64,000 nucleotides of DNA. Source: Phanerochaete sordida (Eukaryota; Basidiomycota; Agaricomycetes; Polyporales; Phanerochaetaceae). Within the stretch, counting starts at the first letter, position 1. Each line of letters begins with the position of its first letter. The translations under genes were made by a program, and so were the position numbers. Positions 1 through 64,000 of the stretch are shown here, piece after piece. Location: NCBI GenBank assembly GCA_019973155.2, contig BPQB01000042.1, positions 222,522-286,521 on the forward strand. Direction: 5' to 3'. The notes beneath the pieces were generated by a model. That model did no database searches, had not been told where the DNA came from, and worked only from the letters and a program-made list of their open reading frames with translations.

Positions 1-1756
1 GGGGTTGTTTATGATGGACCTATGCAAGGTATCTACGGGAGGCTCGAAAAGAGCCGAAGTGGAGGCTTGTGTAATACTTAGCAGGATACTCACTAGTAGG
101 TGCCCACACACTGCTCGATTATAAAACTAGCCAGGATCAAAGAATAGATCTGTGTACACTCTTGCACCATGCGGCTCGCTACTACGTAGTACAATTTATC
201 CAGTGGACTCCAGCATTTATTTACCATCGAGTGTCTACAGCCTTCGAGGACCAGGATATCAGTATCCTGGCTGCTGCGGTGGTTCGCAATATCCAGTGGC
301 GCAATATTTAGAATCTGGGAATAAGTAGCAGGAACCTCTCCATGTGACCTCTCAGAGCGTGCAAGAAAAGAGCATACGAGAATCTGCAATTCTACTTGAG
401 AATATACTTGAGAATATGTACAAGCACGAAGCAGCTCGGATCCACTTCGGGAAGCCGCATTTCGACACCGCCGGATGGCCAGATCTTGCACGAGAGGCGT
501 ACCGAAATGATCACGGTGCACGATCGGAAGCCAGGAGCGGTTTCGCGCAGTCTTTCCTTTCATCGATGCGTCCTAAAATAAGACCTCTGACATAACTGAA
601 CAGGCGTGGGTGTGGGAAGGCCTGACTAGGGTCTCGGTAGTGCTGATCACTCAGGGAGGGTATCACCTGGCAGCGGCAGACAAGGGTTCGCTCAAACGCA
701 TCAAACGCATTGCCGCGGGTGCGAACTTTCGAGCGCCGCGACCCGCTCATGCCGTCGGTATGCCTTACTCTATTATTCAATACTAAACTATGTGACAATA
801 CGCTGCGCAGGTTAGCTAGCCATGTCTACTAAGTGAGCGTTTGGGACCGGCGGCGCCGACAGCCCAGCCATCCTGCATGACGTAGGACCCTATGCAGGCT
901 GGGACACGGTCAGCGGCGAACACGGACCTGACAAAAGTGTGAGATACCTCTAAACTTTGCGAGGGAGGATATGGGGCACTATTCATTGATGAAAGCTTGA
1001 TACCGATTCTTGGTGAGGCGTTTGCTGTACAAATCCTCGTCAATTCTCTGCTGTGTGAGTATCTCACCCGAGCTTTTCTGCCAATTTTCCGCCACAACGT
1101 TTGGGAATCATTACTCGGAGTCTCGGAGCTCGCATTGATAGTCCGTAGCTATGGTATAAATGGGCTGGTCAGCCTTCCACGCTGCTTTCGGGTGTATTAC
1201 ATTGACAAAACTGGCGCGGACATACATGCGGCAGCCGCACCTCGATGTCATCGGAACAAAGTTACCGTAACGGAAAGGGTCCTGCGTTTTCGCATGTCAG
1301 TGCTGTACAGGTCATGCGGTGTTTCATGATTCCAACTACTGATTATTTAAGCCCCAGGCTCACCTAAACCAGAGAGCAGTAGCTCAGTGAGTGCTATAGG
1401 CCCGCAAAAAATATCGGTGTGGCTAGAAGTCTCATTAAAGATGCCGGTGTGGAAGCGACATAGATACGCCCAAGGTCAATCATCTGGCGCACGCAAACAC
1501 ATCTTTTGACTGACGCTGCGCAGTGCGACATCCAGATGCTCACCACTGAGCCATCCTTCTCGTACTGACAGCGGTATGGAAGCATGGAAATGCGTGGCAG
1601 CATAGGGCAGTATCCGGCAACTATCCTTTATGACAAACGACCGTACGATGCACATTGTGCTGTTTTTGCAATCCATCTGGCGCTGATAAAACATATAAGG
1701 CCTCTATGTCTCATGCGACAAGGCTAGCACCACAGATACCACCCATTCTCTCCACT
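1..1756. other. No supported gene; left-edge intergenic stretch
   Basis: Only short overlapping open frames occur here, on both strands, with no recognisable domain and no chain of exons that I could join. Base composition is lower in GC than in the coding regions to the right. I see no tRNA, rRNA or transposon hallmark. It may hold decayed sequence or the far promoter of the gene beginning at 1757. Confidence 0.5.
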
Positions 1757-2824
1757 ATGGGAACCGGCCTCTTGTCCTACGTCTATAATCATGAGACCCC
1801 AGCTGAAGCCTTGCTCTTCCATGGAGCGCACAAGGCCCTGCGGATCGAGGCTCCTGACATTGGCAGGGAGTTCACCGACGGCATGTACATCGGGACCGGT
1901 ATGTTGTGCGTAACTTGGATGATCGAGGCTTGATCTCGCCTTTCTCTCTCTTCTCTCTGGGATAGATCCTGCTGGCCTGCTGCACTTCAACGACATCGAA
2001 GATCTTGGGATCGGGCGCAAGGTCAACTACAGAATCCAAAGGAAAGTCGACGGCGGGCGCGATTATCTGTGGGTAGGGTTTTACACAGACGAGCCGGACT
2101 CGTTTCTTGCCGAGGTAAGGACCGACATTGTCCGCAACATTCTGCTTATTCTCTAACGTGCATATGCATCGATAGTTCCTGGCGCGAGACGAGGTGCGCC
2201 GAGGAGCTTGGACTGCGTGCCGGAGCTCTGACCCAGCGTCCACTGCAGCGATCCGTCGTGACGGCCATGCAGATGGACGGCCACACCGCCAGCGGCGAGT
2301 GGCAGAAGCTCGTTATGAGCACCTCAACCGCGGTCGTGGACAAGCGCACCGACCACTCGTACATCACCATCGACATCCCGGGCCTCAGCATGCAGGCGCG
2401 GATGACGGCCCCGACGGCGCTCAGGCGTGCGACATTTGGTACGTGGCAGCCGACAAAGGGGTTGATTGTGCACTCACCAGGATGCGACCGGACAGGTGCC
2501 CACGGAACGCTCTGGTTCAAGGATATCAGGAACATCACCAAGGGGATCTGTGCCAACTTCAACAGCGATCGCATGGTCTTCATGGAGAGTGACAGCAGCA
2601 GCAGGGAGTTCACGGCGTTTGTGCGTACTCTGCGCGTGGTGGTTGAAGCTTCGTACTCACACTGGGATTGATGATTTTTGACCACTCTGTGCAGTTCATT
2701 CGTAAGCTTTTCCGCAGAGCCTTCTCCCTCGTACACTCACCGCATTCAAATACCTCTAGCGTACGAGACCGATCCCATCTCGGTCGCCAACACGCACGTC
2801 ATGAGCGACGTCAGATGGCAGTGA
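1757..2824 (+). CDS. Hypothetical protein, seven-exon gene with two microexons
   Basis: I do not recognise the family. A spliced model of 236 residues joins exons 1757-1898, 1966-2114, 2176-2193, 2249-2438, 2481-2620, 2695-2701 and 2760-2824; the total divides by three and every intron is GT...AG. Exons 3 (18 nt) and 6 (7 nt) are very small. The choice of frame in exon 4 rests on protein-like composition: this frame reads with ordinary hydrophobic/polar alternation, while the longer competing frame is rich in Arg and His in the way shadow frames are. An upstream in-frame ATG at 1709 would add 16 residues. No signal peptide or membrane segment is evident. The protein is probably soluble. The 7-nt exon is the weakest part of the model. 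Confidence 0.5.
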
Positions 2825-5102
2825 CGGCCAGAATCGCAGCACGGACAGAGGGCTCTGTAGCGAATGCTTGGACGGACGATGGGGACAACGACGGCTGCTA
2901 TGAATTTTGTGTAGGTTACTCGTAGACTGAATTCATCAAAAGCACCTACAGCGAGCTCCGGCGCGCGACGCCGACGACCACCACCGCGCTACAACACATA
3001 TGCAAGCTGTATGCAGCGCCACGCCGTGGCTGCACGTGCGCACGGCAGGCCACACGTTGCGCCTCGCGCGCCCGGGCCCGTCCTCGGCGTATGTCGCCGC
3101 GGGCGTCAGCAGCCGCGCGTCGCAGGGCAGCTTGCCCGAGTACACGGGCGCGCGCGAGTGTCATCGCGGCCGGCTGGCTGCGCACGCACCGCGGAGACGC
3201 GTGCGATCCGCCGGGGCGATCTGCAGGGTCGCTGGGTGTCGACAGGACGCAGTGGTGGCTGCGCGCCGCCGACATTTTGGATGGCAGGCGGGATGCATGT
3301 GCGTGCCCGCGGCGCCGCTTTGCAGGCTTCTCAGCTGGCAGGGTCTGCCCATCGGAACGCCCTCATCGAAGCCTGATACACTTCAGGAGGCAACATGGGC
3401 ATATTCGTACAGCGATCGATTCTGTTGGCGGGACCACCAGAGGCCTTGCATGACCATGCTCGTCGCACCTTCACAGAGGCGTGCTCAAAGCACAAACGCT
3501 GATGAACCAGTCGACGCCTTCGCGCTCCATGATCCTCGTCGCGGCATGGACGTTCTCTTCGTTTTGGATGGCTGTATATCGCGCGCTGAGCAAGGGCTCT
3601 TCGAGAGGCGCATATATGCAACCACTTACGGACAAACTAGACGCGATAAGCAGGGTCAGCGCACAAACGATGTACAATGTCTAGGACACGCACGCAAGCT
3701 GCGAAGTCCTTGTCGCTGACTACGTTGCGAATAAAGACGATATGGTCGTTGCTGTAGCTCACTCAGAAGCCCGTGTTGACCGCGTTCAGGTCCCTCAAGA
3801 GAAGTGCCCTTGAAGCATGCGCCCGCTCCGAGTCACGATGGAACATCGCAATCCTGTGGGGCCGCACGTACAGAACTCCTGGTGCCGCGATGAGACGCGG
3901 GAATCGTCGCCTCTTCTTGAGGCCGTGGGGGAAGGGCGGGGAGGGCGTGGAGTGCGGGGAGAGAATGGCTTGGCTTGAGAGACGTAGCATTGTCTTGCTT
4001 ATATGCACTGTAGTGTCAATATGGGAGACGGTGCGTCTGGATCCAGCGGGGACTGTATCGGAGTGGTCCACTGTTGAAGGACATCCCTCACCTTCGGCTA
4101 CCATGCATGTCTTAGTTCATACTGTCTCTGCTTTCCATGCATTTAGGAGCTGATAAATCTGTAAGTGATCACTGATTATTTTGGGAACTCGAAGCTTGAT
4201 AGTACTTGCACGTCCAGCTTTGCTGACGCCCCGAGCTGCGATTCCGACGCAACGTAGCCAATCATAGCAGCTATATTTGACAAAGACATGTCTGACGGAG
4301 TAGAACAAGGATGTTTTGAGCGACGAGACTGGGCGACCTTCAACGTTCAACGCGGTCCGTTTAGTCATGCGTTCAAGTTGACAGCTACTGAAGTCACGCA
4401 GGTTAGAAAAAGGGTCGAATATACACTTGGAATGGCTTGCACTCACGACGTGGCATACCGGACTGAGTGTTGTAGATATTTATCCAGGCGTAGAACATCG
4501 AAGTTGAAAGCGAGACGCAGAGACCCTTTCTGGCAGTTCCCATCACGATTGGAGGTACCTGGGGTCCTTCCAGGGCTCCGGGACTCCGAGAGCGGCTTTC
4601 CTGACTACAACCCCGACCTCTCGGTCTTTCTCAACTTCGAGGGGCTCGCCTTTGCACTGCTAAGAGATGTACTCGGCGGCAGAGCTGCTTGCTGGACGTC
4701 AACGATAAGCACTCAGGAGCCGCTAGACGGCTCCAAATGATCATCTGCCGAGGGTACGCGCACGTCTCCGCTTACCCGCCTTCGTGACGTGCACACTGAA
4801 ATCACTCCAGGAAAATTATCACGCAGTCACCCCGCAGTCCAATGCAGCTGGTTGCCGTCTCTCATCGTCATTTGCGCACCGTCGACGGCACCGTGCGCAG
4901 GCGGCGGCTCATCGCGCCGGAGGCAAACGCTGTGCCTGGATCGCTCCGGGAAGCCACAACGGTGCCGGGAGAACGGAAGACCCCTTTCGCTTTTCGCAGG
5001 CCTGCTGCCTTCCCTCGCTGTCACCCGCGCTGACGCGTCGCCCGGCCGCGAGGGCCATGGCCCTCTCAAAAGCTGCGGCCGCTGCGACCGCGGCGGCTGG
5101 CC
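2825..5102. other. Long intergenic stretch without a supported gene
   Basis: Several open frames of 60-280 codons overlap here on both strands, especially in the GC-rich parts 2940-3370 and 4780-5100, but none shows a domain, codon bias or a joinable exon chain. Near 4526-4575 lies a sequence resembling segments found downstream of three of the tandem hydrolase genes (see the repeat entries). The part just before 5103 is the likely promoter of the phospholipase-like gene. Confidence 0.5.
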
Positions 5103-6795
5103 ATGTCTGCCGCCCTCGGCTCCCTCCTACAAAGGCTCGCCCGCCTCGCGTCCCTTCCGTCCAGAACCCCTCGAACTAGAACCACTACACTCGCGTTTCT
5201 TCCCATGGCCTCTGCACTTGGACTCCTCGCGACGAACGTGTCCGTCTCGGAGATCCTGCCCGACTCGCAGGAGAAGGCGGACGTGCGCCCCGCGCACCAC
5301 GCAAACGATGCAAAGACCAAGTTTGCAAACCCCTGGCCGTCGTTCCGGTGCGTGCCCCATGCTTGCTTTGCGTGCCGCGGCTGACCTCTCGCGCAGCGAA
5401 GTCCCGTCGTTCCGGTGGAGGGTAACTGTGCATTTTCTCGCGTGCCCCTTCGACGCTAAGCAGCATCTTCCAGATCGTCAAAGAAGCACGGGCACGGCAC
5501 CCAGAGGTTCCGAAGGACCTCGAAGCCCTCGTGCACCTGCAGAAACCGAACTGGGGCGCCGGCTCTCGCCCCGAGGCGATCAAAGCTACTTGGTTGGGGT
5601 GCGTGTGGCGCTCGCGTACCACGGACTGGGCTGATCATCGCGCCACAGGCACGCCTGCTACCTCGTAGAGTTCCCTTCGCCGGCCGAGGGCGTTCGAGGC
5701 CCCCGAGTGCTCTTCGACCCTGCGCTGTCGCATAGGTGTTCGCCGTTCACCTGGATGGGCCCCGCTCGGTTGACACGTGCGTCGCGTTCGCCTCTAGATG
5801 AGCCGTTTGCTGAATGGTGCCACAGCGGTACCATGTCCCATCGACGATATCCCTGCCGTCGACGCCATCGTTCTTTCGGTACGTAGTTGGTACCACTCGC
5901 CGGCCTCTCCGCTGACGCCTATCCTATCTGTAGCACAACCACTACGACCAGTACGCCACTTCCACTCTCTCCCTTGACCCCTCGCTAACACCACCCACAA
6001 TCCAGCACCGACAGCGCCACCCTGCAGAAGCTCTTCACAAAGTACAAACCCCAGATCTTCGCGCCGCTCGGCAACGGCTGCTACTTCCAGTCGCTCGGCA
6101 TCCCCGCCTCACACACACACATCCTCGACTGGTGGGACGCGCGCGCGCTCACGCTCACGCTCGCGCCCGCCCCTGACGCGCCCGGCGCCGCGACCGCGCT
6201 GCGCATCACCTGCACGCCCTGCCAGCACACCGCCGCGCGCGGCCCGTGGGACCGCGACCAGACGCTGTGGGCGTCGTGGGCCGTCGCGTCGGTGCCGCCC
6301 GCAGGGCAGGAGCCGCGCAGCGTGTGGTTCGCGGGCGACACGGGCTACCGCACGGTGTTCGCGGGCGAGGACGAGGCGGGCGTGCCCGTGTGCCCCGCCT
6401 TCCGCGAGATCGGCGCGCGCATGGGGCCCGTCGACCTCGCGCTGATTCCCATTGGGTGCGTGTTCGTTTTTGTTGAACGGGGGCGGGGCGGGGGCTGATG
6501 ATGGGGGCAGCGCGTACATGCCGCGCGACCTGTTCTCGAACGTGCACAGCTCGCCGGCAGACAGCGTGCGCATCTTCCGGGACGTGCGTGCGCGCAAGGC
6601 GCTCGCGATGCACTGGGGGTACGTGCTATTTCTTGTTCTTGCGGCGAAGCAAGGCTCACGGACGGCAGGACCTGGATCTTGACGACGGAGGACATCATGG
6701 AGCCGCCGAAGCTGCTTGCGAAGGAGGCCGCGGCGCTCGGCATCCCCGAGGGTGACTTCGACGTGTGCGGCCTTGGCGAGACGCGCTTCTTTTAG
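5103..6795 (+). CDS. NAPE-PLD-like metallo-beta-lactamase-fold phosphodiesterase
   Basis: The predicted 426-residue protein resembles N-acyl-phosphatidylethanolamine phospholipase D (fungal FMP30 group), a zinc hydrolase that releases N-acylethanolamines from membrane phospholipid. Exons are 5103-5347, 5397-5414, 5464-5598, 5649-5776, 5826-5878, 5934-5950, 6006-6455, 6511-6618 and 6669-6795, and the phases sum correctly. Family marks in order are a PWPSF stretch, WLGHAC, CPIDDIPAVDAIVLS, the metal motif HNHYDH, a GNG loop, CQHTAARG, AGDTGY, and a C-terminal HWGTW. The metal motif is split by introns: HNHYD lies on a 17-nt exon. The N-terminus from 5103 is rich in Arg, Ser and Leu and could target mitochondria, as for yeast Fmp30; an internal ATG at 5205 is the alternative start. 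The second exon (18 nt) is the least certain junction. It lies directly upstream of the hydrolase array on the same strand. Confidence 0.88.
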
Positions 6796-6989
6796 AGGGC
6801 CCGGTTCTGCGCGACGCGTAACCCGTCGTTATGTATACCACGCTAATTATTATACCGATGGGTACGCTCAACGTGAACAGGTTGTCGCGCGAGCTCCGAC
6901 AATGGGAGGAACTAATTTTTTGAGGATCGCCCGCCCGCACGTAGTGCTAGATGGTATGCGGCGGCGTCCTCTGTGTTTTCTGTCAGAGG

Positions 6990-7105
6990 ACCAGCTGCAG
7001 ATATTCCGCGACACGAACTCGACTTCGTCATTCCTCGAGCGCTTTGATTAGCGACCCAAACTCCCACGCTGATGCGTATCGCGTCGCCTGCGCAGCTCGT
7101 CGGGC
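6990..7105 (+). repeat. Duplicated upstream block, copy before hydrolase 1
   Basis: This segment, from the sequence CAGCTGCAGATATT to CGCAGCTCGTCG, is matched by 9011-9124 with a few substitutions and small indels. Both copies lie 85-250 bases upstream of their hydrolase ATG, so the duplication that made hydrolases 1 and 2 carried the promoter region with it. Confidence 0.8.
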
Positions 7106-7146
7106 CCGGCCTGTCTGCAGCGCTGACTCCCGGGCCGTCTGCAGCG

Positions 7147-7153
7147 TATAAGA
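7147..7153 (+). promoter_or_regulatory. TATA box of hydrolase 1
   Basis: TATAAGA stands 44 bases before the ATG at 7191. All six hydrolase genes have a TATA-like element at 42-45 bases. Confidence 0.6.
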
Positions 7154-7190
7154 CGCGGCGCACCGAGCGAGCACCACCACCACCACCGCG

Positions 7191-8387
7191 ATGGACGCCG
7201 CGAACTACCGCACGCTCACCGTCTCGCGCGGCTTCGCGTACAACGTGTACCACGCGCCCGCCGCGCCGGGCCAGCCGACGCTGCTCCTGCTGCACGGCTT
7301 CCCGTCCACGTCGTACGACTGGCACAGACAGGTGCCCTTCTTCCAGTCGCGCGGCGTCGGCGTGGTCGCGCCGGACCTGCTCGGCGCCGGCGCGTCGGCC
7401 AAGCCGAGCGACCCGCTCGCGTTCCGCCAGAACGCCATGGCGCACGACGTCGTCGAGCTCCTCGACGCGCTCGGCCTGCACAGGGTCGTCGGCGTCGGGC
7501 ACGATTGGTGCGCTGTGTTTATCTGCGAGTTCATCGGCGCGGCTGACAAAGGGGTGCAGGGGCAGCGTGCTGCTGTCGCGCCTGTCGATGCTGCACCAGG
7601 ACCGCTTCGCGGGCTGCGTGTGGCTCGGGCTTGGCTTTCTCCCGGTCGTCGTCTCGCGCGTCGAGGACAACCCCGACAAGCCGTCCGCGGGCCCGATCGT
7701 GCCCGCGTACTGGGAGTTCTTCATCCGGAAGGACGCCGGGGAGGCCATACGCCAGAACGTGCGTGCGCGAGGTGTCCGGTGGCGCAATCTAGACGCTTAC
7801 CGAGGATTTTGTGTCAGGCCGACAGCTTCCTGCAGCTGGTGTACGCACAGGACCCGGCGTGCTGGTCGACGTACCTCCTGACGAAGGGGAAGACCGCCGA
7901 GCTGGTCGAGAACGGGACCTTGCTCGGCCGCGCTGACTGGCTGTCCGACGAGGTGCGTACCTTACCATCTAGAGTACATCGCGTTCTATCTAACTCCGTC
8001 TCGATAGGAGTACGAGCAGCTGAAGCGGGACCTTGTGAGCCACGGCGTCGGCTCGTCGCTGCTGTGGTACACCTGCGAGTACAGCGGTGGCAACCGCGAG
8101 GACAACAGCCGTACGTCGTTATCTCACTTACATCTTTTTCGAAAATACCTCTGACATGGCTATGTGCAGAGATATCCACGGACGCCTTTGAAATCAAAGT
8201 CCCAGCGCTATACGTCGGCGCGTCCAAGGACGTCGTCGCCGTCGAGTCCTTCAGCCTGCCCCTCATGCAGAAATATGCGACGAACTTGCAGACTGCGAGT
8301 CTCCCAGCGGGGCACTGGGTGCAGGTCGAGTGCGCAGACGAGCTCAACAGCATCATCGAGAAATGGCTGTCCACGATTTCTCTGTGA
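7191..8387 (+). CDS. Alpha/beta-hydrolase, epoxide-hydrolase type, tandem copy 1
   Basis: Predicted 323 residues from exons 7191-7507, 7560-7758, 7818-7952, 8008-8110 and 8170-8387. It has the epoxide-hydrolase layout: the oxyanion motif HGFPSTSYDW near residue 40, the nucleophile elbow GHDWGS (Asp nucleophile, motif split by intron 1), a cap segment with AYWEFF that may hold an activating tyrosine, the acid of the triad in ASKD, and the catalytic His in AGHW near the C-terminus. Such enzymes open epoxides, or hydrolyse C-halogen bonds in close relatives, through an ester intermediate. No signal peptide is visible, so it is probably cytosolic. It pairs with copy 2: both have a 199-nt exon 2 and share upstream sequence. 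The substrate cannot be told from sequence. Confidence 0.9.
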   Translation: MDAANYRTLTVSRGFAYNVYHAPAAPGQPTLLLLHGFPSTSYDWHRQVPFFQSRGVGVVAPDLLGAGASAKPSDPLAFRQNAMAHDVVELLDALGLHRVVGVGHDWCAVFICEFIGAADKGVQGQRAAVAPVDAAPGPLRGLRVARAWLSPGRRLARRGQPRQAVRGPDRARVLGVLHPEGRRGGHTPERACARCPVAQSRRLPRILCQADSFLQLVYAQDPACWSTYLLTKGKTAELVENGTLLGRADWLSDEVRTLPSRVHRVLSNSVSIGVRAAEAGPCEPRRRLVAAVVHLRVQRWQPRGQQPYVVISLTSFSKIPLTWLCAEISTDAFEIKVPALYVGASKDVVAVESFSLPLMQKYATNLQTASLPAGHWVQVECADELNSIIEKWLSTISL

Positions 8388-8656
8388 CGAATACTCTAAT
8401 ATGAATCGAGGGTCTTTTGCTCATCTCACACACGCTCAGGTTCTATATGGCTGCTGGGTGCCCCGCTGGGCACCAGCCCTAACCCGCACCTCGCCGAGTG
8501 ACAGGAGGTCCGTTTGCGCAATCTACTTCCGCTATGGACTCATGACGGCAATATGCCACGACGCATGAGCCATCGGTGAGCAGAATGATGCAGTGGGATG
8601 CCTGATCTGTGTGACAGGCTGGGATTGTCGCACTTCGGGGCCTCAGCTCATTGCAG

Positions 8657-8715
8657 ACCCTTTCTGACCAACGCGGCTGCGGTCTGAGGTTCCCGGGGTC
8701 TCGAGAACACTTCCG
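8657..8715 (+). repeat. Hydrolase downstream repeat (copy after gene 1)
   Basis: The segment starting GACCCTTTCTG and running through GGTCTGAGGT and GGGGTC to GAACACTT aligns with 10683-10740 after gene 2, more loosely with 12636-12700 after gene 3, and with about 4526-4575. It lies roughly 270 bases past the stop codon. Confidence 0.6.
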
Positions 8716-9010
8716 TCGGAGCTCAAACAGGACGAGCTCGAGCCTCGAGCTCTGGCACCGCGCTGTCCCGAACGCTCACCACTCGATTCTCATTCAGTCA
8801 TACTACCTCTACGTGCTTTAGGAAGGCCCCAAACAATATGGCATGCCGCTACCGCTGCTGTTGGTCCGCATATCGCGGCGTGGCATGACTCTGTGCAGAG
8901 ACCAGTGAGTCGCTTCTCGATGCATCAAAATGCCTAGGTAACAATTATCTTGCACGTGTGTGCTTGCTAGACAATGTGTGCTGCGCCGCAGGGTACTGCC
9001 AGAGGGCTTT

Positions 9011-9124
9011 CATCAGCTGCAGATATTATTCCGCGTTGCCAAGTCGACTTCGTCATTCTTGGAGCGCGTAGCCACGCAGACTCTCACGGTGATGCGTATC
9101 GCGTTACCTGCGCAGCTCGTCGTG
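9011..9124 (+). repeat. Duplicated upstream block, copy before hydrolase 2
   Basis: It matches 6990-7105 over almost its full length, including CAGCTGCAGATATT, GACTTCGTCATTC, GATGCGTATCGCGT and GCGCAGCTCGTCG. Confidence 0.8.
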
Positions 9125-9214
9125 GATTTCCCATTCCTTCGTAAGTTAGGGGGTTATTCACTCATTAAGCAATGGATAATACGATTCTAAGATACGGATT
9201 CACTTCCCACAGTG

Positions 9215-9221
9215 TATAAGA
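9215..9221 (+). promoter_or_regulatory. TATA box of hydrolase 2
   Basis: TATAAGA stands 43 bases before the ATG at 9258, identical to the TATA box of copy 1. Confidence 0.6.
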
Positions 9222-9257
9222 CGTGCGAAGACCTGGCATCTACTCACCAACATCTCG

Positions 9258-10459
9258 ATGGACCCCTCCAAGTACCGCACGCTCACCGTCTCCCGCGGCT
9301 TCGCGTACAACGTGTACTACGCGCCCGCCGCCGCGGGCCAGCCAACGCTGCTCCTGCTGCACGGCTTCCCCTCGACATCGTACGACTGGCACAGACAGGT
9401 GTTCTTCTTTGCGGCGCGCGGCGTCGGCGTGGTCGCGCCCGACCTGCTCGGCGCGGGCGCCACCTCCAAGCCAGCGGACCCGCTCGCCTTCCGCCAGAGC
9501 GCCATGGCGCATGACGTCGTCGAGCTTCTGGACGCGCTCGGCCTGCACAAGATCGTCGGCATCGGCCACGATTGGTACGCTGCATCTCCGCGGAGTGCGG
9601 CTGTTGCTGATGACGGTGCAGGGGCAGTGTGCTGCTGTCGCGGCTGTCGATGCTGCACCAGGACCGCTTCCTGGGCTTCGCTTGGCTGGGGCTCGGCTTC
9701 CTCCCGGTAGTGATCTCGCGCGCTGAGGACGTGCCGGACAAGCCGTCCGCTGGCCCCACTGTACCAGCGTACTGGGAGTTCTTCACCCGGAAGGACGCCG
9801 GAGAGGTCATACGTCAGAATGTGCGTGTGCAGGGTCGCAAGCTGCGCAATCAGAGGGTAGAACGCTGAAGCACGGCTCTGCGATAGGCGGATAGCTTCCT
9901 GCAGCTGCTGTATCCCCAGGACCCTGCGTGCTGGGCGACCTGGATCCTGACGAAAGGAAAGACTGCAGAGCTTATCGAGAATGGGATCTTGCTTGGCTGC
10001 CCTGGCTGGCTATCTGATGAGGTGCGGGCCTTGTGCCCGGAATTGCGTCACGTTCCAGCTCACCGAATCCTTCAATAGGAATACGGACAGCTGAAGCAGA
10101 ACATCGAGACGCACGGCGTCGCCTCGTCGCTGCTGTGGTACACTTGCGAGCAAAACGGCGGCAATCTCGAAGACAGCACCCGTGCGTTGCGGTCCTAATC
10201 TGCATCTTCTCCGAGAAAGCCGCTAACATGGCTGTACACAGGGATACCCACGGATGCTGTGGATATCAAGGTACCTGCGCTGTTCGTCGGCACGTCCAAA
10301 GACATCGTCTCCGTGGAGTCTCTCAGCTTGCCTCTGATGCAGAAATATGCAACGAATCTGCAGACGGCGAGTCTTCCGGCGGGGCACTGGGTGCAGGTCG
10401 AGTGCGCGGACGAACTCAATAGCATCCTCGAGAAATGGCTTACCACAATCTCCCTGTGA
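9258..10459 (+). CDS. Alpha/beta-hydrolase, epoxide-hydrolase type, tandem copy 2
   Basis: Predicted 323 residues from exons 9258-9574, 9622-9820, 9887-10021, 10079-10181 and 10242-10459, the same five exon lengths as copy 1. The full catalytic set is present: HGFPSTSYDW, GHDWGS with the nucleophile Asp, AYWEFF in the cap, TSKD and AGHW. Exon 5 is nearly identical to that of copy 1, so this is the closest and probably youngest pair in the array. The upstream region is also duplicated. The enzyme is predicted active and probably cytosolic; substrate unknown. Confidence 0.9.
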
Positions 10460-10682
10460 CGAGTGACGAATCTCGAAATATGAATGGAGGCTCTGTCACT
10501 CATCCCAGACACGTCCAGATCCCATGCTGCTATCGCCGACCGAATAGCACTTCTCCTGGACGTGTTTGCGCGATTCGGCTCCGTCATGGACTCATAACGA
10601 AGATCCGCAACCAAGCTACTGGTGAGTAAGATGTGGATAGCCTTACTTAAGTGACTCTAAAAAGCCTCGTGATTATCCAAGG

Positions 10683-10740
10683 ACCCTTTCTGGCCATGGC
10701 CATCACGGTCTGAGGTGTTCGGGGTCACAGGAACACTTGC
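10683..10740 (+). repeat. Hydrolase downstream repeat (copy after gene 2)
   Basis: It aligns with 8657-8715 through GACCCTTTCTG, CGGTCTGAGGT, CGGGGTC and GGAACACTT, about 225 bases after the stop codon. Confidence 0.6.
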
Positions 10741-11168
10741 ATCGGCGCTTGGCAAGTACGGAGAGCCGCTCTGACACTGTTATTTTCGACCCTCGCCATT
10801 CAATTTTTGGTCAAGTGTGTGACATAGCCAAGAGCTGCTAGCTGTGTGTTTCAAAGGATGTAGATGATATGACAGGCCACCAGAGCCACGATCAGCCCCT
10901 TCAGGTAGCGTGTCATGATTGCCTGTAAGTTACAAATCAGTGAGCCGCTTTTTGTAAACTTAGTAGCGTCCGATTGACACAGGTGCATCCAGGCTCACAG
11001 GGCTCGCCATACCTTGCCAGCGCTAATCCATGCAGTAGAGCAGCACGCTCTGAAAGCCTTACCCTTCTGGGGCATATGTTAGACACCAAAGCACGTCGCG
11101 ACCGTTCATCGCAAGGTTAGCGTTTGCGACATACCACGACCGTGGTACCCCGCCTGGAGCCAGCCCGC

Positions 11169-11175
11169 TATAAAG
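11169..11175 (+). promoter_or_regulatory. TATA box of hydrolase 3
   Basis: TATAAAG stands 43 bases before the ATG at 11212. Confidence 0.6.
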
Positions 11176-11211
11176 CCCCCTGCTCACGTCCTAATCCTCT
11201 CATCCCACACA

Positions 11212-12378
11212 ATGGACCCCTCGAACTACCGCACCTTCACCGTCTCGCGCGGCTTCGTCTACAACGTCTACCATGTCCCGGCGGCCGCGGGCAAGCCCAC
11301 GCTACTCTTCATGCACGGCTTCCCTTCGTCCTCGTACGACTGGCGGCGGCAGCTTCCCCACTTTGCAGAGCGCGGCAACGGCATTGTCGCGCCTGACATG
11401 CTCGGCGCCGGCGAATCGTCGAAGCCGCTTGATTCGAAGGCGTTCCACCTCGGCGCGCGCGCGCAAGACGTCGTCGAGCTTCTCGACGCCCTCGGCCTCG
11501 CAAAGGTCGTCGGCATCGCGACGGATTGGTGCGTGGCGCCCCTGCTCTTGGTGCGGCTGGCTGACTCCACGGTTCTCTGCAGGGGAGGAATCTTCATGTC
11601 GCGCCTGTCGATGCTGCACCAGGACCGTTTCTCCGGGCTCGCATGGCTCGGAGTCGGGTTCCGTCCTGCAGACCTCCGCCCGATCGACCGCGAGAGCGAC
11701 TGCGACATGTATGCGTATTGGCAGTTCTTCATGAGTCCGAATGCTGCAGACACCATCCACAAGAACGTAAGTGCCTGAACATACCGGCACATAACCATGT
11801 TGACCTGTGTACACTATAGATTGACAGCTTCATGCAATGGGTATATCCCAAGGACCCCAACAGCTGGGTGACCTGGATGCTCACACCGGGCAAGACTGCC
11901 GAGTGCATCGAGAGCAACATTTTACTCGGACGTCCGGACTGGTTCCTCGAGGAGGTAGTTATGCTGTATCTTCCGAGATCCTCGTTCTGAGCATCTGGCA
12001 ACAGGAATACGCCAAAGTCAGGCAGGACCTCCTCACGAACGGCGTCGCTTCCGGGCTGCTCTGGTACGCCAACGAGCTCGAGGGCAACGACAATGACGAG
12101 AGTCTTCGTGAGTGCTGGGTAGCTTCACCGCTTGCGCCGCCAGTCTCACTCGTCCCTCAGGCATTCCACAGGAGGCATACGCGATCAAGGTTCCCGCGCT
12201 CTTCATTGGCGCCTCGAAGGACGTTCTTCTGCGCGAGTCTGCGGGTCTCGTGCAGATGCGCAAGCATGCCACGGCCTTGCACATCGCCAGCGTCGATGCG
12301 GGGCATTATCTGCACATCGAGGCTGCGGAGGAGGTAAACCGGATTCTCGAGGAGTGGATCGTGACCGTTCCCTTGTAG
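11212..12378 (+). CDS. Alpha/beta-hydrolase, epoxide-hydrolase type, tandem copy 3
   Basis: Predicted 318 residues from exons 11212-11528, 11583-11766, 11820-11954, 12005-12107 and 12161-12378. Exon positions equal those of the other copies, but exon 2 is 184 nt, a length shared only with copy 4. The nucleophile Asp is kept, yet the elbow reads IATDWGG instead of GVGHDWGS, so the usual Gly and His before the nucleophile are Ala and Thr. The oxyanion segment HGFPSSSYDW, the acid in ASKD and the late His in AGHY are present. The enzyme may be active with altered geometry or specificity. The cap has the short variant MYAYWQFF. Confidence 0.88.
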
Positions 12379-12635
12379 CCCATGCATAGTGAGACACATA
12401 TCAGGTCAATTGCGGCGCCCACCTACCTTCGCTTCATGCTGTAACTGTTCCTCGGCTTCGAACGATGACCCTGGGTGCTCCAATCGTATCAAGCACTTGG
12501 CTCGGATTCGTTCCCAGAGGTTACATACGGCGCGGCCTCCTACGTGCACACCGCCAGGCACCGCGAGCTGCTGCGTGGTCGCTCGCCCACGATAATTCAG
12601 GGTCTGTACGCTCTCGTGAGACGTCCGATGTGACC

Positions 12636-12700
12636 CTTGGCGTCAGACGTACGGTCCGAAGTGTTCGGGGTCCTAACAACATAGCCGTCGATATCCAGGG
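12636..12700 (+). repeat. Hydrolase downstream repeat (divergent copy after gene 3)
   Basis: The run GACCCTTGGCG, CGGTCCGAAGTGTTCGGGGTC and ACAACATAGCCGTCG aligns loosely with the copies after genes 1 and 2, again about 260 bases after the stop codon. Similarity is weaker than between the first two. Confidence 0.45.
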
Positions 12701-13185
12701 ACCAGGAGCAGTTACCTGACGCAGACCTTTTGTCATCCGACGGATCAGCGTAGATGTATAGCCTGGAAGCATCAATCATATCTCTGTATCGATAGCCACA
12801 AGAGAAAGAGATTGTAAATGCAGACTGGGCGAAATTGAGCGAGCGCTGCTTTGTTCTTGGCTAACTCGACGCTTCGACCCATCGATACAAGTTTCATATG
12901 GATAGACTCAGACTCAAGGCTACTGCTCGCACTAAAAACACTTCATTGGCAATGCTGAAACCTTAAGTTCCCGTGGCCGTTCCTTCAAATCAAGGTCAGC
13001 ATCGACGGCATGCCCATCGGGAAAACGGCTTTCTAAATGAAACCGCCTCGTGATGTCAGCACTAGTAACAGCCTCCTGCCGTTGGTCAGTGTACCACTAG
13101 TCTGTGCCTTTCAGGGCAGACTTCCTTGCGTGCTGAATGTCTTGAAAAGGTTAGCCGCCATTTCTGCGCACAGCGTCCAAAATAT

Positions 13186-13194
13186 CATAAAAGC
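13186..13194 (+). promoter_or_regulatory. TATA-like element of hydrolase 4
   Basis: TCATAAAAG lies about 45 bases before the ATG at 13232, in the place where the other copies have their TATA box. Confidence 0.45.
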
Positions 13195-13231
13195 GTCCTA
13201 CGTACTCTGAGCAAACACTCAACCGCATCCC

Positions 13232-14405
13232 ATGGATCCCTCCAAGTACCGCACCCTCGCCGTCTCACGCGGCTTTGCGTATAATGTCTACCACGCCCCC
13301 GCGGCCGAGGGCAAGCCGACGCTGCTCTTCTTGCACGGCTTCCCCGCAAACTCGTACGACTGGCGCAAGCAGGTCCCACACTTCGCCGCGCTGGGCTACG
13401 GCATTGTCGCGCCGGACATGCTCGGCGCCGGCAGGTCATCGAAGCCCCTCGACTCGCAGACATTCCGCATGAACGCCCGCGCGCAAGACATTATCGAGCT
13501 CCTTGACGCGCTCGGCCTCGCCAAGGTCATCGCCGTCGCGACGGGCTGGTGCGTCGGCGGTCTGCGCTTTGTCTGGGATCTCCGTTGATTAGTGTGATGC
13601 AGGGCAGGAATCCTGATGTCGCGCCTCTCGATGTTGCACCAGGATCGGTTCCACGGCTTTGCGTGGCTCGGCGTTGGCTTTCGTCCTGCCGATGTGCCCC
13701 CGATCGATCTCGAGGGCGACTGCGATATGTATGCATATTGGCAGTTTTTCATGAGCCCCAGCGCTCCGGATACTATCCGCGAGAATGTGAGCACAGGAAG
13801 AGAAGCGGTGGATGTCTGTACTGACCTCGTGCGCTATGCAGATCGATAGCTTCATGCAGCTGGTGTACCCCAAAGATCCCGAAAGTTGGAAGACTTGGCT
13901 GCTCACACCCGGCAAGACGGCCGAGTGTATCGAGAACAATATCTTGCTGGGCCGCCCCGATTGGTTCTCCGAGGAGGTAAGAGTTTTTTGTCCCGTAGGT
14001 ACTCGAGCTCATATCTCTGCGCTAGGATTACGCTAGAGTCAAGCGGGACCTCCTCAAGGACGGCGTGGCGTCTGTACTGCTCTGGTACGCTAACGAAGTC
14101 CACGGGAACGACAGCGACGACAACCTCCGTGGGTGCCGAGCATCTCTTCTAACCCTAGCAAACGTCTCATTTCAGCATTATTAATAGACATTCAGAAGGA
14201 GTCATACACGATCAAAATCCCTTCGCTGTTTATCGGCGCGTCCAAAGACGTCCTCCTGCGCGAGTCTGCTGGCCTCGCGCAGATGCGCAAGTACGCGACA
14301 ACGCTTCGCACAGCTAGCGTGTCTGCGGGGCATCATCTCTATATCGAAGCTGCGGAAGAGGTGAACAGTATCTTGGAAGAGTGGGTCGCGACCGTCCCTG
14401 TCTGA
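13232..14405 (+). CDS. Alpha/beta-hydrolase-like protein, tandem copy 4, nucleophile missing
   Basis: Predicted 318 residues from exons 13232-13548, 13603-13786, 13842-13976, 14026-14128 and 14188-14405, exactly the exon lengths of copy 3. Every splice site is intact and no frame break is seen, so the gene looks expressed. However, the nucleophile elbow reads VATGWAG: the Asp that forms the ester intermediate in this family is Gly (codon GGC at 13544-13546). The oxyanion segment HGFPANSYDW, the acid in ASKD and the His in AGHH remain. Known chemistry of the family would predict loss of epoxide hydrolysis, hence a pseudoenzyme, a binding protein or a non-covalent mechanism. A sequencing error cannot be excluded, but the neighbouring residues changed too. 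Confidence 0.85.
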
Positions 14406-15320
14406 TTGAGCGAATCAATTGGTTCGTCGATACGTCGCCTGTTTTGCCGAAACCTGTTCACAAGCTGGCCAAGCATGTAAGCATATGTCTAGCATAAATG
14501 TGCTGCTTATAGATGCAGGATAGAAACTGAGTGGAATGGGCGATGTCGATGTCGTCGAGAGCAACGGCGGACGCGTCGGCGGTGGTTCGGACCTCGAAAG
14601 AGCCTTGCTTATGTCATATGTGGCCGGGGTCCCGAGGCCGCGCGCCTCCAGGCCGAGGTAGCGGGCTTGTCCTACGGCTACCACGTCTGCAACGCTCGCT
14701 GCCTTGACCTACTACACCTGTTCATCTAAGCTATAGCGTATACCATGGTGCTACCATAAGTCACTTCTGCTTTTCTGTAGGTTTTGATCTCCTTGGTTTA
14801 CAGAGTTGCTACTCTACTTTGCACATGTACGTCCATGCAGATCATGCCACAGTCCGCTGAACAAAGCTTACAAGGGCTCAGCTGACAGTAAAACGTGCGC
14901 CATACTATCTTGGTCTGCGAACTCAGGGGCAATCAGCTGCATCAAGGTTAATGTTCGTCCTAGCTAGGCGTCAATACAGGAGTGGAACGCTGGCTCAACC
15001 TTGGTAGCCCTGTTGAGCCTGCATTCAGCAAGAGAATCTTCGCTTTTATCCAAAGCTTGCCGTATACTGCAGGACAATTTGTATTTCTGCTGTCCTGTGA
15101 CTCAAGTCTCCTAGTAGTAAGTGACTCCTTACCTACTAGTAGTGAAGTCGCTGGAGGACTAATGTTGAGCTCCATGGCCCTAGCTGCCGACTGCTTTGTT
15201 GGGCCTTGCCGATGGACCCTGCTCCGCATGTCCTGCCCTGTTATCAGTAGACGAATAAGAAGCCGCTGAAATGGCGTATAAACATATCGTAGTCGAGGGG
15301 AAGCATAGGGGCAACAACCA
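14406..15320. other. Spacer between hydrolase copies 4 and 5
   Basis: I see no gene, only short frames. Neither the upstream block nor the downstream repeat of the earlier copies is recognisable. A TATA box of copy 5 lies at its end. Confidence 0.55.
15277..15283 (+). promoter_or_regulatory. TATA box of hydrolase 5
   Basis: TATAAAC stands 44 bases before the ATG at 15321. Confidence 0.55.
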
Positions 15321-16522
15321 ATGGACCCGACCCACTACCGTACTCTTCCCGTCTCCCGCGGGTTCCAGTACAACGTCTACTACACCTCAGCGGCTCCGGA
15401 AAAGCCGACGTTGCTCTTCGTGCATGGCTTCCCCTCGACATCCTACGACTGGCGCCGGCAGGTTCCCTACTTCGAGGCGCGCGGCTTCGGCATCGTCGCG
15501 CCCGACCTCCTGGGCGCGGGTCTCACGTCTAAGCCGCTGGACCCGACGGCCTTCCGCCACAGCGCCCTGGCGCAGGATATCGTGGAAATTCTCGACGCGC
15601 TCGGCCTCGACAAGGTCGTCGGCGTCGGGCACGATTGGTGCGTCTGCTGTGCCCGTCCATCCTTACCTTCATCGCCGCTCATCGAGACACTCACAGGGGC
15701 TGCGTATTTCTGAGCCGCCTCTCGATGCACCATCAGTCGCGCTTTTACGGTATCGCGTGGCTCGGCGTCGGCTTCCGGGAGCCCAGCACGCGGGCGTTCG
15801 ACCTCGAGCGCGCGATCGCGGAATCCAAAGCGCAGTTCGGTTACGAGTGGTATGCTTACTGGGAGTTCTTCGCGCGCTCCGACGCCGCGGAGGTCATTGT
15901 CCAGCACGTACGCTCGAGCTCCCACAATCGTCTCGCACCTCGTCTCAAACCTCCCGCAGATCGACAGCTTCATGCAGCTGGCGTACCTCAAGGACGCGGA
16001 CGCATGGCTCACGTGGCTCATGCAGCGCGGGAAGGCCGCGGAGTGCATCGAGACCGACGTCCTTCTGGGGCGCCCGGACTGGCTTCCCGAGAATGTGTGT
16101 CGTGATCTTTTGTGGATATCGAGTGTACGCTCACGAATGTCGCGGCAGGAGTATGACAAAGTCCGGAAGGACCTTCTCACGAATGGCGTAGCCTCCCAGG
16201 TGCTCTGGTACAAGAATGAGATGGAAGGGAACGACCTGGAGGAGAACCTCAGTACGTCATCATTAATCGGTTCGAGCGCAAGACGTTCAAGGACCGCACA
16301 ACAGACATGTCGAAGGATCTCTACACGATCAACGTCCCGTCTCTCTTCGTCGGCGCCAAGAAAGACGTGCTCTGTGTCGAGGTTGCGACCCTTCCGACGA
16401 TGCAGAAGCGCGCAAAGGCGTTGAAGATTGTGAGCCTCGACGCGGGACACTACCTCCAGCTCGAGTGTGCGGATGAGGTGAACAAGACTCTGGCGGAGTG
16501 GCTCGCTACTGTGCCTCTTTGA
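15321..16522 (+). CDS. Alpha/beta-hydrolase, epoxide-hydrolase type, tandem copy 5
   Basis: Predicted 327 residues from exons 15321-15637, 15697-15907, 15960-16094, 16149-16251 and 16305-16522. Exon 2 is 211 nt, as in copy 6 only, and encodes a longer cap with YEWYAYWEFF. The catalytic set is complete: HGFPSTSYDW, GHDWGC with the nucleophile Asp, the acid in AKKD and the His in AGHY. The order of introns and their phases match all other copies. Predicted active; the longer cap suggests a different substrate pocket from copies 1-2. Probably cytosolic. Confidence 0.9.
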
Positions 16523-17286
16523 CGTTCAGAATGACCCTCGACTGTGTAACATTGGCAAAATTGTATGACGAACAGGAATCCTTTATTACTCGGTTTCTAG
16601 GAAGCGTACGAGTCAGACTGTCGGTGCCACGCTCCGCCTACGAGGCAGTCCATTTTAAGGTACGGTGTCCATTAGCCGTCGAGGGCTCCACGATGCAATG
16701 CACCGTCTTGATGCTTATGGACGAACAGGTTACTTTGTTTGTCAACGACGTAATAATGTGGAATCCTATTCAGGAGAGCCAGCGCTACGGCAGGGTTAGC
16801 GACGGCGACAGAATCACGAAAATGTGACTCTGAACCACTCGTTCCGGCTAACTCTCAGCTGAGCAGACTGCTACCTGGCTGCGACCATCGGTTGACGAAC
16901 TGCGGGTCGTTCAGGGAGTCCTTCTCGGCGCGCCACCTTGCAGGTAGTCTGGCGTTTCATGGCCAACATCAGCCGAGGCGCGACCGGCCAGTTATCTGCG
17001 TCATCGCTCTAACGGTGCACTTCCTGCCATGGAAACTCGCACGGCGTGCCACGAGCGCAGCAAACGCGGTGAGGTACTGCGCAAAGTGTCTAACGTACAG
17101 CACTATCGCGTCAGCACGGCGGGATGGGTTCACACTGAACCGACCTGACCCAATACGCCCGCCTTGCCACGGTGCCGCAGACATTGCTCACAAGACGTCT
17201 ACCCAGACTTCTCCACAAGCTGTGAACCGTTATGCACGACAACATATAACAGCCCACCCTCGTCTCCACAAACCTCCCAACACATC
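16523..17286. other. Spacer between hydrolase copies 5 and 6
   Basis: No gene is seen; frames here are short and overlap on both strands. It ends with the TATA-like element of copy 6. Confidence 0.55.
17245..17250 (+). promoter_or_regulatory. TATA-like element of hydrolase 6
   Basis: TATAAC stands 42 bases before the ATG at 17287. Confidence 0.5.
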
Positions 17287-18488
17287 ATGGACGCCTCCCA
17301 CTACCGCACGCTCACCGTCTCGCGCGGCCTCGCCTACAACGTCTTCCACGCCCCGGCCGCGGCGGGCAAGCCGACGCTGCTCCTGCTGCACGGCTTCCCG
17401 GGCTCGTCGTACGACTGGCGGCGCACGGCGCCCTACCTCGCCGCACGCGGCCTCGGCGTCGTCGCGCCCGACATGCTCGGCGCGGGCGGCACCGCGCGCC
17501 CCGCCGACGCGCAGGCGTTCCGCCTCGCCGCGATCGCGCGCGACGTCGTCGACATCCTCGACGCGCTCGGCCTGGCGAAGGTCGTCGGCGTCGGACACGA
17601 CTGGTGCGTGGCGCCATGAGTCTGATGGGGAGGAATGCTGATGGGGCGCAGGGGCTGCGTCGCGCTGAGCTACCTCTCGCTGCTGCACCAGGCGCGCTTC
17701 GCGGGCTTCGTGTGGCTCGCGGTCGGCTTCCGCGAGCCCGCGACGGAGCCGTTCGATATCGAGCAGGCGATGGCGCAAGCTAAGGCGCTGCTCGGCTACG
17801 AGTGGTACGCGTACTGGCTCTTCCTCTCGCGCAGGGACGCCGGAGACGTCATCCAGGAGCACGTACGTCCCGCGCGAAGCTACTGGACGGAGGGCGAGGG
17901 CTGACACGCGCGGGCAGATTGATAGCTTCCTCCAGCTCACGTACGCCAAGGACCCCGCGACCTGGCCAGAGGTCCTCTTCCGACGTGGCAAAGCGGCGGA
18001 GCATATCGAGGGCGACGTCCTACTCGGACGCGCGGACTGGCTTCCCCAGGAGGTGAGAGGTCGAGACGGGCCAGATATCGTACAATTGCTTACATCGTGT
18101 CTTGCAGGAATACGACAAGGTCAAGCAAGAGATAATCACGCACGGCATGCACTCTCGCCTGCTCTGGTACACGAATGCAGTGGACAACAACGACCTGGAG
18201 GAGAACAAGAGTACGTCGCGCCGTCTTTTCCGAGAAATCCCCAGTCTTTAAATTTGAGACACCGCGACAGAGATCCAGAAGGAAGCGTACCCGATCAAGG
18301 TTCCCTCGCTCTTCGTCGGCGGGTCGAAGGACCCCCTCTTCGTTGAGGCCGTCTCGCTCGAGACGCTCAAGAAGTACGCGACGGACCTCAAGATCGAGAG
18401 CGTCGACGCGGGCCATTACATCCATCTCGAGCGCGCGGAGGAGGTGAATAAGGCCATTGAAGAATGGGTCGCGACCCTGTCGGTGTAG
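17287..18488 (+). CDS. Alpha/beta-hydrolase, epoxide-hydrolase type, tandem copy 6
   Basis: Predicted 327 residues from exons 17287-17603, 17652-17862, 17918-18052, 18108-18210 and 18271-18488. It pairs with copy 5 through the 211-nt exon 2, the elbow GHDWGC and the cap motif YEWYAYWLF. The triad is complete: Asp in GHDWGC, Asp in GSKD, His in AGHY. Exon 1 has the highest GC of the array and is close to saturated for C/G at third positions. It ends 140 bases before the stop of the convergent fatty-acid-synthase-like gene, so the two transcripts probably overlap at their 3' ends. Confidence 0.9.
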
Positions 18489-18628
18489 TACCGAGGGGCT
18501 TGTCTGCTGCACAAGCGAAGCAGGCAGCGAATATTCAACTGTCGAGTTTATTCATGTCATTGTATCATACCAGGGTTTAGGCATGCCCATGGCATGGTCA
18601 GCACTGTATGAATATATGCGCTCCGAGC

Positions 18629-20550
18629 TTATGCGAAAGTCTCGCAGCTGTACTCGACGTTCCCCTCTCTGCTGAAGGTGACGATGTAGTCTAGAACGCC
18701 ACTTAGCATCAAACAAGGTGCCGAGCATGCATTGTGACTTACCCCCAAGCACACGCATGTTGAAGCCTGCCTCACAGTAGCAGCTAGGCACGTCCATGAG
18801 CGATCAACAGCAAAACACGGGGCGGTGCCGGAGAAACGCACAAGTAATACACCCACTTGCGCCGGAACATGGCGATCTCCTGCTGTCCGCCCTCCGTGTC
18901 GTTCATCACCTCAGGATACTTCTCCTTCAGCGCTACACGGCCGTGCTCAAGTCAGTGCGTGTCGAACTCTCGGTTCGAGGCCGATCGCACCATCTTCTAT
19001 GCTGCGGAAGCCCGCCTCGAAGCGGCGCCTCCATTCGCGCAAGGTGCGCGCATAGTGAGGGCCGATGTTCGTGACCGACTCGACGACGAGACGCGCCGCA
19101 GAGCCGGAGACTACCGCAGAAGTGAGCTGCGTCACGGTCGGAAGGACGCCGCCGGGGAAGACTGTATGCGTGTCAATTAGGGTTGCCTTAGTCGAATGGC
19201 GCGGAGCTTACTCTGCGACCGCCGTCAGTTACGAAAACAGGACCTGGAAGGCAGTGCGTACGTATTTGCGGATGAAGTCCTCGCCCTTGATGTACGCGTC
19301 GTAGCGCGCCTCCGGGATGGTGATGCTCTGCACGACGCCGACGCCCGTGTCCGGCTTGAGTGCCCAGTCTATCGTCTTGAAGTAGGGCTGCAGCAGTAAT
19401 GCTGGTGAGTGAAACCACCTCAGATAACGCCTTAAGCCTCAGCAGACGCACCTCGTACAAAGCGGGCCCGATTGCCTCCACCATCTCGACGCTGACGACG
19501 CGATCGAACACGCCCTCCCACGTCTGGGGCAAGACGCGGAAGTCCATGAGATGCACGCGTAGTCTGTCGCCGATGGCCATTTGACTCGAGTTGCCGTTCA
19601 TCTTCTCGACGCTCTTGCTGTCCTGCAGAAGGAGTTCCTGGATATACTCCGCTTGCTCAGTCGAGAGCGTGATGGTATCGACAGTGGTGTCCGGGATCGT
19701 CCGTACGATCTGCAGCGCCAGCGATCCCCAGCCGGAGCCGATCTCCAAGACCTGCACACCGACCAGTATGTGAGTATATGCGCATACACCTGCCAAATGG
19801 TAAGGGGACATACGCGGTGTCCCGGCTGGATGTCCGCCTTGCGTATGATATGCTGCAACTTGCGGATCTGGGCATCATGCAATGCGTCCGGCTCTGCGTC
19901 CGCGCCATCGAGCGCACCGACACCCATGCTAGGGCTCGACTCGCTCGACGCAACCTTAGCGTCCGCGTCGAGCGAAGGGAAGATTGCGCAGGAGTACGTC
20001 ATGTCGCGCGAGAGGAAGACCTTGAACATCGCGTTGCCGAGGTCGTAGTGCGCGCTGATGTTCCGGCGCGCCGTGCTCAGTGCGTCGCTGCTGGCGAGGC
20101 CCGCGAGCGCGCGCGCGGGGAGCGTGAGCAGCGCGATGGGCACGGAGAGCAGCGTGGCGAGCGGCGTGGGGAGCGACGGCAGCGGCTTGTCGCGGTTGAG
20201 GATGAAGATCTGCGTCGCGCGGTCAGCACCAGGGCGTCGTCAGGGCCACTCGCGTGTACCTCAAAGAACCGGACCATGTCTCGCCGCGACTTGAACGAGA
20301 CGTCGCCGCGCATGTACGCTTCGGCGAACACGAGGTCCGGGGACGCCGCCGGGGAGAGGAGCTTCAGGAAGAACGCGCGGTCGTAGACGGTGAGCTCTGC
20401 GTCTGGTTCGACATTCTCGGTCGACACGAGCGAGGTGGGGAAGCAGTGCGTACGCGTGCGCGTGTGGAGGGTAAGGCGGCCGCGGGTGATGGTTCGGGAG
20501 AGGTACCACGCAAAGGCGGCCTCGGCGGTGTCGTAGACGATGGCGGACAT
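18629..20550 (-). CDS. Cyclopropane-fatty-acid-synthase-like SAM methyltransferase
   Basis: Predicted 492 residues. Exons (read leftward) are 20260-20550, 19814-20209, 19452-19751, 19262-19387, 19212, 18991-19161, 18842-18932, 18743-18783 and 18629-18690; the sum is a whole number of codons. Enzymes of this family use S-adenosylmethionine to add a methylene or methyl group to double bonds of phospholipid acyl chains. Signs are YDLGNAMFK, SRDMTYSCAIF, the SAM-binding EIGSGWG, TLSTEQ, SVEMVEAIG, YIFPGG, and the C-terminal DYIVTFSREGNVEY. The YIFPGG motif needs a single-nucleotide exon at 19212 between two canonical introns of 49 and 50 bases. The rival is one 75-base intron (19187-19261), which replaces the Ile by nine residues. 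The gene converges on hydrolase copy 6. Predicted membrane-associated in the cytosol. Confidence 0.88.
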
Positions 20551-20985
20551 TGCTCAACATTGTTTGCTGCAATTCTGACGACATTTTACCATATTTTCGT
20601 GGGGCGATTGGATCACATCGAGTGCGCTGCGAATCGGGCAGTCGCAGCACTTGCTTGAGCGAGAGCAGGCGGACAAACCTGCCCAAACACAAAGCGCAGG
20701 ATAGACGCTTACATAAGCAGGCCAGAAAGTCCAAATCACAGAGTATATTTACAGGACAGACGCTACAGTAGCCAAACCAGATACTGGGCACATAGATAGC
20801 ACAGCAAATACGTTACAGTCCAACGAGAGACGCAAGCTTGAGAGCGCAGCACGAAACAGCAAGAAATATTTTCGGGAAACGAGGGGCGCCAGGTCAGTCT
20901 AGCCTGGAAGAAACGGATTGAGCTTAGCTATACTAACCATCACCAATGAGGACAGGAGAAACGTACAAAGGAGCAAACCACAGCC

Positions 20986-21732
20986 TTACACATAGGACTC
21001 GAGGGGCAGACCGGCCTTGAACGGCGGGACAAGCGGCTGCGCGGCGTCGGGCGCCGCCCGAGTCGGCGCGTCCTCGAGGAAGAACTGCACCGCCGCAGGG
21101 AGCTCGCTCGGGAAGATCGCGGAGAGGTAGAGCACGAGCGGGTCCCTGCTCGCCTTGACGCTGCATCACGGCCCGTCAGCCCCGAGGTTGTGTCTCAAGG
21201 AAAGGTAGCGCGTACACGATGCGCGCGACGCGCCCGCCGACGGTCGCGGTGAAGCTGTGCTTCGCGGCCTTCGCGATGAGCAGCTCGAGCACCGCGCCGG
21301 GCGGCACGACGAGCGTCGGGAGCGCCTCCGCGGGCGCGGCCTGCAGGCGCACCTGCGCGCCCTCGCGCGTGTCGTTCACGAGCCGCACGCTCGTCTCCGG
21401 CACGTCTGCCGCGCCGTGCGCACCGTGCCCGTTCGGCTGGGGCGGCGGGATGAAGTCCGTGACGGAGATGACGTCGCCCGTGTCGATGCGCAGTCTTGCT
21501 GGGGTGAGTATTGGGTGGGAAGGGAGGGAGAGGAGACGCACTCGTCGACGGTCACGACCTTCGCGTTCGTCGCGAAGCGCACGGTGCTGTACGTGCCGGG
21601 GACGATGGCCGGCTGCACGACGGACGAGTGCGCGGCGAGGCGGAAGAATATGGTGCTCGCGATCGGGCCAGGCTGGACCGTGACGTCGCACCAGGAGGGG
21701 AGCGCGTTGGTGAAGGTGACGCCGTTGGCCAT
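20986..21732 (-). CDS. Hypothetical protein, three exons, 214 residues
   Basis: Not recognised. Exons 21542-21732, 21216-21494 and 20986-21160 join in phase to 214 codons plus stop. Intron 1 must end at the second of two nearby AGs (after 21495) to keep frame. The predicted protein has no signal peptide or membrane segment. It is rich in Val, Ala and Thr with alternating hydrophobic residues, which suggests beta-sheet. A Pro-rich loop (IPPPQPNGHG) divides it. It is transcribed away from the GC-rich region 21.8-22.9 kb, opposite to the next gene, so the two may share an upstream region. Confidence 0.6.
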
Positions 21733-22938
21733 CGCTGGGGTGCTTGGTGTAATGAGCGTAGAAGGGGGAGAACGATTTATGCGAGTTGCTGAGGATGCTG
21801 AGATGCGCCGTTCGCGCACTTTTTAACACGCGCACCAGCGGGCAGCCCCCGAGTCCAGCCAGCCAGCCCGCAAGCGACGCTCACGGACCCTCCACCATAC
21901 ATCGGGCCCCTCTCACATCCGCGCACGCGCGACGTCCAGCGCGCGCCGCATCCGTCGACATCCTTGTGCGTCCGCCGCGCACGTACGAGCTGTCAGCGGA
22001 GCTCTGCGCGGTGCCTGGTCCTCTCCCAGCAGAACTCGTCGCACCCGCGAATCGCGCGGAGGCAGCGCGTCCACGGGGACCGCGCCCAGGAACACGTTCG
22101 CGCGCGGTCAGCGATGGGCAGCGGGAGCGGTGCCGGCGGTGCGCGACCGCCGGGGGGCAGCGCAGCGCGGGCGATCGCGAAGGACGATCGCGCAAACCAA
22201 CGCGCCAGACGATCACGAAACGACGATCGCGACAGGCCACTAAGTACTGCATCACGAACAGTCGCGGGGACAGGCGAGGGGCAGGAGCGGTGCGCGCGCG
22301 GGTGCCTGGGCACGTTCTGCGTCGTGGGCGCGTGGGCGCGGCCCTGCTGCTGGGAACCGCTGGGAAATGCGGGGAACTGCTGGGAACGCACCCGAGGCGC
22401 GTCGTACAGGGTGCGAGCTCCGCCAGCGTCGGGCGGGGTGCCTGGGCGGGGGCGATTAGCCCAAGATCTCCTCTCGCCGCGTTTCTGCCCACCCTTGCGC
22501 AGTATTCATTGTCGTCGTCGCCCCGCCGTCGCCACACGCACCCACCATCCGCGCTAGTGCACAAAACCGGCGCCGCCTTGCCACCGCGCAGCCCCGTCGC
22601 GCCGCGCCAAGCCGCCGCCGCACAAGGTTCGCGCACTAAGGTTCGCGATAGCGCAGGCGCGCTGTCGATCTGTCACTTCCAGTATCAGCACCTGTCAGCG
22701 TCCGGCGTGCCTGGAGCACGGCGCCCCGGCATTCAGTTCGCGCTCCTCGTGCCTTGGCTAGCCCCGGAGGCGTGTCGCGCCCGGCGCGGCGCCTGCGGGG
22801 TGCGCGTAATGGCCCGCGCGGGGCGGTGTCCTACTGTTGTGCTGTGGGTGTCCTGGCGCGGCGGGTGGGGACGGGAGGAGATATAAATTGTGCGAGGGGA
22901 CGAGGGAGGGGCGGCACCACGCACAGCAGACAGCAGAC
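21733..22938. other. GC-rich divergent intergenic region
   Basis: This 1.2 kb stretch separates two divergently transcribed genes. Open frames of up to 366 codons run through it on both strands, but they follow from the high GC and show no domain or typical codon use. It contains repeated short motifs such as GCGCG and GATCGCG, and a TATA box at its right end. Confidence 0.55.
22882..22887 (+). promoter_or_regulatory. TATA box
   Basis: TATAAA stands 57 bases before the ATG at 22939. Confidence 0.6.
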
Positions 22939-24147
22939 ATGGCGACGCGCAACCTCTCCTTCATCACGACCAAGGCGCAGGGCGTGAGCGAGAACACGAA
23001 CATCATCCTCACGTTCGTGCCCGTCGACAAGACGGACCTGTACAGCAAGCAGCGTGAGTCGCCTGGGCGTCGTAGAGAGAGTGCGCTGGCTCACCCGTCG
23101 TGCGCTAGTCCCGGTCGTGTGGAAGGTGATTCTCGGCCTCTGAGTCGTAGGCGAGCCTGGTACTGACGCGTCCCGCAGCTCCTCAAGTTCGCTGCGAACC
23201 GTACGCGTTCGAGCCTTCGCGCTGTGATGGCGGCTGATCAGCGTTGCAGAGACGCAGACCGTCAATGTCACGTACTCCGCTAGGCTCGGCGTTGCCGTCG
23301 CTCAAATCGTATGTTGAACCACGGTTTGGTCGCGGAATGTTCCTGATTGGTGTTTCTGCCAGGACACCGGCCTCGTTCAGATTCCTCAGACGTAAGTTTC
23401 CATTTACCCATGTCTGAACACGATCTCATGGTCCTGAAACAGATTCATCGAGATGGGCGTAAGTGAAGGCCGTGATAGATATATCGAATGCAACTCACGA
23501 ATGTGCTGCAACGTCTAGCTTGGTCAAACGGTACGACCTCATTAATGCAGCTATTGAGAGCTTCAGAGCTGACACGCCACCCAGACCAGCTTCACCACGG
23601 ACTCGGACAACTTCGTCGAGTGGTCCGAGCCCAGCCCGAAGCCCGCACCCGGAACGGGCACCATCGTCGCCGACAACGAAAGTGGATCAAAGCAGGACCT
23701 GATGCTCGGTACGCTATCACGCGCTCTGCGAGGGTCCGTCGTGTGTAAACGGGCATCTGCAGGCACGGTCTCGGGCGAGACAAACTTCCAGCCCGTCCTG
23801 GTCTGGAAGGCCGTGAACAACGGCGCGACCATGACGGCGAGCTTCACCCCCAAGGTCGGTCTGTCGAGATTAGCTGAAGAGGGATGGTGCTGACGGTGTG
23901 TGTGTGTGCCGCGCAGCTGAGGGCCTACGCGTACAAGAACTACCAGGGTAAGGGCGCGCACAGCCCCGGAGAGACCTCCGCTGACGGTCTCCCGCTAGAA
24001 ACCGCGATCATCAAGGGCGAGATTGAGACCGGGCTGCTCGGCGAGTGGGACCTGGCCACGCTGAACGCGAGCCCGAAGGTCAACACGTTCCACCTGTACG
24101 AAGACAACAACGCGGGTGGAAAGCTCACCATCTCGATCGAGTCCTAA
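22939..24147 (+). CDS. Hypothetical protein, ten exons with four microexons
   Basis: Not recognised. A 238-residue model joins 22939-23053, 23109-23125, 23179-23200, 23250-23308, 23363-23391, 23443-23458, 23519-23530, 23585-23708, 23763-23854 and 23917-24147. All introns are GT...AG of about 46-62 bases and the phases sum correctly. Four exons are only 12-22 nt. The deduced protein reads smoothly across the junctions, for example PVVWK then LLKFAAN, and MG then LGQT then TSFTTD. It has no signal peptide or membrane segment and looks like a soluble beta-rich protein. Coding density of introns is far above the neighbours. The last exon, 77 codons, is the firmest part. Confidence 0.65.
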
Positions 24148-24856
24148 GGCCTGCTTGGGGAGCCGAGCGGTTTAAATTAGCTTGGAGAATGACCTGAGTG
24201 GATAATATGCGAGTATTTGTTCTTTATGTAAAGGAATGTATTCTGGTTGCAAAGTGTGGGAATCAAGTGGGAATAGCAGTTGGAGAACAAACAGCGCGAG
24301 ACGCCGGCAGAGGGCGACAAACATTCGGCAGTTCCCGGTCTTCGTGGCGTTTGATTGTATCACGGCAAATGCCGACTGTCGGCTTGGCTCAGGTCTGCTT
24401 AGGTCCATGTCTTGACGCCATGGCATGGCTGTAGCCAAAAGTAAGGACATGACACTAGTCTGATTTCTTTTCAGCCAATTGCAGTTTACCTGCGCGAGGA
24501 AGCTCTTTTACAGCCAGCGTTGGAAGTCCACGGCGAGTCGAATAGGCCTGAAATTGCACATGGCTGCTGCGTCGGCAATTGCGTGCAATCGCGGTTTATC
24601 TGTAATGACATCCGGTTTATTTGGCGTGATTATGGGCCCAGGGGAGTGCTGAGGTCTCTGGAGGCTCGGGAGCGCAGCAGGTGTGATTGGCGCCTTCCTT
24701 TTCGGGCGGGCGTGTGAAAAGCATCCGCGAGCCTCGAGGTCGCGCCCCGCTTGTCTCTCGACAGCCATCTTCCTGCGCCACACGCCCAGCTCCCCGTGGG
24801 ACCAGTCTGAGACACCGTTATCTGCACACTCCTCCGCCGCGGCGCCAATCGGAACC
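24148..24856. other. Intergenic region
   Basis: I see no gene. It holds the 3' end of the gene before and the promoter of the gene beginning at 24857; open frames on the minus strand across 24.5-25.1 kb are shadows of that gene's first exons. Confidence 0.5.
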
Positions 24857-27023
24857 ATGCCCAAACGCGAGAAGACCCCGCCGCCGCCGGATGACGAACC
24901 CAAGTACCTGACGGTCGTGTACCCGTTCCCACCCCATGCGAACATGGAGCTGGCCGCAGACCAGAAAGAGTTCGCGTACTGGATCGCGTCGTGCACGGGC
25001 AAGGAGCCCATCCTGGCCTTCTTCCACAAACCGAAGGTACGCCGGCCATCGTGCGTGTCGCTTTGAGCCGTGCTAATCTGGGACGCAGTCGCCGAACATG
25101 ATCATCATCGAGATCAGCAGGGACTACCCCCACTTTGATAGACTCCTGGGTGAGCACCGTTGGTCAGAAGTCTTCCAGAACCCCCTGCCAGAGAACAAGG
25201 ACCGGGTGTCAAAGATATTCTACTGCAAGCACAGCACAGGCAGAGAGGTGCAGAAGAACGGTGAGTCGAGGCGCAATCGCGCAGCGAACTCGATCTTTGA
25301 TGGCTTTCGTAGGATGGAAGCGCATCGACGTCCAGGAGCGATGGTTCGATGCCTGGAACCCGATCAACAAGTGAGGCGTGCTATGGTTATTTCAGCAGCC
25401 TTGGGCTAACCTCCAGCCCAAGACTCGTGACATACCCATACCCTGCCACCCACTACTGCCCCGTCCCTCCCGAAGACGCGACCAACGAGCCGCTCTGCCG
25501 TCCACTCCCTGTCAAAGACTTCAAGCCTCCTCCCAAGCCTGTCATCAACATTCCTCCAGGTACGTGTGTTCCATTTCAAGTGCTGGCTCGATACGGGCTC
25601 ATCTCATGGCACAGTGGGAGCTCCGGGCTGGCAAGAGGCGCGCAAGCTCGCCGCCGCCGCGAGTGCGTGGCAGAGGGGCCCGCCCGCTGCACGCGGGTCA
25701 AAGAACAACACTGCGAAAGGCGCTTCTCCAGCATCCCCGGCGGCCCAACGGTCCAACGCATGTGCGTCGCCCTCCCTCCTAGTATGTGCTCCGTAACATA
25801 TTCGTCTTGTGCAGGGGCCAGGAAGCCGTCTCCCTCAACGCTCCCCGCGCCCGCGCCCGCTTTCGCCGACACCGCACCGCCAGGCCTCGCGCACCCGCGC
25901 CCCGCGTTCAGCTCCGCATGGCCCTCCTCGCGCAGCGCCGGCACGAGCGCGTGGACCGCACCCTCGACAGCCTCACGTCCCTCGTCTACCGCAGGCTCGG
26001 ACGCGTCGAGCGACGGCGGGAGCGTCGGGCGCACGCCCGCGCCCTCCACATACCCCGCCTCCGCGTTCTCCGGCGCGGACGAGGACGACGACCTCGCGGG
26101 CATGATGGAGGCCGCCATGCACGGCACAATCTCCGAGTGGGGGTCGGACGCGTGGACGACGGGCCAGTACGCGTACGCGGACGCCGCGCCCGAGGGCGCA
26201 CCCGAGGCGCCGCCCGAGGAACCGCAGGACCTGTGGGCGGGCCTGCGCGAGGAGGCCGCGCCCGCGCCCGCGCGCGTGCTGTGCAGCGTGCACGGCACGC
26301 TCTGCAAGAAGGGCATCTGCCGCGAGTACGCGCGCCAGCTGCGCGAGGCGGAGCGCCGGAAGAGCGACGCGGAGAAGGCCAGCAAGAAGGCGGACCGGAA
26401 GGCGAACAGGCGCAAGGGCAAGGGCGCCGGTGCGTCGCTCGTGCGGCAGGCGCGGATGTGCACTGACGAGCACCGCAGCGAACGCAGCCGACACGGACGC
26501 GCCCAGGCCCGCGCCCGCCGTCCCCCAACAAGCCGCAGACGCGATCCAGTTCACCGTGCCCCGGGCGCGCCCCGCGCATCTCCAACGCGCCGCACCGAAC
26601 GCGCCCCCACCGGACTCGCGCCCCGCCGCCGCCGCCACCACCACCGCCACGACCCCAGGCGCGTCCCAGGCCCCGCGCGCCCGCCCCGCGCACCTCACGG
26701 CGGCGGGGGCCGAGGGCGGCGCACGTCCCGCGCGCGGGCGCAGGGCCGCGGCGATGGGCGCCGCCGCCGCTGCGCCAGAGCCTGCTGCACCTGCTGCAGA
26801 CGCGAGCGCGGACGGCTGGGGTGCGCCGGGGACAAGGCCCGAGGACGGGGTCCCGGAGTGGGGCGCGCCGACGGCGGCGAAGGGCGCCGCGGAGCAGAAG
26901 AGCGGGGAGCAGGAGAAGAGCGGGGCGCCGACGAAGGGTGGGGCAGAGAAGAAGAGCTGGGCGGACCAGATGGACGACGACGATGCGCGCTCGGGCACGG
27001 ACCGCAGCACGAGCGCGTGGTAG
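24857..27023 (+). CDS. Hypothetical protein with Ala/Pro-rich tail and small Cys/His motif
   Basis: A 619-residue model joins 24857-25036, 25089-25260, 25313-25370, 25417-25559, 25615-25761, 25815-26429 and 26479-27023, in phase. Residues 1-190 form a conserved-looking globular part with no domain I can name. The middle and C-terminal parts are low-complexity, rich in Ala, Pro, Gly and Ser, with an acidic patch (ADEDDD). Near residue 390 lies CSVHGTLCKKGIC, a C-x2-H-x3-C-x4-C set that could bind one metal ion. It is followed by a Lys/Arg-rich coiled-coil-like run of about 40 residues. The C-terminus WADQMDDDD is acidic. Such an arrangement is seen in proteins that bind RNA or ribonucleoproteins, but that is a guess. 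The start at 24857 is the first ATG of an open exon. Confidence 0.7.
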
Positions 27024-27490
27024 GCGGGTGCGGCGCTGCGGATGAGGGTGTGGTGCGCACGAATGGTGCATCTTCGCTTTTGGTCTTGGTTCGTTTTTTT
27101 TCTGTTGTACGACATGATGCTTGGTTGCTGCGCTGTGCTGGTTCCTGATCTGTGTTTGGCTGCCACAGCTGCTTCCCTCCAGCTCCTCCGGCTCCTCTAC
27201 AGCTCCCAATCCCCTTAGACGAGCAACGCCGTAGAACGGCTGTGAGCGAGCTGGAGGTAGCTGGAGAGGAGCAGCTGTGGAAATGTTTGCTCAATTGCTC
27301 TTCTTTCGAGTTGTACTTGTTGTGTTTCTTTGGATTGTTCCATCACTAAGCTCTACGGAATGTACTTGTGCTCTAACTTCTCGGAGTGTTTACACGGCTG
27401 CCGCAGGACCACTTCCATATATCGAGGCAGTATGATGCAACGTTCCTTCCAGGCTAAGATTGAGCAACAATTGACAGTCATCCATCCACC
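27024..27490. other. Convergent 3' region
   Basis: No gene is seen. It lies between the convergent ends of the gene ending at 27023 and the ABC protein ending at 27491, and is AT-richer, as expected of 3' untranslated sequence. Confidence 0.55.
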
Positions 27491-29372
27491 TTATTCAATA
27501 TACCCCTCGCCATCATCAAGTCGGAATCGCCGTACGCCATCCTCCTTGCTCCAGGGCACTTCCTCCTCCCAATGACTGACCACGACGCACGCCTGGCCGT
27601 CCTGCAGACCGCCTTCCCGCAGGTACGCCCGCGCAGCCTTCACCATGCCCTCGTCCATGCCCGCCCAGGCCTCGTCCAGCAGCACCAACGGCGGGCGCCC
27701 GACGAGCGCACGCATGAGCAGCACCACCGACTGCTCGCCGGGCGCGAGGTCCGCGAACGGGCGCCGCGCGAACTCCTGCGCCTCGCGCGCCGCGTCCTCG
27801 CTCGTGGGCGCGCCGCGCCACGTCGCGGGCCCGAGCGCGCGGAGCACGTCCCACATGCGGCGCACGCGCGCGCGCTCGGCGTCGCCGCCCTCCGCGAGCG
27901 GCGCGCCATCCTCACCAAAGCCGACGCGGGCGCGGCCGCGCGCGACGAAGGTGCCCTCGAAGCCCGTCCCGACGGCGTCCCACACGCTCATGCCGCGCCG
28001 CCGCGGGAACGCGTTGTGCATCTCGGGCGAGACGCGCCCGATGCGCGCGTGCAGGTGCGCGGTCGGCCACTGGGCGCGCGGGCGCGAGAAGAGCGTGAGC
28101 TTGGAGGACTGGGTGTAGGATTGCGGGTGCTCGCCCGTGACCATGGCGAGAAGGGTGGTCTTGCCCGCGCCGTTGACACCTTGGAGATGCCATCGAGAGT
28201 TCTCATGGATGGACCAGTGGATGTGCTTCAGCACCTGAAGACTGCTTAGCCCGCCGTGAAATCAAGGGTGTGCATACAAGACTCACTTTGCGTTCACCAT
28301 AGGCCACGCTTACTCCTGCGAGGGTCACTACCGCAGTCCCAGTTTCGCTTGGACCGGAGTCCGTAGGTGCTTGGGGAGACCATCCAGCGTGTAGCTGAGT
28401 AGTTGCTGCGGCGTCCAAGACCTCTTCCTTCTGTCCAGTGTGCACAGTTCCGTCGCGGCGGATCAAGGCTAGATGGGTCGTCCAGTCTGGTATGGGATCC
28501 TGTGGACGCATGCCGAGTACAATGTGCGGCGCGTTCTTCGCGTGTAAGGAGTGGAGGAGTGATAATACCAAGCCACGGGTTTGCACGTCAAGACCCGCTT
28601 TATGGAGTGTCAGCTTAGAGCTCACGAGTGACTGGAGCTTGAACTCACTGAGAGGTTCGTCGAGCAACAGTAGCTCTGGCTGCTCGAGCAACGCCTTGAC
28701 TATCCTGGCCTTTCTCGTCTGACCATTGCTCAGCGCTATCATAGGCAGGTCAAGGAAGCGTTGCAGGTCCAGTTTAGCAGCCAAATCTTCGAAGAGCTCT
28801 CTGCGATGCTGCTCCCTGGCACGATCAGCGTGAAGCTGTGTGGTGTCTTCTGGACGGGTGTACATGTCCGGGATAGCAAGTTCGTGCAAGGGCTTAGCGG
28901 TCTCAGGGAAGAAGGTGTCACGAAGTGTACGCTTGTCTTCCTCCCTGACTGCCCCATACCGTGCCGTGTAGTCGTAGAACGCGCCGCCGGCCCCTTGCGG
29001 TCTGTGGGCAAAGCTCACAAGGGATACGTGTTCGTGCGGGTCGCGATTCTTCAGAAATGGGAACAATCCGTATGGAGGCGGCGGAGGCGGGTGTATCCTG
29101 AGGTGACCAGTGAGAGCTTGTAGCAGAGATGTCTTGGCGCCGCTCGAGGTCGCCGAAAGGACAACCCAAGCATCGTTGGGCTGCACAGTCCACGACACAT
29201 CGCGAAAGAGGGGGCCAGACTTGTTATTTACGCCGAGTGGGAAAATGGAAGACTGAGGGATGTGGATGATGGGTCCGTCTGGGGAAGGATGAGTGGTCGA
29301 GGAAGTGCAACGCGACGTACCGCTCTGTAGAGCGCGGGACCGCACGCGAAGAACGTTGCGGTTCAATATCAT
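27491..29372 (-). CDS. Soluble ABC protein with two ATPase domains (YDR061W/ModF-like)
   Basis: Predicted 592 residues from exons 28649-29372, 28287-28597 and 27491-28234, in phase. Two ABC ATPase domains follow each other without membrane segments. Domain 1 has the signature ALSNGQ, the Walker B LLLLDEPLTGLD (restored across intron 1), but a degenerate P-loop, SATSSGAKTS. Domain 2 has a proper P-loop, GVNGAGKTT, a variant signature LAPGEQ, and Walker B LVLLDEAWAGMD. The layout matches fungal relatives of yeast YDR061W and bacterial ModF. The Arg-rich N-terminus could act as a mitochondrial leader. The partner of this ATPase is not known from the sequence. Confidence 0.88.
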
Positions 29373-30482
29373 CTCGCACCGGCACGCTCTATCAAGGACA
29401 CCAAGGCGGGCGGACTGGTCTATAGTTCAGAACACAGACCGAGTCACTAAGTGAACGTCAAGAGCAGGAATAACTGTTAGGGTAGCAGCGGACTTTGAAT
29501 AAAGCTTACTTTAAACTTATCGCCCTTTCACGTATCTTCATGGCTTTGCTTACTCGGGGCTAGAGTCATCAGCCAAGGTAAATGAGCACGCACTAAAGGT
29601 CATAATAATGAGATCACACAGAGGCGACTTACCCTCTCAATTTATTCTCCAGTTTACTCCAATCCCTCCAGCTGCTGGCCCTACTACGAAGTTAACGAAA
29701 CCTGATGCCCCCACGGCGCATCGCAAGACGTTCAAAGCCAGGTCAAATTATTTGGACGGCAGATATCACAAGAGAAGGGCCGCCGTCGGCGGCACCGCGC
29801 TTGCTTGACAAAGCACCGTGACCACGGTTTATCGTTGCTGGAATTGCGAGGAGAGAAGAGGAGACAATGATAGAACTCGGCGGCGGCATTTTTCATTTGA
29901 AAAGGTACAGATGAACGTCATCGCAAAAGGCTACTGACCACGGAGTGGGGACTAAGGAGGTCAATAGAGGTGGACATAAAATCAAGCAGCAGAGGAGAGA
30001 AACTCGTTGCTGCCTTTGAGCTCGCTATGAAGGCAGGCTGGGCAGGGAGAGCGGATTGTGCATGAAGCCTCGCTCCCCTGGAGAGGCTTGGGACTTGGGC
30101 TATAGAAGCTGGCAGAGCGAGATAGGGGGGCAAGAACCTCCTTGCCGTACATATCTGCTGTGAAGTCATTCTTGCTCTCCCCGGTGGCCCAGTGCAAGGA
30201 GCAAATGGCTACACCCACGTCCTTAGGCTGTTCCGCATATGTACGCGACGAGCGGGATGAGCTGTCCTCAGCAGAGCTGGACGAGGCAGATGGGGAAGAA
30301 AGATATTTCATTCACAGCGTGATGCTACGTGATGTAAGATAGTGCGTGAGGTAGAGGAGGGCCGGACGGCCGGCAGTGCGTACGAGGGTGGGTGCGCGAG
30401 TCGCGACGGCGTGTTGGCTGAAGAGGGAAGAGATAAGATAAGATAGGATGGACGGTCGCGCTCGGATCTCGGGAAGAGCCGG
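29373..30482. other. Intergenic region
   Basis: Only short frames occur on both strands. A GATAAGATAAGATAGG run lies near 30432. I see no RNA gene or repeat. It separates divergent genes and probably holds both promoters. Confidence 0.5.
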
Positions 30483-32386
30483 GTGACAGAAATCTGGCTT
30501 CAATTATCACATCGACAGCATAGCTTGTCAAGCAAGCTAATCCATGAGCGGCCCCAGATTGTCGGCATGGTCATTCGAAAATTGCACGCGGCAGTAGACA
30601 GCCAAAGACACTCATGTCTACAGGATCTGAAAAAGATTTTTGGGACCGATCAAGACCATCCAGAAATCTGCACCAAGCTTTTTGAAAGCGGTCTTCCGGA
30701 GGCGGTGGTGGACATTGCTACCGACCGGTCACTATATAGCAATTTCCACAAGGACCCAGTAAGCACGCTCGCCTCATGTGCATTTATAACGCGATCATCA
30801 TGTCTTCACTACTGTAGTTATACGCCGCACTCGTCTACGGGCTACTCACGCAGATCATCGGTGTTTCAGTGCAGACCCAAGGACCCACCGTTGCACCGTC
30901 TATCATTAAGGCCCGCAAAAAATGGGCGAATCACGTCTTGCAGCACTTTCCGCGAGTCTGGTCCATCCTTGCACGCCATGACGGCTGCATAACGAATGAC
31001 CAAGGCTCGGGTCGGAAGCGGTCTGAAGGTTTTCGCGGTTACATCAGCGACTTGCTTTGTGCGTACATCGCTTTGCACAAGGAGGAACGGTGAGTCCTCG
31101 TGAAGACTGCCAGCGCAACATGCTAACTCGGATATCAGCGGCCACAGTCCAAACATAACCGTCAGCGACGCGCCGCAAGTTGCGCTGCTGACATGGCTAT
31201 TTGCAGAGCACCCTGCGTGTCGCCATCGCCTCATCGTGGCGCTGTCCACCTGCATCAAGCCCGAAGTCCAGGAAGACGTCGATGCTCTGGTGGAAAAGGT
31301 ACTTGTACGAAATAAGTGCCCCACCATGGTTGAAATGTTTTTCGCTCGCTGCAGCAACGTGCTCATCACCGAAGACCTTCTCGACAGCGAATTGGCTCGC
31401 CATCTGGAGTTCATGGCGCAAATGATGCAGCATCCGGTAATGAGGCGACGCCGAGGCGAAGATGAAGACCTCGGAATGGCATTGCTTTGTGCTGCCCAGC
31501 GGCAAGTCTGTAGTGGAGACGAGTCAAACGTGTGGGGTATATTGCGGTACACATTTGCACATCTGGTGTATGTCTTCAGGAGCTATAGTAGATTTACGCT
31601 GACTGTGTTCAGTGACATGTTCAAGCACGATGAAGCAACGCGGCAAGTGGCGAGGACGTCCTTGATGTTCTCAAATTATGTCATCCTTCTCGTGGCTAGG
31701 TCTGTAGTTTCAGCAGCACTGGAGGCCGACGCTTCCTGCCTCGGTCTGTTCCGCACACCCTCTTGAACTTGAGATCTGCCGCTGATATCTTGACATAGAC
31801 GATCTCGAAGCCGTCATCTTTATATACAGCCACGTCTTCGAAAAGCTCGGTGAGACCGACCGCCCTATCGACTCCGACTACCGAAAGAGCGTGCATCGCG
31901 TCTGGCACCGCGCCTTCGACGATTTGCAAGCACTCTCGCCGGCGGAGGCTCCTATGCGCCCGACGATCATCGAGTGGTGGCTGCACTTCGGCACTAAAAG
32001 CGGCGTCGACGTCGACGCTCCGTACGATCCCTCTGCAGAAATCACCGAGGGAAGCGACGGCGCAGAGGGATGGTCAAAGGACATGGGCTGCGGATGGCGA
32101 GAATGTCTCTGCTTCGGCGAGCGCACCTATCACAGCCTGCGGATGTGCAAACGATGCAGGAAGGTCATGTACTGCTCGATAAAGTGTCAGCGACGGTGAG
32201 TGGATCGTTATTCACATTTATTTGTCTTCATGACGGTTCTGCAGAGACTGGATGGAAGGTGGCCACAAGTATGTTTGTCGGCCGGATGTACCTGCCGAGG
32301 TTGCAGATGAAGGTGGTATAGCCAAAGCGTTGCAACAAATGTCACTCGCCGAACAGCCAGCAAAAGCGGATCATAACGAGAGGTGA
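30483..32386 (+). CDS. MYND-type zinc finger protein
   Basis: A 563-residue model joins 30483-30758, 30818-31089, 31139-31743, 31799-32195 and 32245-32386, in phase. The C-terminal 60 residues hold a MYND finger: C-x-C, then CKRCRKVMYC, SIKC, and H/C in GGHKYVC; the finger crosses the last intron. The N-terminal 450 residues are alpha-helical in appearance with no named domain, as in the large family of agaricomycete MYND proteins. MYND fingers mediate protein-protein contacts, often in chromatin or signalling complexes. The start is uncertain: ATGs at 30483, 30545 (another frame) and 30567 are all possible. Predicted intracellular. Confidence 0.82.
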
Positions 32387-32746
32387 TAATGCTGCTGTTC
32401 ACATATTTTACTTCGCTCGCGTGGTCAAGTGACAACGTCGCTCGAGTCCTGGCATACGATCTCCTTACAATTCTTAAACCACTGGCTAGCCACCATCTCG
32501 TGCGTCCCTTCATGGAACCAATCTACTTCGGAGCGACAAGAACGGTCGGGCGCGAGAGAGATTTGATTGCGGTATCTAGTACTAGACATTACCTGAGCAT
32601 AGTCATGACCGACGAATAACCCTATCCACATACAGTAACGGAAGACACAAGGGAAGGTAGGAAGGAGAGACTCAGAGAGCGTCCAAACGAGTGGGTCCGA
32701 GGGGGATCAGCAACATACATCCGGGGAAAATGACGACAGCGGGAGA
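32387..32746. other. Convergent 3' region
   Basis: Between the stops of the MYND gene (+) and the RhoGAP gene (-) I see no gene; probably both 3' untranslated regions. Confidence 0.55.
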
Positions 32747-35700
32747 TTAAGGGGACGTGGGGGACGTGGGCATAGGTATTGACAGGTCACAGGGGCTCGG
32801 TAATGAAAAGTCCAGGACAGGTGGATGCGCGACGACCGTCTGTGTCTCGAGGTCGTCGTCGTCAGAGGGTGAGTCTTCGCTAGCGCGAAGCTCGGCAACT
32901 TCTTCGTCTTCTTCCTCTTCCAGGATCGGCTCGTCAAAGTGCTCATACTCTTCTTCTGACTCGGCATCGTGGTCGGCGTCAAGGTCAGGCTCGCCATCGC
33001 TGAAGATGACATGTCCCTATTGTCTGGTCAGCGGGAGCAAGAAGGCTGAAATACGAGGAAATTTACGTGGGAAATGAGCATCTTCGTGGCCTTGTGCGCT
33101 TTGCCCATGTTCGCGAAGAAGAAGTTGACATCATCTTCGGCGGAGCGGATGAGGTTCGGGCTGAAGACAGTCGCGAGCGAGTCTGCAGTCATCTGGTTGT
33201 TCTCCTCAAAGTCAGTCACTCTACAAAGCACAGCCTGTCAGCGTATTGCATAGCGGGGCAGCAAGGTACCCACTTGTCAAGGTGTTCGACGAGCCGCTTC
33301 AACAGATCGAAATGAATCCGAGGCAGGTCATGTATGACAGCTCGCATGTTAGCCAGCCGAGCGTCGAGGTCTGTCTCGTCGCTGACTAGAAGAACAATGA
33401 GACGAAGCGCTAAGCAGATGTGACGATGGACGCACTTGCTACATCCATGATCTTGATATGCGCAGGAGCGGGGAACATGCCACCAGGGAGGACTCGGAAC
33501 CAGCTCTTGATCAAGTCACAGACGGCATTGATATCCGTGTACGAGTCAATGGGCCATTCGCCTGAAGTGGTGTCAGCCACTTGAGGACACTGAAGGACGT
33601 TGGTACCCACCTCGGTTTAGCGCGTCTCGCATCACGCCCACCTCCGAGTGAGCGCCTGCAAGGCGGTCTACGGACGAAGTGAGTATGCCTCTTCGTCGAA
33701 CTAGGGTAGGACAACGTACAAATGCCTACTTCCGTCAATCCCCTGGTCTCTACCTCTGTGATAAGACGTTGTATGACAGAAGGTATCGTCCCAGGAGGGA
33801 TCTCGCCGTCAGGAGACTCCCGTTTCAGCAGAGTTTCCAGGTCTACGCCAAACACTAGAGTACGGGTTAGGGCACGCATGAGCGTATACCAGAAAGGCGA
33901 CGTACCAGCTTTGGGATTCCGAGAGGCATCCCCGGCGCCGAGCAGATTGTCAGACATCTGCATCTTGGAGTTCTGGCCCATGTACGTCAAGCGCCGCTTG
34001 GCCGCAGTCTTCGAGACCCTCTCGATCGTGTCCATCCATCGCCTCATCTCAGACTTGTCCATGGCTTGCAAGAGGTAGTGCCCGCCGTCTTCCGTGTCAA
34101 GCTGGAAGGTGAACGAGCGTTCGTTGTTGATGAACGCGGAGACCTTGGCGTCGACAATGTTCACCACCATTGCAGGCTTATGGACAGGAGCAAAGTCGAG
34201 CTCTTCCCGAGTGCGGGGTGCGGCTACAGTAGCACTCTCCGAAATGAACGCACTGGAGATGGGCCGCATAAACTGCATGATGGCGGAAGATACGCTGCTC
34301 TTCTTGGTACGATGGTGTTTACCACTCGATGACTGGGGACGGCGGACGTGCATCGCCTTGTTAAGATATTCTTCGCGCTTGTCCTGTTTATGCTGCTCCT
34401 GTCGCTTCTCCTTGCTCAAGCGATCGCGAAGGGATCTATCGCGCTTGTATTTCTCCTGCTGCAAGCTGACGAGCGTGTGGAAGGGACGGGGTTGCTTACG
34501 ACTGGCCGGCGTGGCCGTGTGACTTGCCTCGCGATAGGCGTCCTCGCGGATCGTCCGAAGGTCGAAGTGGACGTCTGACAGCTCGTGCTCGATGTTGTTC
34601 AGCCGCTCAAAGTCTTTCCGTGTATCGCCTATGCGCTGGCGGTGTCTCCGGTGTGGACCGTGACCATGCGTTGCCAACAGGGTGTGAAGCGACCTACGCA
34701 TGTTAACGACTACGAGATTAATATGGACAGAAAGGACATACCTGCGCTTGTCGAAGTTCACCAGGTTGTTGCTCTCCTGCTCAAGGATATCAGGCATACT
34801 GATGATCTCCAGCATGCGCTCAAGGAGCCATCCCATGTCGACCGTGAGAGGTTCTCTTGACACCGGACGCTCAATTGCCGGTGTGTGCAACAGTGAAACC
34901 AAGCTGTCGCAGACCGTCCCTCTTGACGCAGCGAGAGTCTGCCACGCACGGTGATACATGCGGCTCTCCACACTTAGGACAGCAGAGACCACGACGGCTT
35001 CCACGAATGACCGGGTTACGGGCTTCTCGATAGCGGCACGGTCGCCTTCACCGGGTTCGGAGTTGCGACGACGAGCGATCTCGATGGCGTGGAGTATTGT
35101 TTCCATGCGGGCTTGGCGGGCCTTGAGTCCGAGTCGGGGTGCTGAGATCTTCAGCACCAGCCATTTCCTCAGGATCATGAAGGCACGGATACACGTGCGC
35201 ACGGAGGGAGGGAGATGCCGGTAGAGCGACTCCTGGCCAAGTTCCGAGATCATGGGTGAGGGCTCGATATCTTGAATGTAGGCATGAATGGACTGGATTT
35301 CGACCTCATCGGAGATGGAGGTAGGGTCTCGGTTCAAGAACCAGCCTATACGATCGGCCGATTGTACCTCCAGGAAGTCCGCGGTGACGAATAAGTCCTA
35401 AGTTAAACTTAGCCTTCTGTCAGCGAACGAGCTACGTAACGACGTACCTCCTGAGTGACGTTACGGAATGCTGCCGCTGCCATGGCATCGATGTTGTTCA
35501 CCAGGTCTTCGGGTTTGACCTGATCGATGTCTGGTATCTCCGGCCCAAACGAAGATGCCGGGACATGCTCTGGGAACAACTCCCCGCTTGCGACGTTTCG
35601 GACGACCGGGCGCATCGTTTGCATACTGAACGACTGGAAGACAGCCTTTCTGTTCTCATTGATAGTCGCAAACCCACGCTGCACCTGGGCATCGTCTGCG

Positions 35701-38700
35701 CCTTCAGGTAGAGGAGCATGCTCCGTTGGGCTGTTGAAGAAAGATACAACTGCACAGTGCAGCTGGGGATCGTCAAGTGCGTCTTGGGCGCCACCGCCTT
35801 CGTGAATCCACCGGCTGATGGTCTCCAGCACTTCTGTTCGGGCCCGGACTACAGCCGCGACCTCCGATGACGGCGGCGAAGCAGCCTTCACCTGCGCGCT
35901 GACGTACTTCTTTCGTAGCAGCTAGAAGCCAGGTGAGCAAAGCTTCCTTCACGAAAGAGCATGCATCGAGAAACGCACTTCGAAGAAAACGTGCGGGGTC
36001 ACGAAGCTCCTGAACGTGTTCCACCACACTTTGGAGAAGTCGTCCATGTCGACCTTCAGCTCGCGCGTCTTCTTGTCGTTCAACGGCATCTCTCCGTTGT
36101 CATCGGCGACCGACACGGAGACGCCGTGCAGACCTTCGACAAGGACAGTGACCAGTCGTTCGAGGGTACCGGCCTGAATGACGACCCTGAGCGGCCGCTC
36201 GGTTGACAAGCTTTCGGGTTCGAAGCTGGGCTTCTTCGACAGCGCCGGGAGCGAGCTGCGCCGCAGCTGGCTCGGCTTCCGTTCCAGACCTTTCTGACCA
36301 GGCTTGACGCGAACTGAAGGCTTGCGTTGGAATTCGCTCTTCTCGACCGCCGGCGTGTCTACAACCGAGCTGGGAGGCCGTGACGGAGGCCTCGACGCAG
36401 CGGTCGGGTCGGCAGGTTGGACGAGCAGCATGAGCTCTCCTTCGTAGACAATGATGACAGTCCCACCGAGATCGAAGCCATTGACCTTCGCCGCATCCGA
36501 GTTTACGCGGGGCTGGGTGTTATGAAGCTCGCGCAGATATTGCAGGTCCTGAATGTTCATCGTGGACGCTGTACTGTCCAGACGCCCACGCAGAAGGAGT
36601 GAACGGTTGATACAGGCGACAGTCGGAAGAGGCTCAGGGAAAAGGAGGGGCGTCAGAAGGTGGAAGTGGTTCTGTACTGGCGGACGAGTCCAGTAGAACG
36701 GCTCGAACATGCCCTTGCGACGTGGCTCGACGGCGAGCGAGAGTGACATGAACTGCTCGATCCTGAAAAACATGTCAGCAGCGACACAAAAAGTCCGGTG
36801 TATGCTTACCTCTGGAACTTCGCATGAAGGCCGTTCGTGATGCGGCCTGGCGTCGACATGTCATCCCAGTGAGTAGCGAGGATCTCGACATCGTCCGAGT
36901 CATCCTGCTTGTCGGGGTCGACTTGGCGGGAGACGAGGGAGAAGTCGGTCCTGAGGCTGTTGAACGAATGCCACGCGTCCACGAGTTTGTCTACGATCCA
37001 TTCGCCGCTGTCGCGGACCATCGCAGCGTCAAGCGCGGAGTGCATTTGGGAGACGCGCTCGCCGGCCCAAGGGACCGTCTTCGGCTCCATCACTTTCGAC
37101 GCATCCTGGCCGTCATGCGAGTACACCCAGGCCTGTACGGTGCGCAGGGCTTCGCCGTCGACGCGCTTCCAGACCTTGTCGAGGCGCGCGATCGGGCGCG
37201 CGCAGAGGGCCGCCTGGATCGCGCGCCACGCGCACTCGTCGCCGGTGCGCCGACAGAGCTCGCCGACGCGCGTCCACGCGGAGATGACGTCCGGTCGCGA
37301 ATGCGTCCGCGCGTGCGGAGTCGTGCGCGCATCGATCGAGCTCCCCGCGAAGGCCGACGAGGCGTTAAATGTCGGAGAGTCGGACATAAGGATCTGGAGG
37401 AGGATGACCTTCGTGAGCCAATGGGGCTCGTCGTCGGTGCCGAGGAACGGCGTGAGCGGAGACGGCGCGGGGGCGTCCGAGGCGGTGTTTGCCTCGTGGT
37501 CGGCGTGCTCTGCATGCTCAGATTTGAGACATGCGGTGACGGTGACGTTATGGGGTGTTTTCTGCAACGCCCGCATGTTATGGACGTACAAACTCCGGGC
37601 GATGACTTGGGGATCGAGGCTCATCAGGACGTCCCTGTTGAAGCCGCTGCGGTTGAGCACGGCATGCCAAGGCTTCATATGGTGGGTCGAAGCCGGAACC
37701 TTGGGTTGGGGTGGATCCCCCAGGGCATCGAGTAACGACATCATACGATCAGTCCCGCCGGGTCGCGGAGAGAACGCGCCCAGGTCTGGAGAACCAGCGG
37801 TCGCCCCCATCTCCGCGGCGGCCGCCATATCTGGGGAAGCGTTATATATGCCCTGCGTTGAGGACGATTGGGGAATGCCACCCGGCCTCGACGCCGCTTC
37901 ACCGGGGGTCGGGAAGCCCGGGATCGTAGCCTTACACCAGTCGTCCCAAGCAGTGTTATCGACTGGTTGGCCATGGTAGGTGACATACAGATCCGCTAAC
38001 CAATGCACCTTCTCCCGCGCCGCTTGCTGCTTCCCTTCGTCGTCTCCTGTAGTGTCGACGAGCATCGTACAACACCTGCGGAACTCGCCTTCGAACCGGG
38101 GCCGCTCGACAACGACAGGAAGCGTGCATATAGCCGCCGAAGAGAAGTCGCGCCACCCTGCGCAGAGCTCGTCAACGCCGTCAGGGCCGCGGAAGGTCGT
38201 GTGGAAGACGGCTTCGTGGACGAGAGCTTCGAATGTGCCTTTCTCGACGGCGCCGTCTTTGACTACTAGTGAGGGGTGAGTGCTGCTGCCCCAGAACGCT
38301 CGTTTGCGCCGGCCATCGTCCCTTTCCCTGTCCTTGCCGCCGCGCTGCGAGCTTTCCGGCTCGTGCATTTCTTGTGGTTCTTCCGTGACACCTTCATCCT
38401 CCAGGACGACGACGAGTTCTGTAGGAAAGAGGTCCTTGATGCCAGCACTGCGATCCGAGGGCGGCTTGTAGAAGTAGAGCTTCGAGCCCTTGAGCACCAG
38501 CTTGAACGGCTTCCATCCTTTCGCGAGAGCCAGCGCACCATGTCCAGACATGTACGACTGGTGGGCCTTGGAGTTCATTCCTGAGGGGGAGAACTCCATG
38601 AAGCGGTTGATAAAGCCTTGGTTGAAGACAAGCTGAGAGGTACGCTTCTCGCTCTTTGAAGCTTCGTCTCCTGGCTCTATAATCGTAGGCGGGGCAAGGA

Positions 38701-39772
38701 GTGTCGAAGAAGCACCAGGACGATCAAGGGGTGTGGGAACATCGGTATTCATGGGAGAGACAGACCTGCTGCCGCCAGTAGAGCCGCCGAAGCCGAAAGG
38801 GAAAGCAACGCGAGACGAAGAGCCAGAGTTCGAGCTACTGTGGCTTTGCCCGGCTTTGTCCTTGGTCGACTCCGCGTCCGAGGACGAGTAGCCCTTGCGC
38901 TTAGGGCTTGGCGGTACGACGCCGAGCTTCGGAGAGGTCAACTTCGAAGGCAGCCGCGGCGTGAAGGAGTGTGACCGCATATGCACATGACCAGCACCCT
39001 GCGACAAGGGTGTGACGGGAGAGGCTCCGGAGCTTACTGGGGAAGATCCTGCAGTCAGAACACCATTGCGACCAGGTGGAGAGGATGAAGGCGTCTCGAC
39101 AGTCGTGGTGTTGATCACAGGGAACGGATATGAGGTAGAGCTCTGGGGAGAATGCAACGAAGGTGAAGCGCTGCTGCCGACACTGTCGTTTCGGTTGTTC
39201 CGATAGCTTTGTACTTTACCCTGGAACGACGTGTCGAGCGGGCTCAGGTTGGGCGAGGTAGGTCGAGAGAGCTTCCCGAGGTCGTCTGCCGACTTGGACC
39301 ATGGCTTACGCGACAGATTTCTCAAGTCGCCCAGCCCTCTCGACGTTGGACCGCGTGACGGGGAGGGAAGATCACGAGAGCCGACTCCATGTGCACCATC
39401 GTGGTGGGTGTTCGTTCGCGCCAGAGATAAGTCGTAGACGGATCTACTCGCGCTTGGGATGTTGAGCGAAGGCTCTGGGCGAAGTTGATCTAGGATGGGC
39501 CGAGGGTCGGTTGGGTGGGATATCTTCGGCTTCCTGCCAGAGCTAGAGCTCGGGCGTGGCTCGTTCGCGCTCATGGAAGTGCGTCCTGGCACCGAACCGC
39601 TCGAGGCAGATCGCGTGAACCATTTCGTGGGCTTGAAGAGCTGGCCGAAGCCGGCGGAGGGCGAGACAGAGCGGGGGATCGAGGCACCGGGCGAGCGAGA
39701 CGCTGCCTGCGGTACGCCAGTCTCTGGCGGGCTCAAAGTGTTGATGGACGGGGTCCCTCGTTTCTGGGGCAT
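32747..39772 (-). CDS. BEM2-like Rho GTPase-activating protein
   Basis: Eleven exons (36810-39772, 35979-36762, 35448-35922, 34742-35397, 33906-34693, 33720-33854, 33612-33667, 33436-33561, 33274-33385, 33067-33220, 32747-33016) give 2172 residues in phase, close to yeast Bem2 (2167). In order: a Ser/Pro-rich disordered region (1-390), a PH-like segment near 425, a RasGEF-like region from about 720 (DPQVIARSLYVHN), a long helical middle, a basic stretch, a PH domain near 1790-1860, and a RhoGAP domain from about 1890. The arginine finger is in GIYRLAG near 1936, its Tyr codon restored across intron 6. The tail is acidic (EEEEDEE). Bem2 keeps Rho1/Cdc42 activity in check during polar growth, and this protein should act at the cell cortex. 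The ATG at 39772 opens the long first exon. Confidence 0.92.
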
Positions 39773-40770
39773 GACAACGAACGCGAGTTGAAGAGAGCGG
39801 AACGAGCGGTCTGTGGCCGGGCGAGTTCAAGCTGCGGACTTTCAAGATAGGACGGGAACGCACCGCCAGAGTGTACCAGCCAAATCCTCCTTCACCCTTC
39901 TGTTTCACCTCGCCAGCAGCCCACAGGACGACGTAAAAATCGTTGAACGAGTGATTGCGCCCGGCCTTTCCTGCAGACGGATTGCTCAGTCGTTTCGCTG
40001 CGGTCGTGGGAGGCAAAGCGTACCTTCGAAGGTCCGGTATAACCTCTGCAAATATTACTTCAGTTCTCTAATTATCTGCTGGTGAATGAGTATGGACATG
40101 GGAGATGCAGACGCGTCTTGATATGGTACCTCTCCCCCATGCGCTGTCGCCCACAGGGCCTCGGTCCTTGCCGAGATAGGCGATCTAGCAACCGACCCTT
40201 TTTGGATCAAATTACGGAGAAATAATGTTCTTCCTTCCGCCGGGACCACAGGAACGGCGGGGGTTTCAGATACAGACAGCGGGGACGGGGGAGAAGTTGA
40301 TAGGGAGGAGGATTCGAGGGAGGAGGTAGGGTTGCTCCCCGGAGTCTGAATGCGTAGGCCGTGGGCTAAAGCGGACCTTCAAAGAAGCAAGTGCCCTGCA
40401 TAACCTCTCGAACGCGACATATATGCTTCATCCACCCCGCAGACCTTCGATATGCATCCTCGAAAGATAGCTATTGCATAGGTATGCTTGCAATTGCTAT
40501 TGAACAAGATAATGGCCCGACGAACGCGACACTGTTTCTTGCATTTTGCTACGCAGTACGACACTTCCCCACCCCTGCTATACACCTCCAGCAGCAAAGC
40601 ATATATCGTACGTCTTTTGAAAGGGTTGGTCCTAGAGGTTGTGTCGTACCTTGGGTTCTCTCATTTCCCACAGAAATGTCTTTACACGTATTAAGTGAAA
40701 GAGTAGATAATATTATTAGAGGGCTTTAATGTGCTCAGACGGGCTGTATATTCTTCGGATCTGACGGCGG
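39773..40770. other. Intergenic region
   Basis: No gene is seen. The part next to 39772 is the likely promoter and leader of the RhoGAP gene. The rest is AT-richer with short frames, ending at the repeat array. Confidence 0.5.
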
Positions 40771-41568
40771 AGGCTCGGCGCGCCGCGATGTCGCTGCGAG
40801 GGTCGTGGTCAGTAGCTGCGAGACGGCGAAGACGAATGGGACTCACCAGGCATCGCGTCCTCTCCTGCAGGTCCGGTGCCACCGACAGGCCTGCATGGGA
40901 ACCTCGCCGACAACCAGGCTCGACTCGTGTGAGGATCCCGGTCGCCGACGAGGCTAGCGGTATCTGCCAGCCACATGCAGCTCCTGCTGTCGGGCCCGGC
41001 CCAAGTAGTGAGGCGGGGTTCGGCGCGCTGCGATGTCACTATTGAAGGTGGTTATCAGGTGTAAGGCAGCGAAGACGACGGTGTGGCTCACCAGGCACGT
41101 TATCCTCGCCCACGGATCCGATGCCACCGACAGGCCTGCACGGGAACCCCGCCGACTACTAGGCTCAACCCAGCGGTGCCGAGGTGCTGTTCGTCGACGA
41201 GGCTAGCGGTATCTGCCAGCCGCGTGCAGCTCCTGCTGTCGGGCTCGGCCTGAGTAGAGGAGCTCCGAGGAGCGGTTTATGGTTGTGCTTCAGGTTCTTC
41301 GGCCCTGTGGGCATGGGCATGGCGCGCCGCGAGGTCGCTGTCGAGAACGATGGTTAGAAGGTGCGCAGCAGCGAAGGCGGCGGGTATGACTCACCAGGCG
41401 CATTGCGCTCGCCCGCGGGTCCAGTGCCACCGACAGGCCTGCATGGGAACCCCGTCGACTACTAGGCTCAACCTGGCGATGCCGAGGTGCCGTTCGCCGA
41501 CGAGGCTAGCGTGATTTGCCTACCAGCATGCAAGTCCTTCTGTCGGGCCCGGCCCAAGTGGTGAGGAG
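40771..41568 (+). repeat. Three tandem copies of a ~245-bp repeat
   Basis: Copies begin near 40771, 41018 and 41321; the first two are adjacent (period about 247) and about 57 bases separate the second and third. Shared landmarks are GCGCGCCGCGATGTCGCTG (varied), CACCGACAGGCCTGCATGG, GACGAGGCTAGCGG, and CTGTCGGGCCCGGCCCAAG. On the minus strand each copy contains a consensus splice donor CTGGTGAGT or near it. The array ends about nine bases before the target-site duplication of the LINE, so by that mark it is outside the element. Confidence 0.8.
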
Positions 41569-41576
41569 AACTCGAC

Positions 41577-41592
41577 GACCATCGCGCCCCAT
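41577..41592 (+). repeat. Target-site duplication, left copy
   Basis: GACCATCGCGCCCCAT is repeated exactly at 47374-47389, directly after the poly-A tail. Confidence 0.85.
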
Positions 41593-42323
41593 CCGTCAAG
41601 GCCCTCCGTACGCACCATACGATCACGCATCAGGAGCACTCGTTCGAGGCGCTCATCTCCGCCATCTCGCAGGAGAACCCGTGGATTGCGGGCCAACTGC
41701 TATCCCACCTCCAGTCTCCGAAGCCCTTCTGGTACGACACGTCCGGCGGATCCGGCACCTTTGTGTTCGCCGCGTACGACAACCGGGACGGGTCGATCAG
41801 CGAGGGCTGGTGCAAGAAGAAGCTCCGCATGTTCGGTGTCGAACACTCCATTGAACGCCACGACCTCACGCCGCGCATCCCCCTGTGCGACCGGTGCTGG
41901 CACTGGGAGCATCCGGGAGGGGCGTGCCACGCGAAAAAGATCTTCTGCTCGCGGTGCTCGCTGCCGCACGTCGACTCGGATCACGCCAGGTATTGCGTCC
42001 ACCCGGACTGCCAGGCGACGCGGCTTGAGACCCTGCAGGCGCGCACGACATGCGAGCACGTGTATTGTGCCAATTGCGACAGCGTGGACCACGCCCCGTC
42101 GTCCCGCGAATGCCCCTACAATCGTCGCGCTGGCGATAGGGACGCCAAGCGCTGGTTCTCGCGGAACCCGGCCAAGTTCTCGGCGAACGACATGCGCCAG
42201 CGCGGTCGTGAGTACGACGGCGAAGTCGCCGTCGAGCGTGAACGCCAGCGCCGTCAGGCGGCGGGCGCAGGGCCCAGTGGGCAGGCGTCGGGAGCCTCCG
42301 CTATGGAGGATGTTGAAATCTAG
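41593..42323 (+). CDS. LINE ORF1 (Gag-like, three zinc knuckles), 5' truncated
   Basis: The frame is open from the left end of the element to the TAG at 42321 but the first ATG is at 41763, which would give 186 residues. The sequence before that ATG reads as protein (for example EALISAISQENPW), suggesting a lost start. Three Cys/His knuckles follow: CDRCWHWEHPGGAC (C-x2-C-x4-H-x4-C), CSRCSLPHVDSDH..C, and CANCDSVDHAPSSREC. ORF1 proteins of this kind bind element RNA and form the transposition particle. The C-terminus is Gln/Arg- and Gly/Ser-rich. It ends 23 bases before the ATG of ORF2, in another frame. Confidence 0.75.
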
Positions 42324-42346
42324 GAACGCGACTTGTATCATTGTTT

Positions 42347-45300
42347 ATGAGTAATACAGCTGTTATTGAGCCCTCACTGGAGCCGCGCGTGCACGCCGCT
42401 AGCGGTCGTACGCGTTCGACGCCTGCTTCTTCGAGTGATCGCCTTAGCGGCGCGGCGGCGACCGCTGCGCGCGCGGGGACACCCCCGCTGTCTGAGCACG
42501 ACCCTGAAAGCGAGGCAGCACATCCGGCTCCGAGCCGATCGCCCAGCCCCTTTCCCGAGCTGCCGCCGCCGTTCGACCTTGACGCGCTGCGGGAGGCTGC
42601 GGCTCGAGAGGCCCCTCGAGGGCCGGTGAGTGACGTGAATGCGGGGGCCGCGGGCTTCAGCAATGACCAGATGGCGCGGCCGGCAGTTCTCCGCTGTGTG
42701 TCAGCCAACGTTCAGAAGGCGGCGCTGAATCAGAGCCTTCTACTTGAGAACAATCGGGACGTGGATGTGATATGTGTGCAAGAGCCCTTTCGGGGATACA
42801 TTAAGACAGTGGCATCATCGACGGAAGCCGATGGTGAGGACTACGTCCACACCACTGCTCACCGCAATTTCTTATGTCTCGGATACTCCGCGACGACTCG
42901 TGTTCTTGTATACGTGCACGCCCGGTGGCGGCACGCGAGCCCGCGGCTCCGGCTGACATCGGTACAGCACGACGATGTGCTATGTGTGACGATGAAGGTG
43001 GGCGGCGCCGACCTGTCGTTCCTCAACGTCTACAATGATTCGCACACGTTTGCGGCGGTGTCATACCTGGCTGACCGTGTGGAGGTGTTGCCGCCGGTCG
43101 CGTTTATGGCGGGCGATTTTAACCTGCGCGACCCCATGTGGGACGCGGGTCAGCGGCGCGATACTGCGGAGCACCGACATTTGGCTCACCGGGAGAGGCT
43201 CGTAGAGCTCGCCAGTGTGCAGCTGGGCCTGGGCCTTGCCAACGACCCGGATGGCCCGCCTACGTGGCTCGGCAACAAGGCCGGTGTGCGGCATGGCGTT
43301 ATCGATCTTGTGTGGGTGGACCCCGCGAGGGGCACCGTGGATGGCGTCCTGGTGGACGACCTTGCGCGGGTACGCAGCGACCACGCGGTATTGCGCTGGG
43401 AATTGCCGTTGGATGCCGCGGCCACGCCAGGCGCGCCGAACATCAAGCGTGGCTCGGAGGCTGGCACGGCGTACGTGCGGTCGTGTCGAGCGTTGTTCGG
43501 GGCGCTCCCTTTGGTGTACGAGTCGCGGGAACGCGTCGAGCGCATCGGGGACTGGCTGGGGGACCGCCTGGAGCAGGTCTGGGAGCGACATGCCACCGCC
43601 CCGAAGCCGTCGCGGCATTCCAAGTCTTGGTGGAGCCCGGAATGCGGAGCCATTGTACGGGAAGTTCGGGACCTGCGAGTGCAGCGGAAGGGCCTCGCGG
43701 CACGGCGCAAGGCGCTGCAAGCTCGGGTAGTCCGCGCAGGCGCCGACTTCGACATGTCTTGGCACCGGGAGGTGGTGCACATCACCCGGGAGCTTGCTGA
43801 TATTGCGGCGCGCGTAGACCGGGCCACTCGGCGGCTAAAGGGAGCGGTCCGTTGGGCCAAACGTCAGTATTTCGACGGGGTCATGGAGAAGACTCACCCT
43901 TCTCGCGTGTGGGACTTGGTCGGGTGGACTAAGCCGCGAAAGATGAACGCGACGACGGGGCTTGTTGACCGCGAAGGGACCCCGGTGGATCAGCCGGAGG
44001 AGCTCGCCCGGGTCTTCCAGGACCAGTTCACGCCGGCCAATCCGAGGGGCGTGGACTTCTCAGTTCTTGACGCCATGCCGCAGCAGGACGAACGGCCGTT
44101 CGCCCAGATCTCGTGCGCAGAGGTGCGCGAGGCCCTCCGTGACACGAGCAACTTCTCGGCGCCGGGCCCTGACCACATTAGCTGGTTCTGGCTGAAGCGC
44201 ATCGTTGCTGACAACTCGGAGTGCACCTGCGACAACCCGCAGCATGACCACTTCAACACAGAGCCCCATGTGGCTGCCTTCTACAACGCGTGCGTTGAGT
44301 TCGGCGTCCAACCGCGGATCTTCAAGCGGTCACGTACCGTCGTGATCCCCAAGCCCAATAAGCCGGACTATTCGCGTGCTAAGGCGTACCGCCCGATTGT
44401 GCTGCTGAACTGTCTGGGCAAGCTGCTTGAGAAGGTGATTGCACGGCGCATGCAGTTCGACTCACAGAAGTACGGGCTCATGCACCCGTGCCAGTTCGGG
44501 GGCGCCATGCAGCATGGCACGCAGGATGCGGGCATCCAGCTCGTGCACAATATCCAGCAGGCGTGGAAGCGGGGGATCGACTCGTCTGCGCTCCTGCTGG
44601 ATGTCGCACAGTTCTTCCCTTCTATACATCATGGCATGATGGGGGCGATCCTAAGGCGGCAGGGCTTTCACAGCAGCCTGTGCCGATATTTCGAGGATTA
44701 CCTGGTCGGACGCCAGACCGAGTTCGTGTTCAACGGGTTCCAGTCTGGGCCGACAGATTTTTCCACGGGCGTGGGGCAAGGCTCCGCCCTGTCGCCCATC
44801 CTCACGGGCCTCTACGTGGCCCCGGTGTTGCACCTTGTTGCGCCGGTGGGAAGGCCACTGGCGGGGAACGCTTCGCTGCAGTTCTACGTCGACGACGGCT
44901 TGATTCACGTCGCGGGTGACCTGCGTCCGCGCACGGACCGCTACGAGGGCCTGATCTACAATAATTGGCTGCTGCAGGATCTCTTCAGCAAAGTTGTGAC
45001 GAACCTGGGGCGCCTGGGCCTTGGCATCGAGCCCGACAAGCTTGAGCTGATGCACTTCCGGCGCGCGCGGGAAGCCGAGTGGAGCGCGCGGGAGCCGTTG
45101 GGCCCGCGGCTCAAGCTGACCGTAGACGGCGAGTCGTGCACGGTGGTGCCGTCTCGGTCCATGCGGTACCTGGGGTTCTATCTGGACCCGAAGCTGTCGT
45201 TCCGGGACCACGTGCGCTTCTATGGCCGGCGTGCCACGAGCACGGTCGCTGCGCTGCGGATGCTGGGCAACTCGAACCGCGGGCTGTCAACGGTTGATAA

Positions 45301-47305
45301 GCGGCGCCTCTATCTGTCCAACGTCCTCCCGGTGCTCACCTATGGCGCTCAGCTGTGGTGGCATCCGAGTTGGAAAGGGAAGAAGTGGATCATGGGGTCT
45401 CTGCAGAAGGCGCAGCGGCGTGCGGCCTTGTGGATCTCCGGCGGCTTCCGTACGACACGGACCGGCGCGTTGGAGATGCCGGCGGGCCTCCTGCCGATTA
45501 GGCATCAGGTGGACAAGCTGATGAGGAAGGCCTGCCTGCGCACCTGTATGCTGCATGGCGGCCATCCCACGCGGGCGCAGCTGCCGCGTGACAACTGGGC
45601 GGTCGATGACCGCAATGTCTGCCCGCCCCTGCCTCTGCGGGGCGTGGCTGCGCGCGACGGGGTCACCCCGATGAGCCACATTGACGCGTTGGGCCGCGCG
45701 TGCACCGAGGTTTTTGACGTCTTGCATGCGGAGTGCCGCCCTGGGGACCGCGTGCGGGATGCCTTTGCGGGTCAGATCGTTATGCATATGGATCGGGTGG
45801 ACGGCGTTCAGGCGCCGCCGAAGGCGCGGCGGGAGGAGCTCGACGCCTGGATTACCAAGTACTTGAAGCCGTTGGTGGCGGACATTGAGAGCGAACCGTC
45901 GTGCGCGATGCTGTTCACTGACGGGTCGCAAAAGCGGCTCGGGGTCGACACCTTGAACGTCTCGACTGGGGCGGCCTGGGCCGTGGTGCGCGCGGGGACA
46001 GTCGCCAGGACGGGGCGGTTTGGCTGCGGCAAGGCGACCCCGTACGACGCTGAAATGGCTGCTCTGGCACGCGGGCTGAAGGAGGTCCTGCGTGGCATTT
46101 CGGAGGACGTCACGGATGTCCATGTGTTCGCGGATAATCAGGCGGCACTCACCTCGATCTTGGCTGCCGGCGCCGGGCCGGCACAGATGCTGTCGGTCGC
46201 GGCTTGTGAGACTGTGCGACCGTGGCTGGGCGGATCCCCTGACCGCCGTTTGCACCTGCACTGGGCCCCGGGACATCGCGGGGTGTACTGGAACTGTGTG
46301 GTCGACCGAGAGGCCGGGATCGCTGCGGCGGAGCCTCCATCGGGCGACGTCTCCTTCGCCCTGGCGCGGCAGGCGGTCACGGCTACCGCGGTCGCGGCGT
46401 GGCGGCAGGATATGGCGCGACCGGAGTACCGGGGCAGGCAGAACCTCACGGACCCGCTCCAATTCGACCGCTGCAAGCACACGTCAGCGAATTGGTTCCT
46501 GAAGACGGCAGGGCGGGATACCGTCTATTTTGCGCGGCTTGTCCGCTTCGTGAGTGGGCACTTCCCCCACGGCGCGTTCCGGGAGCGCTTCAACTTTGAG
46601 GGCAATCGGCGATGCTGGTGCGGGACCGCGACGGTGGAGTCACGCGACCACATTTGGTTCGATTGCGAGCTGTGGATCCGAAAGCACCGACCTCCCAACG
46701 ACGAGCTCGAGCGGCGGAGGCGGGGCGAACACCGGCGGGACGCCTTGGACCTGGGCCCGCGCGAACCTGAGGGTGCTGACCCTGTCGAGCACTTCCTACA
46801 GGAGTGGCGGGCTACCCCGCCGTCTCTTGACGACGTTGCGGAGTTCCTGCGGCTGAATCCGGCCGTCGGGACCTTCCAATGGATCGAGCTCGTGGACCGA
46901 GCTTATGCTGACAGGGAGGAGGGTGCCGAGGTCACGATCAACACCCTTAAAGCGGCGCTCCATTCCTCCCTGCGACGTCGAGCGTATGAACGCTGGGCGA
47001 CCGACCACCCCAGAGGCGAGCTCGCCGATTTCGTCAAGCAATACGCCCGTGCCGCGGCTGCGGTGGTGGCGAAGCGTTTCGAAATCGCTGAGTCTGAGAT
47101 CCCTGCATTACAGGCTGAGTTTGGTCTCCCGCGCAGCGCGCCGCGGGAGGGTCACCTCTCTGGGGGCACGGCGGACGGCGGGACCTGTCCTCGCTGTGCG
47201 TCTGTCGGGGGCCCCGATTTGGTCATGACTCCCTCCCGACGTACCTTTCCTTCGCTTCCGGCCTCTCACTCTCTCTTTCCTTACTTTCTGCTCGCGATTC
47301 GGTAG
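42347..47305 (+). CDS. LINE ORF2: endonuclease, reverse transcriptase, RNase H
   Basis: An unbroken frame of 1652 residues. An APE-type endonuclease spans about 114-350, with SANVQ, CVQEPF, GDFN (near 253) and SDH. The reverse transcriptase lies from about 600, with PKPNKPDYSRAKAYRPI, the first catalytic Asp in LLLDVAQFFPSI, GVGQGSALSP, and YVDD near 847. An RNase H domain from about 1185 has FTDGSQ, AEMAAL, FADNQA and VDREAG, so its acidic residues are all present. A CCHC-type knuckle (CWCGTA...HIWFDC) follows at about 1423. The protein nicks target DNA and copies element RNA there. The first ATG of the frame is at 42347; a TTG lies six bases before it. No defect in a catalytic motif was found, so it may still be functional in trans. 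Confidence 0.93.
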   Translation: MSNTAVIEPSLEPRVHAASGRTRSTPASSSDRLSGAAATAARAGTPPLSEHDPESEAAHPAPSRSPSPFPELPPPFDLDALREAAAREAPRGPVSDVNAGAAGFSNDQMARPAVLRCVSANVQKAALNQSLLLENNRDVDVICVQEPFRGYIKTVASSTEADGEDYVHTTAHRNFLCLGYSATTRVLVYVHARWRHASPRLRLTSVQHDDVLCVTMKVGGADLSFLNVYNDSHTFAAVSYLADRVEVLPPVAFMAGDFNLRDPMWDAGQRRDTAEHRHLAHRERLVELASVQLGLGLANDPDGPPTWLGNKAGVRHGVIDLVWVDPARGTVDGVLVDDLARVRSDHAVLRWELPLDAAATPGAPNIKRGSEAGTAYVRSCRALFGALPLVYESRERVERIGDWLGDRLEQVWERHATAPKPSRHSKSWWSPECGAIVREVRDLRVQRKGLAARRKALQARVVRAGADFDMSWHREVVHITRELADIAARVDRATRRLKGAVRWAKRQYFDGVMEKTHPSRVWDLVGWTKPRKMNATTGLVDREGTPVDQPEELARVFQDQFTPANPRGVDFSVLDAMPQQDERPFAQISCAEVREALRDTSNFSAPGPDHISWFWLKRIVADNSECTCDNPQHDHFNTEPHVAAFYNACVEFGVQPRIFKRSRTVVIPKPNKPDYSRAKAYRPIVLLNCLGKLLEKVIARRMQFDSQKYGLMHPCQFGGAMQHGTQDAGIQLVHNIQQAWKRGIDSSALLLDVAQFFPSIHHGMMGAILRRQGFHSSLCRYFEDYLVGRQTEFVFNGFQSGPTDFSTGVGQGSALSPILTGLYVAPVLHLVAPVGRPLAGNASLQFYVDDGLIHVAGDLRPRTDRYEGLIYNNWLLQDLFSKVVTNLGRLGLGIEPDKLELMHFRRAREAEWSAREPLGPRLKLTVDGESCTVVPSRSMRYLGFYLDPKLSFRDHVRFYGRRATSTVAALRMLGNSNRGLSTVDKRRLYLSNVLPVLTYGAQLWWHPSWKGKKWIMGSLQKAQRRAALWISGGFRTTRTGALEMPAGLLPIRHQVDKLMRKACLRTCMLHGGHPTRAQLPRDNWAVDDRNVCPPLPLRGVAARDGVTPMSHIDALGRACTEVFDVLHAECRPGDRVRDAFAGQIVMHMDRVDGVQAPPKARREELDAWITKYLKPLVADIESEPSCAMLFTDGSQKRLGVDTLNVSTGAAWAVVRAGTVARTGRFGCGKATPYDAEMAALARGLKEVLRGISEDVTDVHVFADNQAALTSILAAGAGPAQMLSVAACETVRPWLGGSPDRRLHLHWAPGHRGVYWNCVVDREAGIAAAEPPSGDVSFALARQAVTATAVAAWRQDMARPEYRGRQNLTDPLQFDRCKHTSANWFLKTAGRDTVYFARLVRFVSGHFPHGAFRERFNFEGNRRCWCGTATVESRDHIWFDCELWIRKHRPPNDELERRRRGEHRRDALDLGPREPEGADPVEHFLQEWRATPPSLDDVAEFLRLNPAVGTFQWIELVDRAYADREEGAEVTINTLKAALHSSLRRRAYERWATDHPRGELADFVKQYARAAAAVVAKRFEIAESEIPALQAEFGLPRSAPREGHLSGGTADGGTCPRCASVGGPDLVMTPSRRTFPSLPASHSLFPYFLLAIR

Positions 47306-47352
47306 ACAGGTGCGCATGTACCATGTAGTACGCACTCAAAACATGTGGATTC

Positions 47353-47373
47353 AAAAAAAAAAAAAAAAAAAAA
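47353..47373 (+). other. Poly-A tail of the LINE
   Basis: Twenty-one A residues in a row mark the 3' end of the element. Confidence 0.9.
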
Positions 47374-47389
47374 GACCATCGCGCCCCAT
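47374..47389 (+). repeat. Target-site duplication, right copy
   Basis: GACCATCGCGCCCCAT, identical to 41577-41592. Confidence 0.85.
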
Positions 47390-48159
47390 GGTAAGGGTGA
47401 GTAGAGTAGGGGATGTGGGGGGATGGTCGTGGTTGGGGTGAGAGTTCGATGGGCTGGATGGGCGAGGGGGGCGGGCTATTTATACGTCTCTGGAGGGGAG
47501 GCTGGCACGGCGATCACGTTATCCGCTCGTTGACAGGATTCCGGGGGCGCGCGGCCGGTGTCGCCGGACTGCAAGCCACCGTACCGGCGCAGCTACGGAC
47601 TCCCCGTACCTGCTTCTTGAGCGCATTTGCCTCTCTGTGAGTGAATAGAGCTGTCAGCTTGAACGAATATTACCTGCGAATTCCTCTGCAGCCCGTCTTT
47701 GAAGACCTCTCGAGGTAGAGTAATGTTCAAAAGCCAAAGTGCAGCATATAGCCCTCCGGAATGCGCAACGATTCACGGGTAAGCCGGCGCCGGGATGGAT
47801 CGAAGAGCTCGAGAAGGCCCGCCGACCTCGTCCCAAACCAGCGTACCTTCCTAATTCGGACACACACCGCGTAGACGCCTTGAGGTTGACCACGAACCAC
47901 GACGACGCCCAACGACGCCGATTGGGCCTGCTCCTTGCGACGTCCCTATATGCTCAGAAGGACGGAGGGACACCTGGAAGGGGAGCTCGATGTTGTGCGA
48001 GAGCAGTCATTCTGCTGTGTCGAAGATAGAGGGCAGGTCGGGGCTCGGGAGCCTTGGTACGCATGACGACTTTGCGACATCCCTCGTGATAAGCTTGGGG
48101 ATATTACGTTGCGAGAATAGAATAAAAGACGTATGCAATATAGGCCGAGTCGGAGAGCT
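47390..48159. other. Intergenic region right of the LINE
   Basis: No supported gene. A plus-strand frame at 47739-48029 has some protein-like composition but no ATG context, introns or domain that I can support. Confidence 0.5.
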
Positions 48160-51100
48160 TCATACAGAGAACTTCGTCCAGACCTCAACGAGCCCCATCG
48201 TCCACTTCGTCGGCGTCGCCCAGAGCGGTAAGAACCGCAGCACCTCCTCGAGCGCAGGGATCTGCCCGCCCTGCGACGCATGCGCGCTGCCAGCCGTCCC
48301 GCTCGCGTACTCCGCCCACTCGCACGCCGCGCGCCCGTCCATATTGAAGTCCGCGTCGCCGCTCGCCCACGCGACCTCGACATCGAACGCCTTGCCCCAC
48401 GTTCGCGACCACATCTGCAGCTTGGTCGTCCCGCCGGCCGGCATCTCGTAGCCCGGCTGCAGCCGCCCACCGCCGTTGCGCACCGCGAAGGACGTGATCG
48501 GGTGCTCGAACGTCAGGGCGCAGTTGCGCGTGTTCCTGCCGCCGATTGTGATGCGCGCCGCAGAGGCGTTGATGCGCTCCGTGGAGAACGTGAGCCATTC
48601 GGGGTGCTCAAGCGCGTCAGACGCGAGGGGTTCCCCACCGGGGGAGGGCAGGAGGTTACTTTCCCAGCCGCACGTGAGCAGTCCGGGGCGCAGGACGAGG
48701 TCGGTTTCATAGGTGATATTCCGGCCCCAGGACGACGGCAGCTCCCGGACGATCTTCTTGTCGACGTAGCCGGGAATGCCTGTTAGAAGCGTTCTGGCGC
48801 TGATGATGGGCTGGTGAAGGGCATGAACGGGGTCTTGAGGAATCGTGACTGCGTCGTTGACAACAAGCCCACCCATCGAGCCTCCTGCCAAGTCGATCTC
48901 GACGCTTTGCTGGAAGAAGAGTTTCAGCGGCGCGTCTTGAGCGAACGGGAAGGCAGTCCAGGCGTAGATCAAGGTGATGACGAAGATGGCGAGCACAGAC
49001 AGCCACAAGGTACGGTGAATCTGGTGAGCGAACGGCGTGACGTTGATGAAGATCAGGGTACAGAGCAGCGCGAGACCGCCGTAGACTGCACGAAGTGATG
49101 AGTGCCCAGCTCGCTACAATGAGGCCATCTAACGTACCGACGACAGCAGGGCTTCCATCGGCGAGTGTATTGCTTAGCGCGTGCACAAGAATGAGTGTGA
49201 CCTGAAACAGGAGCAGCGCCGGCAAAGGCACCAGGGCGAGCATCTGCAGGATCCACCAGCCATACTCATGGACAGCGGCCCGCTTCCCGCCCTCGTAGAC
49301 CTGGAGCGGCTCGTTGTCGACCCCGACGATGTACTCTCTGCCACCCGTCGACCGCCTGCGCTGCTGTTGCATCAACGGGGTGATCTCCGTGGGATCGGTC
49401 TCCTCAGGCTCGCCGTCCGCGCCCTCTTCGCCATTCTCTGCACGTTGTGGCGCATCGTAGCGTATGCCACGCACGAAGCGATGGCCAGCCGGCTGGTCGC
49501 GTGCGGCCGGTTCCGGCTCGTCGACGACATCGAGGTCCGGCTTGGTGCCGTGCTCGGAGGCCCACCGCGCGCGCAGGACCGCTTCGATGAGCGCGACGAC
49601 GGCGGCCAGCCATGCGCAGATGTTCCAGGCTGTGAACAGGTACGCGCCGCCGATGCGGAGGTTGTTGACGCCGACCGTGCCGATGACGAGGAAGATCCAC
49701 GAAAGGAAGTAGATCTCGAGCAGGATGGCAAATTTCTGAGACGAAGGAGGGGAGGGCCAGATCTTGTTGAATAACTGCAGCGAGACCGTGTACGACAAGA
49801 AGGACGCCGTCAGGAACGTCGTGAGGACGACGTATTTCTTGGAGTATATGACCTAGCGGTAGCCTGTCAAGGCTGTATGCTACCAGCGAGATAAGTGCGC
49901 TCACATTCGGATTAACTTTGACGTAGCCGACGACAAGAGCGATGTTGACCAGGATGGCAACTAAGAAGGACAGCCAGAATCTGCCCCAGCCCATCAGCTG
50001 TGCTGTGACGAGTCTGAGCCTCTGCCATGCTGTGGGCTGTTCATCAAGTTCATGGTTGTGATCTGGACATATTCAGTATTGAGAATATTGCCGCGGTGTA
50101 TCTAGGACGTACCCCAAGCATGCTTTGTCAGAACAAGCACCCAAGCGAGCAGGCCTAGTACGACCGAGGGGCCAATGATTAGGAAAATGACATGAGCCGC
50201 AAACAGTGTTCTGAGGGTGAACGCGACCATCGTCCGCCCTAGAACTACATGACCGTAAGCACTGCGCTACGGTCTCAGGAGAGGTACTCACTGTCGAAAT
50301 ATACTCCAGTGTCACCATTGTCGTCGATTCCTGGACCGTTGAGGAGCTCTAGCCCTGCTCCTCTGATCGTCTCCATCATCGCCCAGAGTGCCTTCCTGCC
50401 CTCGTCACGCCCCATACCAGGGATAGAATCGAAAGGCGTGTGGTAATATGCGCGGTTCTTGTAGAACGCGAAGTCGATCCCCGCCATGCCGTCCTTCTCG
50501 CCGTCGATGCCCTTCGCAAAGACGGAGAAGTCGGTCAGTGACCGTATGACGCCTCGCTCGAAGGCGTCTGCAGACAGCACGTTCCCGTGGGGATGGCGGA
50601 CGCCCTTAGCGGCGAAGGAGCGTGCCGCAGCAAGGGAGGATGTGCGGAACAGGATGGGTCGGCTGCGTGGGACTGAGCAATTATTCACCACGCGACGCGC
50701 AGCTACTCACCCGCCTGCTGCTGCACCCTCCAAGTTGACGAACGTCGTGGTTAGGTTCGCCCATGGATGCTCGAAGAACATGTGGACGCCGTTGAGCCCG
50801 TCTTCCTCACCGTTGTTGAAGAGGAACACGGCGGTGCGGTGTGGGCGTCGTTCGGGCGCGGCGAGGTACTCCACCATTTGCAGGAGTGTGACGATGGACA
50901 TGCCATTGTCTGTCGCACCGGGCGCCGTGGATACCGAGTCGTAATGCGCCGAGAACACGACTCCGTCGGAGCGCACCTGGGGCGTGTCTGTGCCGTCGAC
51001 CTTGACAAGGATATTCGTGCTCTCGAAGTAGAAGCCTCCCCGCTCCATGACCCACGTCGCATTCGAGACTCTGTCTTCGGAGAGGTGTATGTAGTCCTGC

Positions 51101-51410
51101 GAGTCGACTATGGGCTTCAGCCTGTCCAGCAGGAACGCGTGGACGTCGTCATTCGCATGCGAATTGTATGGATGCGGGCGTGCAGTGATCTTGCACAAAG
51201 TTTCAGTACTTGAGCTCGCCGAGAGCTGTTCGAGCTCACTGTGTGCAAATCCTCGTACGCCTTCTGCAGGCTCAACCCATGCTGGTTCTTTGGTACGTCA
51301 GGGGTTTGGTCTGTGCGAAGTACCGCGGCGAACACGACTGCATAGATGACGAAAGTGAGCACCGAGACTGGCGTGCTCGCGAAGTGGAACGGCCTAGTCA
51401 ACCAGTCCAT
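48160..51410 (-). CDS. PFF1: Vacuolar membrane protease, M28 peptidase family (PFF1-like)
   Basis: A multi-exon gene. The N-terminus (51410 leftward) has a short cytosolic start and one membrane segment (VLTFVIYAVVFAAVL), then across an intron LHTITARPHPYNS, the family hallmark. The M28 zinc site follows: HYDSVSTAPGATDNG, FLFNNGEEDGLNG and the nearby Glu. After the peptidase part come several membrane segments (49.9-48.9 kb) interrupted by a hydrophilic loop rich in Glu and Arg, then a lumenal C-terminal domain of about 250 residues (WESNLLPSPGG, ITIGGRNTRNCALTF). Yeast Pff1 is a single-copy vacuolar membrane protein with this layout. I did not fix every exon border in the membrane part. The stop is at 48160. 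Confidence 0.88.
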
Positions 51411-51723
51411 GGCACGGCGAGTGCATGCAGGTCCAGGTGAAGATGTGAATCGAGCTGTCCGTCAGGATCATGGCTGTCGAATGTGGGGAACCCGAAATGG
51501 GCGCTGCCTCGACGTCATGATGCCCCTGGCCATAAGAAGCTTCGACTTACTTGATCCTTACTATGCTTCAAGTTTTTGCTTATTCAGTAAGCTTTAGGGC
51601 TTATGATCTTCCAGGCTCAGTCAGGAAAGTATAGTATTTTGGCTGAAGGCGACATACAACATAGTGGCATACATACACGAAAGCATAGGGCATATAAGGG
51701 GTGTCGCTCGCTCTCTTCTCTTG
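51411..51723. other. Upstream region of the vacuolar protease gene
   Basis: No gene is seen. The part next to 51410 is the likely promoter of the M28 protease; the left-over sequence is AT-rich near 51540-51730. Confidence 0.45.
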
Positions 51724-52693
51724 CTAAAATATAATTATTTGGACCCGGCTACTCTGCGAGACTGTTCTTGGTGGACCCAGGCAACGGGCCGTGATACTGG
51801 GCAGCGCATACACGAAGGCGATCTCCGAGACGACGAGCGCAATGAACATGTGCCAAGCGAGCCGGGGCCACGCAAAAATCGCGATAGCCAGGAGTATGCA
51901 CAGGATGAGAAGAGATGTGTGAATATCGTAGAGCTTTTCGCGGAGATTGGTGAAGCAATCGAGCCAATCGATCCGCGTAGTTCGTGCGCTGTCCCTTGCT
52001 TCACAGGGCTCCTCTAAATGCATGATTCAATAGAGCAATTCATGCACCAATACAAAACGTACCAATGATACTGATACAGCCATCCTGCCCTCGCATGACG
52101 CGAACCTCTTTTGGAAGAAGTCTGTACTGCGATCTTGGGTTGAAGTTCCTCATTCCCTCGCCCTCTTTATATCGCAAGACCTGTACGTAGATTGACTCAG
52201 TCTTCACGGAAAATTGAACAGGGCACAACGGATCGCACTACGCATTTTGACAGACCCCACTGTTTCCGCACTGCTTCGAAATCCAGGCTGCCATCTGTAG
52301 CCAGAGGAAAATCAACATATACGCAGCATTGCTGTATGATCTTCTGGTACGTCGGATCCATGAAGAACTTGACACGGACATAGCCAGCTGCGGGACTGAG
52401 CAAATGTCAGCGCAGCAAGAATCCGCGATAATTGGTAACATACAGGGTGCTTGCGTATTTCCTATCTTCATTCAGCTCTGACTCACGTATCGCGTGAATG
52501 CAAGGCGCGGAGACTCGGCGTGGATGGCCTGCTCTGGCGCTAGACCACCACGCGGATGCGCAATGCTCCTCTGGGGTCCGGTGGCGCGTGATAGCGAGTG
52601 CACTGAGCGCGTCGAGGACGCGTGTCTGGAGCCCATCGAGCATGGTTTTGAGATGAACGTTCGGGGAGGAAGTTCAAGTTCTGGCGAGGACAA
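51724..52693 (-). CDS. Candidate gene for a small membrane protein
   Basis: Three open stretches on the minus strand look joinable. The first, about 52205-52390, reads YVRVKFFMDPTYQK...DFEAVRKQWGL. The second, 52060-52190, reads RYKEGEGMRNFNPR...RVMRGQDGCISIIG. After an intron (about 52015-52062), the third reads EPCEARDSAR and then a hydrophobic segment of about 45 residues (LLILCILLAIAIFAWPRLAW, then HMFIALVVSEIAF), ending at 51724. I could not fix the start; 52693 is only an outer limit. The family is not recognised. The hydrophobic segment suggests one or two membrane passes. It could equally be a decayed gene. Confidence 0.35.
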
Positions 52694-55565
52694 AGCGCGA
52701 CAACTTGAAGCGTATATACTCCCGCCTTTCCCTTGTAGAAGGACGTCGCGAGCCGAAGCTCAGGCAGCAAAAAGGTTTCCATGCCAAGTTGGCGGCCTCG
52801 CGGCCCCGCAGTTGCGTGGCGTCCGCCCACTGACTACAACACATCCCCAATCAGGAGTACAAGCCGCTGTCGTGGCGCGCGCCATGACTGAGGAACGAGG
52901 GTACTTACTTCCAACGTTGGTGGATCGCAAGGCTGTCACATCTGATGGTGGACGTACGAGTCAGGTCATTCTTGTGCTATGTGTCGACGGTTGAACACAC
53001 TCACGCTTGTGCTCTGTGACCAAGGGAAGTGGTTATGATATATGACGGCTCACCCACACCGCCGTCCAGTAGCAGCTTGGCTCCTAACTGGGAGCTTATA
53101 ATTCAAACTAGCTGCTGCCCGTGCTGACGCACGGGCTTGTACATCCCACAGTGTGTGTGTGTTCGCTCGGCTGCTGAGTGCTAGGTAAACACGTGTACCA
53201 AAGCAAGGTGTTGCTCTGTTGTAGAACTGTCATGATGAGGGACGAATGAGAGCGGGATGACATGGGAAGTGAATTAGGAATAAGTAGATCATGACATGAC
53301 CTTGGGAGAAAATGACACGCAAACCCATTTGTAGAAGCGAAGCCGGCCGTCGTAATTCCCGCCATGAGCTTCAGCTCTCGCAAAAAGCACCCATTTCTTT
53401 TCATACTTGTACTGTACATGTAGTAATGTACCACAGGCCGCAATTGTCGCACCCTAGATACGTTCACGTTCGCTCATACGGGCATAAGAGCGACAACTTA
53501 CGTCAGTCTCTTGATACGCAGCGGATGCAATATATTTTTATATAGCCAGCCTACATCACAGGGCCCCGCAAGCTTCGCAAATGCAAAGACGATCGGGCCT
53601 TCGAGGCATCGACTTGTCGCAACAATTACCGAACCGAGCCGAGAGATCACCACAGGCAAATTGCCATTGGCGTATACGTAGCGGTCGACAAAATGGTCGA
53701 CAGAATGCTCGGCGGAGCCGTCTTGTTAGTCGGACTCACCACTGTCGGAGCAGATTGGGTTACCCTCGACGGTGGTGCCACAATGCCGGTCGACCATTAT
53801 TCGATGGCCTCCTGTTGAGTATGCGATTCCGACGCGCACGCGGAGTTCCTTGGCCTCCTGCATCTTCATAGCACCACGTCACCTGGGCCTTGGCGCGCCA
53901 CTCCAGAGCAGCTGATGGCGTTCGAAGTGCTGTCTGTACGCTGATCAGCCTGTGCGCATGCACGAAGATCTCATTGAACGTGCGTGCGGCCGTACTCACC
54001 GCCATAAATGAGCGTGCCCGAGCCGCTCGACATCCGGCCCGTCTCGCTCCACATTGATGACAGCGAGATGCCACGCCTTGACAGGTGCAGGGGGAGAGCC
54101 GCAAGCAGACAGCGTCTGCTGCCACGCCCTCGGCGGTGAGATTATGGACCATGCAGCGGCAGCACGCCGTCGAGGGTGGATGCGTGCTCGAGACGCGACT
54201 GCACGACCGCGTCATTGGTTGAGCCCTCACAGATTATGCTGGGCGGCCGGATGCAGGCCACGCGAGTTCGATGGAGGGCGGCACGGAGGTCTGCCAGGCG
54301 GGGAGCACATCGTCGACAGCGGGGCCCTGGCTGATGCCTCGAAAGCGGCAAGCAAAAGCGTATGACCGAGATAGCGAAAGCGCGAGGGGTGGCAGGATAG
54401 ACGTCAGGAGTGCCAACAGAGACGTGGTCTTGGACTGGCCATTGAACCATTCGTAAATGAAACGGATGCAGGAACTCAGCTCGGACGCGGGGATGAAGGG
54501 TCGATTGGGGTTCAGGTTTGCAGGCGCGGAGGAGTGCCGCAGGTGCTCGGGCGGGAGGTCTTGACCTTCGGCTGTTGGCAAGATAATATCTGTGAAGGCG
54601 ACGGACGAATCCGATGGCTGGTGTCTGAGGGGTGTACCTGCAAGCGATGGCCATTAATCACACCGCCCGGTTATCGGGTGAGTGTCCTGGGCTACCACGG
54701 AATAGAGCGACGCACCTTCAAAACGCAGCCTCTGACCCAGAAGTACCCGCACTACCATAGCCCATCGCCCACTGCTGTCTTCTCGACGTAGGCTAAGTTG
54801 ATACCTTTCCGGAACCCATAGATTGCTGATTACCTGGATTCGTCTCAGCAAAGCTAAGGCAATAATCAGCTCATCTTATGAGAATACGAACCATAGGAAG
54901 CTCACGCACCCGCGTAACTCGAAAAGGAAACGATGCAGCGCAGAGGCTAAATGACGCCCTTGGCGTCGAGATTAACGTCGAGATACGAAATGGTTCGCCA
55001 CGGACTTGGCTTTGATGAGGAGGAGGAGGCCTATGAAGCAAAAAATGCCGGGAAGAGAGGTTGAACATACCTGAACTTGAGACTTGAAAGCTGGTGGTGC
55101 TGTGAGACAGGTACCGGGTCGCGCGTACGCCGTCAAGATCCAGAAGTGCGGGTATGAAAGCCATGCATTGCAACGCTGCTCTACATGACAGTACTCAGTA
55201 CCCAAGTAGATATGAGCTCTAAGGGCGAAGCTGTCTCGAGGGCGAGGCGAAGGGTGGACTGCACGTCGTGGTGTGAGTGCAAGCTGAGGACGCGCGACCG
55301 AGAAGCTTCCGTGAGCCTGCCTGCAGGTGACGTCACGGGATCGCTGCGGGGGCCGAGGCGAGGTCAAACCATCACGTGCCAGATTCGGCGGACAGCCAAT
55401 CCCGTTGCATCTTGTATTGCATGCATCACATGACGTGTGTCCGAGGTGAATTATATATTGATTGATTGATTGATTAAATAAACAAATATTAGCTAGCGAT
55501 ACATAAACCAGATGGGAGGTATTGTAAGAGTCCAAAGGGATGCGCAGACTCTGGTGATGATAGTG
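52694..55565. other. Poorly resolved region; possible decayed genes
   Basis: Minus-strand fragments here have protein-like composition but no chain I can trust. One is 54234-54581, with FIYEWFNGQSKTTSLLALLTS and a hydrophobic stretch. Another is 53760-53830, with a short run resembling HCGTTVEGNPICSDS. A hydrophobic stretch lies at about 54975-55050. Frames change often and stops interrupt them, as expected of old gene remnants or of genes with many small exons. An ATTG microsatellite is at about 55457-55477. Confidence 0.4.
55457..55477 (+). repeat. Tetranucleotide microsatellite (ATTG)5
   Basis: Five ATTG units stand in a row in AT-rich sequence. Confidence 0.8.
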
Positions 55566-56730
55566 TCATAGATCGTTCTCCAGAAGCCGTGCATGAGCGT
55601 CGATGGCTCCTGTCACCGACAGATACGACTGCGAACAGCGAGACGTGCTGTACCAACACCAATACGGCAGGACGGCCTGTTCTGCGAACTGAGCGACAGG
55701 GAGAGCGCGCATGATGAAACCGAGGACGCGGAAGAAGTTTGACACCGAAGAGATCGCGAGCTCGTATAGACGGGCGTCGCGCCTGAGCAGCAGCAGGAAC
55801 TCAGAGATGGGTTCCAGAACCCGCTTCATGGCGTACAGTCCAAACTCTTCTTTCTTGGCGTCACCAGTCATGAAATATTCTGCGGGTGAGGTCATGAGCC
55901 CAAGCATAGCCTGACGCATCTTCCGCGCGACTCACCAGGATTCGTCGGACGAATAGTTTTCGAATTTGCGAAGAGTGACGTCTCGCAGCGCACGATCATG
56001 CATTTGGCAATTGCGAACGAAAGCGCGAATGCGTCGCGGACGTATGCAGGAGCCGTCTCAAAGCTCGGCGCCGAGTTGTTGGAGGCACTCGCCGGGAGCC
56101 TGGGAGAGGGCGCGCGGATGGTTTGCACAGCTACGTCGCAAAGGGAGTCAGCACACTAGGTAGCTGGGGCGCGGTAAAGGCAGCGCGTACCAGTGGCCAT
56201 GTTTCTGGTTTGCTTGGACAGTTGTGCTGCAGTGAGGCCGGAGGCGGGCCCTTATGTAGGTGAGAGGACAATGGGCCTCCGGAAAAGGAAGAGATGAGAT
56301 CCATGACAGGGCCTGTGCGGGAAACAGGAGGTAAACAGCCGCGTTCCGTCCACACGCCTCGAGGTACACCGCCGGATACCAAGCGTCAGCCTCGATGTCT
56401 GAAGGCGATGATACCACAATAGCCCAAGATGTCGTCGATAGCACTTCCGAGATAAAATCGCACAGCGTAGCATACCAGTAGCGTACTCAGCGAGCCGTGA
56501 GTATTGCGCGTGGTAGGCAAGGCGATGCATAGGCGCTGTCCGAAGGCAGGACAATAGACGGCAGGTGAACACAAGGACAGGTGTCAAGGAACTTGCAGAA
56601 CGTAACCAGAAGCTCGCAGAGGTCCAATTCTCGGGATGGCTAGCTGGTGAACTGGCAGAGCGTTCCGAGTTGAGGACTGCGTCGGCCTTCTCGAGAACAA
56701 GGACGTGGGAAGAGCGTCGCTTCAACACCT
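55566..56730 (-). CDS. Candidate multi-exon gene of unknown function
   Basis: The 3' exon is convincing as protein: an intron near 55884-55935 joins a stretch ending NSKTIRPTNPG to EYFMTGDAKKEEFGLYAMKR, followed by EPISEFLLLLRRDARLYELA and the stop at 55566. Further upstream, a stretch around 56590-56640 reads LDLCELLVTFCKFLDTCP in a different frame, so several introns must intervene. The predicted C-terminal part is helical and Leu-rich. I recognise no domain, and the N-terminus is not defined; 56730 is an outer guess. Confidence 0.4.
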
Positions 56731-58332
56731 AGCAACAAACAGTTTGCAGCACAGCGCGAGCTGAAATAAGTTCAAGCGATGTCGACCAGTGGTGTTCGCG
56801 CATACGCGCATTATTGTGGCAGAGCGTGAAACCTGGGACAGGCTTGCCGTCTTCCGCCACGCCGAAACCGGTGTATGCGTGACAGCACACATGATTACTG
56901 TAACCCGAGGAACATGAGCCGTCACGAGGGCGAGTTGTGCTCCGATACTTGTGAGTATAGATACACTCAGATACAGAGGAAAGAGGCCATGGTGGTTCGA
57001 CATGTCGATGTATGTCTCGGACGACGCACGTTCTGCTAGGACCCCATTGGTAAGGGATAGGGACTCCGGTCACCCCTCACCGTCACAGTGACGCTGACCT
57101 CAGGCTCCGGCATGCTTGACGAAGTCATGAAGCACGTACAGTGAGACAGATCTCCTGTTTAGACTAGGAGCTTGCTTCTCGTCTACCTGCAGCAGATTAA
57201 AAAATCTGGGGCTCACAGGCGCGATAGGTTCGAAGCTGGGGAGCTCTCCCGCGGTAACTCAGTGGCCTCAAGCATGCTTTGACGAGAGTCTGGTTAGATG
57301 ACGCTGTCTTGAACTTGCGCGTTGAGATTGCTGAGGTCCTTACATCATGTCTCTTCGCGCAGAGTGTACAGTTGACGTTCCGTACTATGTAGTTTGTGTG
57401 GCTCTTGCATCCAGTTGATGGCGCATATATCTACACTGCCCTCATAAATAAATTGACACCTTAATCCCGATAGACGGAGCAATAAAGGCGCCACTGAATG
57501 AATGCACCGCATGTCGAGCGACTCGGGCAGACCCTCCTCACTGGTCAAAAACCAGCATTAGTCGTGAAGACTGTAGGAGAATCACATATGTCGCACGCTC
57601 GCGGTAATTTCGCGATGGATGCTCATCTCGGACGATGCATCTTTTGTGGCGTTCGTCCCCGCAGCCTGAACAACAACGGAACCGGACGAAAATCGGAGTG
57701 TTTTATAATACCTGAAGTTTCGCCCGCCACTCAGCTAAACGACATAAGCTGATCCCGTCAGCCTACCACATGACTGACTCGAACAATGCTCGCCGTGCAC
57801 GACCTTGCAGTGTCTAGCACGGTCTAGACCAGGTTGGGCTGACCATTCGGAGAAATATGCGCGAATTGGGGTGCTGCGAGTGGAGTTACGGTATCAAGAG
57901 GGTGACACATGGATGATCATCCTGCAAATATAGCAGCGCAATCATCGTAGAGCCGACAATGGGATTTTGAGACTGCATTGTAGACGGAAGAAGGAAATAA
58001 AGCTTGGAGCCAGGAGGATGGCCGCGACACGCCGACAGCCGCCTGGAATGAAGCGGAGATGAATACGGATCCGCGCGGAGTTTGATAAAATTGATCATTG
58101 CCGTGTTCGGAGTCGGAAGAACGCCTTACGTAACACGCGACGCGGGGGCCCAGCCGCCGACGATGTTGGACGCGACTTGCCCTTCCCCTCCATCCTCCCG
58201 GCGCCTCGCATTCTATCCCCAGGTCTGCTACATTCCATGACCTAATTCCGACTCCTATCTGGTCACTCTTGCTGCGCACCATATATACTCTGCTGTTTCC
58301 TGCCACCCACATCTTGCTCCCCAACCACCACC
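56731..58332. other. Intergenic region before the CDH1-like gene
   Basis: Only short frames are found on both strands. The last 150 bases have pyrimidine-rich leader sequence (CACCACCACC just before the ATG at 58333) and a TATATA at 58281, which fits a promoter and leader. Confidence 0.5.
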
Positions 58333-60123
58333 ATGTCCAGCTTGAAGAACTCGCAGTTCGGCAAACGCCTTCGCGCATCTCATGCCCCCGACAACGATGA
58401 GGAACGCGGTCGACGAAACCGGCCGCGCACTACGTCGACCTACGGTGTCACCCCGTCGTCCTCCGACTCTCTTATGGCCGGCTATGACAGCAGCGGCGCA
58501 GAGAAGAGCATCGGTCACAAGGACTACGGAGACCGATTCGTGCCCACTCGAGACACCGGGGACATCCGTACCTCCTACCAGCTGAAGGACGAAATTCCTC
58601 CTACGACTCCCGCGAAGGCTCGCATAATACCTACGGAATCGGACGCGCAGAAAGAGCAGGCGAACGCACTCTTCAACTCCATCTTGACGACGGAAGTCAC
58701 CCCGCCGTCGCCGAATCGTGCCGTCTCCCCCGCACGTCAAGCGTCGAGTTCTACCATGCCTACTACGCCGACACGGAAGCGAATATTCGCGTACAGCTCT
58801 CCTTCCCACTCGAATTCTGGCACTCCAGGCAGACGGTTCGATACACCCACCGACGAAGCTTACTCGCTAAGCCCTGTACGAGCGGAGAGCAGGCAGATGC
58901 TAGAGAGTCCGCGAAGAAAGCTGCGCTCGGTGTGCAAGACACCGTATCGCGTCTTGGACGCGCCAGAGCTGGCCGACGACTTCTACCTCAACCTCGTCGA
59001 CTGGTCCAGCACGAACGTTCTTGGGGTGGGGTTGGGCTCGTGCGTGTATCTGTGGACGGCACACACCGCAGCGGTCTCGAAGTTGTGCGATCTGTCAGAT
59101 ACAAGCGATACCGTGAGTTCGCTGTCGTGGGTGGAAAAGGTGCGTACAGCCTTTATGTCTCGGCTAGCAGGGGGACTGACCAGTACCGCCACCATAGGGT
59201 ACCACCCTCGCAGTGGGGACGCTGTCTGGCAAGCTGCATATCTACGACGCGCATACGCTGCAGAGACAGCGAACATATCAGCAAGCGCATAGCAATCGAA
59301 TAGGCGCACTGTCATGGAATCAGCACATCTTGAGCTCAGGATCGCGCGACCGGAGTATATGTCATCGAGATGTTCGCGAAGCAAGTACGCGGCCGTTCAA
59401 GAAGTCGATGGGCCACAAACAGGAAGTCTGCGGACTGCGGTGGAACACCGATGCAGGGCAGCAGACTGCACTACTAGCAAGTGGTGGCAACGACAACAAG
59501 GTCTGCATATGGGATCTGCGCGGGAACAAGCGGCCGGGTATGCAGAACAACCCTACCTCCGCGCCAAGTAGCGGTGCGAGCACGAGTGGAGCCGAAGACG
59601 CGAATGATATCCCCGTATACAAATTCCACGAGCACACGGCGGCAGTCAAGGCACTAGCCTGGGACCCGCACATCAGCGGCGTACTGGCAAGCGGAGGTGG
59701 TACGGCCGACAAACACATCCGCTTCTGGAATGTTTACACCGGGACCATGCTCCACCAATTGGACACGGGCAGTCAGGTACGTCGCGTCAGTAGCTCATGT
59801 ATGCGCTCATACTCATCCAGGGTCGCCAGGTCTGCAACTTGACGTGGTCGCTCACGTCACACGAGCTCGTATCGACGCACGGCTTCTCGTCGACGGCGGC
59901 ACAGAACCAGATCTGCATCTGGAAGTACCCAGGGCTGAACATGGTCGCCTCGCTCACAGGCCACACACACCGTGTCCTGTACCTCGCCATGAGCCCCGAC
60001 GGCGAGACGATCGTGACGGGCGCGGGCGACGAAACGCTGCGATTCTGGAACGCGTTCCCGAAGAAGGACGCGAACCGGGACAGGCGGGAAAGCCGGCTGG
60101 ACTACAGTCGGCTGATACGCTGA
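58333..60123 (+). CDS. CDH1: CDH1/Fizzy-related activator of the anaphase-promoting complex
   Basis: Exons 58333-59139, 59198-59776 and 59821-60123 give 562 residues in phase. The N-terminal part is Ser/Pro-rich with SP/TP sites of the kind CDKs phosphorylate. It holds a C-box, GDRFVPTR, near residue 65, which docks on the anaphase-promoting complex. From about 210 a seven-bladed WD40 propeller follows ([46 protein letters not shown]). The last residues are LIR, the Ile-Arg tail that binds the complex. The C-box sequence and the [11 protein letters not shown] stretch fit CDH1/Fizzy-related rather than CDC20. It acts in late mitosis and G1 to select substrates for ubiquitination. The ATG at 58333 follows a CACC context. 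Confidence 0.93.
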
Positions 60124-60766
60124 TCGCACCTCTTCTCGCCGGCCCCTGCCCGTCCACCACTGCTTCATTCACCACCCATCTACTCTTGACATAACGACGC
60201 ATCAGCACATCCCATCTTGCGCCTGCGGCAACCCATCACCAAACACGCTATCCGCCACGAACTACAAGTATCCTTATGTGTACTATGCGCACTGCCCTTC
60301 GACCTGTTGTTTTCCTATGGCTTTCTTTCTGGGCGTTCCATCCCCCTACCCCACCCTTCTCTCACCCCGACGTGGGCCCATGCTCCCCCTTCACCCTTTT
60401 CGAACATCATGCTCTCGTGGACCTCTTTTACTCTTCCTTCGATTTTAGTACGCTACACCCGCATGCATTTCCCTGCACGCCCGGTGCTTTTTCACTAGTA
60501 TATCTCGATTTGTCTCGCTCGCTCATGTATATGAAACTGGATCTCTTGTTGCCGGGCGTATATATAGTACATCCTTGCTAGAAATGCACTGCTTTGCTCT
60601 CACCGCCCGAGTCGACGCAGCGACGCTGAGCACGATGCTATCACAGAAACAGCAGCCAGGGTAAGTTTAGCTTAGGATATACTCGATACAAGTACACAAC
60701 CCAATATCAAGTTCCTTCGATCCTTCACATCCATTATCTCTTCGTCCGCTCTTCAATAAGAATAAC
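60124..60766. other. Convergent 3' region
   Basis: No gene is seen between the CDH1-like stop and the EF-hand protein's stop; the T- and C-rich plus strand fits 3' untranslated sequence. Confidence 0.55.
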
Positions 60767-61884
60767 TTAGGGCGCGCTGAGCACAGTCTGCATGAACTGG
60801 TCGTAGTTGATCTGGACCCAGCCGTCGCGGTCGGTGTCGAGGCGCTGGAAGCTCTCGGTGAGGGTCTTGATGACGACGCAGGCGCGGACGAAGCGGTCGA
60901 AGGATATGCCGGGCGGCGCGCTCCCAGGCATGGACGGCGCTGTCGCTTGTTGCACGTCTACCCCGAACGGCGGGGCCCGCTAATCAATATCGATCCGCAC
61001 ACGGAGGCCAGCAGGACGCACCATATTTCTTCTCGAGCAGGTTCATGAGCGGGGGCGAGAGGTTGTAGCCGAACTGCGTCAGCGCCTGCTGCAGCTCGCC
61101 GCGGTCGATCGAGCCAGAGCGGTCGCGGTCGAAGTGGCGGAAGACGTTCTGCCAGTCCTTGATGTACTTCCAGAGGCCGGCAAACTGCGAGGATGTTCAA
61201 CACGCAGGCCAGATAGGGGATGACGGGAGGCGTACCTCATTGAAGCCGATGGTACCACTCCGATCGGTGTCCTGCTCCTGGTGTAAGAGTATGCAGCGTA
61301 GATGAGGGATGTGGGCGCACGAAGATGGTCATGAGGAGCTTCACGGTGTCGAGGTCGAACGCTGTGCGGTTGTGAGCGAGGGGGACACTGTGAACGGCCT
61401 GCACAACTCACGAGACCAATCTCCGTTGATCAACGCACGCTCTGCAGCAAGAGCACATCAGCAAGGCGATCCGCCGTCTCTTCGCATCTATCACTCACGC
61501 AGTTCGTGCGCTGAGATGTGTCCTGAGCGATCCGAGTCGACAGCAGTGAACCAGTTCCACAGCCTGCGGCGTGTGTCAGGGGGAGCGTAGACGGTGGAGC
61601 CAGCGTACGCACTGGGGATCTGCGCCAGCCGGAGGACCCGCGGGCGGGGCAGCAGCGAAGCCACCAGGGGCACCGGGGCCGCCAGGACCACCACCGTAGG
61701 GCGGCGCGGCACCATACCCGCCGCCTGCGCCGCCGCCGTAGCCTTGGCCGCCGCCATATCCGCCGCCGTATCCCGGTGCGCCGCCACCATATCCGGGTCC
61801 GCCGCCGCCGTACTACAGGCGCGCCGATGAGTGTCATGGCGGGCTGCGCGTGCTGGGGGAACTCACGCCTTGGTTGTATGCCAT
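60767..61884 (-). CDS. Penta-EF-hand calcium-binding protein (PEF1/ALG-2-like)
   Basis: The gene starts MAYNQG at 61884, then after an intron a Gly/Tyr/Pro-rich region (repeats of YGGG and GYGGG) typical of peflin-type proteins. Five EF-hands follow: DSDRSGHISAHEL, a second with DTDRSGTIGFNEF, a third with DRDRSGSIDRGEL, a degenerate fourth, and a fifth with DTDRDGWVQINYDQF, ending LSAP at 60767. Each of the first three loops has the acidic residues needed to bind calcium. Introns interrupt the EF-hand part at least four times; for example the first hand's C-terminal helix (HEL then QRALINGDW) is split. Such proteins sense calcium and recruit partners in membrane trafficking and repair. Predicted cytosolic. 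Confidence 0.9.
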
Positions 61885-62867
61885 CGCTGTTGGTTCTGAG
61901 GGTGTGCTAGTGGTGGTTACGGAGAAAGGAGCTGATACGTGGGCGATCGCTGCGCTGATCAGGTTCTGTGGGGCAATCTCGCGCAGGGCGCTGGCTCTTA
62001 TGTTTGCGCGTGCCGCGCACGTCAGAGCAGTACAAGCATCGCTCGCGGTGCCAAGGCACCGCACTCACAGCCTCAGTTTGGTTGTCGCACAGGGATTTCG
62101 CAGCTTGTTGCACCGATAAGGCCATCCGCGGAGGACGGGCCACAGCGGGCCACTATGATTGCACAGCCACCTGCTCAGAATTCAATATTCAGGAACTTCC
62201 CCGGACGAGCCTGAGCGTCGTCATACCTCGGCCCTCGTCGGAAGAATGCGCTCCGGTGCACGGCCTCGAGACAGCATGCTGCGTCAAGAACTTCTTGGAT
62301 TTACACACGCGGCTGTGTCATGACTATACGATAGGGAACGAAGCATTCTGCTGCAGCGGGCTGTCCCTGCAAATGCAGATAGGTATCGCTGTCGAGTCAC
62401 TGCTCTATTCTTGTAGGTTCAGGCGACATTAATTGTTCCCAGGCCATTATACAGTAGCTGTATTATCGTCTCGTTGCGAACGGTGACTCGCCCTTGAGCC
62501 CAGCATCACAAGGACTTCGTTGATGAAGAAAGGAATATCTCGAGCGAACGCTGTCATTGCGAGCGAAGCGAGCAATTATCGGCTAGGGGGCTCGCGCGAG
62601 CACTTCTTGGCGCCTATTTCCCCGTTGCAGACGCCCGGGCACGCTGGATATTCATCCAGTACCACAGAGCGACCTGTGGGCTACGAGCACGGGGCTATAA
62701 AAACTAATCTAAATCCATGATAATTTGTACTGTAGACGAGTGTATGGTAGCAACGTCACGCGTCACAGCGAATCCTAGTCGTTTCTTATATGCCGCGTTG
62801 TCACACGTCACAGAGGGTCGGTTGCTAGATTCAATGCAAGCTTTGCAGGACTTATTTACAGCGAGAA
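61885..62867. other. Intergenic region
   Basis: No gene is supported. Next to 61884 lies the leader of the EF-hand gene. Short frames at 61968-62432 and elsewhere have no domain. Confidence 0.5.
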
Positions 62868-64000
62868 TTACAGCATGTAGTGTTGCGCTGCCTGCATGTA
62901 CTCGTCCCAGGACGTCCCATCATCCCTGAATGCATCAATATTATCGCCAACCCCTGCGCTCATGAGATGCCCCTCTCGAACCTCGAGATCGCCCTCCGCA
63001 GCGAGTCCGTCGTGTGGGTCCTGGAGGAGAGGCGCCGTATCGCCAGTAGGGCGGACATCAACTCCGAATTCGTGCTCGACGACGGCCGCAATAGAAACCT
63101 CGGACGCGTGGAGGTCTGTGTCGGCATCTCCGACATCCGAGGGTTCCTCGTCGACCCCAGGAAGCTGACCGATCTTAGCCTCGATCTCGCTGCGGAGGTG
63201 TGAATGAGACGCGAGATATTGCTGAAGCTCACGTTTCATCTTCGGGTCTGTCAGGAGCTTCGGCGAGAGGCACCAGTCACGGACTATACACTTCTCCCAG
63301 GCCTTGATAGCAGTGTCAGTGTGAGCACAACTGCAGGAAAGAAACGCAGTAGCATAAGACACACCTTTCGAATGATCTCGGGGCCATTCCCACCCTTGAG
63401 AAAGTGCCAAACCTTGACGGTGGCGTCCACAGAAGTGTCCCGAAGGACCGGAAGGCTCTGGGTAAAGCGGACGTCCTCAGGCTTGATCCCATCGCTGAGC
63501 ATATCAGCGTGTGACCTGACCAAGAAGTCGAGTGCGTGCTGCTTCAGCTGATGCTTGATGACGCGCTGCAGCCCTACATCGGCAGGCTGAAAGATCCCGG
63601 TACCTATTAGGGTAGTCAGAACCATGGCAAACGAAGAGCAGCTCATAAACACGTTACAGCCTGCAGGGACGTAGACAAGGAAGACGTTTGGATGCTGAGA
63701 GCGGATGTAGGTACGGAAATCCTCGCTCAGATGGACAGGATAGCAGTCGAGAAATAGGATTGACTTCTGGTCTGCCGGTAGACCTTCTTCTCTCACGACT
63801 GTGTCCCGATATGGGACGTACACGTTCTCCATCCACTGAGACAGGACAAGGCAATCAGGAAAAGCGTGAAAAAGACAGTGTGAGAGTTCTGCTCACTTCC
63901 TTCATCGTCTTCAGGGTGCTGAAGTGGCTCCCACGCTTCTGACTCTTGGCAAACGTGAAATCAAACCCAAGGCGCACAGCCTCGTCCATACCGTCCGCAT
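62868..64000 (-). CDS. DDE superfamily transposase-like protein, cut by the right edge
   Basis: The N-terminal part lies beyond the window. From the edge inward it reads DEAVRLGFDFTFAKSQKRG, then across an intron (about 63841-63904) a stretch with WMENVYVPYRD, LFLDCYPVH (a catalytic Asp) and FLVYVPAG. Across another intron (about 63604-63660) comes CTGIFQPADVGLQRVIKHQLKQ, the conserved DDE_1 segment. A third intron near 63296-63364 leads to AWEKCIVRDWCLSP and an acidic tail ending at 62868. This fits pogo/CENP-B-type DDE_1 proteins common in basidiomycetes. Three clean introns and no frame break suggest either an active transposon or a domesticated gene. No terminal inverted repeat was identified, since the left part of the gene is missing. 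Confidence 0.8.

Follow-up and report, generated by a model that had tools for sequence, protein, structure and literature searches.

Phanerochaete sordida belongs to the Phanerochaetaceae within the Polyporales, and the window analysed here is a stretch of 64,000 nt from its genome. Strain YK-624 is a white-rot fungus (PMC8530024). On the minus strand, at 20550-18629, lies a gene which by its sequence is a predicted cyclopropane-fatty-acyl-phospholipid synthase, CFS1-like, with methylene transfer to unsaturated acyl chains as the expected reaction. The spliced product scores 191.9 bits against the PF02353 profile (CMAS, mycolic acid cyclopropane synthetase), for which the curated cut-off is 27, and many relatives among the protein database matches listed are named cyclopropane-fatty-acyl-phospholipid synthase or CFS1-like. 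The label fatty-acid-synthase-like, given in the initial annotation, was therefore wrong.

Structure of the gene

The exons and introns of the gene model are collected in Table 1. The spliced model comprises 1479 nt with the stop, that is 492 amino acids and a stop codon, which reproduces the earlier sum of 493 codons. At the joint between exons 4 and 6 the minus strand reads AAATAC / GTACGC...GCAG / A / GTAAGC...ACAG / TCTTCCCC..., with a 49-nt intron A and a 50-nt intron B on the two sides of a single A. The coordinates of these introns agree with those first proposed, and both are of normal size, as the remaining six introns measure 50, 62, 64, 58, 58 and 52 nt.

Table 1. Features of the proposed gene model for the cyclopropane synthase gene
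Feature	Position	Strand	Basis
Exon 1 (ATG at 20550)	20260..20550	-	gene model
Intron 1, 50 nt	20210..20259	-	gene model, splice scoring
Exon 2	19814..20209	-	gene model
Intron 2, 62 nt	19752..19813	-	gene model, splice scoring
Exon 3	19452..19751	-	gene model
Intron 3, 64 nt (coding in public model PsYK624_109180)	19388..19451	-	gene model, splice scoring
Exon 4, end ...FIRKY (TAC)	19262..19387	-	gene model
Intron A, 49 nt, GTACGC...ACTGAC...GCAG, phase 0	19213..19261	-	gene model, splice scoring
Predicted branch A in the ACTGAC of intron A, 13 nt from the 3' splice site	19225	-	splice scoring
Probable single-nucleotide exon A, first base of Ile codon ATC	19212	-	model enumeration, motif, chance test
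Intron B, 50 nt, GTAAGC...ATTGAC...ACAG, phase 1	19162..19211	-	gene model, splice scoring
Predicted branch A in the ATTGAC of intron B, 12 nt from the 3' splice site	19173	-	splice scoring
Exon 6, start TC TTC CCC GGC GGC (..FPGG)	18991..19161	-	gene model
Intron 6, 58 nt	18933..18990	-	gene model, splice scoring
Exon 7	18842..18932	-	gene model
Intron 7, 58 nt	18784..18841	-	gene model, splice scoring
Exon 8	18743..18783	-	gene model
Intron 8, 52 nt	18691..18742	-	gene model, splice scoring
Exon 9 with stop codon	18629..18690	-	gene model

The closest protein match of the gene is its own public model, PsYK624_109180 of P. sordida. This model has 513 aa, retains intron 3 as coding and runs in the wrong frame up to LFPGG; the conserved segment YEPYFKTIDW...FIRKY is absent from it. 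Gene prediction for the P. sordida annotation used BRAKER2, followed by manual curation (PMC8530024). A convergent gene with several short introns occupies 17289-18488 on the plus strand; it looks alpha/beta-hydrolase-like by eye (LLHGFPGSSYDW), and about 140 bases separate its stop codon from the one of the synthase.

Reading frame and conserved motif at the joint

The 100 nt between exons 4 and 6 consist of a 49-nt GT..AG stretch, one A and a 50-nt GT..AG stretch. Removal of the full 100 nt shifts the frame and the protein stops at 380 aa, while keeping the A at 19212 restores K-Y-I-F-P-G-G and gives 492 residues; hence proper inclusion of this base is required for the enzyme. We enumerated splice models with GT or GC donors from 19300 to 19165 and with AG acceptors reaching no further than 42 nt into exon 6, allowing 40-140 nt for a single intron and 40-110 nt for each of a pair. 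This resulted in 54 models with an open frame, and the motif KY.FPGG was found only in the one with the single-A exon, which upholds the exon first suggested at 19212. The PF02353 score is also highest for this model (191.9 bits), as compared to 184.6 for a GC-AG intron, 178.2 for a 75-nt intron and 150.4 for the public model. The earlier claim was that every other donor is in the wrong phase. This holds for GT donors used as a single intron with the 19162 acceptor, but not for GC donors, since the enumeration gave open frames also for those at 19257 (Y-V-L-FPGG), 19269 and 19284.

To judge how strictly the motif is spaced we used prokaryotic loci as an intron-free yardstick, taking the best 80 of 573 confirmed stretches. 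Exactly one residue separates the aromatic residue or His from FPG in all 80, with Ile in 79 and Val in one. When sorted, 76 were plain, two were HYIFPGG split one residue early, and the last two, a false hit and a miss in the sorting, were settled singly as KHVFPGS and AYIFPGG. KYIFP[GN]G is likewise present in the three best of the 17 PDB matches listed, which are the three with alignments. A paralog in the same genome has KYMWPN at the joint within one open frame and no intron there. This paralog (C1:2075500-2079500) is distant, with 35-50% identity by segment, and probably has short introns elsewhere. A search of the P. sordida genome for contiguous motif DNA elsewhere gave no exact pattern match. 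DNA of fungal relatives was sought in prokaryote genome contigs and in viral contigs; the 80 loci obtained from the former are all prokaryotic, and none of a relative was found in the latter.

A single base is thus bounded by an AG acceptor on one side and a GT donor on the other (GCAG/A/GTAAGC), and both the frame and the conserved motif need it. Judged from the genomic sequence, it is very likely that the A at 19212 forms a complete exon of one nucleotide; this is the best reading of the joint, and the exon is probably real.

Strength of the splice sites and chance of the pattern

Donor, acceptor and branch-site models were trained on a set of 156 introns, which coding potential let us infer in 264 kb of the same genome with the synthase gene masked; the percentiles are rough because this set is self-built and small. 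Intron A has a total score of 22.8, in the 90th percentile, and intron B 13.6, in the 21st. Intron B is mediocre, with A at donor position -1 (10% of training donors) and T at acceptor position +1 (6%). The branch-like motifs CTGAC and TTGAC described earlier were located, one in each intron, and their branch A lies 13 nt (intron A) and 12 nt (intron B) from the 3' site, with a training median of 17; in both introns the acceptor is the first AG downstream of it. By predicted pairing with U1, donor A is weak (-0.7 kcal/mol) and donor B better (-5.3), the reverse of the order by position score.

How often such a split arises by chance was estimated from the genome, which contains 20,854 GT..AG stretches of 95-105 nt. 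Among these, 806 have an AG/N/GT with at least 45 nt on either side, and the middle base is A in 168. Both halves reach at least the score of intron B in five of the 20,854 with any middle base and in none with A. In 20,000 dinucleotide shuffles with the ends kept, an equal or better split appeared once with A and 17 times with any base. A lax scan of 264 kb for AG/N/GT double introns between coding-like flanks returned 26 models at 12 places including the target, and a stricter scan returned a single match elsewhere but not the target, as the downstream flank of the latter reached 3.85 where at least 4 was required. The places in the lax scan include candidates on the plus strand at 5421 and 63611; these were called from splice pattern and flanks only, and chance is possible for both. 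The AG/N/GT pattern alone is accordingly not unique, and it is the protein motif that makes the case for the predicted exon.

The joint in proteins of relatives

Further we compared the joint in 168 distinct proteins among the matches listed (best 120 per search), with some species repeated. They comprise 157 named gene models and 11 proteins from short contigs; P0001 is the public model of the gene itself. All 11 short-contig proteins (P0025, P0053, P0060, P0063, P0068, P0075, P0085, P0101, P0142, P0151 and P0155; 10 lgn and one jgi, contigs of 1.8-6.1 kb) read W-I-FPGG and are full-length single frames. From the short contigs, the full-length frames and the nearest named relatives we infer that they are transcript assemblies from Agaricomycetes.

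The gene models behave differently from these proteins. Their joint holds a single Ile in 16, a single Val in 30, two residues in 61 and a longer insert in 31, and it is unrecognised or missing in 19. Extra residues are thus found in 92 of the 157, and with every kind of disturbance counted the number rises to 111; the 46 models with a single residue and no visible problem count against a shared exon. The discrepancy is seen even among close sequences. P0025 has W-I, while the Ganoderma models 87-89% identical to it have L-I, LNFAV and one unrecognised joint, and P0037, at 84% identity, has W-V-I. Likewise P0060 has W-I, the Neolentinus model (82% identical) 21 residues and the Heliocybe model (81%) V. 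The P. carnosa protein, 73% identical to that of P. sordida, has 14 residues in its model where one is expected.

The extra residues themselves are informative. A gene finder unable to place a single base may shift the donor downstream by four bases, so that V (from GTN) appears, followed by a residue coded by N+TC. In the two-residue strings the first residue is V or A in 57 of 61 and the last is I, L, F or V in all 61; the seven A-I cases fit a donor starting GCAA. The V-X strings (L 26, I 17, F 5, V 2) are compatible with the fourth-base frequencies of donors in the P. sordida genome (C.51, A.24, T.13, G.12; chi-square p 0.16), unlike the near-invariant Ile. For the longer inserts, those starting with V continue with R, S, C or G in 12 of 13, as a donor GTNNGN would (p 6e-7), and those ending in V are preceded by a residue that fits translated CAG/TC or TAG/TC in 15 of 16 (p 1e-4), both p values being too small because related sequences were treated as independent. 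The two-residue strings therefore fit a missed one-nucleotide exon, and many of the extras look like translated intron ends. A real donor shift in those species would yield identical two-residue strings, and the 11 W-I proteins speak against it. Read as translated intron ends, the extras hint at a donor directly behind W and at an AG/TC acceptor in many relatives.

Two species allow a closer look. Two models of Hermanssonia centrifuga, 92% identical overall, have VCV...TNQ-I (P0051) and V-F (P0024); decoded from the protein, both fit one locus of the form W/GTNTGY...CAG/A/GT...AG/TC, whereas a simple intron ending CAG/ATC accounts for P0051 alone and not for P0024. In Agaricus bisporus, P0089 (V-I), P0094 (A-I) and P0135, with a 51-residue insert that starts A-S and contains KEYV, seemingly come from one locus. 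The code permits KEYV to be read from AAAGAGTAYGT, that is AG/A/GTAYGT, and the differences between the three models suggest a GT/GC donor difference between strains. For the 30 models with V we speculate that RNA-guided joints forced the A onto a splice-site G.

Alternative explanations

The joint might instead be closed by one GC-AG intron, 19257-19162, giving Y-V-L-FPGG, which we consider quite unlikely. It leaves an open frame, and V-I, V-L or V-F strings occur in 48 of the 157 gene models of relatives; V-X is found in none of the 11 short-contig proteins, although close gene models show it. The donor scored last of all, but the training admitted GT donors only and this place is therefore largely built in; with the T/C position omitted the ranks among 156 are 24 for the GC donor, 37 for donor B and 99 for donor A. 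The splice scores by themselves thus do not exclude a GC donor, and the motif does most of the work, since two residues stand where all 80 prokaryotic relatives (best 80 of 573) have one, and the PF02353 score drops to 184.6 from 191.9 bits. GC donors are rare and usually strong elsewhere, and GCACTG is not a strong one. The two-intron structure within the stretch is also left unexplained.

A sequencing error or a real frameshift (pseudogene), in which the intron would be a single one of 100 nt and the exon would lack a base, has a similarly slight chance. Removal of the 100 nt is out of frame by exactly one, and introns of at least 95 nt are not rare (9 of 90 in the stricter inferred set, 40 of 163 in the laxer). 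That the assembly was built from Illumina MiSeq reads only (PMC8530024) also counts toward an error. Against this, the remainder of the gene is intact, at the 73% identity to the P. carnosa protein given above, and the P. carnosa model is disturbed at the same joint. Neither error nor decay predicts the precise split of the 100 nt into two plausible introns.

A still smaller chance is given to the alternative named in the initial annotation, a single 75-nt intron (19261-19187) ending CTAAG, in which ATLIDTHTV replaces Ile. It was recovered as a GT-AG model with an open frame of 500 aa, and its total splice score of 18.3 (50th percentile) exceeds that of intron B. Its AAG acceptor is at the 7th percentile, and it must skip the nearer GCAG at 19213. 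The best branch A is 39 nt from the 3' site, a distance reached or exceeded in 11 of 90 introns of the stricter set (branch sought within the last 60 nt). Also against it are the eight extra residues where the 80 prokaryotic relatives (best 80 of 573) have only one, and the loss of PF02353 score from 191.9 to 178.2 bits.

In a stwintron one intron lies within a splice site of another, external one with no exonic base between, and nothing is kept in the mRNA; apart from the two introns adjoining with one base between them there is hardly anything to recommend this here, as the loss of all 100 nt breaks the frame and truncates the protein to 380 aa, and introns A and B each have their own donor, branch-like site and acceptor.

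Proposed splicing and age of the exon

In the model with the one-nucleotide exon, the Ile codon of (K)Y-I-FPGG would be split into A and TC by two ordinary short spliceosomal introns, each recognised singly. Such intron definition is probably usual for fungal introns of about 50 nt. Introns A and B are probably removed one after the other, because U1 on donor B and the 3'-splice-site factors on acceptor A would overlap over one base. As to the order, the position score favours donor A and predicted U1 pairing favours donor B. A role in regulation is possible though hypothetical: inclusion would be all-or-nothing, giving either the enzyme or an early stop, and could act as a switch of cyclopropane-lipid synthesis.

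Based on the protein models, we find it rather more plausible than not that the exon is common to many Agaricomycetes, and we lean equally toward an old exon of CFS1-like genes, dating from early Agaricomycetes and persisting in many lineages. The ancient form would have a donor right after the Trp or Tyr codon, a lone A and an AG/TC acceptor, and would account for the disturbed joint in as many as 111 of the 157 gene models. The oddity at this joint may therefore be old and usually mis-annotated in related mushrooms. If relatives share the exon, it offers a broadly conserved natural test of a fixed removal order for introns one base apart, exposes a systematic annotation failure in the cyclopropane synthase family, and yields predictions that can be tested directly and at low cost in many sequenced mushrooms. 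The family is linked to fruiting through cfs1 of Coprinopsis.

Comparison with known one-nucleotide exons

No exon that the spliceosome defines can be smaller than one nucleotide, so that such exons mark its lower limit. They had been called extremely rare in any organism; rare they are, but cases are already published, and the nuclear ones met in the titles, abstract beginnings and passages searched are plant APC11 and VPS55 and Fusarium CYP621A, with further cases in mitochondria. Within these same parts of the literature we found no basidiomycete nuclear one-nucleotide exon, and none was recognised in the cyclopropane synthase family. The P. sordida exon, if true, would as far as these searches show be the first in Basidiomycota.

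In the same genus, the passages on Phanerochaete chrysosporium P450 genes describe small introns (45-55 bp) and many short exons, the shortest reported being 6 bp as compared to 1 nt in P. sordida (PMC1184071). Single-base exons are described in mitochondria as well. In the fungal rnl-576/rnl-577 pair a single A lies between two introns as in the P. sordida gene; those are, by the passages seen, mitochondrial group II introns at rnl positions, while the P. sordida introns are spliceosomal (PMC12308204). Placozoan cox1 likewise has a one-base exon, again mitochondrial, according to the excerpted text (PMC5436844).

Closer are the plant genes. The one-nucleotide microexon of Arabidopsis APC11 was reported in 2015 and tested with GFP fusion constructs (PMC4674806), and a 2022 plant paper added VPS55 and conservation across land plants (PMC8831610). 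Going by the passages of these papers, both exons lie between two introns, are conserved in many species and were unannotated, much as proposed here; unlike here they are backed by RNA, and forms of VPS55 without the exon exist too (PMC4674806, PMC8831610).

The nearest parallel is CYP621A of Fusarium, published in 2026 and, in the excerpts of that report, self-described as the first one-nucleotide exon of a fungal gene, with 18 SRA reads; all but one of the public transcripts were wrong at the motif (PMC12940212). There too a base between AG and GT in a conserved motif of a fungal nuclear gene is needed for the phase. As excerpted, that gene encodes an ascomycete P450, its single base takes the middle position in a Gly codon and the reads are shown (PMC12940212), whereas the P. 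sordida exon belongs to Basidiomycota and to another gene, is predicted from genomic sequence and would supply the A that opens an Ile codon.
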